Shown here: in pieces, positions 1 through 48,275 of the stretch
Layout: each line of letters opens with the position of its first letter
How positions within the stretch are numbered: the first letter of the stretch is position 1
Made by a program: the position numbers and the translations under genes
The notes under the pieces: model-generated
Told to the model about the DNA's origin: nothing
Database searches by the model: none
Seen by the model: only the letters and a program-made list of their open reading frames with translations
Origin: an uncultured Pelagibacteraceae bacterium
Lineage (GTDB): Bacteria; Pseudomonadota; Alphaproteobacteria; Pelagibacterales; AG-422-B15
Assembly: GCA_902518955.1 (NCBI GenBank)
Contig: CABYIR010000009.1
Span: 1 to 48,275, forward strand
DNA length: 48,275 nt
Direction: 5' to 3'

Positions 1-2
1 AT

Positions 3-788
3 GGAAATAAAATCAATACTAAAACTCAAGAAGTAGGTAATGAAATTACTCCAATATTCATTGTTGGCATGCCAAGATCTGGTACAACATTAACAGAACA
101 AATCTTAGCTAGTCATTCTAAGGTTCACGGTGGAGGAGAATTAGATTATGTCCGAAATTCATTGGAAATCGATGGAGTTTATGATTTATCTAAGCAACAA
201 GCAGATCAAATCATCAAAAAACTCTTAAGTCTTGATGATGAAAAGTGGAGAATAATAGGTAATAAATATTTGGATAATCTTAAAAGAATAAACCCAAATA
301 ACAAAAGCTATATAACTGATAAAATGCCTCATAATTTCATGATGTGTGGATTCATTCATAAGATGCTTCCTCATGCAAAAATTATTTATTGTTATCGTGA
401 CCCCATGGATAATTGCTTTTCTCTTTACAGAAATACCTTTGCAAAATCAGGTCATGGCTATTCTTATGATCAGGATAAACTTGTATTTCATTATAATCTA
501 CATATTAAATTGATGAAACATTGGATAACTGTTTTAGGTAACAAAATTCTTTTACTTAAAAATGAAACTTTAATTGATGATCAGAAAAGAGTTACAAGTA
601 AACTGCTTGACCACTGTGATCTTGAATGGGAAGATGGTTGTCTGGAGTTTTACAAAACTGAGAGGGATGTAAGAACAATAAGTTTAAGGCAAGTCAGAAA
701 TCCTCTCAATAAAAATTCTTTAGGAGTTTGGAAAAAATATACAGGATCTTTTAATACAATGAGTGAATCACTAGAAGAATTTTCATGA
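3..788 (+). CDS. Sulfotransferase family protein, 5' end outside window
   Basis: This is the C-terminal 261 residues of a PAPS-dependent sulfotransferase-like protein. The frame stays open from base 3 and the in-frame ATG at 69 lies inside the conserved core, so the true start is upstream of the window. The 5'-phosphosulfate loop PIFIVGMPRSGTT is encoded at 51-89, and the 3'-phosphate-binding stretch YRDPMDNCFS at about 388-420. Alphaproteobacterial members often carry N-terminal TPR repeats, but that part is not visible here. The acceptor substrate cannot be predicted; cell-surface sugars or lipids are possible. The stop overlaps the lptE start (ATGA at 785-788), suggesting co-transcription. 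Family assignment is secure; function is general only. Confidence 0.85.
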   Translation, partial: GNKINTKTQEVGNEITPIFIVGMPRSGTTLTEQILASHSKVHGGGELDYVRNSLEIDGVYDLSKQQADQIIKKLLSLDDEKWRIIGNKYLDNLKRINPNNKSYITDKMPHNFMMCGFIHKMLPHAKIIYCYRDPMDNCFSLYRNTFAKSGHGYSYDQDKLVFHYNLHIKLMKHWITVLGNKILLLKNETLIDDQKRVTSKLLDHCDLEWEDGCLEFYKTERDVRTISLRQVRNPLNKNSLGVWKKYTGSFNTMSESLEEFS

Positions 789-1264
789 TAAAAAAAATAT
801 TTATTCTTTTATTTTTAAGTAATTTTTTTATTCAGTGTGGATTTCAACCTATTTACTCTGAAAAAAGTGAAACAACAGAAAGTAATTATGAAACAATTTT
901 GATGTCTGATAACTCTATTTCAGTAAAAGAAGCTTTTGATTCTATTTTTAAAAACTCAATGAGACAATCTAATTTACAATTGCGAATTAATATATTGGAG
1001 CAAGATCTTCCCATCATAACAAATTCTGATGGCACGGTTGCTAAATATAGAATTGATATTTCTACAAATTTTACTCTTTTTGATATTACAAATAATATAG
1101 AAATCTTCTCAGACTATTCTAAAGGGTTTGCACAATATGAGACTCAGACAAATAATTATGATACTGAGCAAAAACGAGGTGAGGCCAAAAAAATTGCAAC
1201 AACAAACTCTTTACAACTTATCCCAATAAAAATACAAAATTTCCAAACCAGACAAGTTGAATGA
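785..1264 (+). CDS. lptE: LPS assembly lipoprotein LptE
   Basis: LptE is the outer-membrane lipoprotein that plugs the LptD barrel and takes part in the last step of lipopolysaccharide export. The 159-residue protein starts with a basic pair and a hydrophobic stretch leading to Cys18 in FIQCGFQPIY. This is a lipoprotein signal with a degenerate lipobox (Gln before Cys), and CGFxPxY is the usual start of mature alphaproteobacterial LptE. The rest is poorly conserved, as is normal for the family. Placement directly before holA with a 4-base ATGA overlap (1261-1264) is the usual alphaproteobacterial arrangement and supports the call. The start overlaps the sulfotransferase stop in the same way. 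Confidence 0.85.
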   Translation: MIKKIFILLFLSNFFIQCGFQPIYSEKSETTESNYETILMSDNSISVKEAFDSIFKNSMRQSNLQLRINILEQDLPIITNSDGTVAKYRIDISTNFTLFDITNNIEIFSDYSKGFAQYETQTNNYDTEQKRGEAKKIATTNSLQLIPIKIQNFQTRQVE

Positions 1265-2283
1265 TAATAAAAGAATTTCAACTTGATAAAGAAATTAATA
1301 AAGGATCTTTACCTAAGTTTTTACTAATTTATGGTCCCAATGAAGGATTAATTAGAGATAATTTATTGAAAATCACTAAAACATTCGCTCAAAAAATAGA
1401 GACAGATGAAATTACCATAAATGGAAAAGCAGTTGATGAAAATCAAAATATTGTTGATGAAGAGATAAGGTCATTGTCAATGTTTAGCGAACAAAAAATA
1501 ATACATTTGGAAAACATAAAAGATAAGCACTTACAATTTTTTGAAAATATAGATATCAAAAGCAATATAGTTTTGCTCATTATCAAATCTGAAAATTTAA
1601 ATAAAAATTCAAAATTGAGAAACTTCTTTGAAAAACATAAAAAATATGCAGCAATTCCATGCTATGAGGATGATATAAGATCAACCATGAACTTGATAAG
1701 TCAGTTTCAGTCAGATCATAAAATTAAGTTTAATAGTGATATTAAAAATTATTTAATCCAAAACTTAAGTACTGACAGGTTCATAAGTAAAAATGAACTA
1801 GAGAAAATACTTTTAGTCATCGATCACCAAAAAGATAAACAAATTAAACTAAAAGATATTCAAGCAGTACTAAATGATAGTTCTTCAAACTCACTAAATA
1901 TTATTAACGAATACGTAATGTATGGAAAAGTCAATCAAGTATCAAAAAATTTATATAGGATCTTTGATGAGGGTACTAATGCAGTAGCTATTATCAGATC
2001 CTTACTAAATTATCTAGTGCGTGTTCATAAAACTCAAATTGAAATAAAAAGAACTGGTAACTTTGATGAAGCAATAAAACAACTCAGACCACCTGTATTT
2101 TGGAAAGACAAAGATAATTTTAAAAACCATTGTTCTAAATGGCCAACCAAAGAAATTTTATATTATATTGAAAGATTGTTAGAAGCAGAATATAAGTGCA
2201 AAATACAAAGCTCACTCAATAACGAAATTTGTGAAAAGTATATTCTATCAGTAGCAAAAAAGGGTGAAGTTTATTTTAATTAA
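1261..2283 (+). CDS. holA: DNA polymerase III delta subunit HolA
   Basis: HolA is the clamp-loader wrench that opens the beta sliding clamp during replication. The 340-residue length is typical. The N-terminal AAA-like domain shows LLIYGPNEGLIRD at about residues 21-33; this is the degenerate P-loop normal for delta, which does not hydrolyse ATP. The middle contains the acidic helix-rich region, and the C-terminal collar domain has the pattern PPVFWKDK near residue 278, common in alphaproteobacterial HolA. It overlaps lptE by 4 bases. It converges on parB, whose stop codon shares the TTAA at 2280-2283. Confidence is high because sequence and neighbourhood agree. Confidence 0.92.
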   Translation: MIIKEFQLDKEINKGSLPKFLLIYGPNEGLIRDNLLKITKTFAQKIETDEITINGKAVDENQNIVDEEIRSLSMFSEQKIIHLENIKDKHLQFFENIDIKSNIVLLIIKSENLNKNSKLRNFFEKHKKYAAIPCYEDDIRSTMNLISQFQSDHKIKFNSDIKNYLIQNLSTDRFISKNELEKILLVIDHQKDKQIKLKDIQAVLNDSSSNSLNIINEYVMYGKVNQVSKNLYRIFDEGTNAVAIIRSLLNYLVRVHKTQIEIKRTGNFDEAIKQLRPPVFWKDKDNFKNHCSKWPTKEILYYIERLLEAEYKCKIQSSLNNEICEKYILSVAKKGEVYFN

Positions 2284-3137
2284 AATTTTAACTTGCTAGT
2301 AACTAACTCTAGTTGATCTAGGGATCTATACTTTATCTTGATAGAACCACCTCTTTTATGAGTATGGTTAATTGATACATCTAATCCCAGTTTCTCTGAT
2401 AATTTCTTTTCAAGATCTAGCGTATCTGGATCCTTGAGTTTTAGTTTCTTAACAATAGGTTTTTTGCTTTTAACAAGGGCCTCAGTTTGTCTCACAGAGA
2501 GGTTTTCATTAATAATTTTTTCTGCCAATTGTTCAGGAAAAGCACTGTTCATTATAGCTCTTGCATGCCCAGATGATATTGATCCCTGTGATATCATATC
2601 TTGAATAGAATTAGGGAGTGATAATAAACGAATAATATTTGCGACATGACTTCGACTCTTTCCTACAATTTCAGAAAGTGCTTCTTGTGTATGACCATAG
2701 TTGTCCATAAGTTTTTTATAACCAGCTGCCTCTTCGATTGGTGACAAATCTTCTCGTTGAACATTTTCAATAATAGCAATCTCTAATGATTCAACGTCAT
2801 CTAAGTTTCTTATTACCGCTGATATTTCATGGAGCTGTGCAACTTGAGCTGCTCTCCATCTTCTTTCACCAGCTATAATTTCATAATCACCTGGATTTGA
2901 TTTAGATGGTCTTACAAGAATAGGTTGAACTAAACCCTTTGATTTAATTGAATCTGCAAGTTCATTGATACTAGCCTTTTCAAAAATTCTTCTTGGTTGT
3001 ATCGGACTTGGTCTCAGTTTTGAAATAGGTATTTTAGTCTCTGTGGAACTTAAATTTTCTGTTTTTTCATCACTCACCTCACCCATCAAAGATGAAAGGC
3101 CTCTTCCCAATCCTTTTTTATTTATTTTAAGATCCAT
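2280..3137 (-). CDS. parB: Chromosome partitioning protein ParB
   Basis: ParB is the CTP-dependent DNA clamp that loads at parS and spreads around the origin for chromosome segregation. In 285 residues the family elements appear in order. KKGLGRGLSSLMGE (7-20) is the N-terminal segment that contacts ParA. QPRR (47-50) and the CTP-binding motif GERRWRA (90-96) follow. ENVQREDL (124-131) precedes a helix-turn-helix at about 149-173, and the C-terminal dimerisation region ends the protein. It lies directly downstream of parA (3137 shared), which itself follows rsmG. A perfect parS is 1.4 kb upstream inside rsmG. A full-length chromosomal ParB is the clear reading. Confidence 0.97.
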   Translation of the reverse strand: MDLKINKKGLGRGLSSLMGEVSDEKTENLSSTETKIPISKLRPSPIQPRRIFEKASINELADSIKSKGLVQPILVRPSKSNPGDYEIIAGERRWRAAQVAQLHEISAVIRNLDDVESLEIAIIENVQREDLSPIEEAAGYKKLMDNYGHTQEALSEIVGKSRSHVANIIRLLSLPNSIQDMISQGSISSGHARAIMNSAFPEQLAEKIINENLSVRQTEALVKSKKPIVKKLKLKDPDTLDLEKKLSEKLGLDVSINHTHKRGGSIKIKYRSLDQLELVTSKLKF

Positions 3138-3925
3138 TATGCAGCTTCCAAATTTTTAGTTTTTTTTAAAATTTCATTTGCAAGTTGAATGTATGCCTGG
3201 CTTCCTTTTGAACGATGATCATAAATTAATGCTGGTAATCCAAATGATGGTGCTTCAGACATGCGAACATTTCTTGGGATTACTGTTTCAAATACTTTTT
3301 CTTTTAAATGAGATCGAACGTCTTGTGCAACCTGCAAAGATAATCGATTTCTTTGATCATACATAGTTAGAACAATTCCATCTATACTCAGATTTTGATT
3401 TAAATTTTTTCTTACTCTATCAATTGTCTTAATTAATTGAGATAAACCCTCTAATGCAAAAAATTCACATTGTAATGGAACAAGAACTGAGTCTGCTGCA
3501 GTCATTGCCATAACTGTCAATAAACTAAGTGCGGGAGGACAATCAATAAAAATAAAATCAAATTGATTTTTAAAATCATCAGATAATAAATTTTTTAAAA
3601 CATATGCTCTATTCGTTTGGTCTAAGAGTTCTGGTTCAATTCCAGACAACTCAACAGTAGATGGAATGATAAATAAATTTTTAATAGAAGTTGTATGACT
3701 TGCACTCTCAATGTTTATTGATCCAGAAAGAACTTCGTAGATAGAATTACTTCGATTAGAATAATCAATTCCTAGTCCGGTGCTTGCATTACCCTGTGGA
3801 TCTAAATCAATAATTAAAACTTTTTGATCGCATGCAGCCAATGCAGTTGCAAGATTGATGGCTGTTGTTGTTTTACCAACCCCACCTTTTTGATTTGAAA
3901 TCGCAATAATTTTTTGATTATTCAT
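3137..3925 (-). CDS. parA: Chromosome partitioning ATPase ParA
   Basis: ParA is the deviant Walker-A ATPase that forms the nucleoid gradient used to move ParB-parS complexes. The 262-residue protein has the signature KGGVGKTT at 13-20, including the signature lysine Lys13, then IIDLDPQGNAST near 39-50 (switch I/Walker A') and FIFIDCPPALSLL near 125-137 (Walker B). It lacks the N-terminal helix-turn-helix of plasmid type Ia ParA, as expected for a chromosomal (Soj-like) copy. It is packed between rsmG and parB with single-base overlaps, indicating one operon. Confidence 0.97.
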   Translation of the reverse strand: MNNQKIIAISNQKGGVGKTTTAINLATALAACDQKVLIIDLDPQGNASTGLGIDYSNRSNSIYEVLSGSINIESASHTTSIKNLFIIPSTVELSGIEPELLDQTNRAYVLKNLLSDDFKNQFDFIFIDCPPALSLLTVMAMTAADSVLVPLQCEFFALEGLSQLIKTIDRVRKNLNQNLSIDGIVLTMYDQRNRLSLQVAQDVRSHLKEKVFETVIPRNVRMSEAPSFGLPALIYDHRSKGSQAYIQLANEILKKTKNLEAA

Positions 3926-4557
3926 TAAGTTATTGATTTAATTATATTTTTTGCTTCAAAAATATTTGATCCTTTTTCTAAATTGTTTTCATGAATATTA
4001 TAGTCAAATTTCCAATATTTAGTAGTTGAATTTATCTCATCAACTACATGTACACCTTTATGAAGCAGGTAAACAGTACTATTTTTTTTAAGATGATAAC
4101 TCATTGAAAATATTTCATTTATTTTTGCTGTGGCCCTACTAATTATATAGTCAAATGAATGATTTTTTATATTCTCAACGCGATCATTAATTATTTTTAC
4201 ATTCGAGATATCAAATCGATCACAGCAATCCTTTATAAAATTGGCTTTTTTGTTATTACTTTCACACAGAACAAATTCAAATAAATTTTTGTCAAGAACC
4301 ATACTTAAAGGCAAACCTGGTAAACCAGCACCGCTTCCAATATCTAATATTCTAATCTTTTTATCATTTTTTTCGAAAAATTTAATTAGTCTTAGAGAAT
4401 CATGAAAGTGTCTGATCCATATGTTTTCCTTGTCTTTCTTAGAAACTAGATTGAATTTAGCTCTAATTATAGAATCTCTATAATCCGAGAGCTTTTTGAT
4501 TGTTTCACGTGAAACATAAGGGTTTAAAGTCTGGAGTTGATCGGAAGAGTCAATCAT
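3925..4557 (-). CDS. rsmG: 16S rRNA (guanine-527-N7) methyltransferase RsmG
   Basis: RsmG methylates G527 of 16S rRNA using S-adenosylmethionine. The 210-residue protein shows the AdoMet-binding loop ILDIGSGAGLPG at about 70-81 and the family pattern RHFHDSL at 49-55. The later motif FDYIISRATAKINE, near 125-138, matches the conserved alphaproteobacterial [D]xxxSRAxA region. It sits between mnmG (9-base gap) and parA (one shared base), the classic gidA-gidB-parA order. Codons 14-19 (YVSRET) are encoded by the parS palindrome, so this segment serves both protein coding and ParB binding. Confidence 0.95.
   Translation of the reverse strand: MIDSSDQLQTLNPYVSRETIKKLSDYRDSIIRAKFNLVSKKDKENIWIRHFHDSLRLIKFFEKNDKKIRILDIGSGAGLPGLPLSMVLDKNLFEFVLCESNNKKANFIKDCCDRFDISNVKIINDRVENIKNHSFDYIISRATAKINEIFSMSYHLKKNSTVYLLHKGVHVVDEINSTTKYWKFDYNIHENNLEKGSNIFEAKNIIKSIT
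4501..4516. other. parS: parS centromere-like site for ParB
   Basis: The 16-base sequence TGTTTCACGTGAAACA is a perfect palindrome and equals the bacterial parS consensus known from Bacillus and Caulobacter. It lies in the 5' part of rsmG, 1.4 kb from parB and about 10.5 kb from the candidate oriC. This fits the usual origin-proximal placement. ParB encoded at 2280-3137 would load here and spread. No second perfect copy was seen in the window. Confidence 0.93.
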
Positions 4558-4566
4558 TAACTAACT

Positions 4567-6444
4567 TTATGCTGATTTTTTTGATTTAGCTCTATTTTTT
4601 ATAAAAGTTAAAATCAGGTTAATCGAAGATGGAGTTATTCCATCAATTCTTGAAGCCTGAGATATTGTTTTAGGTCTTAATTTGGTTAGTTTTTCTCGAA
4701 TTTCATTAGAAAGGCTAACAATATGACTATAATCTAGTTCATCAGGTATTTTTATTTTTTCATCATTTTTAAGACTTAAAATTTCTGATTTTTGTTTCTT
4801 GATATACCCTTTATAATGACTTTCAATTTCAATTTGTTCTTTAACCTCATCTTCAAAATCATTGATTTCTGATAAATCAAAAATCTCAGCAATTTTTTTA
4901 ATATTGAATCCTTCATAAGATAATAGATCAAATGCTGATCTTTTTTTGCCATCTTGATTGATCTTGATGCCAATTTTTTCAAGATATTTTGGGGTAACAT
5001 ATTGATTTTTAACAATTTTATCTAATTCATTAATCGCACTAACTTTTAAATTAAATAGGTTTTCTCTGTTATTGCTGATTAAACCAAGTTTCTGAGCAAC
5101 TGGAGTAAGTCTTTTATCAGCATTGTCTGCTCTTAATGTTAATCTGTATTCAGCTCTGGATGTAAACATTCGATATGGCTCTGTAACACCTTTAAGAGTC
5201 AGATCGTCGATCATAACCCCAATATATGAGTTATTTCTCTGAAAAATATACTCGCTTGATTTGAGAGATAAAGCCGCGTTCATTCCAGCAACTAAACCTT
5301 GTGCAGCCGCTTCTTCATATCCTGTCGTTCCATTAATTTGGCCTGCTAAATAAAGACCTTTGATTTTTTTTGTTTCTAAAGTTTGATATAACTCTCTTGG
5401 ATCTATAAAGTCGTACTCGATCGCATATCCAGGTTGAACAATCTCAACATTCTCTAAACCATTGATTTTATTAATAAATTCTTTCTGAACATAGTCTGGT
5501 AAAGATGTTGAAATGCCATTTGGATAAACAAGGTCACTATCTAGACCTTCTGGTTCAAGAAATATTTGATGTCTTGTTTTTTCTCTAAATCTTACAATTT
5601 TATCCTCAACTGATGGACAATATCTGGGCCCTGTACTCTTGATTTGACCTGAATAAATAGCTGATTTATCTATATTTTTTTGGATTATTCTGTGAACTTC
5701 TTCATTGGTGTGAGTAATATGACAAGGGACCTGTTCGTTAAAAGTTCGCTTTGTTAAAAAAGAAAAATACGAATGCTCTTCATCTGCATCTTGTAATTCA
5801 AGCTTACTGTAATCAATTGTTTCTTTTCTAAGACGTGCTGGAGTTCCCGTTTTTAATCTACTTATATCAAATCCAGTCTTATATAGGGATTTTGCTAAAC
5901 CTATTGATGGCTTATCCCCATGTCGACCTGCAGGGATCGTTTTTTCACCAATGTGTATCAATCCATTTAAAAATGTTCCAGTAGTAATTATAACTTTTTC
6001 AGTTGATATTTTCTTTCCACTTTCGCACAAAATTCCATTTATATTATTTTGATCATCAAAAAGTAAGTCTTCAACTGGGTCGAATAGGCAAGTTAAATTA
6101 TTATAACCACTAATTTCTTCTTGCATAAATTTTTTATATAATTTTCGATCAGATTGAGATCTTGGCCCTCTAACTGCAGGGCCTTTTGTGCGATTTAATA
6201 ACCTATACTGAATACTAGATAAATCAGCAATTCTTCCCATTATTCCATCAAGAGCATCGATTTCTCTTACAAGATGTCCTTTTCCCAATCCTCCAATTGC
6301 TGGGTTACACGACATCATTCCGATAGTCTCAAATTTATGGCTTATTAAAAGGGTTTTAGCTCCTAGCCTAGCAGATGTTGTTGCAGCCTCACATCCTGCA
6401 TGGCCTCCGCCAATTACAACAACGTCAAAATCAGTTTCAGACAT
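4567..6444 (-). CDS. mnmG: tRNA uridine-34 5-carboxymethylaminomethyl modification enzyme MnmG (GidA)
   Basis: MnmG is the FAD-dependent partner of MnmE that installs the cmnm5 group on wobble uridine 34 of several tRNAs. The 625-residue length is normal. The FAD-binding motif [13 protein letters not shown] is at 9-21, followed by [17 protein letters not shown] near 45-61. The two family signatures [11 protein letters not shown] (about 271-281) and [16 protein letters not shown] (about 371-386) are intact, and the helical C-terminal domain that binds MnmE is present. It lies 50 bases after mnmE and 9 bases before rsmG on the same strand, so the two subunits are probably co-expressed. Confidence 0.98.
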
Positions 6445-6494
6445 GACTTAGTTAAATAAATTAACTAAGTTGAAATGCAACTAAATTATTTTGA

Positions 6495-7796
6495 TTATTT
6501 ACCAATACAAAAGTCTTTAAAAATAACTTCTAAGTATTCTTCAACATCAACAAGTCCTGTTAAGCGTCCTATTTCATTTACTGCTAATCTTAATTCTTCA
6601 ACAAATAATTCAGTTTGATTTATTGGATCAATATTTTTTGCATTACTTAAACTTACAATTATTTTTTGAGAACCTAGTATATATCGAGTTCTTGTAGGAA
6701 TAGTTTCAGATATGTTGCTTAAGTCTTTTACAACATGACTTGAAATAATATTAATCAATTCATCAATACCTTGATTGGTTTTAGTTGAAATTTTTAGAGT
6801 TTCTAAATTTGTATTTTCATTTTCATTAATTAAATCAATTTTATTTAAAACCGAAACCCGTCCTTTTTTTTGATTTATTTTTCTTTTGTCATCAAAAAGT
6901 TCAATTACTAAATGACTGTCAGCGATCTTTTCATGAGTAATATCTATTCCTTTTTTTTCGATAGTATTTGTAGCCTTTCTGATTCCAGCGGTATCAGTAA
7001 ATATAACAGGATAACCGCTAATATTTAATGTAACTTCAATGGCGTCACGTGTAGTTCCTGCTTCTTCTGAAACAATTGCAACATCTCTTTTGGCAAGTAA
7101 ATTTATCAAACTAGATTTACCTACATTTGGTTCACCAATGATGGCAATTCGAAAGCCATCTTTAATTATCTCACCTTGATTTTTTTCTGAGATATGAAGA
7201 TTGATATCTGAAATTAATTCATCAATTTTTTTCATTATATTCTTTAAAACATCATCCGGAATATCTTCATCAGCAAAGTCAATTCCAGCCTCAAGATATG
7301 CTATGATTTCAATTAATTTTTTTCTCCAAGACAAATAAAGTTTATTAAGTGAACCGCTCATCTGACTTAACGCAAGTTTATGCTGAACTTCAGTGTGAGC
7401 ATTAATTAAATCACCCATAGCTTCTATTGCTGTAAGATCCATTTTATCATTTATAAACGCTCTTTTTGTAAACTCTCCAGGCTCTGCTAAACGTAATTGA
7501 TCTATTTTTCCAAGTGCATTTAGAACTAAATTTATAGTTGAAATTCCACCATGAATATGAAGTTCAGCAACATCTTCTCCTGTAAAACTTTTAGGTTTAG
7601 CAAAATAAACTCCTAGCCCAGTATCAATATGCATTCCGTCATCGGGATCATAAATTTTAATGTGACTCATTTTATGAGTTTCAAAATTACTTTTTCGAGA
7701 CAACGTTTTAAGAGCAGTGAGAGCTAAGTGACCTGAGATTCTAATTACCGCTAAGCCTGAAACACCATTTGCAGTTGATAAAGCATAGATTGTCAT
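6495..7796 (-). CDS. mnmE: tRNA modification GTPase MnmE (TrmE)
   Basis: MnmE is the potassium-dependent GTPase that forms a complex with MnmG for wobble-uridine modification. The N-terminal formyl-THF-binding domain covers about 1-117 (FTGEDVAELHIHGG at 71-84). The G domain shows P-loop GEPNVGKSSL at 221-230, switch region EEAGTTRDAIE at 244-254, DTAG at 268-271 and NKID near 319. The protein ends with FCIGK, the conserved C-terminal motif whose cysteine is needed for the reaction. At 433 residues it is slightly short for the family, but all motifs are kept. Only 31 bases separate its start from the divergent nitroreductase gene. Confidence 0.98.
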   Translation of the reverse strand: MTIYALSTANGVSGLAVIRISGHLALTALKTLSRKSNFETHKMSHIKIYDPDDGMHIDTGLGVYFAKPKSFTGEDVAELHIHGGISTINLVLNALGKIDQLRLAEPGEFTKRAFINDKMDLTAIEAMGDLINAHTEVQHKLALSQMSGSLNKLYLSWRKKLIEIIAYLEAGIDFADEDIPDDVLKNIMKKIDELISDINLHISEKNQGEIIKDGFRIAIIGEPNVGKSSLINLLAKRDVAIVSEEAGTTRDAIEVTLNISGYPVIFTDTAGIRKATNTIEKKGIDITHEKIADSHLVIELFDDKRKINQKKGRVSVLNKIDLINENENTNLETLKISTKTNQGIDELINIISSHVVKDLSNISETIPTRTRYILGSQKIIVSLSNAKNIDPINQTELFVEELRLAVNEIGRLTGLVDVEEYLEVIFKDFCIGK

Positions 7797-7827
7797 TTAT
7801 TCTTTGAATTACTCTATGAAGTGATTT

Positions 7828-8397
7828 ATGGCAATAAATAATAGTTTTTTTTATAAAAGAAGATCCGTAACAGCTAAAAATATGCTTGCTAACAAAGTTA
7901 GTGAGAATGATTTAAAAGATATTCTATCTGCTGGAATTAGAGTTCCTGATCATGGTGCATTAAACCCTTGGAAAATTGTCGTTATTAAAGACGAACGACT
8001 AGAAAAATTTGATAAAGAAGTGATTTTAAAAGAGTTCCTTAGAGCAAATCCCAATGCCTCAGAAAAAGAAATTGAAATAGAGTCATCCAGACTTCAAAGA
8101 GGAGGGGTTGTCCTTGCGGTACTATCGACTCCTGTTGAGCATCCAAAAATTCCTAAATGGGAAATGCAATTATCATCTGCGGCTGTTTGCATGAACTTAT
8201 TAAGCTGTGCACAGTCTAAAGGTTATGCAGCTCAATGGATAACCGAATGGTATGCATACAACAAAGTAGTAATCGAAAAACTGGGTGGAGACTTCAATAG
8301 GGATAAAATTTCAGGATTTATCTACATTGGTCAACAAAGTGAACCCCCTAAAGAAAGGCGGCGACCTAATCCTGATGATATAATTTCTTATTATTAG
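7828..8397 (+). CDS. Nitroreductase family protein (YdjA-like)
   Basis: This 189-residue protein belongs to the FMN-dependent nitroreductase fold. The N-terminal [12 protein letters not shown] carries the RRS motif that binds the FMN phosphate, and the segment [18 protein letters not shown] (about 36-53) matches the single-domain YdjA-like branch. The C-terminal GFIYIGQ is the usual final strand. The physiological substrate of this branch is not known; NAD(P)H-dependent reduction is assumed from the family. It is divergent from mnmE with a 31-base gap, and is followed after 13 bases by the DUF255 gene, which may be in the same transcript. Confidence 0.85.
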
Positions 8398-8410
8398 GTC
8401 TCAATTACAA

Positions 8411-10411
8411 ATGGCTAATAATTTACTATCTAAGGAAACAAGTCCCTACCTCTTGCAACATAAAGACAATCCAGTCAATTGGTATGGCTGGGGTGAAGAT
8501 GCATTCGTCCAAGCTGAAAAAGAAAATAAACCAATACTTCTATCTATTGGATATGCTTCCTGTCACTGGTGTCATGTCATGGCACATGAAAGCTTTGAAG
8601 ATGATGAAACAGCAAAAATTATGAATGACAAATTTATCAATATTAAACTTGATCGAGAGGAACGACCAGACATTGATAGTATATATCAAACTGCACTCGC
8701 ACTACTTGGTCAACAAGGGGGTTGGCCCTTAACTATGTTCTTAGACTCATCAAAAAAACCTTTTTGGGGAGGAACATATTTTCCAAAAGCCCCTCGTCAA
8801 GGCATACCAACGTTTCAAAGTATATTAAATATGGTCTCTGAATCATTTAATAAAAATAAAAATGATATCGAACAAAACAAAACTATTATTTTCAATGCTA
8901 TGCAAAAATTACAAGGTGAGAAATATGAAAATGAATTAGATGAAACATTTTATAAAAAAATATCTGAATTAATATTATCAAATATGGATACAATCCACGG
9001 TGGACTTAAAGGAGCCCCAAAATTTCCTCAATTTTTTTTGTATGAATACTTATTAAATCAATACAAAAAAAATTCAGATAATTTATTTTATGATTTATCT
9101 TTAAAATCGATTGATCAAATATGTAGTGGAGGTATCTACGATCATATTGGTGGAGGGATATCTCGATATTCAGTTGATCAGTATTGGCTAGTGCCTCATT
9201 TTGAAAAGATGCTTTATGATAATGCTCAACTCATCGGAATATTGAATAATTTTTGGCAATTAACAAAAAAAGAAGCATACAAAAATAAAATTTATGAAAC
9301 TGTGGATTGGCTAAAAAAAGATATGTTAGATCCTTCTTCGGCATTTTATTCATCATATGATGCTGATTCTGAAGGAGTTGAAGGTAAATATTATGTATGG
9401 TCATATCAAGAGCTGCGGAAGATATTAGGTAATAACTTTTTATTTTTTACTAAAATATTTAATATTTATGAGAACGGTAATTGGGAAGGAAGTAATGTAC
9501 TTAGTTGTAATGAAAACTTACATATTGAAACTGATGACTACAGTAAATTAAGACAATTAATCAATACTTTATATGATGAAAGAATCAAAAGACCTAAACC
9601 AACATGTGATAATAAAATTTTATGCGATTGGAATGGGCTTGCAATCGATAGTATAGCAAAATCATCAGCAATTTTTAGAGATGAAAAATTATTAAACTTA
9701 GCTCAAGAAGCGTTTAATTTCATCAAAACATCAATGTATGATGGAAAAACACTTTACCACTCGCATTGCAATTCAATAAATAAACATGAGGGTATGCTTG
9801 AAGATTATGCCTATCTTATCAAAGCAGGTATAACTATTTTTGAGATCACAACGGATGAACAGTACCTAAAGTTCTCATTAGAACTAACTGAGACACTAAT
9901 TGAAAATTTTGGCGATGAAGAAGGTATGTTTTTTATAACCTCAAAAATGAAAGACGATGTTATTATTAGAAATAAACAAATAGTAGACAATGTCATGCCG
10001 AATGCTAATGCGGTAATGATAGAGAACTTAACCAAGTTAGATTTTATTACTGGTGAGCATAAATATAATCAATTAAATACAAAAATTATCCAAGATTACT
10101 CATCAAGAATAAATAAAGAATACTTTGGAATATGTTCTTTTTTAAATAGTTTAGATTTTTTTAATAATTATCAATCAATAATTATTACTGGTATAAATAA
10201 AGATGATAATAAAAAAATTTATGATCAACTAATTAAAATATACTTACCAAATACCATAATCCTAATGATTAACGAAAAAACAAATATAATTTCTAAAAAT
10301 AGCTTTTTGAACCAGATCGAAATAAAGAGCCAGTCATCTATCTATTTATGCAAGAATAATACATGTTCATTACCTAGCAATAATGTAGAAGAAATTTTAA
10401 AAATGATATGA
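8411..10411 (+). CDS. Thioredoxin domain-containing protein, DUF255/YyaL family
   Basis: The 666-residue protein matches the widespread YyaL/SPATA20 family. It begins with a thioredoxin-like domain ([14 protein letters not shown] at 11-24; CHWCHVM at 51-57, with a CxxC pair at 51/54) and continues with an (alpha/alpha)6 sugar-hydrolase-like barrel, including the family patterns APKFPQF and [12 protein letters not shown]. The cellular role is not established, and neither redox nor sugar-processing activity can be asserted. The last residues are less conserved and low in complexity. It overlaps apt by 4 bases (ATGA at 10408-10411), implying translational coupling. Confidence 0.9.
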
Positions 10412-10938
10412 TTTCAAAGAAACTAAAAAAAAGAATTAGAATAATAAAAAATTTTCCAGAGAAAGGAATTTTATTTCAAGACATAACTTCTATAACAGAT
10501 GATAACAAACTTTTCTCAGAAGTTATCAATGAAATAGTAAAGTATGCAAAGAAAAATAAAATAACAAAGATTGCTGGAATAGAAGCACGTGGATTTATTT
10601 TTGGATCTGCTTCCGCTGTAAAATTGAATATTCCATTCATACCAATTAGAAAAAAAAATAAACTACCAGGTAAAGTGTATAGCCAAAAGTATAAATTAGA
10701 ATATGGAAATGATGAAATACAAGTCCATCAAAACGCAATAGTAAAAAAAGATAAAATTTTAATTGTTGATGATTTAATCGCTACTGGTGGAACTGCATTA
10801 GCATCAGCAAAATTAATCAGCAAATTTACACCATTAAAAATCTGTTTCTTTTTTATTATTAATCTTCAAAATCTTGAGGGATTGAATAAAATTAAGAGAG
10901 ATTATGAAGTTAAAATTTTGTTGAATACGAACGGTTAG
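10408..10938 (+). CDS. apt: Adenine phosphoribosyltransferase Apt
   Basis: Apt salvages adenine to AMP using PRPP. The 176-residue protein shows [14 protein letters not shown] at 16-29, [10 protein letters not shown] at 57-66 (adenine pocket), the flexible-loop region [10 protein letters not shown] at 81-90, and the PRPP-binding signature [14 protein letters not shown] at 117-130. Length and motifs are normal for the family. The start overlaps the DUF255 stop by 4 bases. Its stop lies 3 bases from the convergent rho stop, leaving no room for a conventional terminator. Confidence 0.95.
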
Positions 10939-10941
10939 AGC

Positions 10942-12207
10942 TTAATTTGATTTATTCATTGATTGAAAAAAATCTGCATTACTCTTGGTGTCTTTAAGTT
11001 TACTCAATAAAAACTCAATAGAGTCCATTGTTCCCATTGGATTAAGAATCCTTCTAAGGACGTACATTTTCTGTAGATCATCAGGAGCTAACAGTATCTC
11101 TTCTTTTCTTGTGCCAGACTTAGTAATATCAATTGCAGGGTATGTTCTTTTGTCAGCAACTTTTCTATCAAGAATAATTTCTGAGTTACCTGTTCCTTTA
11201 AACTCCTCAAAAATTACTTCATCCATCCTGCTGCCAGTATCAATCAGAGCTGTAGATATAATTGTAAGAGATCCACCATCCTCAATATTTCTTGCGGCCC
11301 CAAAAAATCTTTTTGGACGTTGAAGCGCATTAGCATCAACACCTCCAGTTAAGACCTTTCCTGAACTTGGCACAACTGTATTATATGCTCGACCTAAACG
11401 AGTAATCGAATCTAGTAATATGACAACATCTTTTTTATGTTCTACTAATCTTTTTGCTTTTTCAATAACCATCTCAGCAACTTGTACGTGTCTTGATGCG
11501 GGTTCATCAAAAGTTGAGCTTATAACTTCACCTTTTACAGACCGCTGCATATCAGTAACTTCCTCTGGTCTTTCATCAATAAGTAATACCATTAAATAAC
11601 ATTCTGGATGGTTTTCAGTTATTGAGTGAGCAATATTTTGAAGTAATACAGTTTTTCCAGTTCTTGGGGGAGAAACAATTAAAGCTCTCTGACCTTTACC
11701 TATTGGAGATACAAGATCTATAACTCTTGCACTTGCATCCTTTGATGGTTTTTCAGTTTCTAACTTAATTTGTTGATCTGGATAAAGTGGTGTTAAGTTA
11801 TCAAAGTTAATTTTATTTTTACTTTTTTCATTACCTTCGTAATTAATCTTATCAACCTTAAGCAATGCAAAGTATCGTTCTCCATCTTTTGGTGCACGAA
11901 TTGGACCCTCTACTGTATCTCCAGAACGCAAAGAAAATCTTTTAATTTGACTTGGACTTACATAAATATCATCTGGACCTGGAAGATAATTTGCTTCCAT
12001 GGATCTTAAAAATCCAAAACCATCTTGTAATACTTCTAAAACACCTTCACCATCAATTTCTTTTTTATCTGCAGCAAGATTTTTTAATATCGAGAACAAC
12101 ATGTCCTGAGTACGCATAGAACTGGCATTTTCCACTCCAAGCTCTTCGGCATATTCAAGTAGTTCTTTTGGGGTTTTTCTTTTTAGTTCTCTTAACTTGA
12201 GATTCAT
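10942..12207 (-). CDS. rho: Transcription termination factor Rho
   Basis: Rho is the hexameric RNA helicase that ends transcription at untranslated RNA. The 421-residue protein has the N-terminal helical domain ([19 protein letters not shown] at 8-26) and the RNA-binding cold-shock-like domain with GFGFLR at 63-68. Walker A is SPPRTGKT at 179-186 and Walker B is [16 protein letters not shown] near 260-275. The Q and R loops follow, in a well-conserved C-terminal half. Rho next to mnmE/hem genes near the origin is usual in alphaproteobacteria. The scarcity of hairpin terminators in this window suggests that Rho carries much of the termination load (inference). Confidence 0.98.
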
Positions 12208-12395
12208 AGTTTATGTTTTTCTTATAGTTAGTTTTGAGGTAATTATTTAAGGAAATTGCGTCGTGGGTGAAGAAGTAATAATTTAAAATCATACCTTTCG
12301 CAAGGCTAAAATGAATTTCTCAATAGTCTGATTTCATGAATTTTCGTTAAATAATTGATTAATAAGTAAAAAATTTATAAAATTTTTTGCTTTTG
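12208..12395 (-). promoter_or_regulatory. rho leader / hemG-rho intergenic region
   Basis: This 188-base gap is one of the longest in the window and lies upstream of rho on the minus strand. On that strand I see TTGCGA, a 17-base spacer and TATTAC, a plausible but weak sigma-70 promoter followed by an untranslated leader of roughly 70 bases. rho leaders are often sites of autogenous Rho control in other bacteria. That role is only an inference here; no conserved RNA structure was recognised. Confidence 0.25.
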
Positions 12396-12920
12396 TTATT
12401 TATTTATTAATCGATCAGCAAACAATTGGACATTATACCAGTTTGTAAAATCATATTTTCTAGATGTATCCGTTGGTCCGCCTGAAAGCCACATTATAAA
12501 TCTAATTATATGTTTATCAAAAAATTTATATTTTTTGTAATCTATCTCCCCAGCAAACACCTCCGTATGATCAGGTATCCAACCTGATTGCTTTAAGAAT
12601 TTTTTCATATATGGATTAGTCGATGGTGAGTTCTTTTCTGATTTTCTCGCTACTGCATTAACACTAAAAAAACAGGTTTCAGTCTTTTCTAAGGTTCTTC
12701 GATTTCTACTAATAAATTCGTATAATTCTTTTTTATGTTTTCCGTACCTAATACTTGCTCCAACTATAATTATATTATAATTAGATAAATCTTCAAAGTA
12801 TGCACCTGAAAGATCAAGAATTTTTATTTTATGCGTATCACTTAAGATATTAAATATCCGTTCACAAATTTTTTTTGTATGACCATCAGTTGTCGAAAAT
12901 ATAATTAGACAGCTTTTCAT
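12396..12920 (-). CDS. hemG: Flavodoxin-type protoporphyrinogen IX oxidase HemG
   Basis: HemG is an FMN-dependent enzyme that oxidises protoporphyrinogen IX to protoporphyrin IX, passing electrons to respiratory quinones. The 174-residue length matches E. coli HemG. The N-terminal FMN phosphate loop FSTTDGHTKKI is at about 8-18, and VGASIRYGKHKKEL near 54-67 matches the HemG core. SVNAVARKSEKNSPSTNPY near 86-104 lies in the long-chain insert that distinguishes HemG from ordinary flavodoxins, and SGGPTDTS near 145-152 is also HemG-like. It is 6 bases after hemH on the same strand and completes the pathway with hemE and hemH. This enzyme type is characteristic of gammaproteobacteria; alphaproteobacteria mostly use HemJ, so transfer is possible. 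Confidence 0.9.
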   Translation of the reverse strand: MKSCLIIFSTTDGHTKKICERIFNILSDTHKIKILDLSGAYFEDLSNYNIIIVGASIRYGKHKKELYEFISRNRRTLEKTETCFFSVNAVARKSEKNSPSTNPYMKKFLKQSGWIPDHTEVFAGEIDYKKYKFFDKHIIRFIMWLSGGPTDTSRKYDFTNWYNVQLFADRLINK

Positions 12921-12925
12921 TTTAT

Positions 12926-13933
12926 TTATTCAAGTGTTTCTGTGTGCTTTTGAATAATTTTATTAAAACACTCAATTTGACCCTCGCTATCATTCAAACA
13001 CGGCACATATTCAAAATCATTGCCTCCAGCCTTCAAGAAAATTTCTTTATTTTCCTCATCGATTTCTTCGATGGTCTCTAAACAATCAACACTAAAAGCT
13101 GGGGCTATAACAAGGATATTTTTTACACCTAAAGATGGGAGCTCCTCCATTGTTTCACTTGTATAAGGCTTTAACCACTCAGCTCTACCAAAGCGAGATT
13201 GAAAGGTAGTCATATATTGGTCTTCTTTGAGTTTAAGTTTTTCTGCAACTAGTCTCGTAGTTTTTTGACAAAAACAATAATAAGGATCTCCTAAGTCAAA
13301 ATTTCTTTTAGGAATTCCATGATATGTAAAAACAATTTTATCTGGTGACTTATTTTTAATTCTTTCTCGTAGTGACTGAGCTAGTGCTAAAATATAACCC
13401 TCGTCGTCATGATAACCGTTCACAAAATTAAGTTTGGGGACCCATCTCCATTTAGACAATACTCTCGAAACTTCGTCAAAAATACTCCCTGTGGTTGTTC
13501 CTGAGTACTGAGGAAACATTGGTAAAACTAAAAGACTTTGACAGTTTTTGTTTTTTAGGGAAAGAAGTGTCTCTTCCATTTTTGGTTTGCCATATCGCAT
13601 AGCAAGCTCAATTTCAAAGTTTTTGGGTGCGGTTTTTTTAATTTTTTCAACAATTTTGTTTGAGTGAGTTAGAAGTGGTGAACCGTCATCTGTCCAGATT
13701 GATTTATATAGCCTTGCTGATTTCTGAGATCGGATTGGCACGATAATTAAATTAAGAATAAACCACCAAATAATCTTTGGTATTTCTACAACCCTACCGT
13801 CCGACAAAAACTCTTTTAGAAACCGGCCAACGTCACTAGCGCGATAACTATCTGGTGTTCCAAGATTACATAAAATAACACCAATCTTTTTTGGGTTTTC
13901 GTGCTTAAAACTGTCTTCACCTATAAACTTCAT
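12926..13933 (-). CDS. hemH: Ferrochelatase HemH
   Basis: HemH inserts ferrous iron into protoporphyrin IX, the last step of haem b synthesis. The 335-residue protein shows GVILCNLGTPDS at 18-29, LPMFPQYSGTTTGS at 137-150 and VFTYHGIP at 201-208 with the metal-pathway histidine His205. The acidic segment SVDCLETIEEI (about 283-293) carries the conserved glutamates lining the active site. It lies between hemE (7-base gap) and hemG (5-base gap) on the minus strand, so the three form a haem operon that reads toward rho. Confidence 0.97.
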   Translation of the reverse strand: MKFIGEDSFKHENPKKIGVILCNLGTPDSYRASDVGRFLKEFLSDGRVVEIPKIIWWFILNLIIVPIRSQKSARLYKSIWTDDGSPLLTHSNKIVEKIKKTAPKNFEIELAMRYGKPKMEETLLSLKNKNCQSLLVLPMFPQYSGTTTGSIFDEVSRVLSKWRWVPKLNFVNGYHDDEGYILALAQSLRERIKNKSPDKIVFTYHGIPKRNFDLGDPYYCFCQKTTRLVAEKLKLKEDQYMTTFQSRFGRAEWLKPYTSETMEELPSLGVKNILVIAPAFSVDCLETIEEIDEENKEIFLKAGGNDFEYVPCLNDSEGQIECFNKIIQKHTETLE

Positions 13934-13940
13934 TATATAA

Positions 13941-14927
13941 TTATAGATTACCCCTGATTTTATTAATTAGTTGTTTTACGTTGTCTATTGGTGTTTTTGG
14001 CAAAACGCCATGACCAAGGTTAAAAATATGTGGCTTATTTTTAAAGGCAAGTAAAATATTCTCAACTTCTTTGTTAAGATTATCCCCGCCGATTAAAAGA
14101 GTCTCAGGATTCAGGTTTCCTTGAAAGCACAGGTTTTGATTAAGTGATTCTAGTTTATGAAGATCAAATTGAGTATCTAATGATATACAATCAAGGTGTT
14201 TAATGTTTGAATAGCGTATATAATTCATTAGTGATGCCTCTCTGGGAAATCCTATATTATATGATCCAAGTTCTTTTAATGCAGAAAATATTTTATTTGC
14301 AGGATCCAGACACCAGGTTTCAAACTGCTCATCATTTAACAATCCAGACCAAGACTCAAATAATTGAAAAATATCAGCGCCCGATTTGATTTGATTGGCT
14401 GCATGTTCAATAATTAAATCTGTAAATATCGGAACAAGATTATTTATTTCTTTTTCTTTTTGTGTAATTAGTTTTTTATCAAAACCTTTTCTTGTTTCAC
14501 GATCAAACAAACAATAATAAATAGTAGACCATACCCCTCCCGAAAAACCGATAAGAGGTTGGTTACTTGTATCTTTAATTTTTTTTATTGCGTTATATAT
14601 AGGTTCTGCTTTCTTTATATCTACTTTACTCGATTTATCAAATTCAACTAATGGTCCGCTATTTTCACCGAATGATATTTGGCTTCCCATTAAATAGGGT
14701 ATAACTAAAATATCTGAGAATAGAATTGATGCATCTAAACTATATCGTTGTACAGGTTGCAAAGTAACCTCAACGATTGTTTGAGTATCTAGAAACATAC
14801 TTAATAAACTCTTGTGCTTTTTTTTAATCTCCAAGTATTCAGGTAAGTGTCTTCCCGCCTGTCTCATAAGCCAAACAGGTGTTTTCGTTGTTTTGTCTCC
14901 TTTAAGGTTATCTAATAGAATACTCAT
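13941..14927 (-). CDS. hemE: Uroporphyrinogen III decarboxylase HemE
   Basis: HemE decarboxylates the four acetate side chains of uroporphyrinogen III to give coproporphyrinogen III. The 328-residue protein carries the first signature PVWLMRQAGR at 17-26, the catalytic aspartate in ILFSDIL (Asp72), and the end motifs CFQGNLNPETLL and FNLGHGVLP. The second signature region, normally GFxGAPxT, reads GFSGGVWST at 127-135, so the usual proline is absent. Otherwise the protein looks functional. It is the first gene of the hemE-hemH-hemG run and its 5' end faces the candidate origin, as at the Caulobacter origin. Confidence 0.95.
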   Translation of the reverse strand: MSILLDNLKGDKTTKTPVWLMRQAGRHLPEYLEIKKKHKSLLSMFLDTQTIVEVTLQPVQRYSLDASILFSDILVIPYLMGSQISFGENSGPLVEFDKSSKVDIKKAEPIYNAIKKIKDTSNQPLIGFSGGVWSTIYYCLFDRETRKGFDKKLITQKEKEINNLVPIFTDLIIEHAANQIKSGADIFQLFESWSGLLNDEQFETWCLDPANKIFSALKELGSYNIGFPREASLMNYIRYSNIKHLDCISLDTQFDLHKLESLNQNLCFQGNLNPETLLIGGDNLNKEVENILLAFKNKPHIFNLGHGVLPKTPIDNVKQLINKIRGNL

Positions 14928-14995
14928 AAGTATATATATAAGGTAGTAGTTGTAGTTGCCCCTGTGTGTTTGTGGTTAACTTGTCTTTTTATTTT

Positions 14996-15004
14996 TTATC
15001 CACA
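14996..15004 (+). other. DnaA box, exact consensus
   Basis: TTATCCACA matches the high-affinity DnaA-box consensus at all nine positions. It is the strongest of the DnaA-like sites clustered between 14971 and 15086. Confidence 0.8.
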
Positions 15005-15053
15005 TTAAAAAACCCTAAAAAACTAATAAAAACAAGATAAAAACAAAATATTC

Positions 15054-15092
15054 ACACCTGTTGATAATAATTTTAGGAAAATCCACAGGTGT
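15054..15092. repeat. 8-base perfect inverted repeat inside candidate oriC
   Basis: ACACCTGT (15054-15061) and ACAGGTGT (15085-15092) are perfect reverse complements separated by 23 bases. The left arm overlaps two DnaA-like boxes. The arms could form a protein-binding operator or a small hairpin; their role is unknown. Confidence 0.6.
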
Positions 15093-15206
15093 ATAACCAC
15101 CACCTAAACACCTAATAAAAATAGATTATTTATATAAAAAACAAGACAATTAACATTTATAAAGAAATGTAAACAACATATATAAAGATACTAATATTTT
15201 ATTAAC

Positions 15207-15803
15207 ATGAATATACACCTTGCATCAAAAAGTGAAACCAGAGGAAAACTATTAAAAAACGCAAAAATTAGTTTTTCTAGAATAGATCATGGTGTTGATG
15301 AGGACGAGGTTAAAATTTCCCTTCAAAACCAACCACCAATAGAAATTGCTATTAAACTATCAGAACTCAAAGCAACACAACCAAAACCAGAAAACAAAGA
15401 AGACATAGTTATTGGCTCAGACCAGGTTTTAGATTTAGAAGGCAAGCTATTTAATAAAGCTAGGGACTTAGATGAAGCAAAATTACAACTTATAGAACTT
15501 AGTGGCAAAAAACACACCCTGATAACATCGACGGTAATAGCACAAAATAATAATATTATTTGGAGACATCTTGATAAATCTACACTTGTGATGAGATCTT
15601 TAACTACAAAAGAAATAGACAACTATCTGAACGAAGTTGATAAATCTATTTTAAACCTAGTGGGTGTTTACGCAATTGAACAAGAAGGAATAAAATTATT
15701 CGAAAAGATAGACGGTGATTTTTTTTCAATACAAGGACTATCTGTCACCCCATTAATAAATTTTCTAAGACAACATAATTTGATTTTAAATAATGAGAAA
15801 TAA
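15207..15803 (+). CDS. maf: Maf-family nucleoside triphosphate pyrophosphatase
   Basis: Maf proteins hydrolyse non-canonical or modified nucleoside triphosphates. The 198-residue protein shows the N-terminal LASKSETRGKLL at 5-16 (LASxSxxR pattern), the catalytic aspartate segment VIGSDQVLDL near 68-77, and a C-terminal GVYAIEQEG region near 151-159. In alphaproteobacteria two Maf genes are common; this one matches the copy next to aroE and coaE. It is the first plus-strand gene right of the candidate origin and overlaps aroE by 11 bases, so it leads an operon of maf-aroE-coaE-dnaQ. Confidence 0.93.
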   Translation: MNIHLASKSETRGKLLKNAKISFSRIDHGVDEDEVKISLQNQPPIEIAIKLSELKATQPKPENKEDIVIGSDQVLDLEGKLFNKARDLDEAKLQLIELSGKKHTLITSTVIAQNNNIIWRHLDKSTLVMRSLTTKEIDNYLNEVDKSILNLVGVYAIEQEGIKLFEKIDGDFFSIQGLSVTPLINFLRQHNLILNNEK

Positions 15804-16608
15804 TACAGCGGTTATTGGCCAACCCGTCGAACATAGCATTTCTCCAAAGATTCATAATTTTTGGATTAAAGAAAATAGAATTGAGGTTGGTGAGTATAAA
15901 AAGATATCTTTAAACAAAGAAGATGTGAAAAGTTTTCTAGAAAAATGTATGGTGGAAAACTATAGAGGATTAAATGTTACCGTGCCCCACAAAGAATTAG
16001 CTTTTGAATTATGTGATCAAGCTTCCCCAATGGCTGAAAAATTACAAGCTATAAACACTATTACATTTAGTGAAAATAAAATTATTGGAGATAACACCGA
16101 TCCAATAGGTTTTAAAAACTCTATATCGTCAAATAATCAAGCTAAGTATATTGAAAATAAAAAAGTACTAGTGATTGGAGCCGGAGGATCAGCACGATCT
16201 ATTATTTATCAATTACAATTGATGGGAGCAAACGTTGTCAACGCAAACAGAACAGAGAACAAAAGTGAAAAAATCAAAAAAAGCCTTAATATCAACTTTG
16301 ATATTTGTTCACTACAAGATATCTCTTCGATACTAAAAGAAATAGATTTCGTAGTTAATACAACTAGCCTTGGTATTAATGGAACAAACAATAATCTCGT
16401 TGATTTTGATTTATTAAAAGAAAACTCTTATGTTTATGATTTAATTTATAATCCAAAGAGAACACAATTTTTAATTAACGCAGAGCAAAAAGGTCATCAA
16501 GTTCAAAATGGGTTACAAATGTTAATTCTTCAAGCTGCAGCATCATTTAAAATCTGGCACGGTATTGACCCACAAATTTCTGATCAATTAATTAAAAGTT
16601 TGGAATAA
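15793..16608 (+). CDS. aroE: Shikimate dehydrogenase AroE
   Basis: AroE reduces 3-dehydroshikimate to shikimate with NADPH in aromatic amino acid synthesis. The 271-residue protein shows PVEHSISPKIHN at 11-22 (shikimate pocket serines), NVTVPHKE at 61-68 with catalytic Lys67, and GDNTDPIGF near 98-106 with the catalytic aspartate. The Rossmann loop VIGAGGSARS is near 126-135. It overlaps maf by 11 bases and precedes coaE by 2 bases. Confidence 0.97.
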   Translation: MRNNTAVIGQPVEHSISPKIHNFWIKENRIEVGEYKKISLNKEDVKSFLEKCMVENYRGLNVTVPHKELAFELCDQASPMAEKLQAINTITFSENKIIGDNTDPIGFKNSISSNNQAKYIENKKVLVIGAGGSARSIIYQLQLMGANVVNANRTENKSEKIKKSLNINFDICSLQDISSILKEIDFVVNTTSLGINGTNNNLVDFDLLKENSYVYDLIYNPKRTQFLINAEQKGHQVQNGLQMLILQAAASFKIWHGIDPQISDQLIKSLE

Positions 16609-16610
16609 TA

Positions 16611-17234
16611 ATGTTGCTTGTGGGTTTAACTGGTTCAATTGGTATGGGTAAGTCAACAACAGCATCAATGTTTAAAGATTTTAAATTTGCTGTCTACAAT
16701 GCGGATGACACGGTTCATTACATCTACGAAAATGATGAGATTATAATAAATAAAATAGAGAAATCATTTCCAGGATCGAAAGTGGATGGCAAGGTCAGTA
16801 GGGATGTTCTAAAAAATGAACTAAGCAAAAACCCAAAGAGATTTAAAGAACTTGAGTCCATTATTCATCCTGCAACTCGTCAATATCAAATATCATTTAT
16901 AAAACAAATGATAGAGAAAGAATGTATAGGATGTATTTTGGATATTCCCCTTTTATTTGAAACTGGTGGCGAAAAGTATATTGATGCCTCTGTAGTTGTA
17001 ACAGCTTCTGAAGAAACTCAGTATCGAAGGGTTATAACTGAACGTGGATTGGATGTAGATCTATTTCAACAAATATTAGCACAACAAATGCCTGACCAAG
17101 AAAAATGTGAAAGAGCAGATTATGTTATTTCGACAAACAATAATATGGACGCAACGAGAAAAGAAGTTGAAACTATTGTTGGTAAATTAGTTCTTCTTGA
17201 GCCAAAAGCATGGAATGATCATTATAACAAATGA
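16611..17234 (+). CDS. coaE: Dephospho-CoA kinase CoaE
   Basis: CoaE phosphorylates dephospho-CoA, the last step of coenzyme A synthesis. The 207-residue protein begins with the P-loop GLTGSIGMGKST at 5-16. It has YNADDTVHYIY near 29-39 (CoA-binding aspartates), ESIIHPATRQ near 82-91 and LDIPLLFETG near 109-118, all typical of the family. It lies between aroE and dnaQ in the conserved alphaproteobacterial order and overlaps dnaQ by 4 bases. Confidence 0.97.
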   Translation: MLLVGLTGSIGMGKSTTASMFKDFKFAVYNADDTVHYIYENDEIIINKIEKSFPGSKVDGKVSRDVLKNELSKNPKRFKELESIIHPATRQYQISFIKQMIEKECIGCILDIPLLFETGGEKYIDASVVVTASEETQYRRVITERGLDVDLFQQILAQQMPDQEKCERADYVISTNNNMDATRKEVETIVGKLVLLEPKAWNDHYNK

Positions 17235-17920
17235 GAGAAATTATTTTAGATACTGAAACGACAGGCCTTAACCCCAATGAGGGGCATAAGGTAATTGAAA
17301 TTGCGGCTATAGAAATCATCGACTTTTTACCGAGTGGAAAAACATTTCATAAATATATAAATCCCGAAAGGGATGTTCCTCAACAGTCAACAGATATCCA
17401 TGGTTTGACTATTGATTTTTTAAGCGATAAGAAAATTTTTAGAAAGATAGCTGATGAATTTTTAGAGTTTGTTTCTGATTCACCAATTATTGCTCATAAT
17501 GTAGATTTTGACATAGGGTTTTTAAATTATGAATTGTCAAATTGTGAAAAAGACAGATTAACGAACAAAACTATAGATACAGTAGCAATCGCGCGTGAAA
17601 AATTTCCTGGGCAGAGTGTTTCTTTAGATGCTTTGTGTAAACGATATAATATTAGTATTGCGGCTAGAGAAAAGCACTCAGCTATATTGGATACAGAACT
17701 TTTATCAAAAGTTTATATTGAATTACTGGATAAAAAAGAACCGACATTAGATTTGAATATTGATGCTAAAATTTTTGAAAATGATACTGAATTTGATGTA
17801 TCAAAATTTAAAAATAGAGAATTACCAATGCGTCTTTCAAAAGAGGAAGAAGAATTACACAAAGACTTTGTTGAAACTCTTGGTCCAAAAGCTATTTGGA
17901 AAAAAATTAACTCTAATTAA
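17231..17920 (+). CDS. dnaQ: DNA polymerase III epsilon subunit DnaQ (3'-5' exonuclease)
   Basis: DnaQ is the proofreading subunit of the replicative polymerase. The 229-residue protein carries the DEDDh exonuclease motifs: ExoI ILDTETTGL with Asp7 and Glu9, ExoII IIAHNVDFDIGFL near 88-100, and ExoIIIe KHSAILDTELL near 152-162 with the catalytic histidine and aspartate. The C-terminal tail of about 40 residues would contact the polymerase subunit. The gene closes the maf-aroE-coaE-dnaQ run, and its stop overlaps the convergent secB stop by 8 bases. Confidence 0.96.
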   Translation: MREIILDTETTGLNPNEGHKVIEIAAIEIIDFLPSGKTFHKYINPERDVPQQSTDIHGLTIDFLSDKKIFRKIADEFLEFVSDSPIIAHNVDFDIGFLNYELSNCEKDRLTNKTIDTVAIAREKFPGQSVSLDALCKRYNISIAAREKHSAILDTELLSKVYIELLDKKEPTLDLNIDAKIFENDTEFDVSKFKNRELPMRLSKEEEELHKDFVETLGPKAIWKKINSN

Positions 17921-18350
17921 TTGATTCTTCTTTTGTTTCTTTTTTCTGTTGATACAATTTTGCAAAGTTAACAGGGTCTAGTAGCAATGGCGGTAAACCA
18001 CCATCTGCATGAAGATCATAGATTATTCTTCTAGCAAATGGAAAAATTAATCTTGGGCACTCCACCAACAAATACACTTCTCTAATATCATCTGTAAGAT
18101 TTTCAATTTCAAAAATACCCACATATTTTAAATCGATAAGATATACACTTTTTTCATTTTGTATTGCTGCAATGTTAATATTTAGTTCAATTTCGAAAAC
18201 ATTAGTATCTTTTTGATTAGTTGCTTTTACATCTATGTTTGCTTTTATTTCTGGTTTCTCAGTTTGAGCTCGAAATGACATAGGACCTTGAGGATTTTCA
18301 AAAGATAAATCTCTGATAAACTGGGTTATAATTTTTGCTTGTACGTCCAT
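17913..18350 (-). CDS. secB: Protein-export chaperone SecB
   Basis: SecB keeps presecretory proteins unfolded and hands them to SecA. The 145-residue length is typical. Family patterns include IRDLSFENPQ at about 12-21, VYLIDLKYVGIFEIEN near 69-84 and the C-terminal LLLDPVNFAKLYQQ near 120-133. Being next to fxsA and opposite dnaQ is the standard alphaproteobacterial arrangement. It shares a base with fxsA upstream, so both are probably co-transcribed. Confidence 0.96.
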   Translation of the reverse strand: MDVQAKIITQFIRDLSFENPQGPMSFRAQTEKPEIKANIDVKATNQKDTNVFEIELNINIAAIQNEKSVYLIDLKYVGIFEIENLTDDIREVYLLVECPRLIFPFARRIIYDLHADGGLPPLLLDPVNFAKLYQQKKETKEESIN

Positions 18351-18793
18351 TAATTTTCGTCCTTATTATCCATTTCTTCAAATTCGCCTTCAATAGGATC
18401 ATTTATATCTTGTTTTGATCTATATGCAAAATTTGATCTATTTTGAATGACTAAGCTGATTAATGCTTTGCTAATAAAAAATCTTGTGACTGGGATCAAT
18501 CCCATGAACCCAATTGCGTCAGTAAAAAAACCAGGGATTAATAGTAGAATACCTGAGATCAATATTACAAAGCCATCGAATAAACTTCGAACCGGTAACT
18601 CTTGATTTTGGATTTCTGATTGCATTTTTCGTAACGTATGAAATCCTTGCTGTCTAACCAAATACAGGCCTATTCCAGCAGTTAAAAAAATTAACAATAT
18701 TGTATTTACGGTCCCCAATGCATCTCCAAATTGAATAAATAATGATATTTCAATGACTGGTAATACTATGAAAATTAACAATAAATAGATCAT
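18350..18793 (-). CDS. fxsA: FxsA family membrane protein
   Basis: FxsA is a small inner-membrane protein named for suppression of F exclusion of phage T7; its cellular role is not well defined. The 147-residue protein has the family N-terminus with PVIEISLFIQFG at 12-23, a first pair of membrane segments over about 1-50, and a third hydrophobic segment with ILLLIPGFFTDAIG near 81-94. The charged tail is poorly conserved. It precedes secB with one shared base and is divergent from the Tim44-like gene across a 66-base gap. Confidence 0.9.
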   Translation of the reverse strand: MIYLLLIFIVLPVIEISLFIQFGDALGTVNTILLIFLTAGIGLYLVRQQGFHTLRKMQSEIQNQELPVRSLFDGFVILISGILLLIPGFFTDAIGFMGLIPVTRFFISKALISLVIQNRSNFAYRSKQDINDPIEGEFEEMDNKDEN

Positions 18794-18859
18794 TTGTTAC
18801 TTATTTCTTATTGAAACTTTAATTTTAGTAGTTACATATAATACACTATAATAAAATAT

Positions 18860-19477
18860 ATGAACGAAGCTTTTCAATATCTAGATATACTAATTTTGGC
18901 TGTTCTAGCAGGACTTGTGCTTTTGAGACTCAGAAGCGTTTTAGGCCGAAGAACTGGTAATGAAAAAACTGATACTTCTTCATTCAATTACGAAGCAACC
19001 AACACCGAGTCTAAAGTAGAGTCGTCCATTAAAATTCCACCAGTTGATAGAAACACTTCTAGTGAAGATAGTTGGTTTGATTCAAAAGACTTTCTCAATG
19101 GTGCAAATAAAGCTTATGAATTAATTGTAACAAACTTTGAAAATGGAAATAAAAAAGCACTTGCCCCATTTCTTGAAAAATCAGTCCTTTCAAATTTTTC
19201 AGAGGTTATTGACCAAAGACAGCAAGATAATCATACCATAGAATTTAGTTTTATTGGTATTGAGTCATCAGAAATTGTGCATAAGGATCTCAAAAATGAT
19301 CCTATGGAAGTAACTGTAAGATTTATTTCAGAGATGATTACTTGCATACGAAATAATAAAGAAGAAATTATTTCTGGAAGTATGAATCAGGTTCAAAAAA
19401 TTACAGATGTTTGGACTTTTACAAAAAATAAAAAAGTAAAAAGTGATAACTGGCTGCTATCAGCTACGTCTGATTAA
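18860..19477 (+). CDS. Tim44-like domain protein (TimA-like)
   Basis: This 205-residue protein has an N-terminal membrane anchor (about 8-25, LDILILAVLAGLVLLRLRSV), a polar linker, and a C-terminal Tim44-like domain beginning near 75 with SWFDSKDFLNGANKAYELIV. It is the bacterial relative of mitochondrial import component Tim44. Its role in alphaproteobacteria is not settled; a link with inner-membrane protein handling is likely from the family. The location between secB/fxsA and hslUV matches other alphaproteobacteria. Its stop overlaps the convergent thioesterase gene by 14 bases. Confidence 0.9.
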   Translation: MNEAFQYLDILILAVLAGLVLLRLRSVLGRRTGNEKTDTSSFNYEATNTESKVESSIKIPPVDRNTSSEDSWFDSKDFLNGANKAYELIVTNFENGNKKALAPFLEKSVLSNFSEVIDQRQQDNHTIEFSFIGIESSEIVHKDLKNDPMEVTVRFISEMITCIRNNKEEIISGSMNQVQKITDVWTFTKNKKVKSDNWLLSATSD

Positions 19478-19898
19478 TTAAAAATTTTTCCAACTTTTTT
19501 CTTAGATCATCAGGTATCTGAACCGATTTGTGCGTCGGCTGGTGTGTATTTACCCAAATTATTTCAACAGTGTTTAATAAATTATCTGAATCTTTTTTAT
19601 AAATTTCTTGAGTAAATGTAATGCTTGAATTTCCAATTCTCTTTATTGCAGAGTAAATTTCAAGCGTATCATTTAATTTTGCTGGCGCTTTATATGACAT
19701 ATTAACGTTTACAGTATGAAACTCATTTTGAGTTTCGTTTATATATTCTTCTTGATTAAAAGCTTGATCTAATAAGTCTGCTAAGGATATATCGTAATAA
19801 GTTAAGTAGTGAGAGTTATAAACTATTGATTGACTATCTATTTCAGAGTACCGAACTTTTAACGAATGAACATGTGTGTCAGTTTTTTTTAGCGACAT
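19464..19898 (-). CDS. Acyl-CoA thioesterase, YbgC/4-hydroxybenzoyl-CoA family (hot-dog fold)
   Basis: This 144-residue hot-dog-fold protein shows the YbgC-type N-terminal signature RYSEIDSQSIVYNSHYLTYYD near 17-37, in which the aspartate (Asp22) is the expected catalytic residue. Hydrolysis of an acyl-CoA thioester is inferred from the family; the substrate is unknown. It lies 3 bases upstream of nothing else on its strand but directly downstream of hslU (3-base gap), so it is probably read from the hslVU promoter. Many alphaproteobacteria have mltA and smr between the Tim44-like gene and hslUV; neither is present here. Confidence 0.85.
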   Translation of the reverse strand: MSLKKTDTHVHSLKVRYSEIDSQSIVYNSHYLTYYDISLADLLDQAFNQEEYINETQNEFHTVNVNMSYKAPAKLNDTLEIYSAIKRIGNSSITFTQEIYKKDSDNLLNTVEIIWVNTHQPTHKSVQIPDDLRKKLEKFLINQT

Positions 19899-19901
19899 TA
19901 T

Positions 19902-21206
19902 TTATAAAATGAATTTTGATAAGTCGGTGTTTTTTGATAATTCATCAACATGACTATTCACGTATTCAGAGTCAATTATTAATTTCTCACCTCCTTTATC
20001 AGGTGCTGAAAAGCTTATATCTTCTAAAACTCTTTCTAATATAGTGTGCAATCTTCTAGCACCTATATTCTCAATCGTAGAATTAATATGCACTGCTAGA
20101 CTTGCAATTGACTCTATCCCACTCTCACTGAATTCAAGATTGACGTCCTCTGTGCCAAGTAAGGCCTGATATTGTTTAATTAGACTGTATTCTGGTTCAG
20201 TTAAAATACGCTTAAAATCCTCTTTTTCCAAAGGTTTGAGACTAACTCTAATTGGAAGTCTGCCCTGAAGTTCTGGTAATAAATCAGATGGTTTTGCCAA
20301 TTGAAATGCGCCAGATGCAATAAACAAAATATGGTCTGTTTTAATTGTCCCATGTTTCGTATTTACTACAGTTCCCTCAATCAAAGGAAGTAAATCTCTT
20401 TGCACTCCTTCTCGTGAAACATCTGCCCCTACTCTTTCTGATCGTGCACATACTTTGTCAATTTCATCTAAAAAAACTATTCCATTTTCTTCAACTGCTT
20501 TTTTTGCCTCACTGATAATTTGATCACTATCGATTAGTTTATCTGATTCTTCATTAACTAGAATTTCGTATGAGTCCCCCACTGTTATTTTTTTCTTTTT
20601 CGTTTTAGACCCCATAGCTTTGCCAAGCATATCATTCAAATTGATCATACCAATTCCACCTCCACTTCCACCTTGAAGGTCTATTGTAGGCATTGATCCA
20701 GTGTCTTGAACATCAATTTCAATTACTTTTTCATCTAACTCATTATTACGTAATTTTTTTCTGAAGTTATCTCTTGTCGAAGACCCAGCAGCAGGTCCTA
20801 CTAAACAATCAAGAACTCTCTCTTCAGCTAATAGTTTTGCTTGAGCATTAACTTCTTTGCGTTTTATTTCTCTTACCATTGTTATAGCAATCTCTATGAG
20901 ATCCCGAACAATCTGTTCAACATCTCTTCCTACATAACCAACTTCTGTAAACTTAGTAGCTTCAACTTTCAAAAAAGGAGCTTGTGCAAGTTTTGACAAT
21001 CTTCTTGATATTTCAGTTTTTCCAATACCAGTTGGTCCAATCATCAAAATATTTTTTGGTAATACCTCATCTTTCATATCATCATCTAATTGTTGACGAC
21101 GCCATCTATTTCGAAGTGCGATGGCGACAGATTTTTTTGCTTCATCTTGTCCGATGATATATCTATCTAGTTCTGAAACTATTTCTCTAGGTGAAAAAGA
21201 TTGCAC
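19902..21206 (-). CDS. hslU: ATP-dependent protease ATPase subunit HslU
   Basis: HslU is the AAA+ unfoldase that feeds substrates to the HslV peptidase. The 434-residue protein starts with [17 protein letters not shown] (4-20) and has Walker A GPTGIGKT at 57-64. Its intermediate domain is of normal length, with the glycine-rich [10 protein letters not shown]. Walker B is [10 protein letters not shown], and the arginine-finger region [13 protein letters not shown] is intact. It ends in LSKFIL, the C-terminal tail that inserts into HslV. It is one base from hslV, forming the usual hslVU operon. Confidence 0.98.
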
Positions 21207-21207
21207 T

Positions 21208-21759
21208 TTAAAATTCTATTTTCTCTACTGTCAAATTATTATTAGTAAATACACAAATGTCAGAGGCAATCTTTATTGATTTTCTTGCAATATCTTCGGC
21301 AGTTAATTCGGTGTCTGACAATGCTCTTGCTGCAGCTAATGCATAATTTCCTCCACTACCAATTCCAATTATATTTCCCTCAGGTTCTAAAACATCTCCC
21401 ATCCCAGTAATCAAAAGAGAAGTATTGGAATCCGCAACAGTAAGAAGAGCTTCTAGTCTTCTAAGGTATTTATCTGTTCTCCAATCTTTAGCCAGTTCGA
21501 CGCAAGCTCGAGTTAATTGATTAGGGTGTTTCTCTAATTTCTCTTCAAGTCGCTCAAATAATGTAAATGCATCTGCTGTTGCACCAGCAAATCCAGCAAT
21601 CACGTTACTATTTGCTAATTTTCTTACTTTTTGAGCAGTTGATTTAATTACCGTGTTACCTAGACTTACTTGGCCATCACCAGCAATAACAACTTGATTA
21701 CCTTTCCTTACAGAAATAATTGTTGTCCCATGCCACGATGCATCTTGTTGATTTTCCAT
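21208..21759 (-). CDS. hslV: ATP-dependent protease peptidase subunit HslV
   Basis: HslV is the dodecameric threonine peptidase of the HslUV (ClpQY) complex. The 183-residue protein has an 11-residue propeptide ending in WHG, then Thr12 in TTIISVRKG, which becomes the catalytic N-terminal threonine after processing. [13 protein letters not shown] and [19 protein letters not shown] are typical of the family. A sigma-32-like promoter sits immediately before the start codon. No other start codon is available between that promoter and the propeptide, so the mRNA may be nearly leaderless. Confidence 0.97.
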
Positions 21760-21766
21760 ATGTTTA

Positions 21767-21796
21767 TTATGTGGCTATTAAAAAAATTAGTTCAAG
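21767..21796 (-). promoter_or_regulatory. Sigma-32-like heat-shock promoter for hslVU
   Basis: On the minus strand CTTGAA (21791-21796) is followed by 16 bases and CCACATAA (21767-21774). This closely resembles the E. coli sigma-32 consensus CTTGAAA and CCCCATNT with allowed spacing. It precedes hslV, a classic heat-shock gene. The -10 element ends only 7 bases before the hslV ATG, so transcription would begin almost at the start codon. Confidence 0.5.
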
Positions 21797-21871
21797 AGCC
21801 TTATCACAGTAATTAAATATATTTTATATAGCAAATTCAGTTATTTATTGTTAGAAATCACGTGTTTAATT

Positions 21872-22471
21872 ATGAGAAAAGCATCAATAAATAGAACTAC
21901 AAAAGAAACATCAATTTCGGTGGATATTAATCTCGATGGCCAAGGTCAATATGAGATAAGCACTGGTATTGGTTTTCTTGACCATATGCTAGAGCAATTA
22001 GCAAAGCACTCGCTGATAGATATGAAGGTTATTGCCAAGGGTGACACGCATATTGATTATCATCATACAACTGAAGATACAGGAATTGCTATAGGTGAGT
22101 GTATTGCGAAAGCTCTATCTGATCGAAAGGGAATATCTCGATATGCACATTTTTATATTCCAATGGATGAAACATTGTCTAGAGTATCTCTAGATTTATC
22201 AAATCGTCCTTATTTAATATGGAATGTTGAGTTTTCTGCTGCAAAAATAACATCATCGCAAGGAGATTTTGATACGGAATTATTTAAAGAATGGTTTCAA
22301 GCATTTTCACAGGCAAGTGGAACTACCCTGCATGTTGAAAATTTATATGGAGTAAATAACCATCATATTATTGAGTCTTGTTTTAAAGCTCTGGCTAGAA
22401 GTTTAAGAAAAGCTATTTCTATTGATGATAGACAATCTAATGTTGTTCCTTCAACTAAAGGTCAACTCTAG
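21872..22471 (+). CDS. hisB: Imidazoleglycerol-phosphate dehydratase HisB
   Basis: HisB dehydrates imidazoleglycerol phosphate to imidazoleacetol phosphate in histidine synthesis. The 199-residue protein has the manganese-binding histidine motifs [14 protein letters not shown] near 34-47 and [15 protein letters not shown] near 62-76, with a second HH pair in [16 protein letters not shown] near 163-178. I chose the ATG at 21872 because [13 protein letters not shown] matches the family start. A longer frame with TTG at 21848 adds eight unconserved residues and crowds the divergent hslV promoter. This is a monofunctional HisB without the phosphatase domain. It leads the his cluster. Confidence 0.96.
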
Positions 22472-22473
22472 GA

Positions 22474-22929
22474 ATGGTCAAAGAAGGTATCAAGCTTTCA
22501 CCTTTTAAATTAATAAATCAAAATGGTGAAATCATTAGATTTCCAAATAAAAAAGTATCTATATTATTTTTTTATCCTAAAGCAAATACTCCCGGTTGTA
22601 CCAAAGAAGTAGTTGAGTTTGAATCAAATTTAAAAAAGATTAAAAAATTAAATGCTTGTGTTTATGGTGTCTCTAAAGATTCTATCAAACGACAAAAAAA
22701 TTTTTCTGATAAATTTAATATTTCACTAGATTTATTATCAGATGAAAATAACGATATAAGTGAAAAGTTTGGTGTCTGGGTGAAAAAGAGTATGTATGGT
22801 CGAACATTCTTTGGAATTGAAAGGTCAACTTTTGTTTTAGGAAAAAATATGAAAATTTTAAAAGAGTGGAGAAAAGTTAAAGTTAGAGACCATGTTTTAG
22901 AAGTAATGTCTTTTTTAAAATCGATATGA
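22474..22929 (+). CDS. bcp: Peroxiredoxin, BCP/PrxQ type
   Basis: This 151-residue thiol peroxidase has the BCP signature FFYPKANTPGCTKEVVEF at about 32-49, with peroxidatic Cys42. The resolving cysteine five residues later, present in E. coli BCP, is replaced by Val47. The only other cysteine is Cys62, so it may work as a 1-Cys enzyme. The later motif GVWVKKSMYGRTFFGIERSTF matches the family's conserved GVWxxKxxYGK/RxxxGxxRST. It lies in the his cluster, 2 bases after hisB and overlapping hisH by 4. That is an unusual guest with no evident link to histidine synthesis. Confidence 0.93.
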   Translation: MVKEGIKLSPFKLINQNGEIIRFPNKKVSILFFYPKANTPGCTKEVVEFESNLKKIKKLNACVYGVSKDSIKRQKNFSDKFNISLDLLSDENNDISEKFGVWVKKSMYGRTFFGIERSTFVLGKNMKILKEWRKVKVRDHVLEVMSFLKSI

Positions 22930-23564
22930 TGAAATTAGTAATAATAAACTACGGTTCAGGAAATCTACATTCAGTTCATAAATCTTTTGAAACTGTAAAT
23001 CAGAGCATGGGGAATCCATATGAAATTTTAGTCTCAAGTAGTGCAAATGAAATTAGTCAATCTGATAAAATTGTCTTACCAGGTGTTGGAGCATTTGGGG
23101 AGTGTAAGAATGCACTAATGAGTTATGATGGACTTTTAACATCATTAGAAGATGTTGTAATTAATAAGAAAATTCCATTTATGGGAATCTGTGTTGGAAT
23201 GCAATTACTGGCGGATCAGTCATCAGAATTTGAAATTAATGAGGGTTTAAAATGGATTTCGGGCGAGGTTGTTAAATTAGAATCCAATAAAAATTTTCCT
23301 ATACCACATATGGGATGGAATGAAATTGAATTTATCGACCATCCTTTATTTACTGGTTGTTCTCAAAAAAGTGATTTTTACTTTGTACACAGTTATTATT
23401 TTAAATTACAGAATAAAGATAATTTGCTTGCAACTACCAAATACCCAAACGAATTAACCGCTGCAGTTATTAAAGAGAATATCTTTGGAACTCAATTTCA
23501 CCCAGAAAAGAGTCACTCAAATGGTATGAAGGTGATAAAGAATTTTTTAAACTGGAGACCATAA
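22926..23564 (+). CDS. hisH: Imidazole glycerol phosphate synthase glutaminase subunit HisH
   Basis: HisH releases ammonia from glutamine and channels it to HisF. The 212-residue class I glutamine amidotransferase has YGSGNLHSVHKSFE near 9-22, an oxyanion segment LPGVGAFG near 55-62, and the nucleophile in MGICVGMQLLA near 79-89. The histidine-glutamate pair of the triad is in GTQFHPEKS near 187-195. It overlaps bcp by 4 bases and hisA by one, which keeps HisH and HisF in the same transcript. Confidence 0.97.
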   Translation: MMKLVIINYGSGNLHSVHKSFETVNQSMGNPYEILVSSSANEISQSDKIVLPGVGAFGECKNALMSYDGLLTSLEDVVINKKIPFMGICVGMQLLADQSSEFEINEGLKWISGEVVKLESNKNFPIPHMGWNEIEFIDHPLFTGCSQKSDFYFVHSYYFKLQNKDNLLATTKYPNELTAAVIKENIFGTQFHPEKSHSNGMKVIKNFLNWRP

Positions 23565-24286
23565 TGATTTTATTTCCAGCAATAGATTTAAAAGATGGTA
23601 AATGTGTTAGATTGACTCAAGGAGACTTCAATAAATCAACTGTTTACAATTCTTCTCCGATTGATCAAGCAAAAATATTTGAAGACCTTGGAGTTGAGTG
23701 GTTGCACTGTGTAGATTTAGATGGTGCTTTACATGGAGTGTCAAAAAATCTAAAATTTATTGAACAAATCGCTAATGAAACAAACCTCAAAATTCAAATT
23801 GGTGGAGGCATTAGAACGATGGAAAAAGTAAGATTATTAATTGATCTTGGGGTATCTAATCTTATTCTTGGTACGGCTGTTTTTAAAGATAGAGAGTTTT
23901 TTGATGAAACGGTAAATTTATACCCAAAATCAATTTCAATAGCTTTAGATATAAAAAATAATCAAATAGCAACTCAGGGTTGGAGTGAAGTTCATGAAAT
24001 AGATTTAATTTCTTTTCTGACTTCATTAAATAATATGAAAATAAATTCTATTATTTGTACAGATATAGAGCGTGATGGTATGAAGAAGGGTATCAATCAT
24101 GATATGCTTCTTGAAGTCATGAAACACACAACCATCCCTCTTGTTGCTTCTGGTGGTGTTTCGTCTCTTTCAGATATTGAAGAGCTCAAAAAACGAAATT
24201 ATGAATTTGTGAAAGGTGTTATTGTAGGAAAGGCTATCTACGATAAAAATCTTGAAGTTCAAGATGTATTAAAATTATTAAGTTAA
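23564..24286 (+). CDS. hisA: Phosphoribosyl-formimino-AICAR-phosphate isomerase HisA
   Basis: HisA is the (beta/alpha)8-barrel isomerase that converts ProFAR to PRFAR. The 240-residue protein begins [14 protein letters not shown] with general-base Asp8. It carries the two phosphate-binding loops IQIGGGIRT near 76-84 and VASGGVSSL near 195-203, and the second catalytic aspartate in [12 protein letters not shown] near 165-176. It is followed after one base by hisF, the usual order. Confidence 0.97.
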
Positions 24287-24287
24287 A

Positions 24288-25046
24288 ATGTTAAAGAAAA
24301 GAATTATACCATGTCTAGATGTAAACAACGGAAGAGTTGTTAAAGGCGTAAATTTTATAAATTTAATAGATGCAGGTGACCCTGTTGAACAAGCTATAAT
24401 TTATAATGAAGAAGGTGCAGATGAGTTGTGCTTTCTGGACATTACTGCATCAAGTGATAATAGATCAACACTATTTGATGTAGTCAAAAAAACGGCTGAA
24501 AACTGCTTTATACCTCTTACAGTTGGGGGAGGGGTACGAACCTTGGATGATATATCAACACTTCTTCACTCAGGTGCAGATAAAATATCCGTTAATACAA
24601 CGGCTGTAGATAATAGATCTTTTGTCAGTAGCGCAGCTAACAAATTTGGCTCATCAACAATAGTCATAGCGGTTGATGCAAAAAAAGATAAGAATAATCG
24701 ATGGAAAGTTTTTACTCATGGCGGCCGAAACGAAACTAATATTGATGCAATTGATTATTGTATGGAGGTAGCTGAACTAGGTGCTGGTGAAATTTTGCTA
24801 ACTTCTATGGACAAGGACGGGACTAAATCTGGTTTCGATAATGAACTTCTAAATAAGATCACAACTAAAATAAGTATTCCAGTGATTGCTTCAGGAGGTG
24901 TAGGCACATTAGAGCATATGTACGAAGGCGTAGTGGAAGGTGGAGCGAGCGCTCTATTAGCAGCATCGATTTTTCATTTTGGTGAATATAGAATTCAAGA
25001 TGTAAAAAGATATCTTGCTGATAAAAAAATACCAGTTAGGATTTAA
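24288..25046 (+). CDS. hisF: Imidazole glycerol phosphate synthase cyclase subunit HisF
   Basis: HisF closes the imidazole ring using ammonia from HisH and releases AICAR. The 252-residue barrel has [16 protein letters not shown] at 5-20 with Asp11, LTVGGGVRT near 78-86, [13 protein letters not shown] near 168-180 with the second catalytic aspartate, and [13 protein letters not shown] near 199-211. All catalytic and phosphate-binding elements are intact. Two bases separate it from the DUF1330 gene. Confidence 0.98.
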
Positions 25047-25048
25047 TT

Positions 25049-25333
25049 ATGAAAGGTTATTGGATTGTAAAAGCAAACACAGTTAATGCTGAGAAACAAA
25101 AAGACTATGCTTCTTTAGCTTCAAAAGCTGTTGAGAAATTTGGAGGAAAATATCTTGTTAGAGGTGGTCAAAGTTTAAACAAAGAAGGATCAATATTTGA
25201 AAGAAACGTGGTAGTTGAATTTGATACTTATGAAATTGCAAAGCAAGCTTATGAAAGTGAAGAATATGAGTATGCAAAAAAAATTTTAGGAGATGAGAAA
25301 GATAGAATTTTTGCAATTGTTGAAGGTACATAG
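25049..25333 (+). CDS. DUF1330 family protein (ferredoxin-like fold)
   Basis: This 94-residue protein matches the DUF1330 family of small dimeric alpha/beta-barrel proteins. It shows GYWIVKANTVNAEKQKDYA at 3-21, GGKYLVRGGQ near 32-41 and VVVEFDTYEIAKQAYESEEY near 53-72, the family's characteristic pattern. Function is unknown. It is tightly placed between hisF and hisE with 2-base gaps on both sides, so it is co-expressed with histidine genes, but no role in the pathway can be claimed. Confidence 0.88.
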   Translation: MKGYWIVKANTVNAEKQKDYASLASKAVEKFGGKYLVRGGQSLNKEGSIFERNVVVEFDTYEIAKQAYESEEYEYAKKILGDEKDRIFAIVEGT

Positions 25334-25335
25334 AT

Positions 25336-25644
25336 ATGAGTGAGAAAGTTCAAGTATTAATAAGATTATTTGAGACTATTATTAATCGCTCTAATGATGA
25401 TCCAAATAATTCTTATACCGCCCAGTTACTTTCTGAAGGCCAAGAGAAATGTATTGCAAAATTAAAAGAAGAAGCTCTTGAAACTGTAGAGGCTGCTGAG
25501 AACAATAATATTAATCAAATTATTTACGAGTCAGCTGACTTAATTTATCACCTGCTAGTGCTTTGGAAAAAATTTGAAATCTCTCCCGATCAAATTTATG
25601 ATGAATTATCGAGTAGAGAAGGTAAGACAGGAATTAGAAAATAA
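25336..25644 (+). CDS. hisE: Phosphoribosyl-ATP pyrophosphatase HisE
   Basis: HisE hydrolyses phosphoribosyl-ATP to phosphoribosyl-AMP, the second step of histidine synthesis. The 102-residue protein has the MazG-like four-helix pattern: SYTAQLLSEGQEKCIAKLKEEALETV across about 27-52, then the metal-binding YESADLIYHLLVLW near 65-78. It ends in the conserved SSREGKTGIRK. It is a standalone HisE rather than a HisI-HisE fusion, as in other alphaproteobacteria. It shares one base with the following HIT gene. Confidence 0.96.
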   Translation: MSEKVQVLIRLFETIINRSNDDPNNSYTAQLLSEGQEKCIAKLKEEALETVEAAENNNINQIIYESADLIYHLLVLWKKFEISPDQIYDELSSREGKTGIRK

Positions 25645-26015
25645 TGAGTTATGATGATCAAAATATTTTTGCAAAAATTATAAGTGGCGAAATACCATGT
25701 GATAAAATCTATGAAAGTGAATTCACAATTGTATTTGAGGATATTAGACCTCAAGCTCCATCACATGTTTTGATTATTCCAAGAGGAAAATATAGAGATA
25801 TTAACGATTTTAGTAAGAATGCTAATAATGATGAGATTTTAGATTTAAATAAGTCTATCTCTATAGTTGCAGATAAATTAGGAGTTAGTGAAGATGCTGG
25901 AGGAGGCGGATATAGATTGATAACTAATGCAGGAAAAGACTCTCATCAAGAAGTTCCCCATTTACATTTCCATCTAGTAGCTGGAAAACCACTAGGACCT
26001 TTATTAGTTGAATGA
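25644..26015 (+). CDS. HIT-family nucleotide hydrolase (HinT-like)
   Basis: This 123-residue protein is a histidine-triad nucleotide-binding protein of the HinT branch. It has IFAKIISGEIPCDKIYES at 8-25, the SHVLIIPR strand near 40-47, and the triad HLHFHLVAG at 106-114 with His106, His108 and His110. Members hydrolyse purine phosphoramidates and aminoacyl adenylates. It is joined to hisE by one base and overlaps dapB by 4 bases. Confidence 0.93.
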   Translation: MSYDDQNIFAKIISGEIPCDKIYESEFTIVFEDIRPQAPSHVLIIPRGKYRDINDFSKNANNDEILDLNKSISIVADKLGVSEDAGGGGYRLITNAGKDSHQEVPHLHFHLVAGKPLGPLLVE

Positions 26016-26830
26016 AATATAGAACCAAAAAAATAAAAGTTGTCGTTACTGGTGCAACTGGTCGCATGGGACAAATGCTTGTTCAGCAAATTTTAGTAGA
26101 TAAAAAACTTTCTTTATTTGGCGCTACAGAAAGGCCAAATCATAAAAAAATAGGATTTGATATTGGTGATATTATTAAGTCAAAAAAAACAGGTGTCATT
26201 ATTACAGATGATTTTATCCCTCTTTTTGCAAAGGCTGATGCAGTAATTGATTTTTCATTACCTAAAGCAACAGTCGTACATTCAAAATATGCTGCCCAAG
26301 CAAGAATAATACATGTTATAGGAACAACAGGATTTTCTGACTCAGAAATTAAAAAAATAAGTTACGCAGCTCAGCATGCGACAATTATAAAATCTGGAAA
26401 CATGAGTATCGGAGTAAATATTTTAGAAAAATTAGTTTTTGAAGTAAGCAAGTCATTATCTGAAGAATTTCAAATTCAGATAAATGAGGTCCACCACAAA
26501 CATAAAATTGATGCCCCATCTGGAACAGCTTTGATGTTAGGTCAGGCTATAGCTAGTAGTAAAAACAAAAAATTAAAAAAAATAAAACAAAAATCTAAAA
26601 TAAATACTCAAGGAAAAATTAAAAAAGATAAAATTGTTTTTTCATCATTTAGAAAAGGAAATGTTGTTGGTAATCATGATGTAGTTTTTTCAAGTAACGA
26701 TGAAACGATTAAGTTAAGTCATAAAGCTTTAAATAGAAATATTTTTGCATCAGGTGCTCTACAGGCGGTGAAATGGGGCATAGGTAAAGAACCTGGACTT
26801 TATTCGATGGCAGATGTGTTGAGTCTCTAA
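26012..26830 (+). CDS. dapB: 4-hydroxy-tetrahydrodipicolinate reductase DapB
   Basis: DapB reduces the cyclic product of DapA in lysine and diaminopimelate synthesis. The 272-residue protein has the nucleotide loop VVVTGATGRMGQ at 10-21, GTTGFSDSEI near 109-118, and the catalytic signature EVHHKHKIDAPSGTAL near 155-170, which contains the histidine pair, lysine and PSGTA phosphate loop. The C-terminal WGIGKEPGLYSMADVL is typical. It overlaps the HIT gene by 4 bases and precedes nth by 12. Confidence 0.97.
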   Translation: MKYRTKKIKVVVTGATGRMGQMLVQQILVDKKLSLFGATERPNHKKIGFDIGDIIKSKKTGVIITDDFIPLFAKADAVIDFSLPKATVVHSKYAAQARIIHVIGTTGFSDSEIKKISYAAQHATIIKSGNMSIGVNILEKLVFEVSKSLSEEFQIQINEVHHKHKIDAPSGTALMLGQAIASSKNKKLKKIKQKSKINTQGKIKKDKIVFSSFRKGNVVGNHDVVFSSNDETIKLSHKALNRNIFASGALQAVKWGIGKEPGLYSMADVLSL

Positions 26831-26842
26831 ATAAAATTAAGA

Positions 26843-27496
26843 ATGAATAAAAACGAGAGAGTCAAAGTAATAATGAAGACTCTTAATAAGTTGTATCCTA
26901 AAATACCAATACCTTTAAAGCATAAAAATAATTTTGAACTTTTAATAGCAGTTTTACTGAGTGCACAATGTACGGACGAAAGAGTAAATACTGTTACTCC
27001 AAAACTTTTTTCTAAAGCTAATAACCCCCATAAAATGATCAGTTTATCTGAAAGAGAAATATATAATATTGTAAGACCTTGTGGCCTTGCTCCTCAAAAA
27101 TCAAAAGCAATTTATAATTTATCTAGAATTCTTATTGAAGAATTCAGAGGCAAAATACCTCAAAATTATGAAGATTTGGAGAAATTACCAGGAGTGGGTC
27201 ATAAAACTGCAAGCGTAGTTATGTCTCAAGGCTTTGGATATCCAGCTTTTCCTGTTGATACTCATATTCATCGACTTGCACAAAGATGGAAGTTAACTAG
27301 TGGTAAAAATGTAAGACAAACAGAAAAAGACCTAAAGAGATTATTTCCAGAGTCAGCATGGAATAAACTTCATCTTCAAATAATTTATTATGGTAGAGAG
27401 TTTTGTAAAGCTAGAAGCTGCTTTGGGCTTGAATGTGAAATTTGCTATTCATGTTTTCCCAGAAGAAAAAAAGCAATTAAAACTCTAAAAGCTTAA
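26843..27496 (+). CDS. nth: Endonuclease III (Nth)
   Basis: Nth is the base-excision DNA glycosylase/AP lyase for oxidised pyrimidines. The 217-residue protein has the helix-hairpin-helix LPGVGHKTASVV at 115-126 with catalytic Lys121, and VDTHIHRLAQRW at 138-149 with Asp139. The C-terminal iron-sulfur loop is unusual. Cysteines are at 188, 193, 198, 201 and 204, while the canonical C-X6-C-X2-C-X5-C would need one at 195, which is Gly. Either Cys193 or Cys201 must replace it, or the cluster is altered. The rest of the protein is well conserved. It ends the plus-strand run begun at hisB. Confidence 0.95.
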   Translation: MNKNERVKVIMKTLNKLYPKIPIPLKHKNNFELLIAVLLSAQCTDERVNTVTPKLFSKANNPHKMISLSEREIYNIVRPCGLAPQKSKAIYNLSRILIEEFRGKIPQNYEDLEKLPGVGHKTASVVMSQGFGYPAFPVDTHIHRLAQRWKLTSGKNVRQTEKDLKRLFPESAWNKLHLQIIYYGREFCKARSCFGLECEICYSCFPRRKKAIKTLKA

Positions 27497-27548
27497 ACAA
27501 TCTAATTAATATACTTTATATAAAAATTAGTAACTGATAAGCTTTGTC

Positions 27549-28277
27549 ATGAATTCTAAAGTTGCTTTAATAATAGGTGCAGGTACTAGCCTTGGATCAT
27601 CAATAACAAAAGTTTTTGCTGATGATAATTTCACAGTTGTACCTGTTAGACGTGAAGGAGAAAAACTTAAGCCCTTAGAAGAGGAAATTAATTCAAAAGG
27701 AGGAAAATGTTTTTCATTTAGTCTTGATGCTAGAAAAGAAGATGAAGTGCAAAACTTTATTGAAAGAGTTGAACTAGAGATTGGTGAAATCGAAATAGCG
27801 ATCTATAACATTGGAGCTAATATCAGGTATAATTTAACTGAAACTTCCTCAAAAAAATATTTTAAAGTATGGGAAATGGCAACATTTGGAGCATTTTTAA
27901 TGGGGCGAGAGGTTGCTAAAAATATGATCAAAAGAAAAAGAGGAACAATAATATTTACTGGAGCAACTGCAAGCATTAGAGGAGGCGATGGCTTTTCTGC
28001 TTTTGCAGGTGCCAAAAATGCAAAAAGAGCTCTTGCTCAAAGTATGGCGCGTGAGTTAGGGCCCAAAGGGATTCATGTTGCTCATATTATTATTGATGGA
28101 GCAATTGATACTCCATGGGTCAATGAATTATTCCCAGAATTTGTAAAACAAAAAAAAGATATTGATGGTCTAATGAACCCAGATGATATAGCTTCAAACT
28201 ATCTGTGGATTCACAATCAACCTAGAAATGCATGGACACATGAATTAGATTTAAGACCTTGGGTAGAAAAATGGTAA
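27549..28277 (+). CDS. SDR family NAD(P)-dependent oxidoreductase lacking the catalytic Tyr
   Basis: This 242-residue short-chain dehydrogenase/reductase has the cofactor loop GAGTSLG at 10-16 and the strand NIGAN near 87-91 in place of NNAG. Ser142 lies in TGATAS. The active-site YxxxK motif reads FAGAK at 152-156, so phenylalanine replaces tyrosine while Lys156 stays. The same context (SMARELGPKGIHVAH) occurs in a recognisable SDR subgroup, so the change may be a group feature. Substrate is unknown. It is followed by a PfkB kinase with a 7-base overlap. Confidence 0.88.
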   Translation: MNSKVALIIGAGTSLGSSITKVFADDNFTVVPVRREGEKLKPLEEEINSKGGKCFSFSLDARKEDEVQNFIERVELEIGEIEIAIYNIGANIRYNLTETSSKKYFKVWEMATFGAFLMGREVAKNMIKRKRGTIIFTGATASIRGGDGFSAFAGAKNAKRALAQSMARELGPKGIHVAHIIIDGAIDTPWVNELFPEFVKQKKDIDGLMNPDDIASNYLWIHNQPRNAWTHELDLRPWVEKW

Positions 28278-29224
28278 ATAAAGAATTTGGTATCACCGGC
28301 ATTGGAAATTCAATTGTAGATATTATTGTTCAGGTTGAAGATGATTTTCTCTTAGAACATAATCTGAGAAAAGGAATGATGTCCTTGGTAGATCTAGACG
28401 GAATTCAAAATCTTGAAAAAAAATTTAAAATAGAAACAACAGTTTCTGGTGGTTCAGTTGCAAACTCTATTGTTTGTATGTCTCAAAATGAAATTAATTC
28501 TGCATTTATAGGAAAGGTTGCCGATGATGATCTTGGTTCAGCATTTATAAATGGTCTTAATAAAGAAGGTGTTCAATTTGGATCATCTCAATTTAGTGAT
28601 ACTGAAAAGACAGGTCGATGCATTGTAATGGTTTCAAAAGATGCTCAACGAACTATGAGTACCTATTTAGGAATTTCTCAGAAGTTAAACGAGAAGGATA
28701 TCAATGAAGATCTAATCAAAAAGTCAAAAATTCTCTATTTAGAGGGATATCTTTGGGATTTAGATGATGCTCAAAGTGCTATAAGAAAATCAATTTCTAT
28801 AGCAAAAGTAAATGGAACCAAGATAGCCTTTAGTGTTTCAGATGTTTTTTGTATAGAGAGATTTAAAGAAAGTTTCTTAGAAATTATCAAGAATGATTGC
28901 GATATCGTTTTTGCTAATGAAGAAGAAATCAAAGCACTTACAGGAGGTTCAAATATAGATGAAGACTTAAATACATTAATGAATGAAGATAAAATATTAG
29001 CTATTACAAAAGGTGAACAAGGAGCTTTAATTATTTCTCAAAATAATAAATATGAAATAAGTTCTGAAAAAATTGATAATTTAGTCGATACCACAGGTGC
29101 GGGAGATATATTTGCTGCAGGTTTTTTAGAATATTTAATCAAAAACTATGAAATTCAAGAATGTGGCAAAAGAGGAATACAACTTGCATCAAAAATCATA
29201 CAACAATACGGCGCAAGATTTTAA
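28271..29224 (+). CDS. PfkB family carbohydrate/adenosine kinase
   Basis: This 317-residue ribokinase-fold kinase resembles the alphaproteobacterial adenosine-kinase-like group. Motifs are VSGGSVANSIVCM near 57-69 (substrate side), FANEEEIKALTGG near 214-226, and the ATP/anion-hole signature DTTGAGDIFAAGF near 275-287 with the catalytic aspartate. I use the ATG at 28271, overlapping the SDR stop by 7 bases, because MVNKEFGITGIGN fits the family. A TTG at 28259 would add four residues. The precise substrate (adenosine, ribose or another sugar) cannot be told from sequence. Its stop abuts the convergent FkbM-like gene with no gap. Confidence 0.9.
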   Translation: MVNKEFGITGIGNSIVDIIVQVEDDFLLEHNLRKGMMSLVDLDGIQNLEKKFKIETTVSGGSVANSIVCMSQNEINSAFIGKVADDDLGSAFINGLNKEGVQFGSSQFSDTEKTGRCIVMVSKDAQRTMSTYLGISQKLNEKDINEDLIKKSKILYLEGYLWDLDDAQSAIRKSISIAKVNGTKIAFSVSDVFCIERFKESFLEIIKNDCDIVFANEEEIKALTGGSNIDEDLNTLMNEDKILAITKGEQGALIISQNNKYEISSEKIDNLVDTTGAGDIFAAGFLEYLIKNYEIQECGKRGIQLASKIIQQYGARF

Positions 29225-29839
29225 TTAAAGGTTATTATTTTTCCATTTAGAAAATTCTATTGGTTCAAAATTAATTTTTGAGTTTACAAACCAAGTTTCA
29301 AAAATTTTATTTTTTTTATTTTTAGGGTAGATATTATTTACAGCTATTTTGTATCCTTTAGGTATCAAATATTCTGATGCTAATTTGTGGTAACTCACAT
29401 CACTTGTATAATCATCATGTTCAAAAGATATAAAATCGAAACTTAAACCCTCTTTTAGAATTTTTTTAAGAGCTTCAAATGTTTTATCTTTAGGATCAAT
29501 ATCACAGGAAAGATAATTTAAATGTAATGGTAAGTTATTTTCTTCAAGCGCAGTCTTATAATCAAATTTTAAAGCATCCTCAAAATAAATTCTATTCTTT
29601 CTTTCCTTGCAAGAACTCCATAATGATCGAAATTCTTTTTTAAACTCAATAGTGATACCTCTCCAGTTATTTTGTGTTTCAAGTATATAAGTATTTGAGT
29701 CAAGTTTTGGTTTAAAACCACCAACTTCTAAATAAGTACCATTCTTACCAATTAAATTAAGAGCAAATATATCTTGACCAGCTTCTGAATATTCAAATCG
29801 CTTAAGAAAAAATTTCCTAAAAGATTTTCTAAGCATCAA
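29225..29839 (-). CDS. FkbM-like methyltransferase domain protein
   Basis: This 204-residue protein resembles the FkbM methyltransferase group. It shows SEAGQDIFALNLIGKNGTYLEVGGF near 18-42, where YLEVGGF is the AdoMet-binding strand and loop (usually DVGAxxG), NWRGITIEF near 58-66, and LSCDIDPKD near 109-117. Such proteins methylate sugars or small metabolites, often near surface polysaccharide genes, but no such genes are adjacent. The target is unknown. It is the last gene of a minus-strand run, 1 base after the oxidoreductase gene. Confidence 0.72.
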   Translation of the reverse strand: MMLRKSFRKFFLKRFEYSEAGQDIFALNLIGKNGTYLEVGGFKPKLDSNTYILETQNNWRGITIEFKKEFRSLWSSCKERKNRIYFEDALKFDYKTALEENNLPLHLNYLSCDIDPKDKTFEALKKILKEGLSFDFISFEHDDYTSDVSYHKLASEYLIPKGYKIAVNNIYPKNKKNKIFETWFVNSKINFEPIEFSKWKNNNL

Positions 29840-29840
29840 T

Positions 29841-30845
29841 TTACTCTTCTGATATTTGAACTATAAGCTTTCCATGGTTTTCACCTGCGAATAACTTCTT
29901 AATTGCACTTGAAGCATTTTCTAATCCTGGAACTATATCATTTTTATATTTAATCTTTCCTTCAACAATCCACTTTCCTAGATCTTGGAAAGCTTCCATA
30001 GCCCTTTTCTGATAATCAAAAATAATAAATCCTTGAAGTTTAATTCGTTTTATTAATAAATGTCCCCAAGCAGGACCTGGAACAAGAGATTCAGAGTTAT
30101 ATCCCGAAATCAATCCACACAGAGATATTCGACTCTTTATATTCATTCTGGTAAGAACAGCCTCAGTAATTTTACCACCCACATTTTCGAAATATATATC
30201 TATCCCATCTGGACATAATTCTTTTAATCTAGCTCTTACATCCTCTGTTTTATAATTAATTGTACCATCAATATTTAATTCATTTTTAAGCCAATTACAT
30301 TTTTCATCTGATCCAGAAATACCAATAACTCTACATCCTTTTATTTTACCAATTTGACAAACTATTGATCCAACCGCACCAGCTGCGGCAGACACTACAA
30401 GAGTCTCACCTTCTTGAGGATCAGTAATATCTAAGAGGCCAAAGTATGCCGTCATTCCAGTCATGCCCATTACGCTCATAAATGCACTTAGTTCAAAACC
30501 AGTGTTTTGGGGTATTTTTTGGACACCTTTACCTGAAGAAATACTGTAATTTTGCCATCCTCCCATCGAATTTACATAGTCACCAACTTGAAATTTTTCA
30601 TTATTTGATTTTTCAATAATTCCAATTGTACCACCTCTCATGATATCACCTATTTTCATAGCATCTACATATGAAGCTTGACCACTCATCCATCCTCTAT
30701 TTGCTGGGTCTAGAGATAGATAAATGTTTCTTATCAAAATTTCTTGTTCGCCTATTTCACGTAAATTAGATTCTTCTAGAACAAGATCAGTATCTGCAAT
30801 ATCGCCTCTAGGAAAACTTTTTAGTATCCATTGTTTATTAATCAT
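29841..30845 (-). CDS. NADP-dependent oxidoreductase, zinc-free MDR family (CurA/PTGR-like)
   Basis: This 334-residue medium-chain dehydrogenase/reductase has the family features ILIRNIYLSLDPANRGWM near 35-52, VVSAAAGAVGSIVCQIGK near 150-167 (cofactor loop AAAGAVGS), and IDIYFENVGG near 214-223. No structural or catalytic zinc cysteines are present. Homologues reduce the double bond of alpha,beta-unsaturated ketones and aldehydes with NADPH. The start at 30845 gives MINKQWILKSFPRGD, the typical N-terminus. It is followed by the FkbM-like gene and preceded by a thioesterase gene at 12 bases. Confidence 0.92.
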   Translation of the reverse strand: MINKQWILKSFPRGDIADTDLVLEESNLREIGEQEILIRNIYLSLDPANRGWMSGQASYVDAMKIGDIMRGGTIGIIEKSNNEKFQVGDYVNSMGGWQNYSISSGKGVQKIPQNTGFELSAFMSVMGMTGMTAYFGLLDITDPQEGETLVVSAAAGAVGSIVCQIGKIKGCRVIGISGSDEKCNWLKNELNIDGTINYKTEDVRARLKELCPDGIDIYFENVGGKITEAVLTRMNIKSRISLCGLISGYNSESLVPGPAWGHLLIKRIKLQGFIIFDYQKRAMEAFQDLGKWIVEGKIKYKNDIVPGLENASSAIKKLFAGENHGKLIVQISEE

Positions 30846-30857
30846 GTGGTCCCCTTT

Positions 30858-31310
30858 TTATTTTTTTGCTGTTAGTTGATTTGTTCTTGCTCCAGGCATA
30901 TCAACTATTACACCCGTCGATGAAGCTGTAACAACTGTTTTACCATTTTGAACTAATTTTCCTTCTAAAAAAACTAAATTCTTGCCAGCTTTAACAATTT
31001 TTCCATATCCGTTAGCATTACCAGGTCTTGTAGGATATAAGAAATTCGTTTTCATTTCTATTGTTGGTGGTCGTTTTGTAAAATGAGATTTCATTATGAA
31101 GGCTAGTGCCATTGTATCATCAATCATTCCTGATAATAATCCCCCTTGTACGTCACCAGTTGGATTACAAAATTTTTTATTGATGTCGAATAGAAATTCA
31201 GCAGTACCTTCTTCAGTATTAAGTGCAATACATTTCATGTCATATAATGATGTAAAGCTTTCATTCTTATTATAAAGCTCTAGTATTTCTTGATCAGAGA
31301 TTTTATTCAT
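30858..31310 (-). CDS. PaaI family hot-dog thioesterase
   Basis: This 150-residue protein has the hot-dog fold pattern of the PaaI family. PTGDVQGGLLSGMIDDTMALAF near 51-72 contains the conserved G-G-x3-x-x-D core, and IEMKTNFLYPTRPG near 84-97 is typical. It would hydrolyse an acyl-CoA thioester, but the acyl group is unknown. It is placed between dnaJ and the MDR oxidoreductase on the minus strand, with a 9-base gap to dnaJ, so read-through from the heat-shock operon is possible. Confidence 0.88.
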   Translation of the reverse strand: MNKISDQEILELYNKNESFTSLYDMKCIALNTEEGTAEFLFDINKKFCNPTGDVQGGLLSGMIDDTMALAFIMKSHFTKRPPTIEMKTNFLYPTRPGNANGYGKIVKAGKNLVFLEGKLVQNGKTVVTASSTGVIVDMPGARTNQLTAKK

Positions 31311-31319
31311 AATTAAATT

Positions 31320-32444
31320 TTATTTATTACTCCAAAATTTTTTTGCTTTCTTAAAAAAAGCACTTTTAAGAGGGCTGTCCTTATCATCTTCAATTTCTTT
31401 AAAAGATTTTAATATTTCTATTTGTTTCTTTGATAAATTAATAGGTGTTTCAACTTTTGCTTGAATATATAAATCCCCGATACCACCATTTCTAACATTT
31501 GGCATCCCTTTTGATTTGAGTCTAAATTGATCTCCAGTTTGAGTTCCCTCAGGAATCTTAAGCCTAGCTTTCCCTCCATCAATTGTGGGTAATTCAATGC
31601 TTCCACCAATAGTTGCATCAATCATTGAAATAGGAATTTCTGCAAAAAGATGATTTTCCTCCCTGGAAAAAATTTCATGTTCGTTAACATTTACAAAAAT
31701 ATAAAGATCACCCTGTTGTCCTCCGTTTGGTCCTGCCTCTCCTTCACCAGAAAGACGAATCCTCGATCCATCATCAACTCCTTTGGGAATAGTAACCATT
31801 AGACTTTTTGTTTTTTGCGTACGGCCAGCACCTCTACAACTTTTACATGGGTCAGAAATCATTGAACCAGATCCTTGGCATTGAGGGCATGTCTGCTGGA
31901 TTGAGAAGAAGCCTTGTTGAGATCGTACTTGTCCAGCACCACCACAAACATTGCATGTTATTGGACTACTACCTTTAGCAGCTCCTGAGCCTGCACAATC
32001 ATCACATTTTACTTGAGTGGGTATTTTTACTTTGAATTTTTTACCAAGGTACGCTTCTTCTAAATTTATTGATATATCATATCTTAAATCTGAACCACGA
32101 TTATTGGATTTACGTCTCCTTCCACCTCCACCAAAAAAAGATGAGTCTCCAAAAAAGTCCTCAAAAATATCAGAGAACTGAGATGAGGAGAAATCAAATC
32201 CTCCACCTTGAGAGCTGCCTTCAACTGCTGAATGACCAAATTGATCATAAGCAGATCTCTTTTCTTTATCATAAAGAATTGAATAGGCTTCGCTAGCTTC
32301 TTTGAATTTTGCTTCAGCTTCAGAGTCACCTTGATTCCTGTCAGGGTGATATTTCATTGCAAGCTTTCTATAAGCTTTTTTTATTTCTGATTCATCTGCT
32401 GATTTATTGACACCAAGAACTTCATAGTAATCTCTTTTGGACAT
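31320..32444 (-). CDS. dnaJ: Chaperone protein DnaJ
   Basis: DnaJ is the J-domain co-chaperone that stimulates DnaK ATPase activity and delivers substrates. The 374-residue protein has the J domain with the HPD motif at 33-35, a glycine/phenylalanine-rich linker near 75-110, and four zinc-finger repeats ([32 protein letters not shown]) near 148-208. C-terminal substrate-binding and dimerisation domains follow. It lies 13 bases after dnaK on the same strand. Confidence 0.98.
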
Positions 32445-32457
32445 TTGCTATCAGTTT

Positions 32458-34383
32458 CTAGGCTTGTTTGGTATCGTCTTCTTTTACTTCCTCAAACTCT
32501 GCATCAACAACTTTTTCATTTTTACCATCTGAATCTGCGGCAGCCTGTTCACCACTACCTTCCGGTGATCCCTCAGCCTGTTGAGCTTTATACATTGCCT
32601 CTCCAAGCTTCATAGATGATTGTGTTAAGGCTTCTAATCCAGATTTTATTTTTTCTAAATCATCACTTTCCATTGCTTCTTTCAGTGACTTGATATCATT
32701 CTCGATAGCCGCTTTTTCATCAGCTGAAACTTTATCTCCAAACTCTTTCATGTTTTTTTCAGCAGAATGTATCATTGAATCTGCTTGATTTTTAGTATCG
32801 ATAGCTTCACGTTTTTGCTTATCAGACTCTGCATTGGCTTCAGCGTCTTTAACCATTTTCTCAATTTCTTCATCTGAAAGACCTCCAGAAGCTTGAATAG
32901 TAATTTTTTGCTCTTTGCCAGTACCCTTATCTTTTGCAGAAACATTTACAATTCCATTTGCATCAATATCAAAAGTTACTTCAATCTGTGGAACCCCTCT
33001 TGGTGCAGATGGTATTCCTTCTAAATTAAAGTTTCCAAGCTGTTTATTATCAGCAGCTATTTCCCGTTCACCTTGGACAACTCTAATAGTAACAGCAGAT
33101 TGATTATCCTCAGCAGTTGAGAAAGTTTGACTCTTTTTTGTAGGTATAGTTGTATTTTTATCGATTAGTTTTGTTGAAACACCACCTAGTGTTTCAATTC
33201 CTAATGACAAAGGAGTAACGTCTAATAGTAATACATCTTTCACATCACCTTGAAGAATTCCTGCTTGAATTGCTGCTCCCATAGCAACTACTTCATCGGG
33301 GTTAACACCCTTGTTGGGTTCTTTTCCAAAGAAGTTTTTAACAGTCTCAATAACTTTAGGCATTCTTGTCATCCCACCAACAAGAACAATTTCATCAATT
33401 TCACCGGCACTCATACCAGCATCTTTTAATGCTGCTTCACATGGGCCAATAGTTTTTTGAACTAGATCATCAACCAAAGTTTCCAACTTTGATCTTGTAA
33501 CTTTTATATTCAAATGTTTTGGACCTGATTGATCAGCGGTAATAAATGGTAAATTAATTTCTGTCTGTGGAGTTGAAGATAATTCAATTTTGGCCTTCTC
33601 AGCGGCTTCTTTAAGTCTTTGTAAAGCAAGTTTATCCTGAGTTAAGTCAATGCTATTTTCTTTTTTAAATTCCGAAGCAAGGTACTCTAATATTCTAGCA
33701 TCAAAATCTTCACCACCAAGGAAAGTATCACCGTTAGTAGACTTAACTTCAAAAACACCATCACCGATCTCAAGAATGGAGACATCAAATGTACCTCCAC
33801 CTAAGTCATATACAGCAATAGTTTTACCGTCTTTTTTATCGAGTCCATATGCAAGAGCAGCTGCAGTAGGCTCATTAACAATTCTTTCAACTTCAAGGCC
33901 AGCAATTTTACCGGCATCCTTAGTTGCTTGTCTTTGTGCATCATTAAAATAGGCTGGAACAGTAATTACAGCCTTATCAACTTTTTCACCGAGATATCTT
34001 TCAGCATCTTCTTTTAATTTCTGAAGTATGAATGCTGAAATTTGAGATGGAGAATATTTTTCGTTATTCGCCTCTACCCAAGCATCACCACTTTCAGCCT
34101 TAATAATTTTAAACGGAACCATTTCAGCATCTTTTTGGACTGTTGGATCATTGAATGATCTACCAATAAGTCTTTTGATGGCAAATAGAGTATTTTCAGG
34201 ATTTGTAACACCTTGTCTTTTTGCAGGTTGTCCAACCATTTTTTCTGAGTTTTCGTCAAACCCTACGATTGATGGCGTTGTTCTTGCACCTTCAGAGTTT
34301 TCAATTACTTTAGAATTCTTTCCATCCATAATTGAAATACAACAATTTGTTGTACCTAAATCTATCCCAATAACCTTACTCAT
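32458..34383 (-). CDS. dnaK: Chaperone protein DnaK (Hsp70)
   Basis: DnaK is the central ATP-dependent folding chaperone. The 641-residue protein begins [19 protein letters not shown] (phosphate-1 loop) and has [19 protein letters not shown] near 195-213 and [13 protein letters not shown] near 334-346, the three Hsp70 signatures. The substrate-binding domain and helical lid follow, ending in the acidic EEVKEDD typical of bacterial DnaK. The start is preceded by AAGGATC as a ribosome site. grpE lies upstream across a 121-base gap that contains a candidate sigma-32 promoter, so dnaK-dnaJ is probably its own transcript. Confidence 0.99.
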
Positions 34384-34408
34384 ATTTGATCCTTAATATT
34401 GTTTGACT

Positions 34409-34440
34409 TATATATAGGTAGTACATATCTGCACTACAAC
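34409..34440 (-). promoter_or_regulatory. Candidate sigma-32-type promoter for dnaK with palindromic spacer
   Basis: On the minus strand GTTG (34437-34440) is followed by 18 bases and CCTATATATA (34409-34418). This matches the alphaproteobacterial heat-shock pattern CTTG-N17/18-CYTATNT with one -35 mismatch. The spacer is an imperfect 20-base palindrome (34418-34437, 8 of 10 pairs, outer arms GTAGT/ACTAC). Expected transcription start is about 15-20 bases before the dnaK ATG. Confidence 0.4.
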
Positions 34441-34504
34441 CCCCATTAGACACAAAATTAAAAGAAAATTTGATATAAAAAAAACAACTATATTATTGAA
34501 AAAA

Positions 34505-35095
34505 TTAGCTTTTTTTTGACTTGAAAACTCCTACCATTGCAGGCCTTAAAAGTCTGTCACCAATTGTATACCCATCTTGTATTACTTCTGAAATTTTTCC
34601 AGACTCGGAAACCTTACCTTCAACTTCAAACATTGCCTGATGTAAATTTGGGTCAAATGGCTCATTTATAGTATTAATCTTATTAATCTTAAATTTTTCT
34701 AATGAGCCGATTAATTGTTTTTCTGTAAGTTCAATTCCTTCTACAAAAGTGGATAGAGCGTTTTTATCTTCTTTTTTATCCTCAATTGACTTGATGGCTC
34801 TTTGCAGATTATCAACAACAGCGAGTATTTCTTTAGCAAAATTAGAAACTATATAATTTCCTAGATCTTCTTTTTCTCTTTCTAATCTTCTTCTTAAGTT
34901 TTCACTGTCCGCAAGGGTTCTGAGGACTTGTTCTTGAGCTTCGGCAAGTTTTTCTTCAATAGATTTTTCTTCACTTAGATTTTCATTTTTATTATTGCTG
35001 TCATTGTCATTAATCATTTTTTCTTGATCAAGATCAGACATTTCTTTATCTAATTTTTTTTTATCTTTTTCGTTTTTTTTATCTTTTTTTGTCAT
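34505..35095 (-). CDS. grpE: Nucleotide exchange factor GrpE
   Basis: GrpE releases ADP from DnaK and acts as a thermosensor. The 196-residue protein has a long, very charged N-terminal segment (about 1-50, lysine, aspartate and asparagine rich), a coiled-coil with LRTLADSENLRRRLEREKED near 60-79, and the beta-wing domain with the signature FDPNLHQAMFEVEG near 143-156 and VIQDGYTIGDRLLRPAMV near 166-183. It is divergent from rph. In most alphaproteobacteria hrcA lies just before grpE, but here there is no such gene and only an 89-base gap. Confidence 0.96.
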   Translation of the reverse strand: MTKKDKKNEKDKKKLDKEMSDLDQEKMINDNDSNNKNENLSEEKSIEEKLAEAQEQVLRTLADSENLRRRLEREKEDLGNYIVSNFAKEILAVVDNLQRAIKSIEDKKEDKNALSTFVEGIELTEKQLIGSLEKFKINKINTINEPFDPNLHQAMFEVEGKVSESGKISEVIQDGYTIGDRLLRPAMVGVFKSKKS

Positions 35096-35184
35096 AGGGA
35101 GAAAATATATTTTTTAATTCAATTAACATGTAATGATCTATATAATTTTCGTCAATAGGTGAAAAAAATGTTTTTAATAAATCA

Positions 35185-35898
35185 ATGAGAAAAAATAGAA
35201 AAATAAATGAGTTAAGGAAAATAGAGATAATTCCTAATTTTTCACCAAATGCTGAAGGTTCATGTTTGATTAAGTGTGGAGAAACTCACGTTCTTTGTAA
35301 CGCTTCAGTAGATGAAAATATACCACGCTGGTTGAAAGGACAAGATAGAGGGTGGATTACTGCTGAATATGGAATGTTACCAAGATCGACTCTAGATAGA
35401 ATGAATAGAGAGTCAAAGCTTGGAAGGCAATCAGGTAGAACTCAAGAAATTCAGAGGCTTATTGGTCGATCATTAAGATCAGTTACGGATCTACATAAGT
35501 TAAAAAATTATCAAGTCATTATTGATTGTGATGTTTTGCAAGCTGATGGTGGAACACGAACTGCTGCTATAACGGGCGCATTTGTAGCTCTAAAACTGTG
35601 TATTAATAAATTAATTGAACAAAAAAAGATTAAATCTGATCCAATAATTGAAAGTTTAGCAGCTATTAGTTGTGGTGTAATTGAAAATGAAACTTATCTT
35701 GATCTTGATTATAGTGAAGATCTAGGCGCTGAAGTAGATGCAAATTTTGTAATTACAGAAAATGAAAAATTAGTTGAGATACAGATGACTTCTGAAGAAA
35801 AGTTATGTAGTGAAGATAATTTTCAACAAATGTTAACCATAGCAAAAGTTGGTATAAAGCAATTAATAGAGATACAAAAAAATATACTTTTTAAGTAA
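35185..35898 (+). CDS. rph: Ribonuclease PH
   Basis: RNase PH is a phosphate-dependent 3'-5' exoribonuclease that trims tRNA precursors. The 237-residue length is normal. Conserved stretches are NAEGSCLIKCGETHVLCNAS near 22-41, GWITAEYGMLPRST near 56-69, RTQEIQRLIGRSLR near 85-98 and CDVLQADGGTRTAAITGAF near 116-134, covering the phosphate and RNA sites. It is followed by rdgB with a 6-base gap, and diverges from grpE across 89 bases, a standard alphaproteobacterial layout apart from the missing hrcA. Confidence 0.97.
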   Translation: MRKNRKINELRKIEIIPNFSPNAEGSCLIKCGETHVLCNASVDENIPRWLKGQDRGWITAEYGMLPRSTLDRMNRESKLGRQSGRTQEIQRLIGRSLRSVTDLHKLKNYQVIIDCDVLQADGGTRTAAITGAFVALKLCINKLIEQKKIKSDPIIESLAAISCGVIENETYLDLDYSEDLGAEVDANFVITENEKLVEIQMTSEEKLCSEDNFQQMLTIAKVGIKQLIEIQKNILFK

Positions 35899-35904
35899 TC
35901 AAAT

Positions 35905-36501
35905 ATGAAAGAAATTGTAATAGCCTCGCATAATGATGGAAAAGTAGAGGAAATAAGAGGTCTTTTAAAAAAATATAAATTTCGGATTTATTCGCTTAAA
36001 AAATTTTCAAATATTGAGCCAAGAGAGAATGGTAAAACTTTTATAGAAAACTCGGTTATCAAAGCTGTAAGTGCTCTAAAAATTACTGGATTACCTTCTA
36101 TTTCAGATGATAGTGGCCTATGTATTCCTGCATTAAATAACGATCCTGGCATTTACTCAGCTAGGTGGGCTGGTAAAGGAAAAAATTTTGATTTAGCCGC
36201 AAAAAAAATTGAAAAAAAATTATTTGAAAAATATGGAAATAAACAAAAATTATTTAAAGCCTTCTTTTGTTGTGCACTAACTATTGCATTGCCTGATGGA
36301 ACAATAAAGTCATTTGAAGGAAAAGTCTTTGGAAGATTACAGTTCCCACCTAAAGGAGATAATGGCTTTGGATATGATCCAATATTTATTCCAAGAAGAT
36401 ATAAGAAAACTTTTGGAGAAATGAAGTACTCATTTAAAGAAAAGATTAGCCATAGGCAGAAAGCCTTTGAAAAATTACAAAATTTCATTGCTAAACTTTA
36501 A
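35905..36501 (+). CDS. rdgB: XTP/dITP diphosphatase RdgB (Ham1 family)
   Basis: RdgB removes deaminated purine nucleotides (ITP, dITP, XTP) from the pool. The 198-residue protein starts with IVIASHNDGKVEEIR (SHNxGK pattern), has SISDDSGLCIPALNNDPGIYSARWAG near 70-95 (catalytic aspartates) and GDNGFGYDPIFIP near 151-163, then SHRQKAFEKL near 180-189. All are diagnostic. The stop shares TTAA (36498-36501) with the convergent LpoA-like gene. Confidence 0.96.
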   Translation: MKEIVIASHNDGKVEEIRGLLKKYKFRIYSLKKFSNIEPRENGKTFIENSVIKAVSALKITGLPSISDDSGLCIPALNNDPGIYSARWAGKGKNFDLAAKKIEKKLFEKYGNKQKLFKAFFCCALTIALPDGTIKSFEGKVFGRLQFPPKGDNGFGYDPIFIPRRYKKTFGEMKYSFKEKISHRQKAFEKLQNFIAKL

Positions 36502-37796
36502 TTTTTTATCTTTATAATCTTTTCGTTTTTAATTCTGTATAGTGCTAGCTTTCTCTCTACTACTCCGTCCTCTTTGAACTTAAACATTCCAGTTAGTCCA
36601 CTAAAGCCCATTTCACTTAAAATATTTGCCTTATTTATTTTAAGATTCTGATTATTTAAACTTGAAATAATTCCAACCGCATCGAAACCGTATATTGCAA
36701 TTGGATGAGGAACTTCATTATATAAAGTTTGATAAAGGTCGTTGAATATTTTTGTTTTATCTTTTTCTAATGAGACAAAAATAGAGTTATTTAATCCAGG
36801 TTCTTTTATTATTGCATCCTTGTTCCAAAGCGAAGTTCCAAAATATTGAATTTTTTTTGGGTCTACGTCATAATACGGCAGCGTTGAACTTAAAAGAGAT
36901 AATTGTTGAAAGTTCTCTACTGCAATATAAAGAGAGTCAAACTCTAAGTCCCCATATGTATCATTTCTTTGCAAAACTTTGATTTCTTTTTTTGATTTTT
37001 CTGAATTTTCTTTTTTTAGTAATTCTATTTTATCTAACAAATTTTGACTTCTATTTTCGTAATCAGATATTAGTTTAGCAACTTCATAGAAATCAGGATT
37101 TTTTGGATCAAAAAAAACTTTAGATAAAATACTTATGTCTTTATTTAATGTCGAATATTCAAAATGTTGAATGATAGTATTACCGTAAATATTTTCAGGT
37201 GCAATAATTGCAAACCTTTTCAAATTATTATTTTCTGCATAATTAATTATTGATTGAATTTCATCTCTTAGTGTTAGCCCACTGATAAAGATATTTTCAT
37301 TTGCGATATTTAAATTATTAGAAAATGTTATAGTTTGAATCTTATAATCTGAAGAGAGAGATTTTAGTTCATTAACTTTATCAGAGAAAACTGGACCAAG
37401 AATAATATCAATATTCAAATCCAAAAATTCGTAATATGCTTTTGTTACACCTTCAATAGATGATGTATCCCTAATAAAAATTTTAATATTTTTATTTTGT
37501 GTTTTATAGAGGGCAAGATGTATAGCATTTAACAGAGACTTTCCTATTCTATAATTCTGTCCTTTCATGGGCAGTAATAGACCAACTCTTATTTCTTCAT
37601 TTTCCTCAAATTCTGTTTTTGCGATAGGAAAATCACTTAATGTTTTTTCAATATTAGAGTTATTATTTAAGACTTTTGTTGTAGATTGGGTTGTTTGACA
37701 ACTTAAGATAATCAAAGAACTAAATAGTATAAGGTAAAGAGTTTTTGTTATTTTCTTTTTTATATGAGTAAGAAATTTGACTACGAATATATTCAT
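36498..37796 (-). CDS. Penicillin-binding protein activator LpoA-like lipoprotein
   Basis: This 432-residue protein is a predicted lipoprotein with a type 1 periplasmic-binding fold, like the C-terminal half of LpoA (YraM). A basic segment (KKKITK, about 13-18) and a hydrophobic stretch lead to Cys33 in IILSCQTTQ. The mature domain begins EIRVGLLLPMKGQNYRIGKS near 68-87 and contains FGPVF-like and YGFDAVGI segments. In alphaproteobacteria this gene neighbours rsmI, as here. A role in peptidoglycan synthase activation is inferred. The only ATG start overlaps the divergent rsmI start by 33 bases; the 12 residues before KKK are atypical for a signal peptide. Confidence 0.82.
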   Translation of the reverse strand: MNIFVVKFLTHIKKKITKTLYLILFSSLIILSCQTTQSTTKVLNNNSNIEKTLSDFPIAKTEFEENEEIRVGLLLPMKGQNYRIGKSLLNAIHLALYKTQNKNIKIFIRDTSSIEGVTKAYYEFLDLNIDIILGPVFSDKVNELKSLSSDYKIQTITFSNNLNIANENIFISGLTLRDEIQSIINYAENNNLKRFAIIAPENIYGNTIIQHFEYSTLNKDISILSKVFFDPKNPDFYEVAKLISDYENRSQNLLDKIELLKKENSEKSKKEIKVLQRNDTYGDLEFDSLYIAVENFQQLSLLSSTLPYYDVDPKKIQYFGTSLWNKDAIIKEPGLNNSIFVSLEKDKTKIFNDLYQTLYNEVPHPIAIYGFDAVGIISSLNNQNLKINKANILSEMGFSGLTGMFKFKEDGVVERKLALYRIKNEKIIKIKN

Positions 37797-38657
37797 GAGC
37801 TTTTAAATAATTCAAGTATTGAAGCAGGATTATATATTATTGCAACTCCTATAGGAAATTTGTCTGATATTACTATAAGAGCTCTCAATATTCTTGCCTC
37901 ATCAAAATTGGTTTATTGTGAAGACACACGTGTAAGTAAAAAATTAACTTCAAAATATGGTATAAATTGTAAATTAAAGCCTTTCCATAAATTTAATTCA
38001 AAATCCTTAATACCTGAAATAATTAGAAAGTTGGAAAATAATGAAATAATTTCACTTATTTCTGATGCTGGAACTCCTCTAATCTCCGACCCTGGTAGTG
38101 ATTTGATAAATAAATGCATAGAGAGAAATATTCAATTTTATTCAATTCCGGGCGCGTCATCCGTAATAGGTTCCCTTATTGCCTCTGGTATGCCAACAAA
38201 TAATTTTACTTTTTTAGGATTTATTCCACGAATAAAAAAAGATAAAAAAATCTTTTTTGAAAAAATTAATTCATCTTTAGCTACTTCAATTTTTTATGAA
38301 TCACCAAAGAGAGTAAAATCCTCAATTAATTTGTGTTGTGAAATTATTAAAAATAGAAAAATCTCTATTGTTCGAGAGCTAACAAAAAAAAATGAAGAAA
38401 TTATTAACGGTGATATTATTTCCGTTAAAAAGTTATTAGATAAAAAACAAGCAATAAAAGGAGAAATAACAATAATTATTGAGCCCACTAAAGAAATAAG
38501 AAAAGAATACGATGATTTTTTTTTAATAAAAAAAATTGAGAAGGAATTAACTAAAAGTAAACCACTTTCTCAAATATCTACTGAAATTTCAGATACATAT
38601 AATGTATCAAAGAGAAGAGTTTACCAGTTATGTCTTAACCTAAAAGATAAATTTTAA
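37764..38657 (+). CDS. rsmI: 16S rRNA (cytidine-1402-2'-O)-methyltransferase RsmI
   Basis: RsmI methylates the ribose of C1402 in the 16S decoding centre. The 297-residue protein has the tetrapyrrole-methylase fold: GLYIIATPIGNLSDITIRAL near 22-41, VYCEDTRVSKKL near 51-62, ISDAGTPLISDPGSDL near 96-111, and IPGASSVIGSLIASGMPT near 124-141. The N-terminal 20 residues before GLYII are usual in alphaproteobacteria, which supports the ATG at 37764 even though it lies inside the 5' end of the divergent LpoA-like gene. yraN, often next in this cluster, is absent. Confidence 0.95.
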   Translation: MSKKFDYEYIHELLNNSSIEAGLYIIATPIGNLSDITIRALNILASSKLVYCEDTRVSKKLTSKYGINCKLKPFHKFNSKSLIPEIIRKLENNEIISLISDAGTPLISDPGSDLINKCIERNIQFYSIPGASSVIGSLIASGMPTNNFTFLGFIPRIKKDKKIFFEKINSSLATSIFYESPKRVKSSINLCCEIIKNRKISIVRELTKKNEEIINGDIISVKKLLDKKQAIKGEITIIIEPTKEIRKEYDDFFLIKKIEKELTKSKPLSQISTEISDTYNVSKRRVYQLCLNLKDKF

Positions 38658-38695
38658 ATCTATTTAGTTTTTAAGAACTGCTGTATATTTAGAAC

Positions 38696-39283
38696 ATGAT
38701 AAAAATATTTATTTCTTTAAGTATATTACTTATCTATACGGGATGTGCTCAGGTAGCTGTTGGAGGAATTTCGAAGGGTGTACTGGTCGCAAAAGAAGAA
38801 AGATCAGTTGGTACATTTATTGATGATACTGTAATTACGGCTAGAATTAAAAATTTATACTTTAATAATAATGAGAAAATATTTTTTAATGTTGATGTAG
38901 AAGTGAATGAAGGACGTGTATTACTCACAGGCACGGTTGAAACAAGCGACATTCGTATAGAAGCTACAAAATTAGCTTGGGGCATTAGTGATGTTGTAAC
39001 TGTCATTAACGAAATTCAGATTTCAGATAATGATAATATATTAGATTATGCTGATGACTTAGTAATTACTACTAAAATAAATGCCAAACTTCTTATCAAT
39101 AAAGAAATTAATAATTTAAATTATAATATTGATACAGTTAACAAGATCGTTTATGTAATTGGGATTGCTCAAAATAAAAATGAGTTAGCAAATGTCATAG
39201 ATATTATTAATAGTGTGTATGGTGTTAAAGAAGTTATCAATTATGTAAGATTAAAAGAAGACTCCATACAAAATGCTGGTTAG
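38696..39283 (+). CDS. BON domain lipoprotein (DolP/YraP-like)
   Basis: This 195-residue predicted lipoprotein has a signal segment and lipobox ending YTGC (Cys17), followed by two BON domains, about 41-110 (FIDDTVITARIKNLYF; VNEGRVLLTGTVETSD) and 118-185 (DLVITTKINAKLL; IVYVIGIAQN). The layout equals that of DolP/YraP, an outer-membrane lipoprotein that binds anionic phospholipid and supports envelope integrity. The location after rsmI and an LpoA-like gene matches the gammaproteobacterial lpoA-dolP neighbourhood. It overlaps gshB by 11 bases. Confidence 0.88.
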   Translation: MIKIFISLSILLIYTGCAQVAVGGISKGVLVAKEERSVGTFIDDTVITARIKNLYFNNNEKIFFNVDVEVNEGRVLLTGTVETSDIRIEATKLAWGISDVVTVINEIQISDNDNILDYADDLVITTKINAKLLINKEINNLNYNIDTVNKIVYVIGIAQNKNELANVIDIINSVYGVKEVINYVRLKEDSIQNAG

Positions 39284-40198
39284 TTTTCAAATTGATCACC
39301 CAAACTCTCTAAACTATAGAACAGATAGTACATTGCCAATAATCTTAGAGTCTCAAAAAAGAGGTTTCAAAAATTATGTATTTCAACCTCATGATGTATT
39401 TATGAATAACAAGGGTATATTTGCTTACGCCAATCAAATTAAATTTAAATCTCAATCAATTAATAGCTTCATTATTTCAAACGAAAGAATTTTAAACTTA
39501 AATAATTGTAAGTTTTTGTTTATCCGTCAAGACCCACCCTTTGATATGAAGTATATTACTTCGTTACATTTGTTGGAGCTTTTAAGTAAAAAAGTAAGAA
39601 TAGTGAACGATCCTAAAGGAATAAGAAATGCTCCTGAAAAAATCCTTATGCTACAATTTTCAAAAATAATTCCACCAACACTTATTACTAGATCACCAAA
39701 TGAAATAAAAAATTTTCGAGTAAATATAGTTCATTAATTATTAAGCCTTTGTATGGAAATGGTGGTGAAAGTGTTTTTCTATTAGAAAAAAAAGATAAAA
39801 ATTTTAATCAAATAGTTGAAAACTTTTTAAATAAAAGCTCAGAGCCTTTTATACTTCAAAAATTTATTCCTGAAATAAAAAAAGGTGATAAGCGAGTATT
39901 AATTGTTAATGGAAATCCTGTTGCAGCGGTTCAACGTATTCCAAAAAATAATGATATTAGATCTAATATTCATGTAGGTGGTACTGTAGTTAAAACTAAG
40001 CTAACTAAAAATGATTTAAAAATATGCGATGCTATTAAAGAAGAATTAATTAAAAATAAACTCTTCTTTGTTGGCATTGATATAATTGGTAATTATTTAA
40101 CTGAAATAAATGTTACTTCCCCTACATGTATACAAGAAATAAAAAAACTTAGTAAGATAGACGTCTCAAGAAAAATTTGGGATGAACTTCTTTTATAA
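39273..40198 (+). pseudogene. gshB: Glutathione synthetase GshB, single frameshift
   Basis: GshB joins gamma-glutamylcysteine and glycine using ATP. The frame from 39273 (FQIDHPNSLNYRTDSTLPI, then FLFIRQDPPFDMKY and NDPKGIRNAPEK) stops at 39737, and the rest continues in another frame from about 39713 (IKPLYGNGGESVF, QKFIPEIKKGDKRVL, EINVTSPTCIQEI). The run of six A at 39707-39712 appears one base short: adding one A gives a continuous 308-residue protein with NEIKKFSSKYSSLIIKPLYG across the join, normal for the family. ATP-grasp motifs are otherwise intact, so a sequencing or assembly error is more likely than decay. Confidence 0.88.
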
Positions 40199-40203
40199 TT
40201 TTT

Positions 40204-41164
40204 ATGAGTTTTCAATCTTCAGTTCTTAATTTTTTTCTAAAAAAATTTGTAAAAAATACAAAGCCTTCTCCAGATGAGTATTCTTTTCAAGATATGAGGG
40301 ATTTAATGAACGATAGCTTTGAAATGGGTGAAAAGAATTTTATTGAAAAACTAATCATTAAATCAACTTTTGCTAACAGAAGATCTAGCATTAAATCAAC
40401 CGAAACAGTTTTAGATGGTATTCGAACTCTTAAAATAACGAGAGACGATAGTCAGAAAGAAAAATGTATTTTATACTTTCATGGTGGTGGATATATAGCT
40501 GGCTCTCCTGAGACTCATCTAAACCTACTTAAAGAAATATACAATAATTCAAAAATCACAATATATGCGATTGATTATTCTCTTTCTCCTGAAAATAAGT
40601 TTCCACTAGCGCTAAATGAAGCTGTAAGAAGTTATACTGCTTTGAGAGATTTGGGGTATCATGCAAATAATATTATTATTGGTGGAGACTCAGCAGGTGG
40701 AAATTTATCATTGGTTTGCACGCTTAAACTTCAGGAAAATAATCAAGAACTTCCGTCAAAACTTTTTTTTACTCTCTCCATGGACAGATTTAACTGCTTC
40801 GGGCAAAAGTATAGAGTCAAATTCGATTAGTGATCCATATCTTTCTTATGATGATTTTCAATTAACCAAAAAATCAATGAAAAAAGTTGCTGAGACTTGG
40901 TATGCCACGGGTCACAATACCACTGATAAATTTATCTCTCCACTATTTGCGGAATATAATAATTTTCCTGAGACATTGATACAGGTAAGCGATATTGAAG
41001 TTCTCCTTAGTGATTCAGTGGATCTCGAAAAAAAAATGTTATCAAGCAATAATAATGTTGTTCTTAGTATTTACAAAAATGTACCTCATGTATGGCAAAT
41101 ATTTGGATTTTTACCCGAGACTAAAGAAGCAATTAATGAGATAGGAAATTTCATTAATAATTAA
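40204..41164 (+). pseudogene. Alpha/beta hydrolase, hormone-sensitive-lipase family, single frameshift
   Basis: The gene encodes an esterase/lipase of the HSL (family IV) group, with oxyanion motif FHGGGYIAGSP and nucleophile elbow GGDSAGGNLS. The catalytic aspartate region QVSDIEVLLSD and the histidine in VPHVWQIFGF lie in a second frame. The first frame ends at 40830, and the second is needed from about 40770. The run of eight T at 40763-40770 looks one base too long: removing one T gives PSKLFLLSPWTDLTASG and a 319-residue protein of normal length. Substrate is unknown. It follows gshB by 5 bases, and its stop is 1 base from the convergent maeB stop. Confidence 0.85.
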
Positions 41165-41165
41165 T

Positions 41166-43433
41166 TTAACTCTTAAAGGCAGCTAAGGCTGCAAGATTTA
41201 CAACATCGGCAACATTCGCACCTAATGGAGCGATTTGTATTGGTTCGTTAAAACCTACTAGATAAGGTCCAACTAAATTTCCACCACCTAACTCTTGAAG
41301 TAACTTAGTTGATATACTTGCACTATGAATTGCAGGCATTATTAAAAGATTTGCAGGACCCGATAGTTTACAAAAGGGGTAAAGGTTTAATAAATTTTCA
41401 TTTACAGCAACATTTGCTCCCATTTCTCCATCGTATTCAAAATTCACTTCTCTGTTATCCAATATCTTTATTGCGTCTCTTATATAGGCGGATCTCTCAG
41501 TAAAGGGTTTTCCAAAATTAGAATAAGATAATAAAGCTGCTCTTGGTTCTATTCCAAAAACTTCTCTCACAACTTCAGCGCTTTGATGAGTAATATCTGC
41601 AAGTTCTTGCGCATTCGGCATATCATGAACATTTGTATCAGCTACAAATATTGTTCGTCCATTACATAACATTACGGTTAGGCCCAAAATAGTTTTGTTG
41701 GGTATTGGATCTAAAACATATTCAATGCTCTCTAGCGATAATGCATAACTTCTATTAAGACCACAAATCATAGCATCAGCATCTTTTAAGGATACCATAC
41801 ATGCACCAAAAACATTTCTTTCTTTTTTTAATAAATCTAAACAGTCTTTTTTAAGAAAACCTTTACGCTGAAGTCTTTGATATATATGTTCTGCATATCT
41901 ATCATGACTTGATTTATTTCTCGTGTTATGAATTTCCATTTGATCAAAGAAATCTAAACCGATACTGTTCATCTTATCTTTTATAATTTCTTCTCTACCA
42001 ATTAAAATTGGAGTTCCCATTCCATTGTTTAAGAATATAGTTGCAGCTCTGATCATATCCTCTTCTTCACCTTCAGCAAAAATAACTCTTTTTGGATTTT
42101 CTTTTACATCTTGAAAAATACTTTGAAGCAGGCCTGCAGAGGGGTTTAATCTTGCGGAAAGCCTGTTTGTATATGACTCCATGTCTACTATTGCTTTTCT
42201 AGCTACACCTGAGTCCATGGCTGCCTTTGCTACAGCTGGCGGAACCTTACTTATAAGTCTTGGATCAAATGTTGATGGTATAATATAGTCTGGTCCATAT
42301 TGAGGTCTTTTCCCTGGATATGCATTGGCCACTTCATCTGGAACATCTTCTTTAGCAAGTGATGCTATTGCTTTTGCAGCAGCAATTTTCATTTCTAAGT
42401 TAATTGTAGTTGCTCTAACATCTAGAGCACCTCTAAAAATGTATGGAAAACCTAGTACATTATTTACTTGGTTAGGATAATCTGATCGACCAGTTGCAAT
42501 GATTGCATCAGGACGAATCTCTTTTACCATTTCTGGAAGTATTTCAGGTTCTGGATTCGCCATAGCAAATATGATTGGCTTATCATTCATGGACTCAACC
42601 ATCTTTTGGGAAACAATTCCTCCTTTTGAAAGACCAAAAAAAATATCAGATTCTATTAGAGCTTCTTCTAATGTTCTTAACTTTGTTTTGATTGCATGAG
42701 CTGATTTCCATTGATTTAAATTTTCTTTTCTTTCAGAGTGAATAACTCCTTTGGTATCACACAAAATTGCATTTTCATGTGGCATTCCCATTGCTTTCAA
42801 GAGTTCTAAGCAGGCAATACCTGCAGCGCCAGCTCCATTTACAACAATTTTAGCAGTCTTAAGATCTTTTCCGACAAGGTCTAATGCATTAATAAGAGCA
42901 GCAGCAGAAATAATTGCTGTTCCGTGTTGATCATCATGAAAAATCGGAATATCCATGAGCTCTCTAAGAGTATCTTCGATTATAAAACACTCTGGTGCTT
43001 TTATGTCCTCAAGATTAATGCCTCCAAATGTAGGACCTAAATATTTTACTGAATTTATAAATTCATCCGCATCCTCAGTATCTATTTCTAAATCAATTGA
43101 ATCTATATCTGCAAATCTTTTAAAAAGTACAGCTTTACCCTCCATAACGGGCTTAGATGCATGAGCACCTAAGTTTCCCAAACCTAATATTGCTGTACCA
43201 TTTGATATAACCCCTACCAAATTACCTCTACTTGTATAGTCAAAGATAGTATCAACATTTTCAGCAATCGCATTTACAGGAGATGCAACGCCTGGCGAAT
43301 AGGCAAGAGATAAATCTCTTTGAGTTTCAAGTGGTTTAGTAGCTTTTATTTCAATTTTACCTGGCTTGTTCTCAGAATGAAAAAGCAATGCTTCTTTCTC
43401 AGTAAAGTGATTTTCTTTATTATTTTTAGTCAT
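41166..43433 (-). CDS. maeB: NADP-dependent malic enzyme with C-terminal phosphotransacetylase-like domain (MaeB)
   Basis: MaeB oxidatively decarboxylates malate to pyruvate, yielding NADPH. The 755-residue protein has an N-terminal malic enzyme domain, including LAYSPGVASPV near 43-53, IFHDDQHGTAIISAAAL near 164-180 and VVNGAGAAGIACLELL near 196-211. A C-terminal phosphotransacetylase-like domain spans about 430-755 and is thought to be regulatory (acetyl-CoA response). The gene is fully intact although its neighbours on both sides carry frameshifts. It is divergent from murJ across 113 bases. Confidence 0.97.
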   Translation of the reverse strand: MTKNNKENHFTEKEALLFHSENKPGKIEIKATKPLETQRDLSLAYSPGVASPVNAIAENVDTIFDYTSRGNLVGVISNGTAILGLGNLGAHASKPVMEGKAVLFKRFADIDSIDLEIDTEDADEFINSVKYLGPTFGGINLEDIKAPECFIIEDTLRELMDIPIFHDDQHGTAIISAAALINALDLVGKDLKTAKIVVNGAGAAGIACLELLKAMGMPHENAILCDTKGVIHSERKENLNQWKSAHAIKTKLRTLEEALIESDIFFGLSKGGIVSQKMVESMNDKPIIFAMANPEPEILPEMVKEIRPDAIIATGRSDYPNQVNNVLGFPYIFRGALDVRATTINLEMKIAAAKAIASLAKEDVPDEVANAYPGKRPQYGPDYIIPSTFDPRLISKVPPAVAKAAMDSGVARKAIVDMESYTNRLSARLNPSAGLLQSIFQDVKENPKRVIFAEGEEEDMIRAATIFLNNGMGTPILIGREEIIKDKMNSIGLDFFDQMEIHNTRNKSSHDRYAEHIYQRLQRKGFLKKDCLDLLKKERNVFGACMVSLKDADAMICGLNRSYALSLESIEYVLDPIPNKTILGLTVMLCNGRTIFVADTNVHDMPNAQELADITHQSAEVVREVFGIEPRAALLSYSNFGKPFTERSAYIRDAIKILDNREVNFEYDGEMGANVAVNENLLNLYPFCKLSGPANLLIMPAIHSASISTKLLQELGGGNLVGPYLVGFNEPIQIAPLGANVADVVNLAALAAFKS

Positions 43434-43546
43434 ATCTTCAATTTTGATTACTTATATAGGTTTTTATCTGCTATTCAAATTCAAAACCTATATAATGATT
43501 TTAATGTATGTTTTTCTCAATTTTATTTTTAAATATCAATAAATAA

Positions 43547-45093
43547 ATGAAAATAATTAGGTCCTCTTTTACTTACTCAGCTTTTACTATGATTAGTAGA
43601 GTTGCGGGTTTCGTCAGGGATATAGTTTTTGCTAACTATCTTGGCTCTGGGGTCATAGCAGATGTATTTTATGTAGCTTTTAGATTTCCTAATACATTTA
43701 GAAGAATTTTTTCAGAAGGAGCATTTAACTCAGCTTTTGTTCCAATATATTCAAAACTAATCAGTGAAGATAGGAATAAAGAAGCAAGTGAGTTTGCTGG
43801 TAACTCACTATTAATTTTACTCTCATCAACAATTTTATTAGTTGGAATAATTGAAATTTTTATGCCATCAATTTTAAAAATATTAGCACCAGGTTTTTAT
43901 CAAGATCAAAATAAATTTGAAATGTTAATTACGTCAGCTAGAATTGTATTTCCATTTTTAATATTAGTTAGCATTGTTTCAATCCTATCTTCAATTCTAA
44001 ATTCGCATGGTAAATTCGCATTATCAGCTGGTTTACCAGTGATATTAAATGTGATCTTATCTATTTCTGTCTTATTTGCAGCTTTTCACGATAATGATTA
44101 TATTTTTTTGGATGTCTTGGGCAGTTATCATCTCAGGCATAATCCAAATATTTTTTTTAATTTTTGCTGTAAGAAAAAATAAAATTATCATCCAATTTTC
44201 TAAAAAATATCTGAGTGATCCCCTTATTAGATTTTATAAACTTTTTTTACCAAGTTTTTTATCTTCGGGTATTTTACAAATAAATATATTAATAGGAACT
44301 ATTATTGCTTCGTATGAAACAGGTGCAGTTTCTTATCTTTATTATGCAGATCGCATCTATCAGCTTCCACTTGCTCTCATTGGTATTGCAATAGGTATTG
44401 TTTTACTTCCAAGTATTTCAAAAAAAAGTAAAAGAAGATAAAAAACAAGTATTAATAAAACAATTGAAAAAACTATAGTTTACTCAATGCTGCTAGCTAT
44501 TCCTGCTTCAGTTGCATTATATGTATTGCCAGAAATAATTATCTCTTTTTTATTTGAAAGAGGTGCATTTGATACTATTTCTACTTATAACTCCTCAATG
44601 GCACTGAAAGTTTTTTCTTTGGGCCTGATAGCTTTTATTTTAGTGAAAATCCTGACGCCAATTTTTTTTGCAAATGAAAACTCTAAACTTCCATTAAATT
44701 TTTCAATAATTACTGTAATTTTAAATACATTTTTAAGTATCTTTTTATTCCTTGAGTTCGGTTTTTTGGGTATTGCAGCTGCAACTGTTATTTCAAGCTG
44801 GTTTAATGTCTTATTGCTATACATTTACTTATTTAAAAATAAATATTTTAGTCATTCAAATGAGTTTTTTTGCACCATTTTTTGTGATTTTAGCCGTCTC
44901 GTCTTTATTAGGACTTTATCTATTTGCTATCAAAAATGTTTACTTATCTCTTTCTTTTTCTAATTTTTTCTATGATGCCTTATTTTTTATAATAATTTTA
45001 ATTTCTGGATTAGTAGTATTTTTTACAATGATAAGTTTTTATAAACCGTTTAATTATGTTAATTTAAAAAAACAAATTTTAAGTGATGAGTGA
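43547..45093 (+). pseudogene. murJ: Lipid II flippase MurJ, four apparent frameshifts
   Basis: MurJ flips lipid II across the inner membrane for peptidoglycan synthesis. The start MKIIRSSFTYSAFTMISRVA and SGVIADVFYVAFRFPNTFRR are diagnostic, and the remaining sequence is continuous with MurJ only when read in several frames. Shifts map to T7 at 44103-44109 (one T extra), A8 at 44420-44427 (one A extra), A6 at 44467-44472 (one A missing) and T7 at 44865-44871 (one T extra; the T6 at 44878-44883 is an alternative). Correcting all four gives 514 residues with hydrophobic segments throughout, a normal MurJ. Its stop overlaps the trpS start by 8 bases. Confidence 0.85.
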
Positions 45094-46095
45094 GAACAAT
45101 ATAGTTTTATCTGGAGTCCAGCCAACAGGCAATCTCCATCTTGGAAATTATTAGGTGCTATTAAAAATTTTGTTTCAATGCAGAAGGATTATGAATGTTT
45201 ATTTTGTGTTGTTGACTTACATGCAATTACTGTTTTCCAAGACCCTAAAGAACTTAAAAATAATACTTATGAAATTGTTGCTTCGTATTTAGCTTCAGGA
45301 ATAAATCAGGACGAGAGTATCATTTTTAATCAAAGCAAAGTTTCTTTTCACGCCGAACTTGCATGGGTTCTAAGTTGTGTTTGTCGAATAGGCTGGTTAA
45401 ATAGAATGACCCAATTTAAAGAAAAGGCAGGAAAAGATAAAGAAAAAGCAAGTGCGGGCTTGTACACATATCCAATCTTAATGGCCTCTGATATTTTGCT
45501 ATATAAAGCAACACATGTGCCAGTTGGGAATGATCAAAAGCAGCATCTTGAACTTACAAGAGATATTGCTCAAAAATTTAATAATGATTTTAATGTAGAT
45601 AATTTTTTTCCTTTACCTGAACCTTTTATTGATCATGATATATCTAGGATAATGTCACTTAGGGATGGAATGTCCAAAATGAGTAAATCTGATCTATCTG
45701 ATTATTCAAGAATTAACTTACAAGATGATAAAGATTTAATAATTAAAAAAATAAAAAAATCTAAAACAGCCGATACACTAATGCCATCAAGTTTAGACGA
45801 GGTAAACAAATTTCCAGAAATAAATAATTTATTAAATATCTTTACAGGTGTTACAGATAAAAATAAAAATGAATTAATCAATTTTTATAAAGGATTAAAT
45901 TTTTCAGGCTTTAAATCAGATCTTGCTGATGCAATAGTTGATAAGATTTCACCAATTGGTAATGAAATTAGAAGATTAATGGATGATAAAAAATATTTAG
46001 ATAATGTATTGAGTATAGGAAATGAAAAAGCTAAGTTAAAGGCATCAAAAACTATGTCTGAAATATATGATATTATTGGGTTTATAAATACATGA
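45086..46095 (+). pseudogene. trpS: Tryptophanyl-tRNA synthetase TrpS, single frameshift
   Basis: TrpS charges tRNA-Trp and is essential. The ATG at 45086 begins MSENNIVLSGVQPTGNLHLGNY, containing the HIGH-type motif HLGN, then meets TAG at 45152. The remainder continues one base out of register as LGAIKNFVSMQKDYECLFCVVDLHAIT, with the KMSKS motif in GMSKMSKSD near 45670. Inserting one T between 45151 and 45152 (tat-tta-ggt) restores a 336-residue enzyme of usual length. The lost base is in a two-T context, not a long homopolymer. Loss of this essential gene is unlikely, so an assembly error is the best reading. Confidence 0.9.
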
Positions 46096-46568
46096 ATCAT
46101 AGATCAAAATTTTTAGTTATCGTTGATGGCACGGAAGAATTAGGTACTGCAATAAGATTCGCTGCAAAAAGGGCTCTTAGTACTAAAGGTGGAGTCGTCC
46201 TTCTTAATATAATTGAACATTCAGATCCACAACAATGGCAATCAGTAGAAGACATTATAATTCAAGAAGCTCGAAATGAAGCTGAAGAAAAACTAAAGAA
46301 ATGGTCTAATATTATAAATGATATGACTGGGATAGTGCCTGAAATTATTATTAAAGAGGGTGTTGCAAGTGAGCAAATAATAAATTATCTGCAAGAAGAT
46401 GAACAAATAAGGTTTTTGGTTCTTGCGGCTGCAGTAGGAGAAAATCCTGGACCTCTCGTTTCATTGCTTGCTGGTAAAAAATCTGGAGTATTGCCAGCAC
46501 CCGTTGTAGTTATTCCATCTGGTATCACCGATGATTCGATTGATGATCTGGCATCTAGAGACTATTAA
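46092..46568 (+). CDS. Universal stress protein UspA family
   Basis: This 158-residue single-domain UspA-fold protein has the N-terminal strand KFLVIVDGTEELGTAIRFAAK at about 5-25, a central LVLAAAVGENPGPLVSLLAG near 113-132 corresponding to the ATP-loop region, and a C-terminal strand APVVVIPSGI. Function is a general stress role inferred from the family. Placement between trpS and the Nfu gene is a common alphaproteobacterial order. It overlaps trpS by 4 bases. Confidence 0.88.
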   Translation: MNHRSKFLVIVDGTEELGTAIRFAAKRALSTKGGVVLLNIIEHSDPQQWQSVEDIIIQEARNEAEEKLKKWSNIINDMTGIVPEIIIKEGVASEQIINYLQEDEQIRFLVLAAAVGENPGPLVSLLAGKKSGVLPAPVVVIPSGITDDSIDDLASRDY

Positions 46569-46656
46569 AAAAAAACAAGCATTTCATATATTTAACTAAA
46601 AAAAAACTACAACTCTTTAATTTTTTTTTATTCTAAATATATAAATAAAAAATATT

Positions 46657-47217
46657 ATGTTTATACAAACAGAATCAACTCCGAATCCTAATTCGCTCAA
46701 ATTTCTTTTTGATTTGGATCTAGATAATAAGTCATACGAGTTTTCAAGTATTGAAGAGTGCGGTAACTCTGATCTCGCCAAACTCTTAATTCAGATAAAT
46801 GGAGTTGAAAAAGTTTTTCTTGGCCAAAATTTTATTTCAATAAATAAAAAAAATTATGATTGGGATCAGTTAAAGGCTCCAATTCTTACTATTATCTCTG
46901 ACTATATATCATCGGGCAAAAGAATAATTAATAATACAAATCAAATTGATAAAATTGAAAGTATAGAATTTGATGAAAAAGATAAAAGTACTGTTGATCA
47001 AATTTGTGATGTTTTAAATGCAAAAGTTAAACCTGCTGTTGCAAAGGATGGTGGAGATATTGATTTTAAAAAATTTAAAGACGGAGTCGTCTATTTAAAC
47101 TTACAAGGTAGCTGCGCTGGATGTCCAAGTTCCTCTATCACTTTGAAAAATGGTATTGAAAATCTTTTAAAACATTACGTCAGAGATGTTGTAGGAGTTG
47201 AGCAGTACAATGCATAA
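46657..47217 (+). CDS. Nfu-type iron-sulfur cluster scaffold/carrier protein
   Basis: The 186-residue protein has an N-terminal Nfu domain (FIQTESTPNPNSLKFLFD at 2-19; VEKVFLGQNFISI near 51-63) and a C-terminal NifU domain. In the NifU domain VKPAVAKDGGDIDFK (near 123-137) precedes the cluster-binding CAGC in GSCAGCPSSSITLK near 149-162. Such proteins carry [4Fe-4S] clusters to client enzymes. It follows uspA after 88 very AT-rich bases that contain no recognisable structure. Confidence 0.95.
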   Translation: MFIQTESTPNPNSLKFLFDLDLDNKSYEFSSIEECGNSDLAKLLIQINGVEKVFLGQNFISINKKNYDWDQLKAPILTIISDYISSGKRIINNTNQIDKIESIEFDEKDKSTVDQICDVLNAKVKPAVAKDGGDIDFKKFKDGVVYLNLQGSCAGCPSSSITLKNGIENLLKHYVRDVVGVEQYNA

Positions 47218-47231
47218 AACTTACCTTAATA

Positions 47232-48203
47232 TTGCCCATTTTAAATTTTATATCTTATCTCTTTTCTGGTTTTTTTTCTCTTTTAATACTAATTTTAACA
47301 AATCAGTCATTTAATAAAATCGTAAAAAAACCAATAGCTTCTGTAAAGCCTTACTCCTCAATAGATGCTGATGATAATGAAATTAACAGAATAACAAAGC
47401 TATATGCTGCTGATGAACAAAAATTTTTAACCGTCGATCTTGTGAATGTTTTTAATAAAAATAATTACAATTATGAAACAGTTTTAAAGCATAAAAAAGT
47501 ACCTAATTTATATATTTCAAACCTACCAGAAGATTTTTCCAAAATTGTCTCTTCATCTCAAAAAAAATCACTATTTGTTCGATCTATTTTACCTTTAATA
47601 GTTAAAGAAAATAATAGAATTACAGCTTTAAATAATAGGATTAAAAATTCAAAAAATAATTTCAGTAAAATTAATCGAAATGAAGCTGTGTGGCTTGGTA
47701 AAATGATGTCTAGTTACAAAGTAAAATCTAACGATATTAATGATCTAATTATAAAAGTTGATATTATTCCTGTCTCAATTGCTCTAGGACAAGCAGCAAT
47801 AGAGTCTGGATGGGGAACATCGAGATTTGCTGTGGAGGGAAATGCTCTATACGGTCAATGGAGTTGGAAAACAGGTAGCGGTATAGTTCCTAAAGAAAGG
47901 GATGTAAACGAGGTTTATGAAATTAAATCATTTTTAAGTTTAAGTAATTCTGTTGCTTCATATATGAAGAATTTAAATACTCATCAAAACTATAAAAATT
48001 TTAGAATTAATAGAAAATTATTGCGGGAGCATAATATTCCAGTTTTAGGGTCATATCTATATCAGTATCTAGATAAGTATGCCGTTGATAGTAATTATTC
48101 AAACACATTAAAAAAAATAATGGATACCAATAAGTTTGAAGAACTTGAGAATGTTGAAATACAATTTATGGATATTGAACATTCTTTAATGAATCTTACT
48201 TGA
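47232..48203 (+). CDS. Bax-like glucosaminidase domain protein
   Basis: This protein matches the Bax/FlgJ-like N-acetylglucosaminidase family, which cleaves peptidoglycan. After an N-terminal membrane segment the catalytic domain shows IPVSIALGQAAIESGWGTSRFA near 176-197, with the expected catalytic glutamate in AAIESGWG, and FSLSNSVASYMKNLN-like helices near 238-252. The frame uses a TTG at 47232, which is weak. An ATG at 47210, overlapping the Nfu stop, begins a good signal segment in another frame that joins this one if the eight-T run at 47270-47277 is one T too long. Under that reading the protein would be 330 residues. Confidence 0.82.
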   Translation: MPILNFISYLFSGFFSLLILILTNQSFNKIVKKPIASVKPYSSIDADDNEINRITKLYAADEQKFLTVDLVNVFNKNNYNYETVLKHKKVPNLYISNLPEDFSKIVSSSQKKSLFVRSILPLIVKENNRITALNNRIKNSKNNFSKINRNEAVWLGKMMSSYKVKSNDINDLIIKVDIIPVSIALGQAAIESGWGTSRFAVEGNALYGQWSWKTGSGIVPKERDVNEVYEIKSFLSLSNSVASYMKNLNTHQNYKNFRINRKLLREHNIPVLGSYLYQYLDKYAVDSNYSNTLKKIMDTNKFEELENVEIQFMDIEHSLMNLT

Positions 48204-48275
48204 TAAGTATTTGGTGCCCAAACCAATACCACTCACCATTAAATTTTGATGTACAATTAATTCTTCTTCGACCTT
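48196..48275 (-). CDS. Possible C-terminal end of a minus-strand gene, cut by the window edge
   Basis: On the minus strand a frame is open from the window end to a TAA at 48196-48198 and ends FNGEWYWFGHQILIK. This looks protein-like, and a convergent gene overlapping the Bax-like stop by 8 bases would fit the packing seen elsewhere. A second open minus frame ends in KYLSSKIH, so the choice is uncertain. No family was recognised. Confidence 0.25.
   Translation of the reverse strand, partial: GRRRINCTSKFNGEWYWFGHQILIK

Follow-up and report, generated by a model that had tools for sequence, protein, structure and literature searches.

A probable chromosomal replication origin between hemE and maf in a Pelagibacterales (SAR11-group) bacterium

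The closest described systems are the origin of Caulobacter crescentus (Cori) and the hemE-COG1806 origin of Rickettsia. In these (PMC1914354; Brassinga et al. 2002, as cited in PMC2877005), hemE lies adjacent to the origin and points away from it, DnaA boxes are present, and parABS is close by. The hemE and COG1806 flanks served to define the Rickettsia origin (PMC1914354). At a finer scale, the published basal unwinding system (BUS) consists of a pair of DnaA boxes, a GC-rich spacer averaging 4 bp, and repeated triplets with the consensus 3'-GAT-5' (PMC8287927). In B. subtilis oriC it is formed by boxes #6/#7 and the DnaA-trios (PMC6669920, PMC8287927). In the literature search, no title or abstract described a SAR11 origin at the sequence level; databases of predicted origins of the DoriC type were outside its reach.

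The window, the whole stretch of 48,275 nucleotides analysed here, is contig C9 of a 42-contig draft genome (79% complete) of a Pelagibacterales (SAR11-group) bacterium. Its gene order is parB-parA-rsmG-mnmG-mnmE ... rho-hemG-hemH-hemE-gap-maf-aroE-coaE-dnaQ-secB ... hslUV (Table 1). The chromosomal oriC is very likely the hemE-maf gap, and the locus joins the known hemE-type class of alphaproteobacterial origins. The original prediction had placed the probable origin in this gap, to about 280 bases, between genes pointing apart and with parABS about 10 kb away. The latter two features are present, and the first is supported by the box cluster, the constant gap length, the skew of relatives and the inversion axis. 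The evidence comprises sequence layout, conservation, the skew switch, the inversion axis and the proximity of parS. The call is well supported and largely expected; what is new is the clue to the opening site. Three findings are new as far as the literature search showed: a gap of fixed length, the probable loss of PpsR, and a triplet element at its hemE end.

Table 1. Features of the putative origin region and its surroundings (positions in the window).
Feature	Position	Strand	Evidence or remark
parB and parA	2280-3925	-	TIGR00180 and ParA-family matches
parS, exact TGTTTCACGTGAAACA	4501-4516	none	inside rsmG; 10.4 kb from the hemE-maf gap
hemE, uroporphyrinogen decarboxylase, flanking gene	13941-14927	-	TIGR01464, E=3e-87, 10 bits under curated cut-off
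Putative oriC, whole hemE-maf gap	14928-15206 (279 bp)	none	length constancy, box cluster, inversion axis, skew
TA run TATATATATAA, conserved AT element adjoining the triplets	14931-14941	none	TATATA core invariant in 30/30 aligned sequences
Five in-phase triplets TAG TAG TTG TAG TTG, putative degenerate DnaA-trios	14944-14958	+	triplet counts against shuffles
4-nt spacer CCCC, triplets to first DnaA box	14959-14962	none	4 nt in aligned relatives
Weak DnaA box nearest the trios, TGTGTGTTT on +	14963-14971	-	TGTG/TGTT kept in relatives; best window match of sister-family profile
Second DnaA box of the pair, TTAACCACA, 1 mismatch	14971-14979	-	box scan; position conserved
Exact DnaA box TTATCCACA	14996-15004	+	box scan; CACA core invariant in family alignment
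DnaA box ATATTCACA, 1 mismatch	15048-15056	+	most relatives have TTATNCAC there
DnaA box TTATCAACA, 1 mismatch	15059-15067	-	overlaps left arm of inverted repeat (15054-15065); kept in nearest relatives only
DnaA box TTATACACC, 1 mismatch	15088-15096	-	overlaps right arm of inverted repeat (15081-15092); GTG core invariant in relatives
AT-rich maf-side stretch	15105-15200	none	AT-rich here; relatives beyond the sister species less so
DnaA-box-like TTATTAACA, 1 mismatch	15199-15207	+	extends into maf start codon; weak
maf-like nucleotide pyrophosphatase, flanking gene	15207-15803	+	NF002690/TIGR00172, under curated cut-offs

The hemE-maf gap is second in size among the gaps of the window, where the median gap is 2 bp. 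When open reading frames are taken as genes, the largest gap is 304 bp (44183-44486), which an overlapping frame at 44076-44441 may partly fill. At 8411-10411 the window encodes a protein of 666 aa; among known NCBIfam families it has just a weak match (NF045694, E=3e-5).

Compared with the Caulobacter and Rickettsia origins, the gap differs in its constant length of ~279 bp, in the absence of COG1806/PpsR from the whole family, and in the absence of a CtrA site. No site of the Caulobacter-subtype form TTAA-N7-TTAA is found within the gap, in agreement with a report that Pelagibacter lacks ctrA (PMC2877005). Regulation of the gap by CtrA is rejected, as there is no site for it.

The gap contains five DnaA boxes with at most one mismatch lying wholly within it, against 0.81 expected from dinucleotide shuffles (P ~0.001). 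With six boxes, 280-bp windows placed on the gap are the densest of all 48 kb, the next best region having three. Such a cluster above chance is a feature of bacterial oriC. The predicted exact box and several one-mismatch boxes are present (one exact and five with one mismatch), and so is the predicted inverted repeat (15054-15065/15081-15092); its arms of 12 nt, 92% complementary, are two facing DnaA-box-like sequences. In a 660-kb contig of another member of the family, G002, the gap with four boxes ties for the densest 280 bp, the other tie being at 88.9 kb. The gap of G002 is without an exact box, and the exact box is absent from the gap in most species of the genus g2. The single exact box was rejected as evidence, as exact boxes are not enriched in the own genome of the window (G000). 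That genome has 45 exact boxes TTATNCACA, below the reversed-pattern control (60).

In ~30 genomes from four genera of the window's family (f1), the gap is 277-281 bp long, with HemE and Maf identities outside the own genus mostly just ~50-60%. In the alignment of these gaps, TGTG/CACA cores recur in a set order, and the hemE end carries the invariant TATATA run followed by the phased triplets. Most boxes retain both their position and their CACA core in relatives, which bears out the expected conservation. A contig scan for close relatives found one (L032), whose HemE is 93% identical to that of the window. A plain promoter region serving the diverging hemE and maf, in which DnaA-like sequences arose by chance, would fit the orientation of the genes, the AT-rich DNA and a lone exact box, which is not rare in this genome. 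It would fit neither the improbability of the box cluster, nor the constant length and ordered CACA/TGTG cores across genera, nor the coincidence of the gap with the inversion axis described below, and is very improbable as the whole explanation. The gap, as the origin, may well also carry promoters.

In the sister family (f2, probably Pelagibacteraceae), the gap is likewise beside hemE, has a similar length (261-297 bp between hemE and PpsR), and contains the same block of triplets, spacer and box. It differs in that PpsR stands between the gap and maf, and its triplets are nearer TAN. PpsR (PF03618, COG1806) has no match in 53/53 genomes of f1, with E. coli, B. subtilis and Caulobacter positive as controls, and is found in 54/60 genomes of f2. 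The hemE adjacency of the hemE-type origin is found in both families, and its usual COG1806 neighbor on the other side is present in f2 and absent in f1. Because hemE and PpsR (COG1806) are the flanks used for the Rickettsia origins, the ancestral order was probably hemE-oriC-PpsR-maf, and the window's family probably lost PpsR.

The AT-rich stretch next to the boxes, proposed in the original prediction, exists on the maf side, with a G/C count of 14 in the last 96 bp and 12 at 15113. Its AT-richness is not conserved: G/C per 96 bp is 13-14 in the own genus versus 21-31 in all relatives but one. For that reason this stretch was rejected as the unwinding element; the conserved unwinding-type element is at the hemE end. 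The + strand at 14931-14979 there reads TATATATATAA GG TAG TAG TTG TAG TTG CCCC TGTGTGTTT overlapping TGTGGTTAA. Over 30 gaps of f1, 48 of 150 triplets are in-phase TAG, against 4.5 in shuffles, and over 30 gaps of f2, 104 of 150 are in-phase TAN, against 27.2; the sequences are related and the counts are not independent. A profile built from f2 only scores highest in the window at 14963(+) (16.9; the next best is 14.7 at 21839), and in G002 its second-best score falls at the gap. The profile derived from f1 is narrow, a single genus dominating it, and for that reason misses the site of f2; the reverse search succeeds.

The order and phase of the BUS are found in the window. Like B. subtilis oriC, it has a box pair, a 4-nt spacer, phased TAG triplets (3'-GAT-5', bound strand) and an AT run. 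Unlike in B. subtilis, the triplets are degenerate, with TTG in 2/5, and the proximal box is weak (TGTGTGTTT); in genus g2 the triplets are TTG/TTT/ATG, the middle A often being T. The strict BUS rule (PMC8287927) demands a box with <=2 mismatches, a spacer <=16 bp and >=3 consecutive NAN triplets, (.A.){3,}. The window has only two consecutive NAN triplets before TTG interrupts them, and most of g2 also falls outside the rule. It holds in the sister species and in other genera: 4/30 gaps in f1, including the sister species, agree with it, against 1.3 expected, and 14/30 in f2, against 2.7 expected. Since the strict NAN rule fails in the window and in most of g2, the hemE-side element is called probably BUS-like, short of a proven member of the BUS. 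Judged from this arrangement, opening is likely to start at the hemE-side element, and the TA run is probably the DNA melted first.

A cluster of DnaA boxes by itself does not prove initiation, and the gap might be a DnaA-titration or DnaA-regulatory site near the origin. The triplets, the spacer and the TA run are, however, features of unwinding sites and not of titration sites. There is no second cluster as dense in the window, and adjacency to hemE is kept in two well-separated families. A titration site is therefore highly unlikely, and the gap is better read as the origin.

Chromosome-scale tests were run on relatives; the own genome is a 42-contig draft. GC skew was computed for 20-kb stretches sampled from four complete chromosomes of f2, representing three genera. 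In 4/4 the negative skew on one side of the gap gives way to positive skew on the other (r=0.57-0.64, permutation P<=0.003), and the direction of the change indicates an origin rather than a terminus. The best switch centers lie from -39 to +48 kb from the gap, a resolution of ~50 kb. In the 660-kb contig of G002, the signal is weaker than in the complete f2 chromosomes: cumulative skew is lowest at 385 kb, and the gap (423.7 kb), 38 kb from this point, sits inside a broad trough (~345-460 kb). The expected skew minimum at the gap is seen as a switch within ~50 kb in four complete relatives, but the cumulative skew of the window itself is lowest near 21-22 kb rather than 15 kb. Skew here reflects gene orientation, not strand mutation. 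Strand skew at third codon positions, tried as a finer locator, is about zero and gives no signal.

Inversion symmetry is a sharper locator of the origin than skew. Bacterial genomes are known to favor inversions that are symmetric about the axis from origin to terminus (PMC5850607, PMC9584773). Between G002, G009, G157 and G003, 555/558 orthologue pairs (reciprocal best hits) lying up to 120 kb from the gap fit the symmetry: they are collinear if on the same side of it in both genomes, and inverted if on opposite sides. The median offsets of the axis from the gap are -2.9 to +5.8 kb. Relative to the gap, dnaA lies 63-65 kb towards hemE in some genera and 65-73 kb towards maf in the others, the pattern predicted for an axis at the gap.

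The true origin could be elsewhere nearby, for example beside dnaA, with the gap being just a conserved intergenic region. The skew alone, which resolves the switch to ~50 kb, leaves room for this, with dnaA 63-73 kb off. The change of side of dnaA among genera at near-equal distance, the inversion axis <=6 kb from the gap, and the low number of boxes around dnaA in G002 (<=2 per 280 bp) make it very unlikely.

Five other genomes, drawn from both families, each have a single parS 7-19 kb from the gap, two of them with one mismatch; in the sister species the distance is ~10.7 kb. The chance expectation in the window search is ~0.2 sites even with three mismatches allowed. The skew switch and the symmetric-inversion axis (both in relatives) and the nearby parS are those of a hemE-type oriC.

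The own draft (G000) yields no full-length dnaA; its sole match, weak and partial, is on contig C6. This is probably an assembly gap in a draft 79% complete. The sister species (G018) carries dnaA on its contig C45, and its DnaA has an intact Walker A motif and the box-binding GGRDHTTV motif.

From these features, DnaA binding, a melting site and a bidirectional start can be predicted. DnaA would bind the array of boxes at 14963-15096. The box pair (14963-14979) beside the triplets would serve as the loading platform, with those at 14996-15096 as anchors and regulators of the complex. From the pair, DnaA-ATP would spread along the + strand across the TAG/TTG triplets (14944-14958). The triplets and the TA run (14931-14941) would then melt, the helicase would be loaded, and two forks would leave in both directions. 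parS, 10 kb off, would then be segregated by ParAB.

Few marine bacteria are as abundant as those of the SAR11 group, for which origin-to-terminus read coverage serves to estimate growth. One growth estimator in PMC7852909 puts dnaA-bearing fragments at the origin. In these genomes, dnaA lies 63-73 kb from the gap, on either side; an origin of 279 bp beside hemE, with constant length, would allow coverage to be properly anchored in draft genomes. The triplets also vary naturally across the order-wide alignment, and these variants could be used to test the importance of individual DnaA-trio positions. It is possible, though rather doubtful, that the Pelagibacterales origin is a length-locked, CtrA-free and minimal one, in which the trio drifted to T-centered TTG/TTT in one family and the DnaA of the lineage reads a variant single-strand code.

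For the terminus, 12 genomes were searched for dif using a consensus like that of E. coli, which performed no better than its reversed control and was dropped. A dif-site-like sequence, CGTATAATATATATTATGTAAA, is present in G002 (contig C2, 154719-154740) and could mark the terminus of the family.
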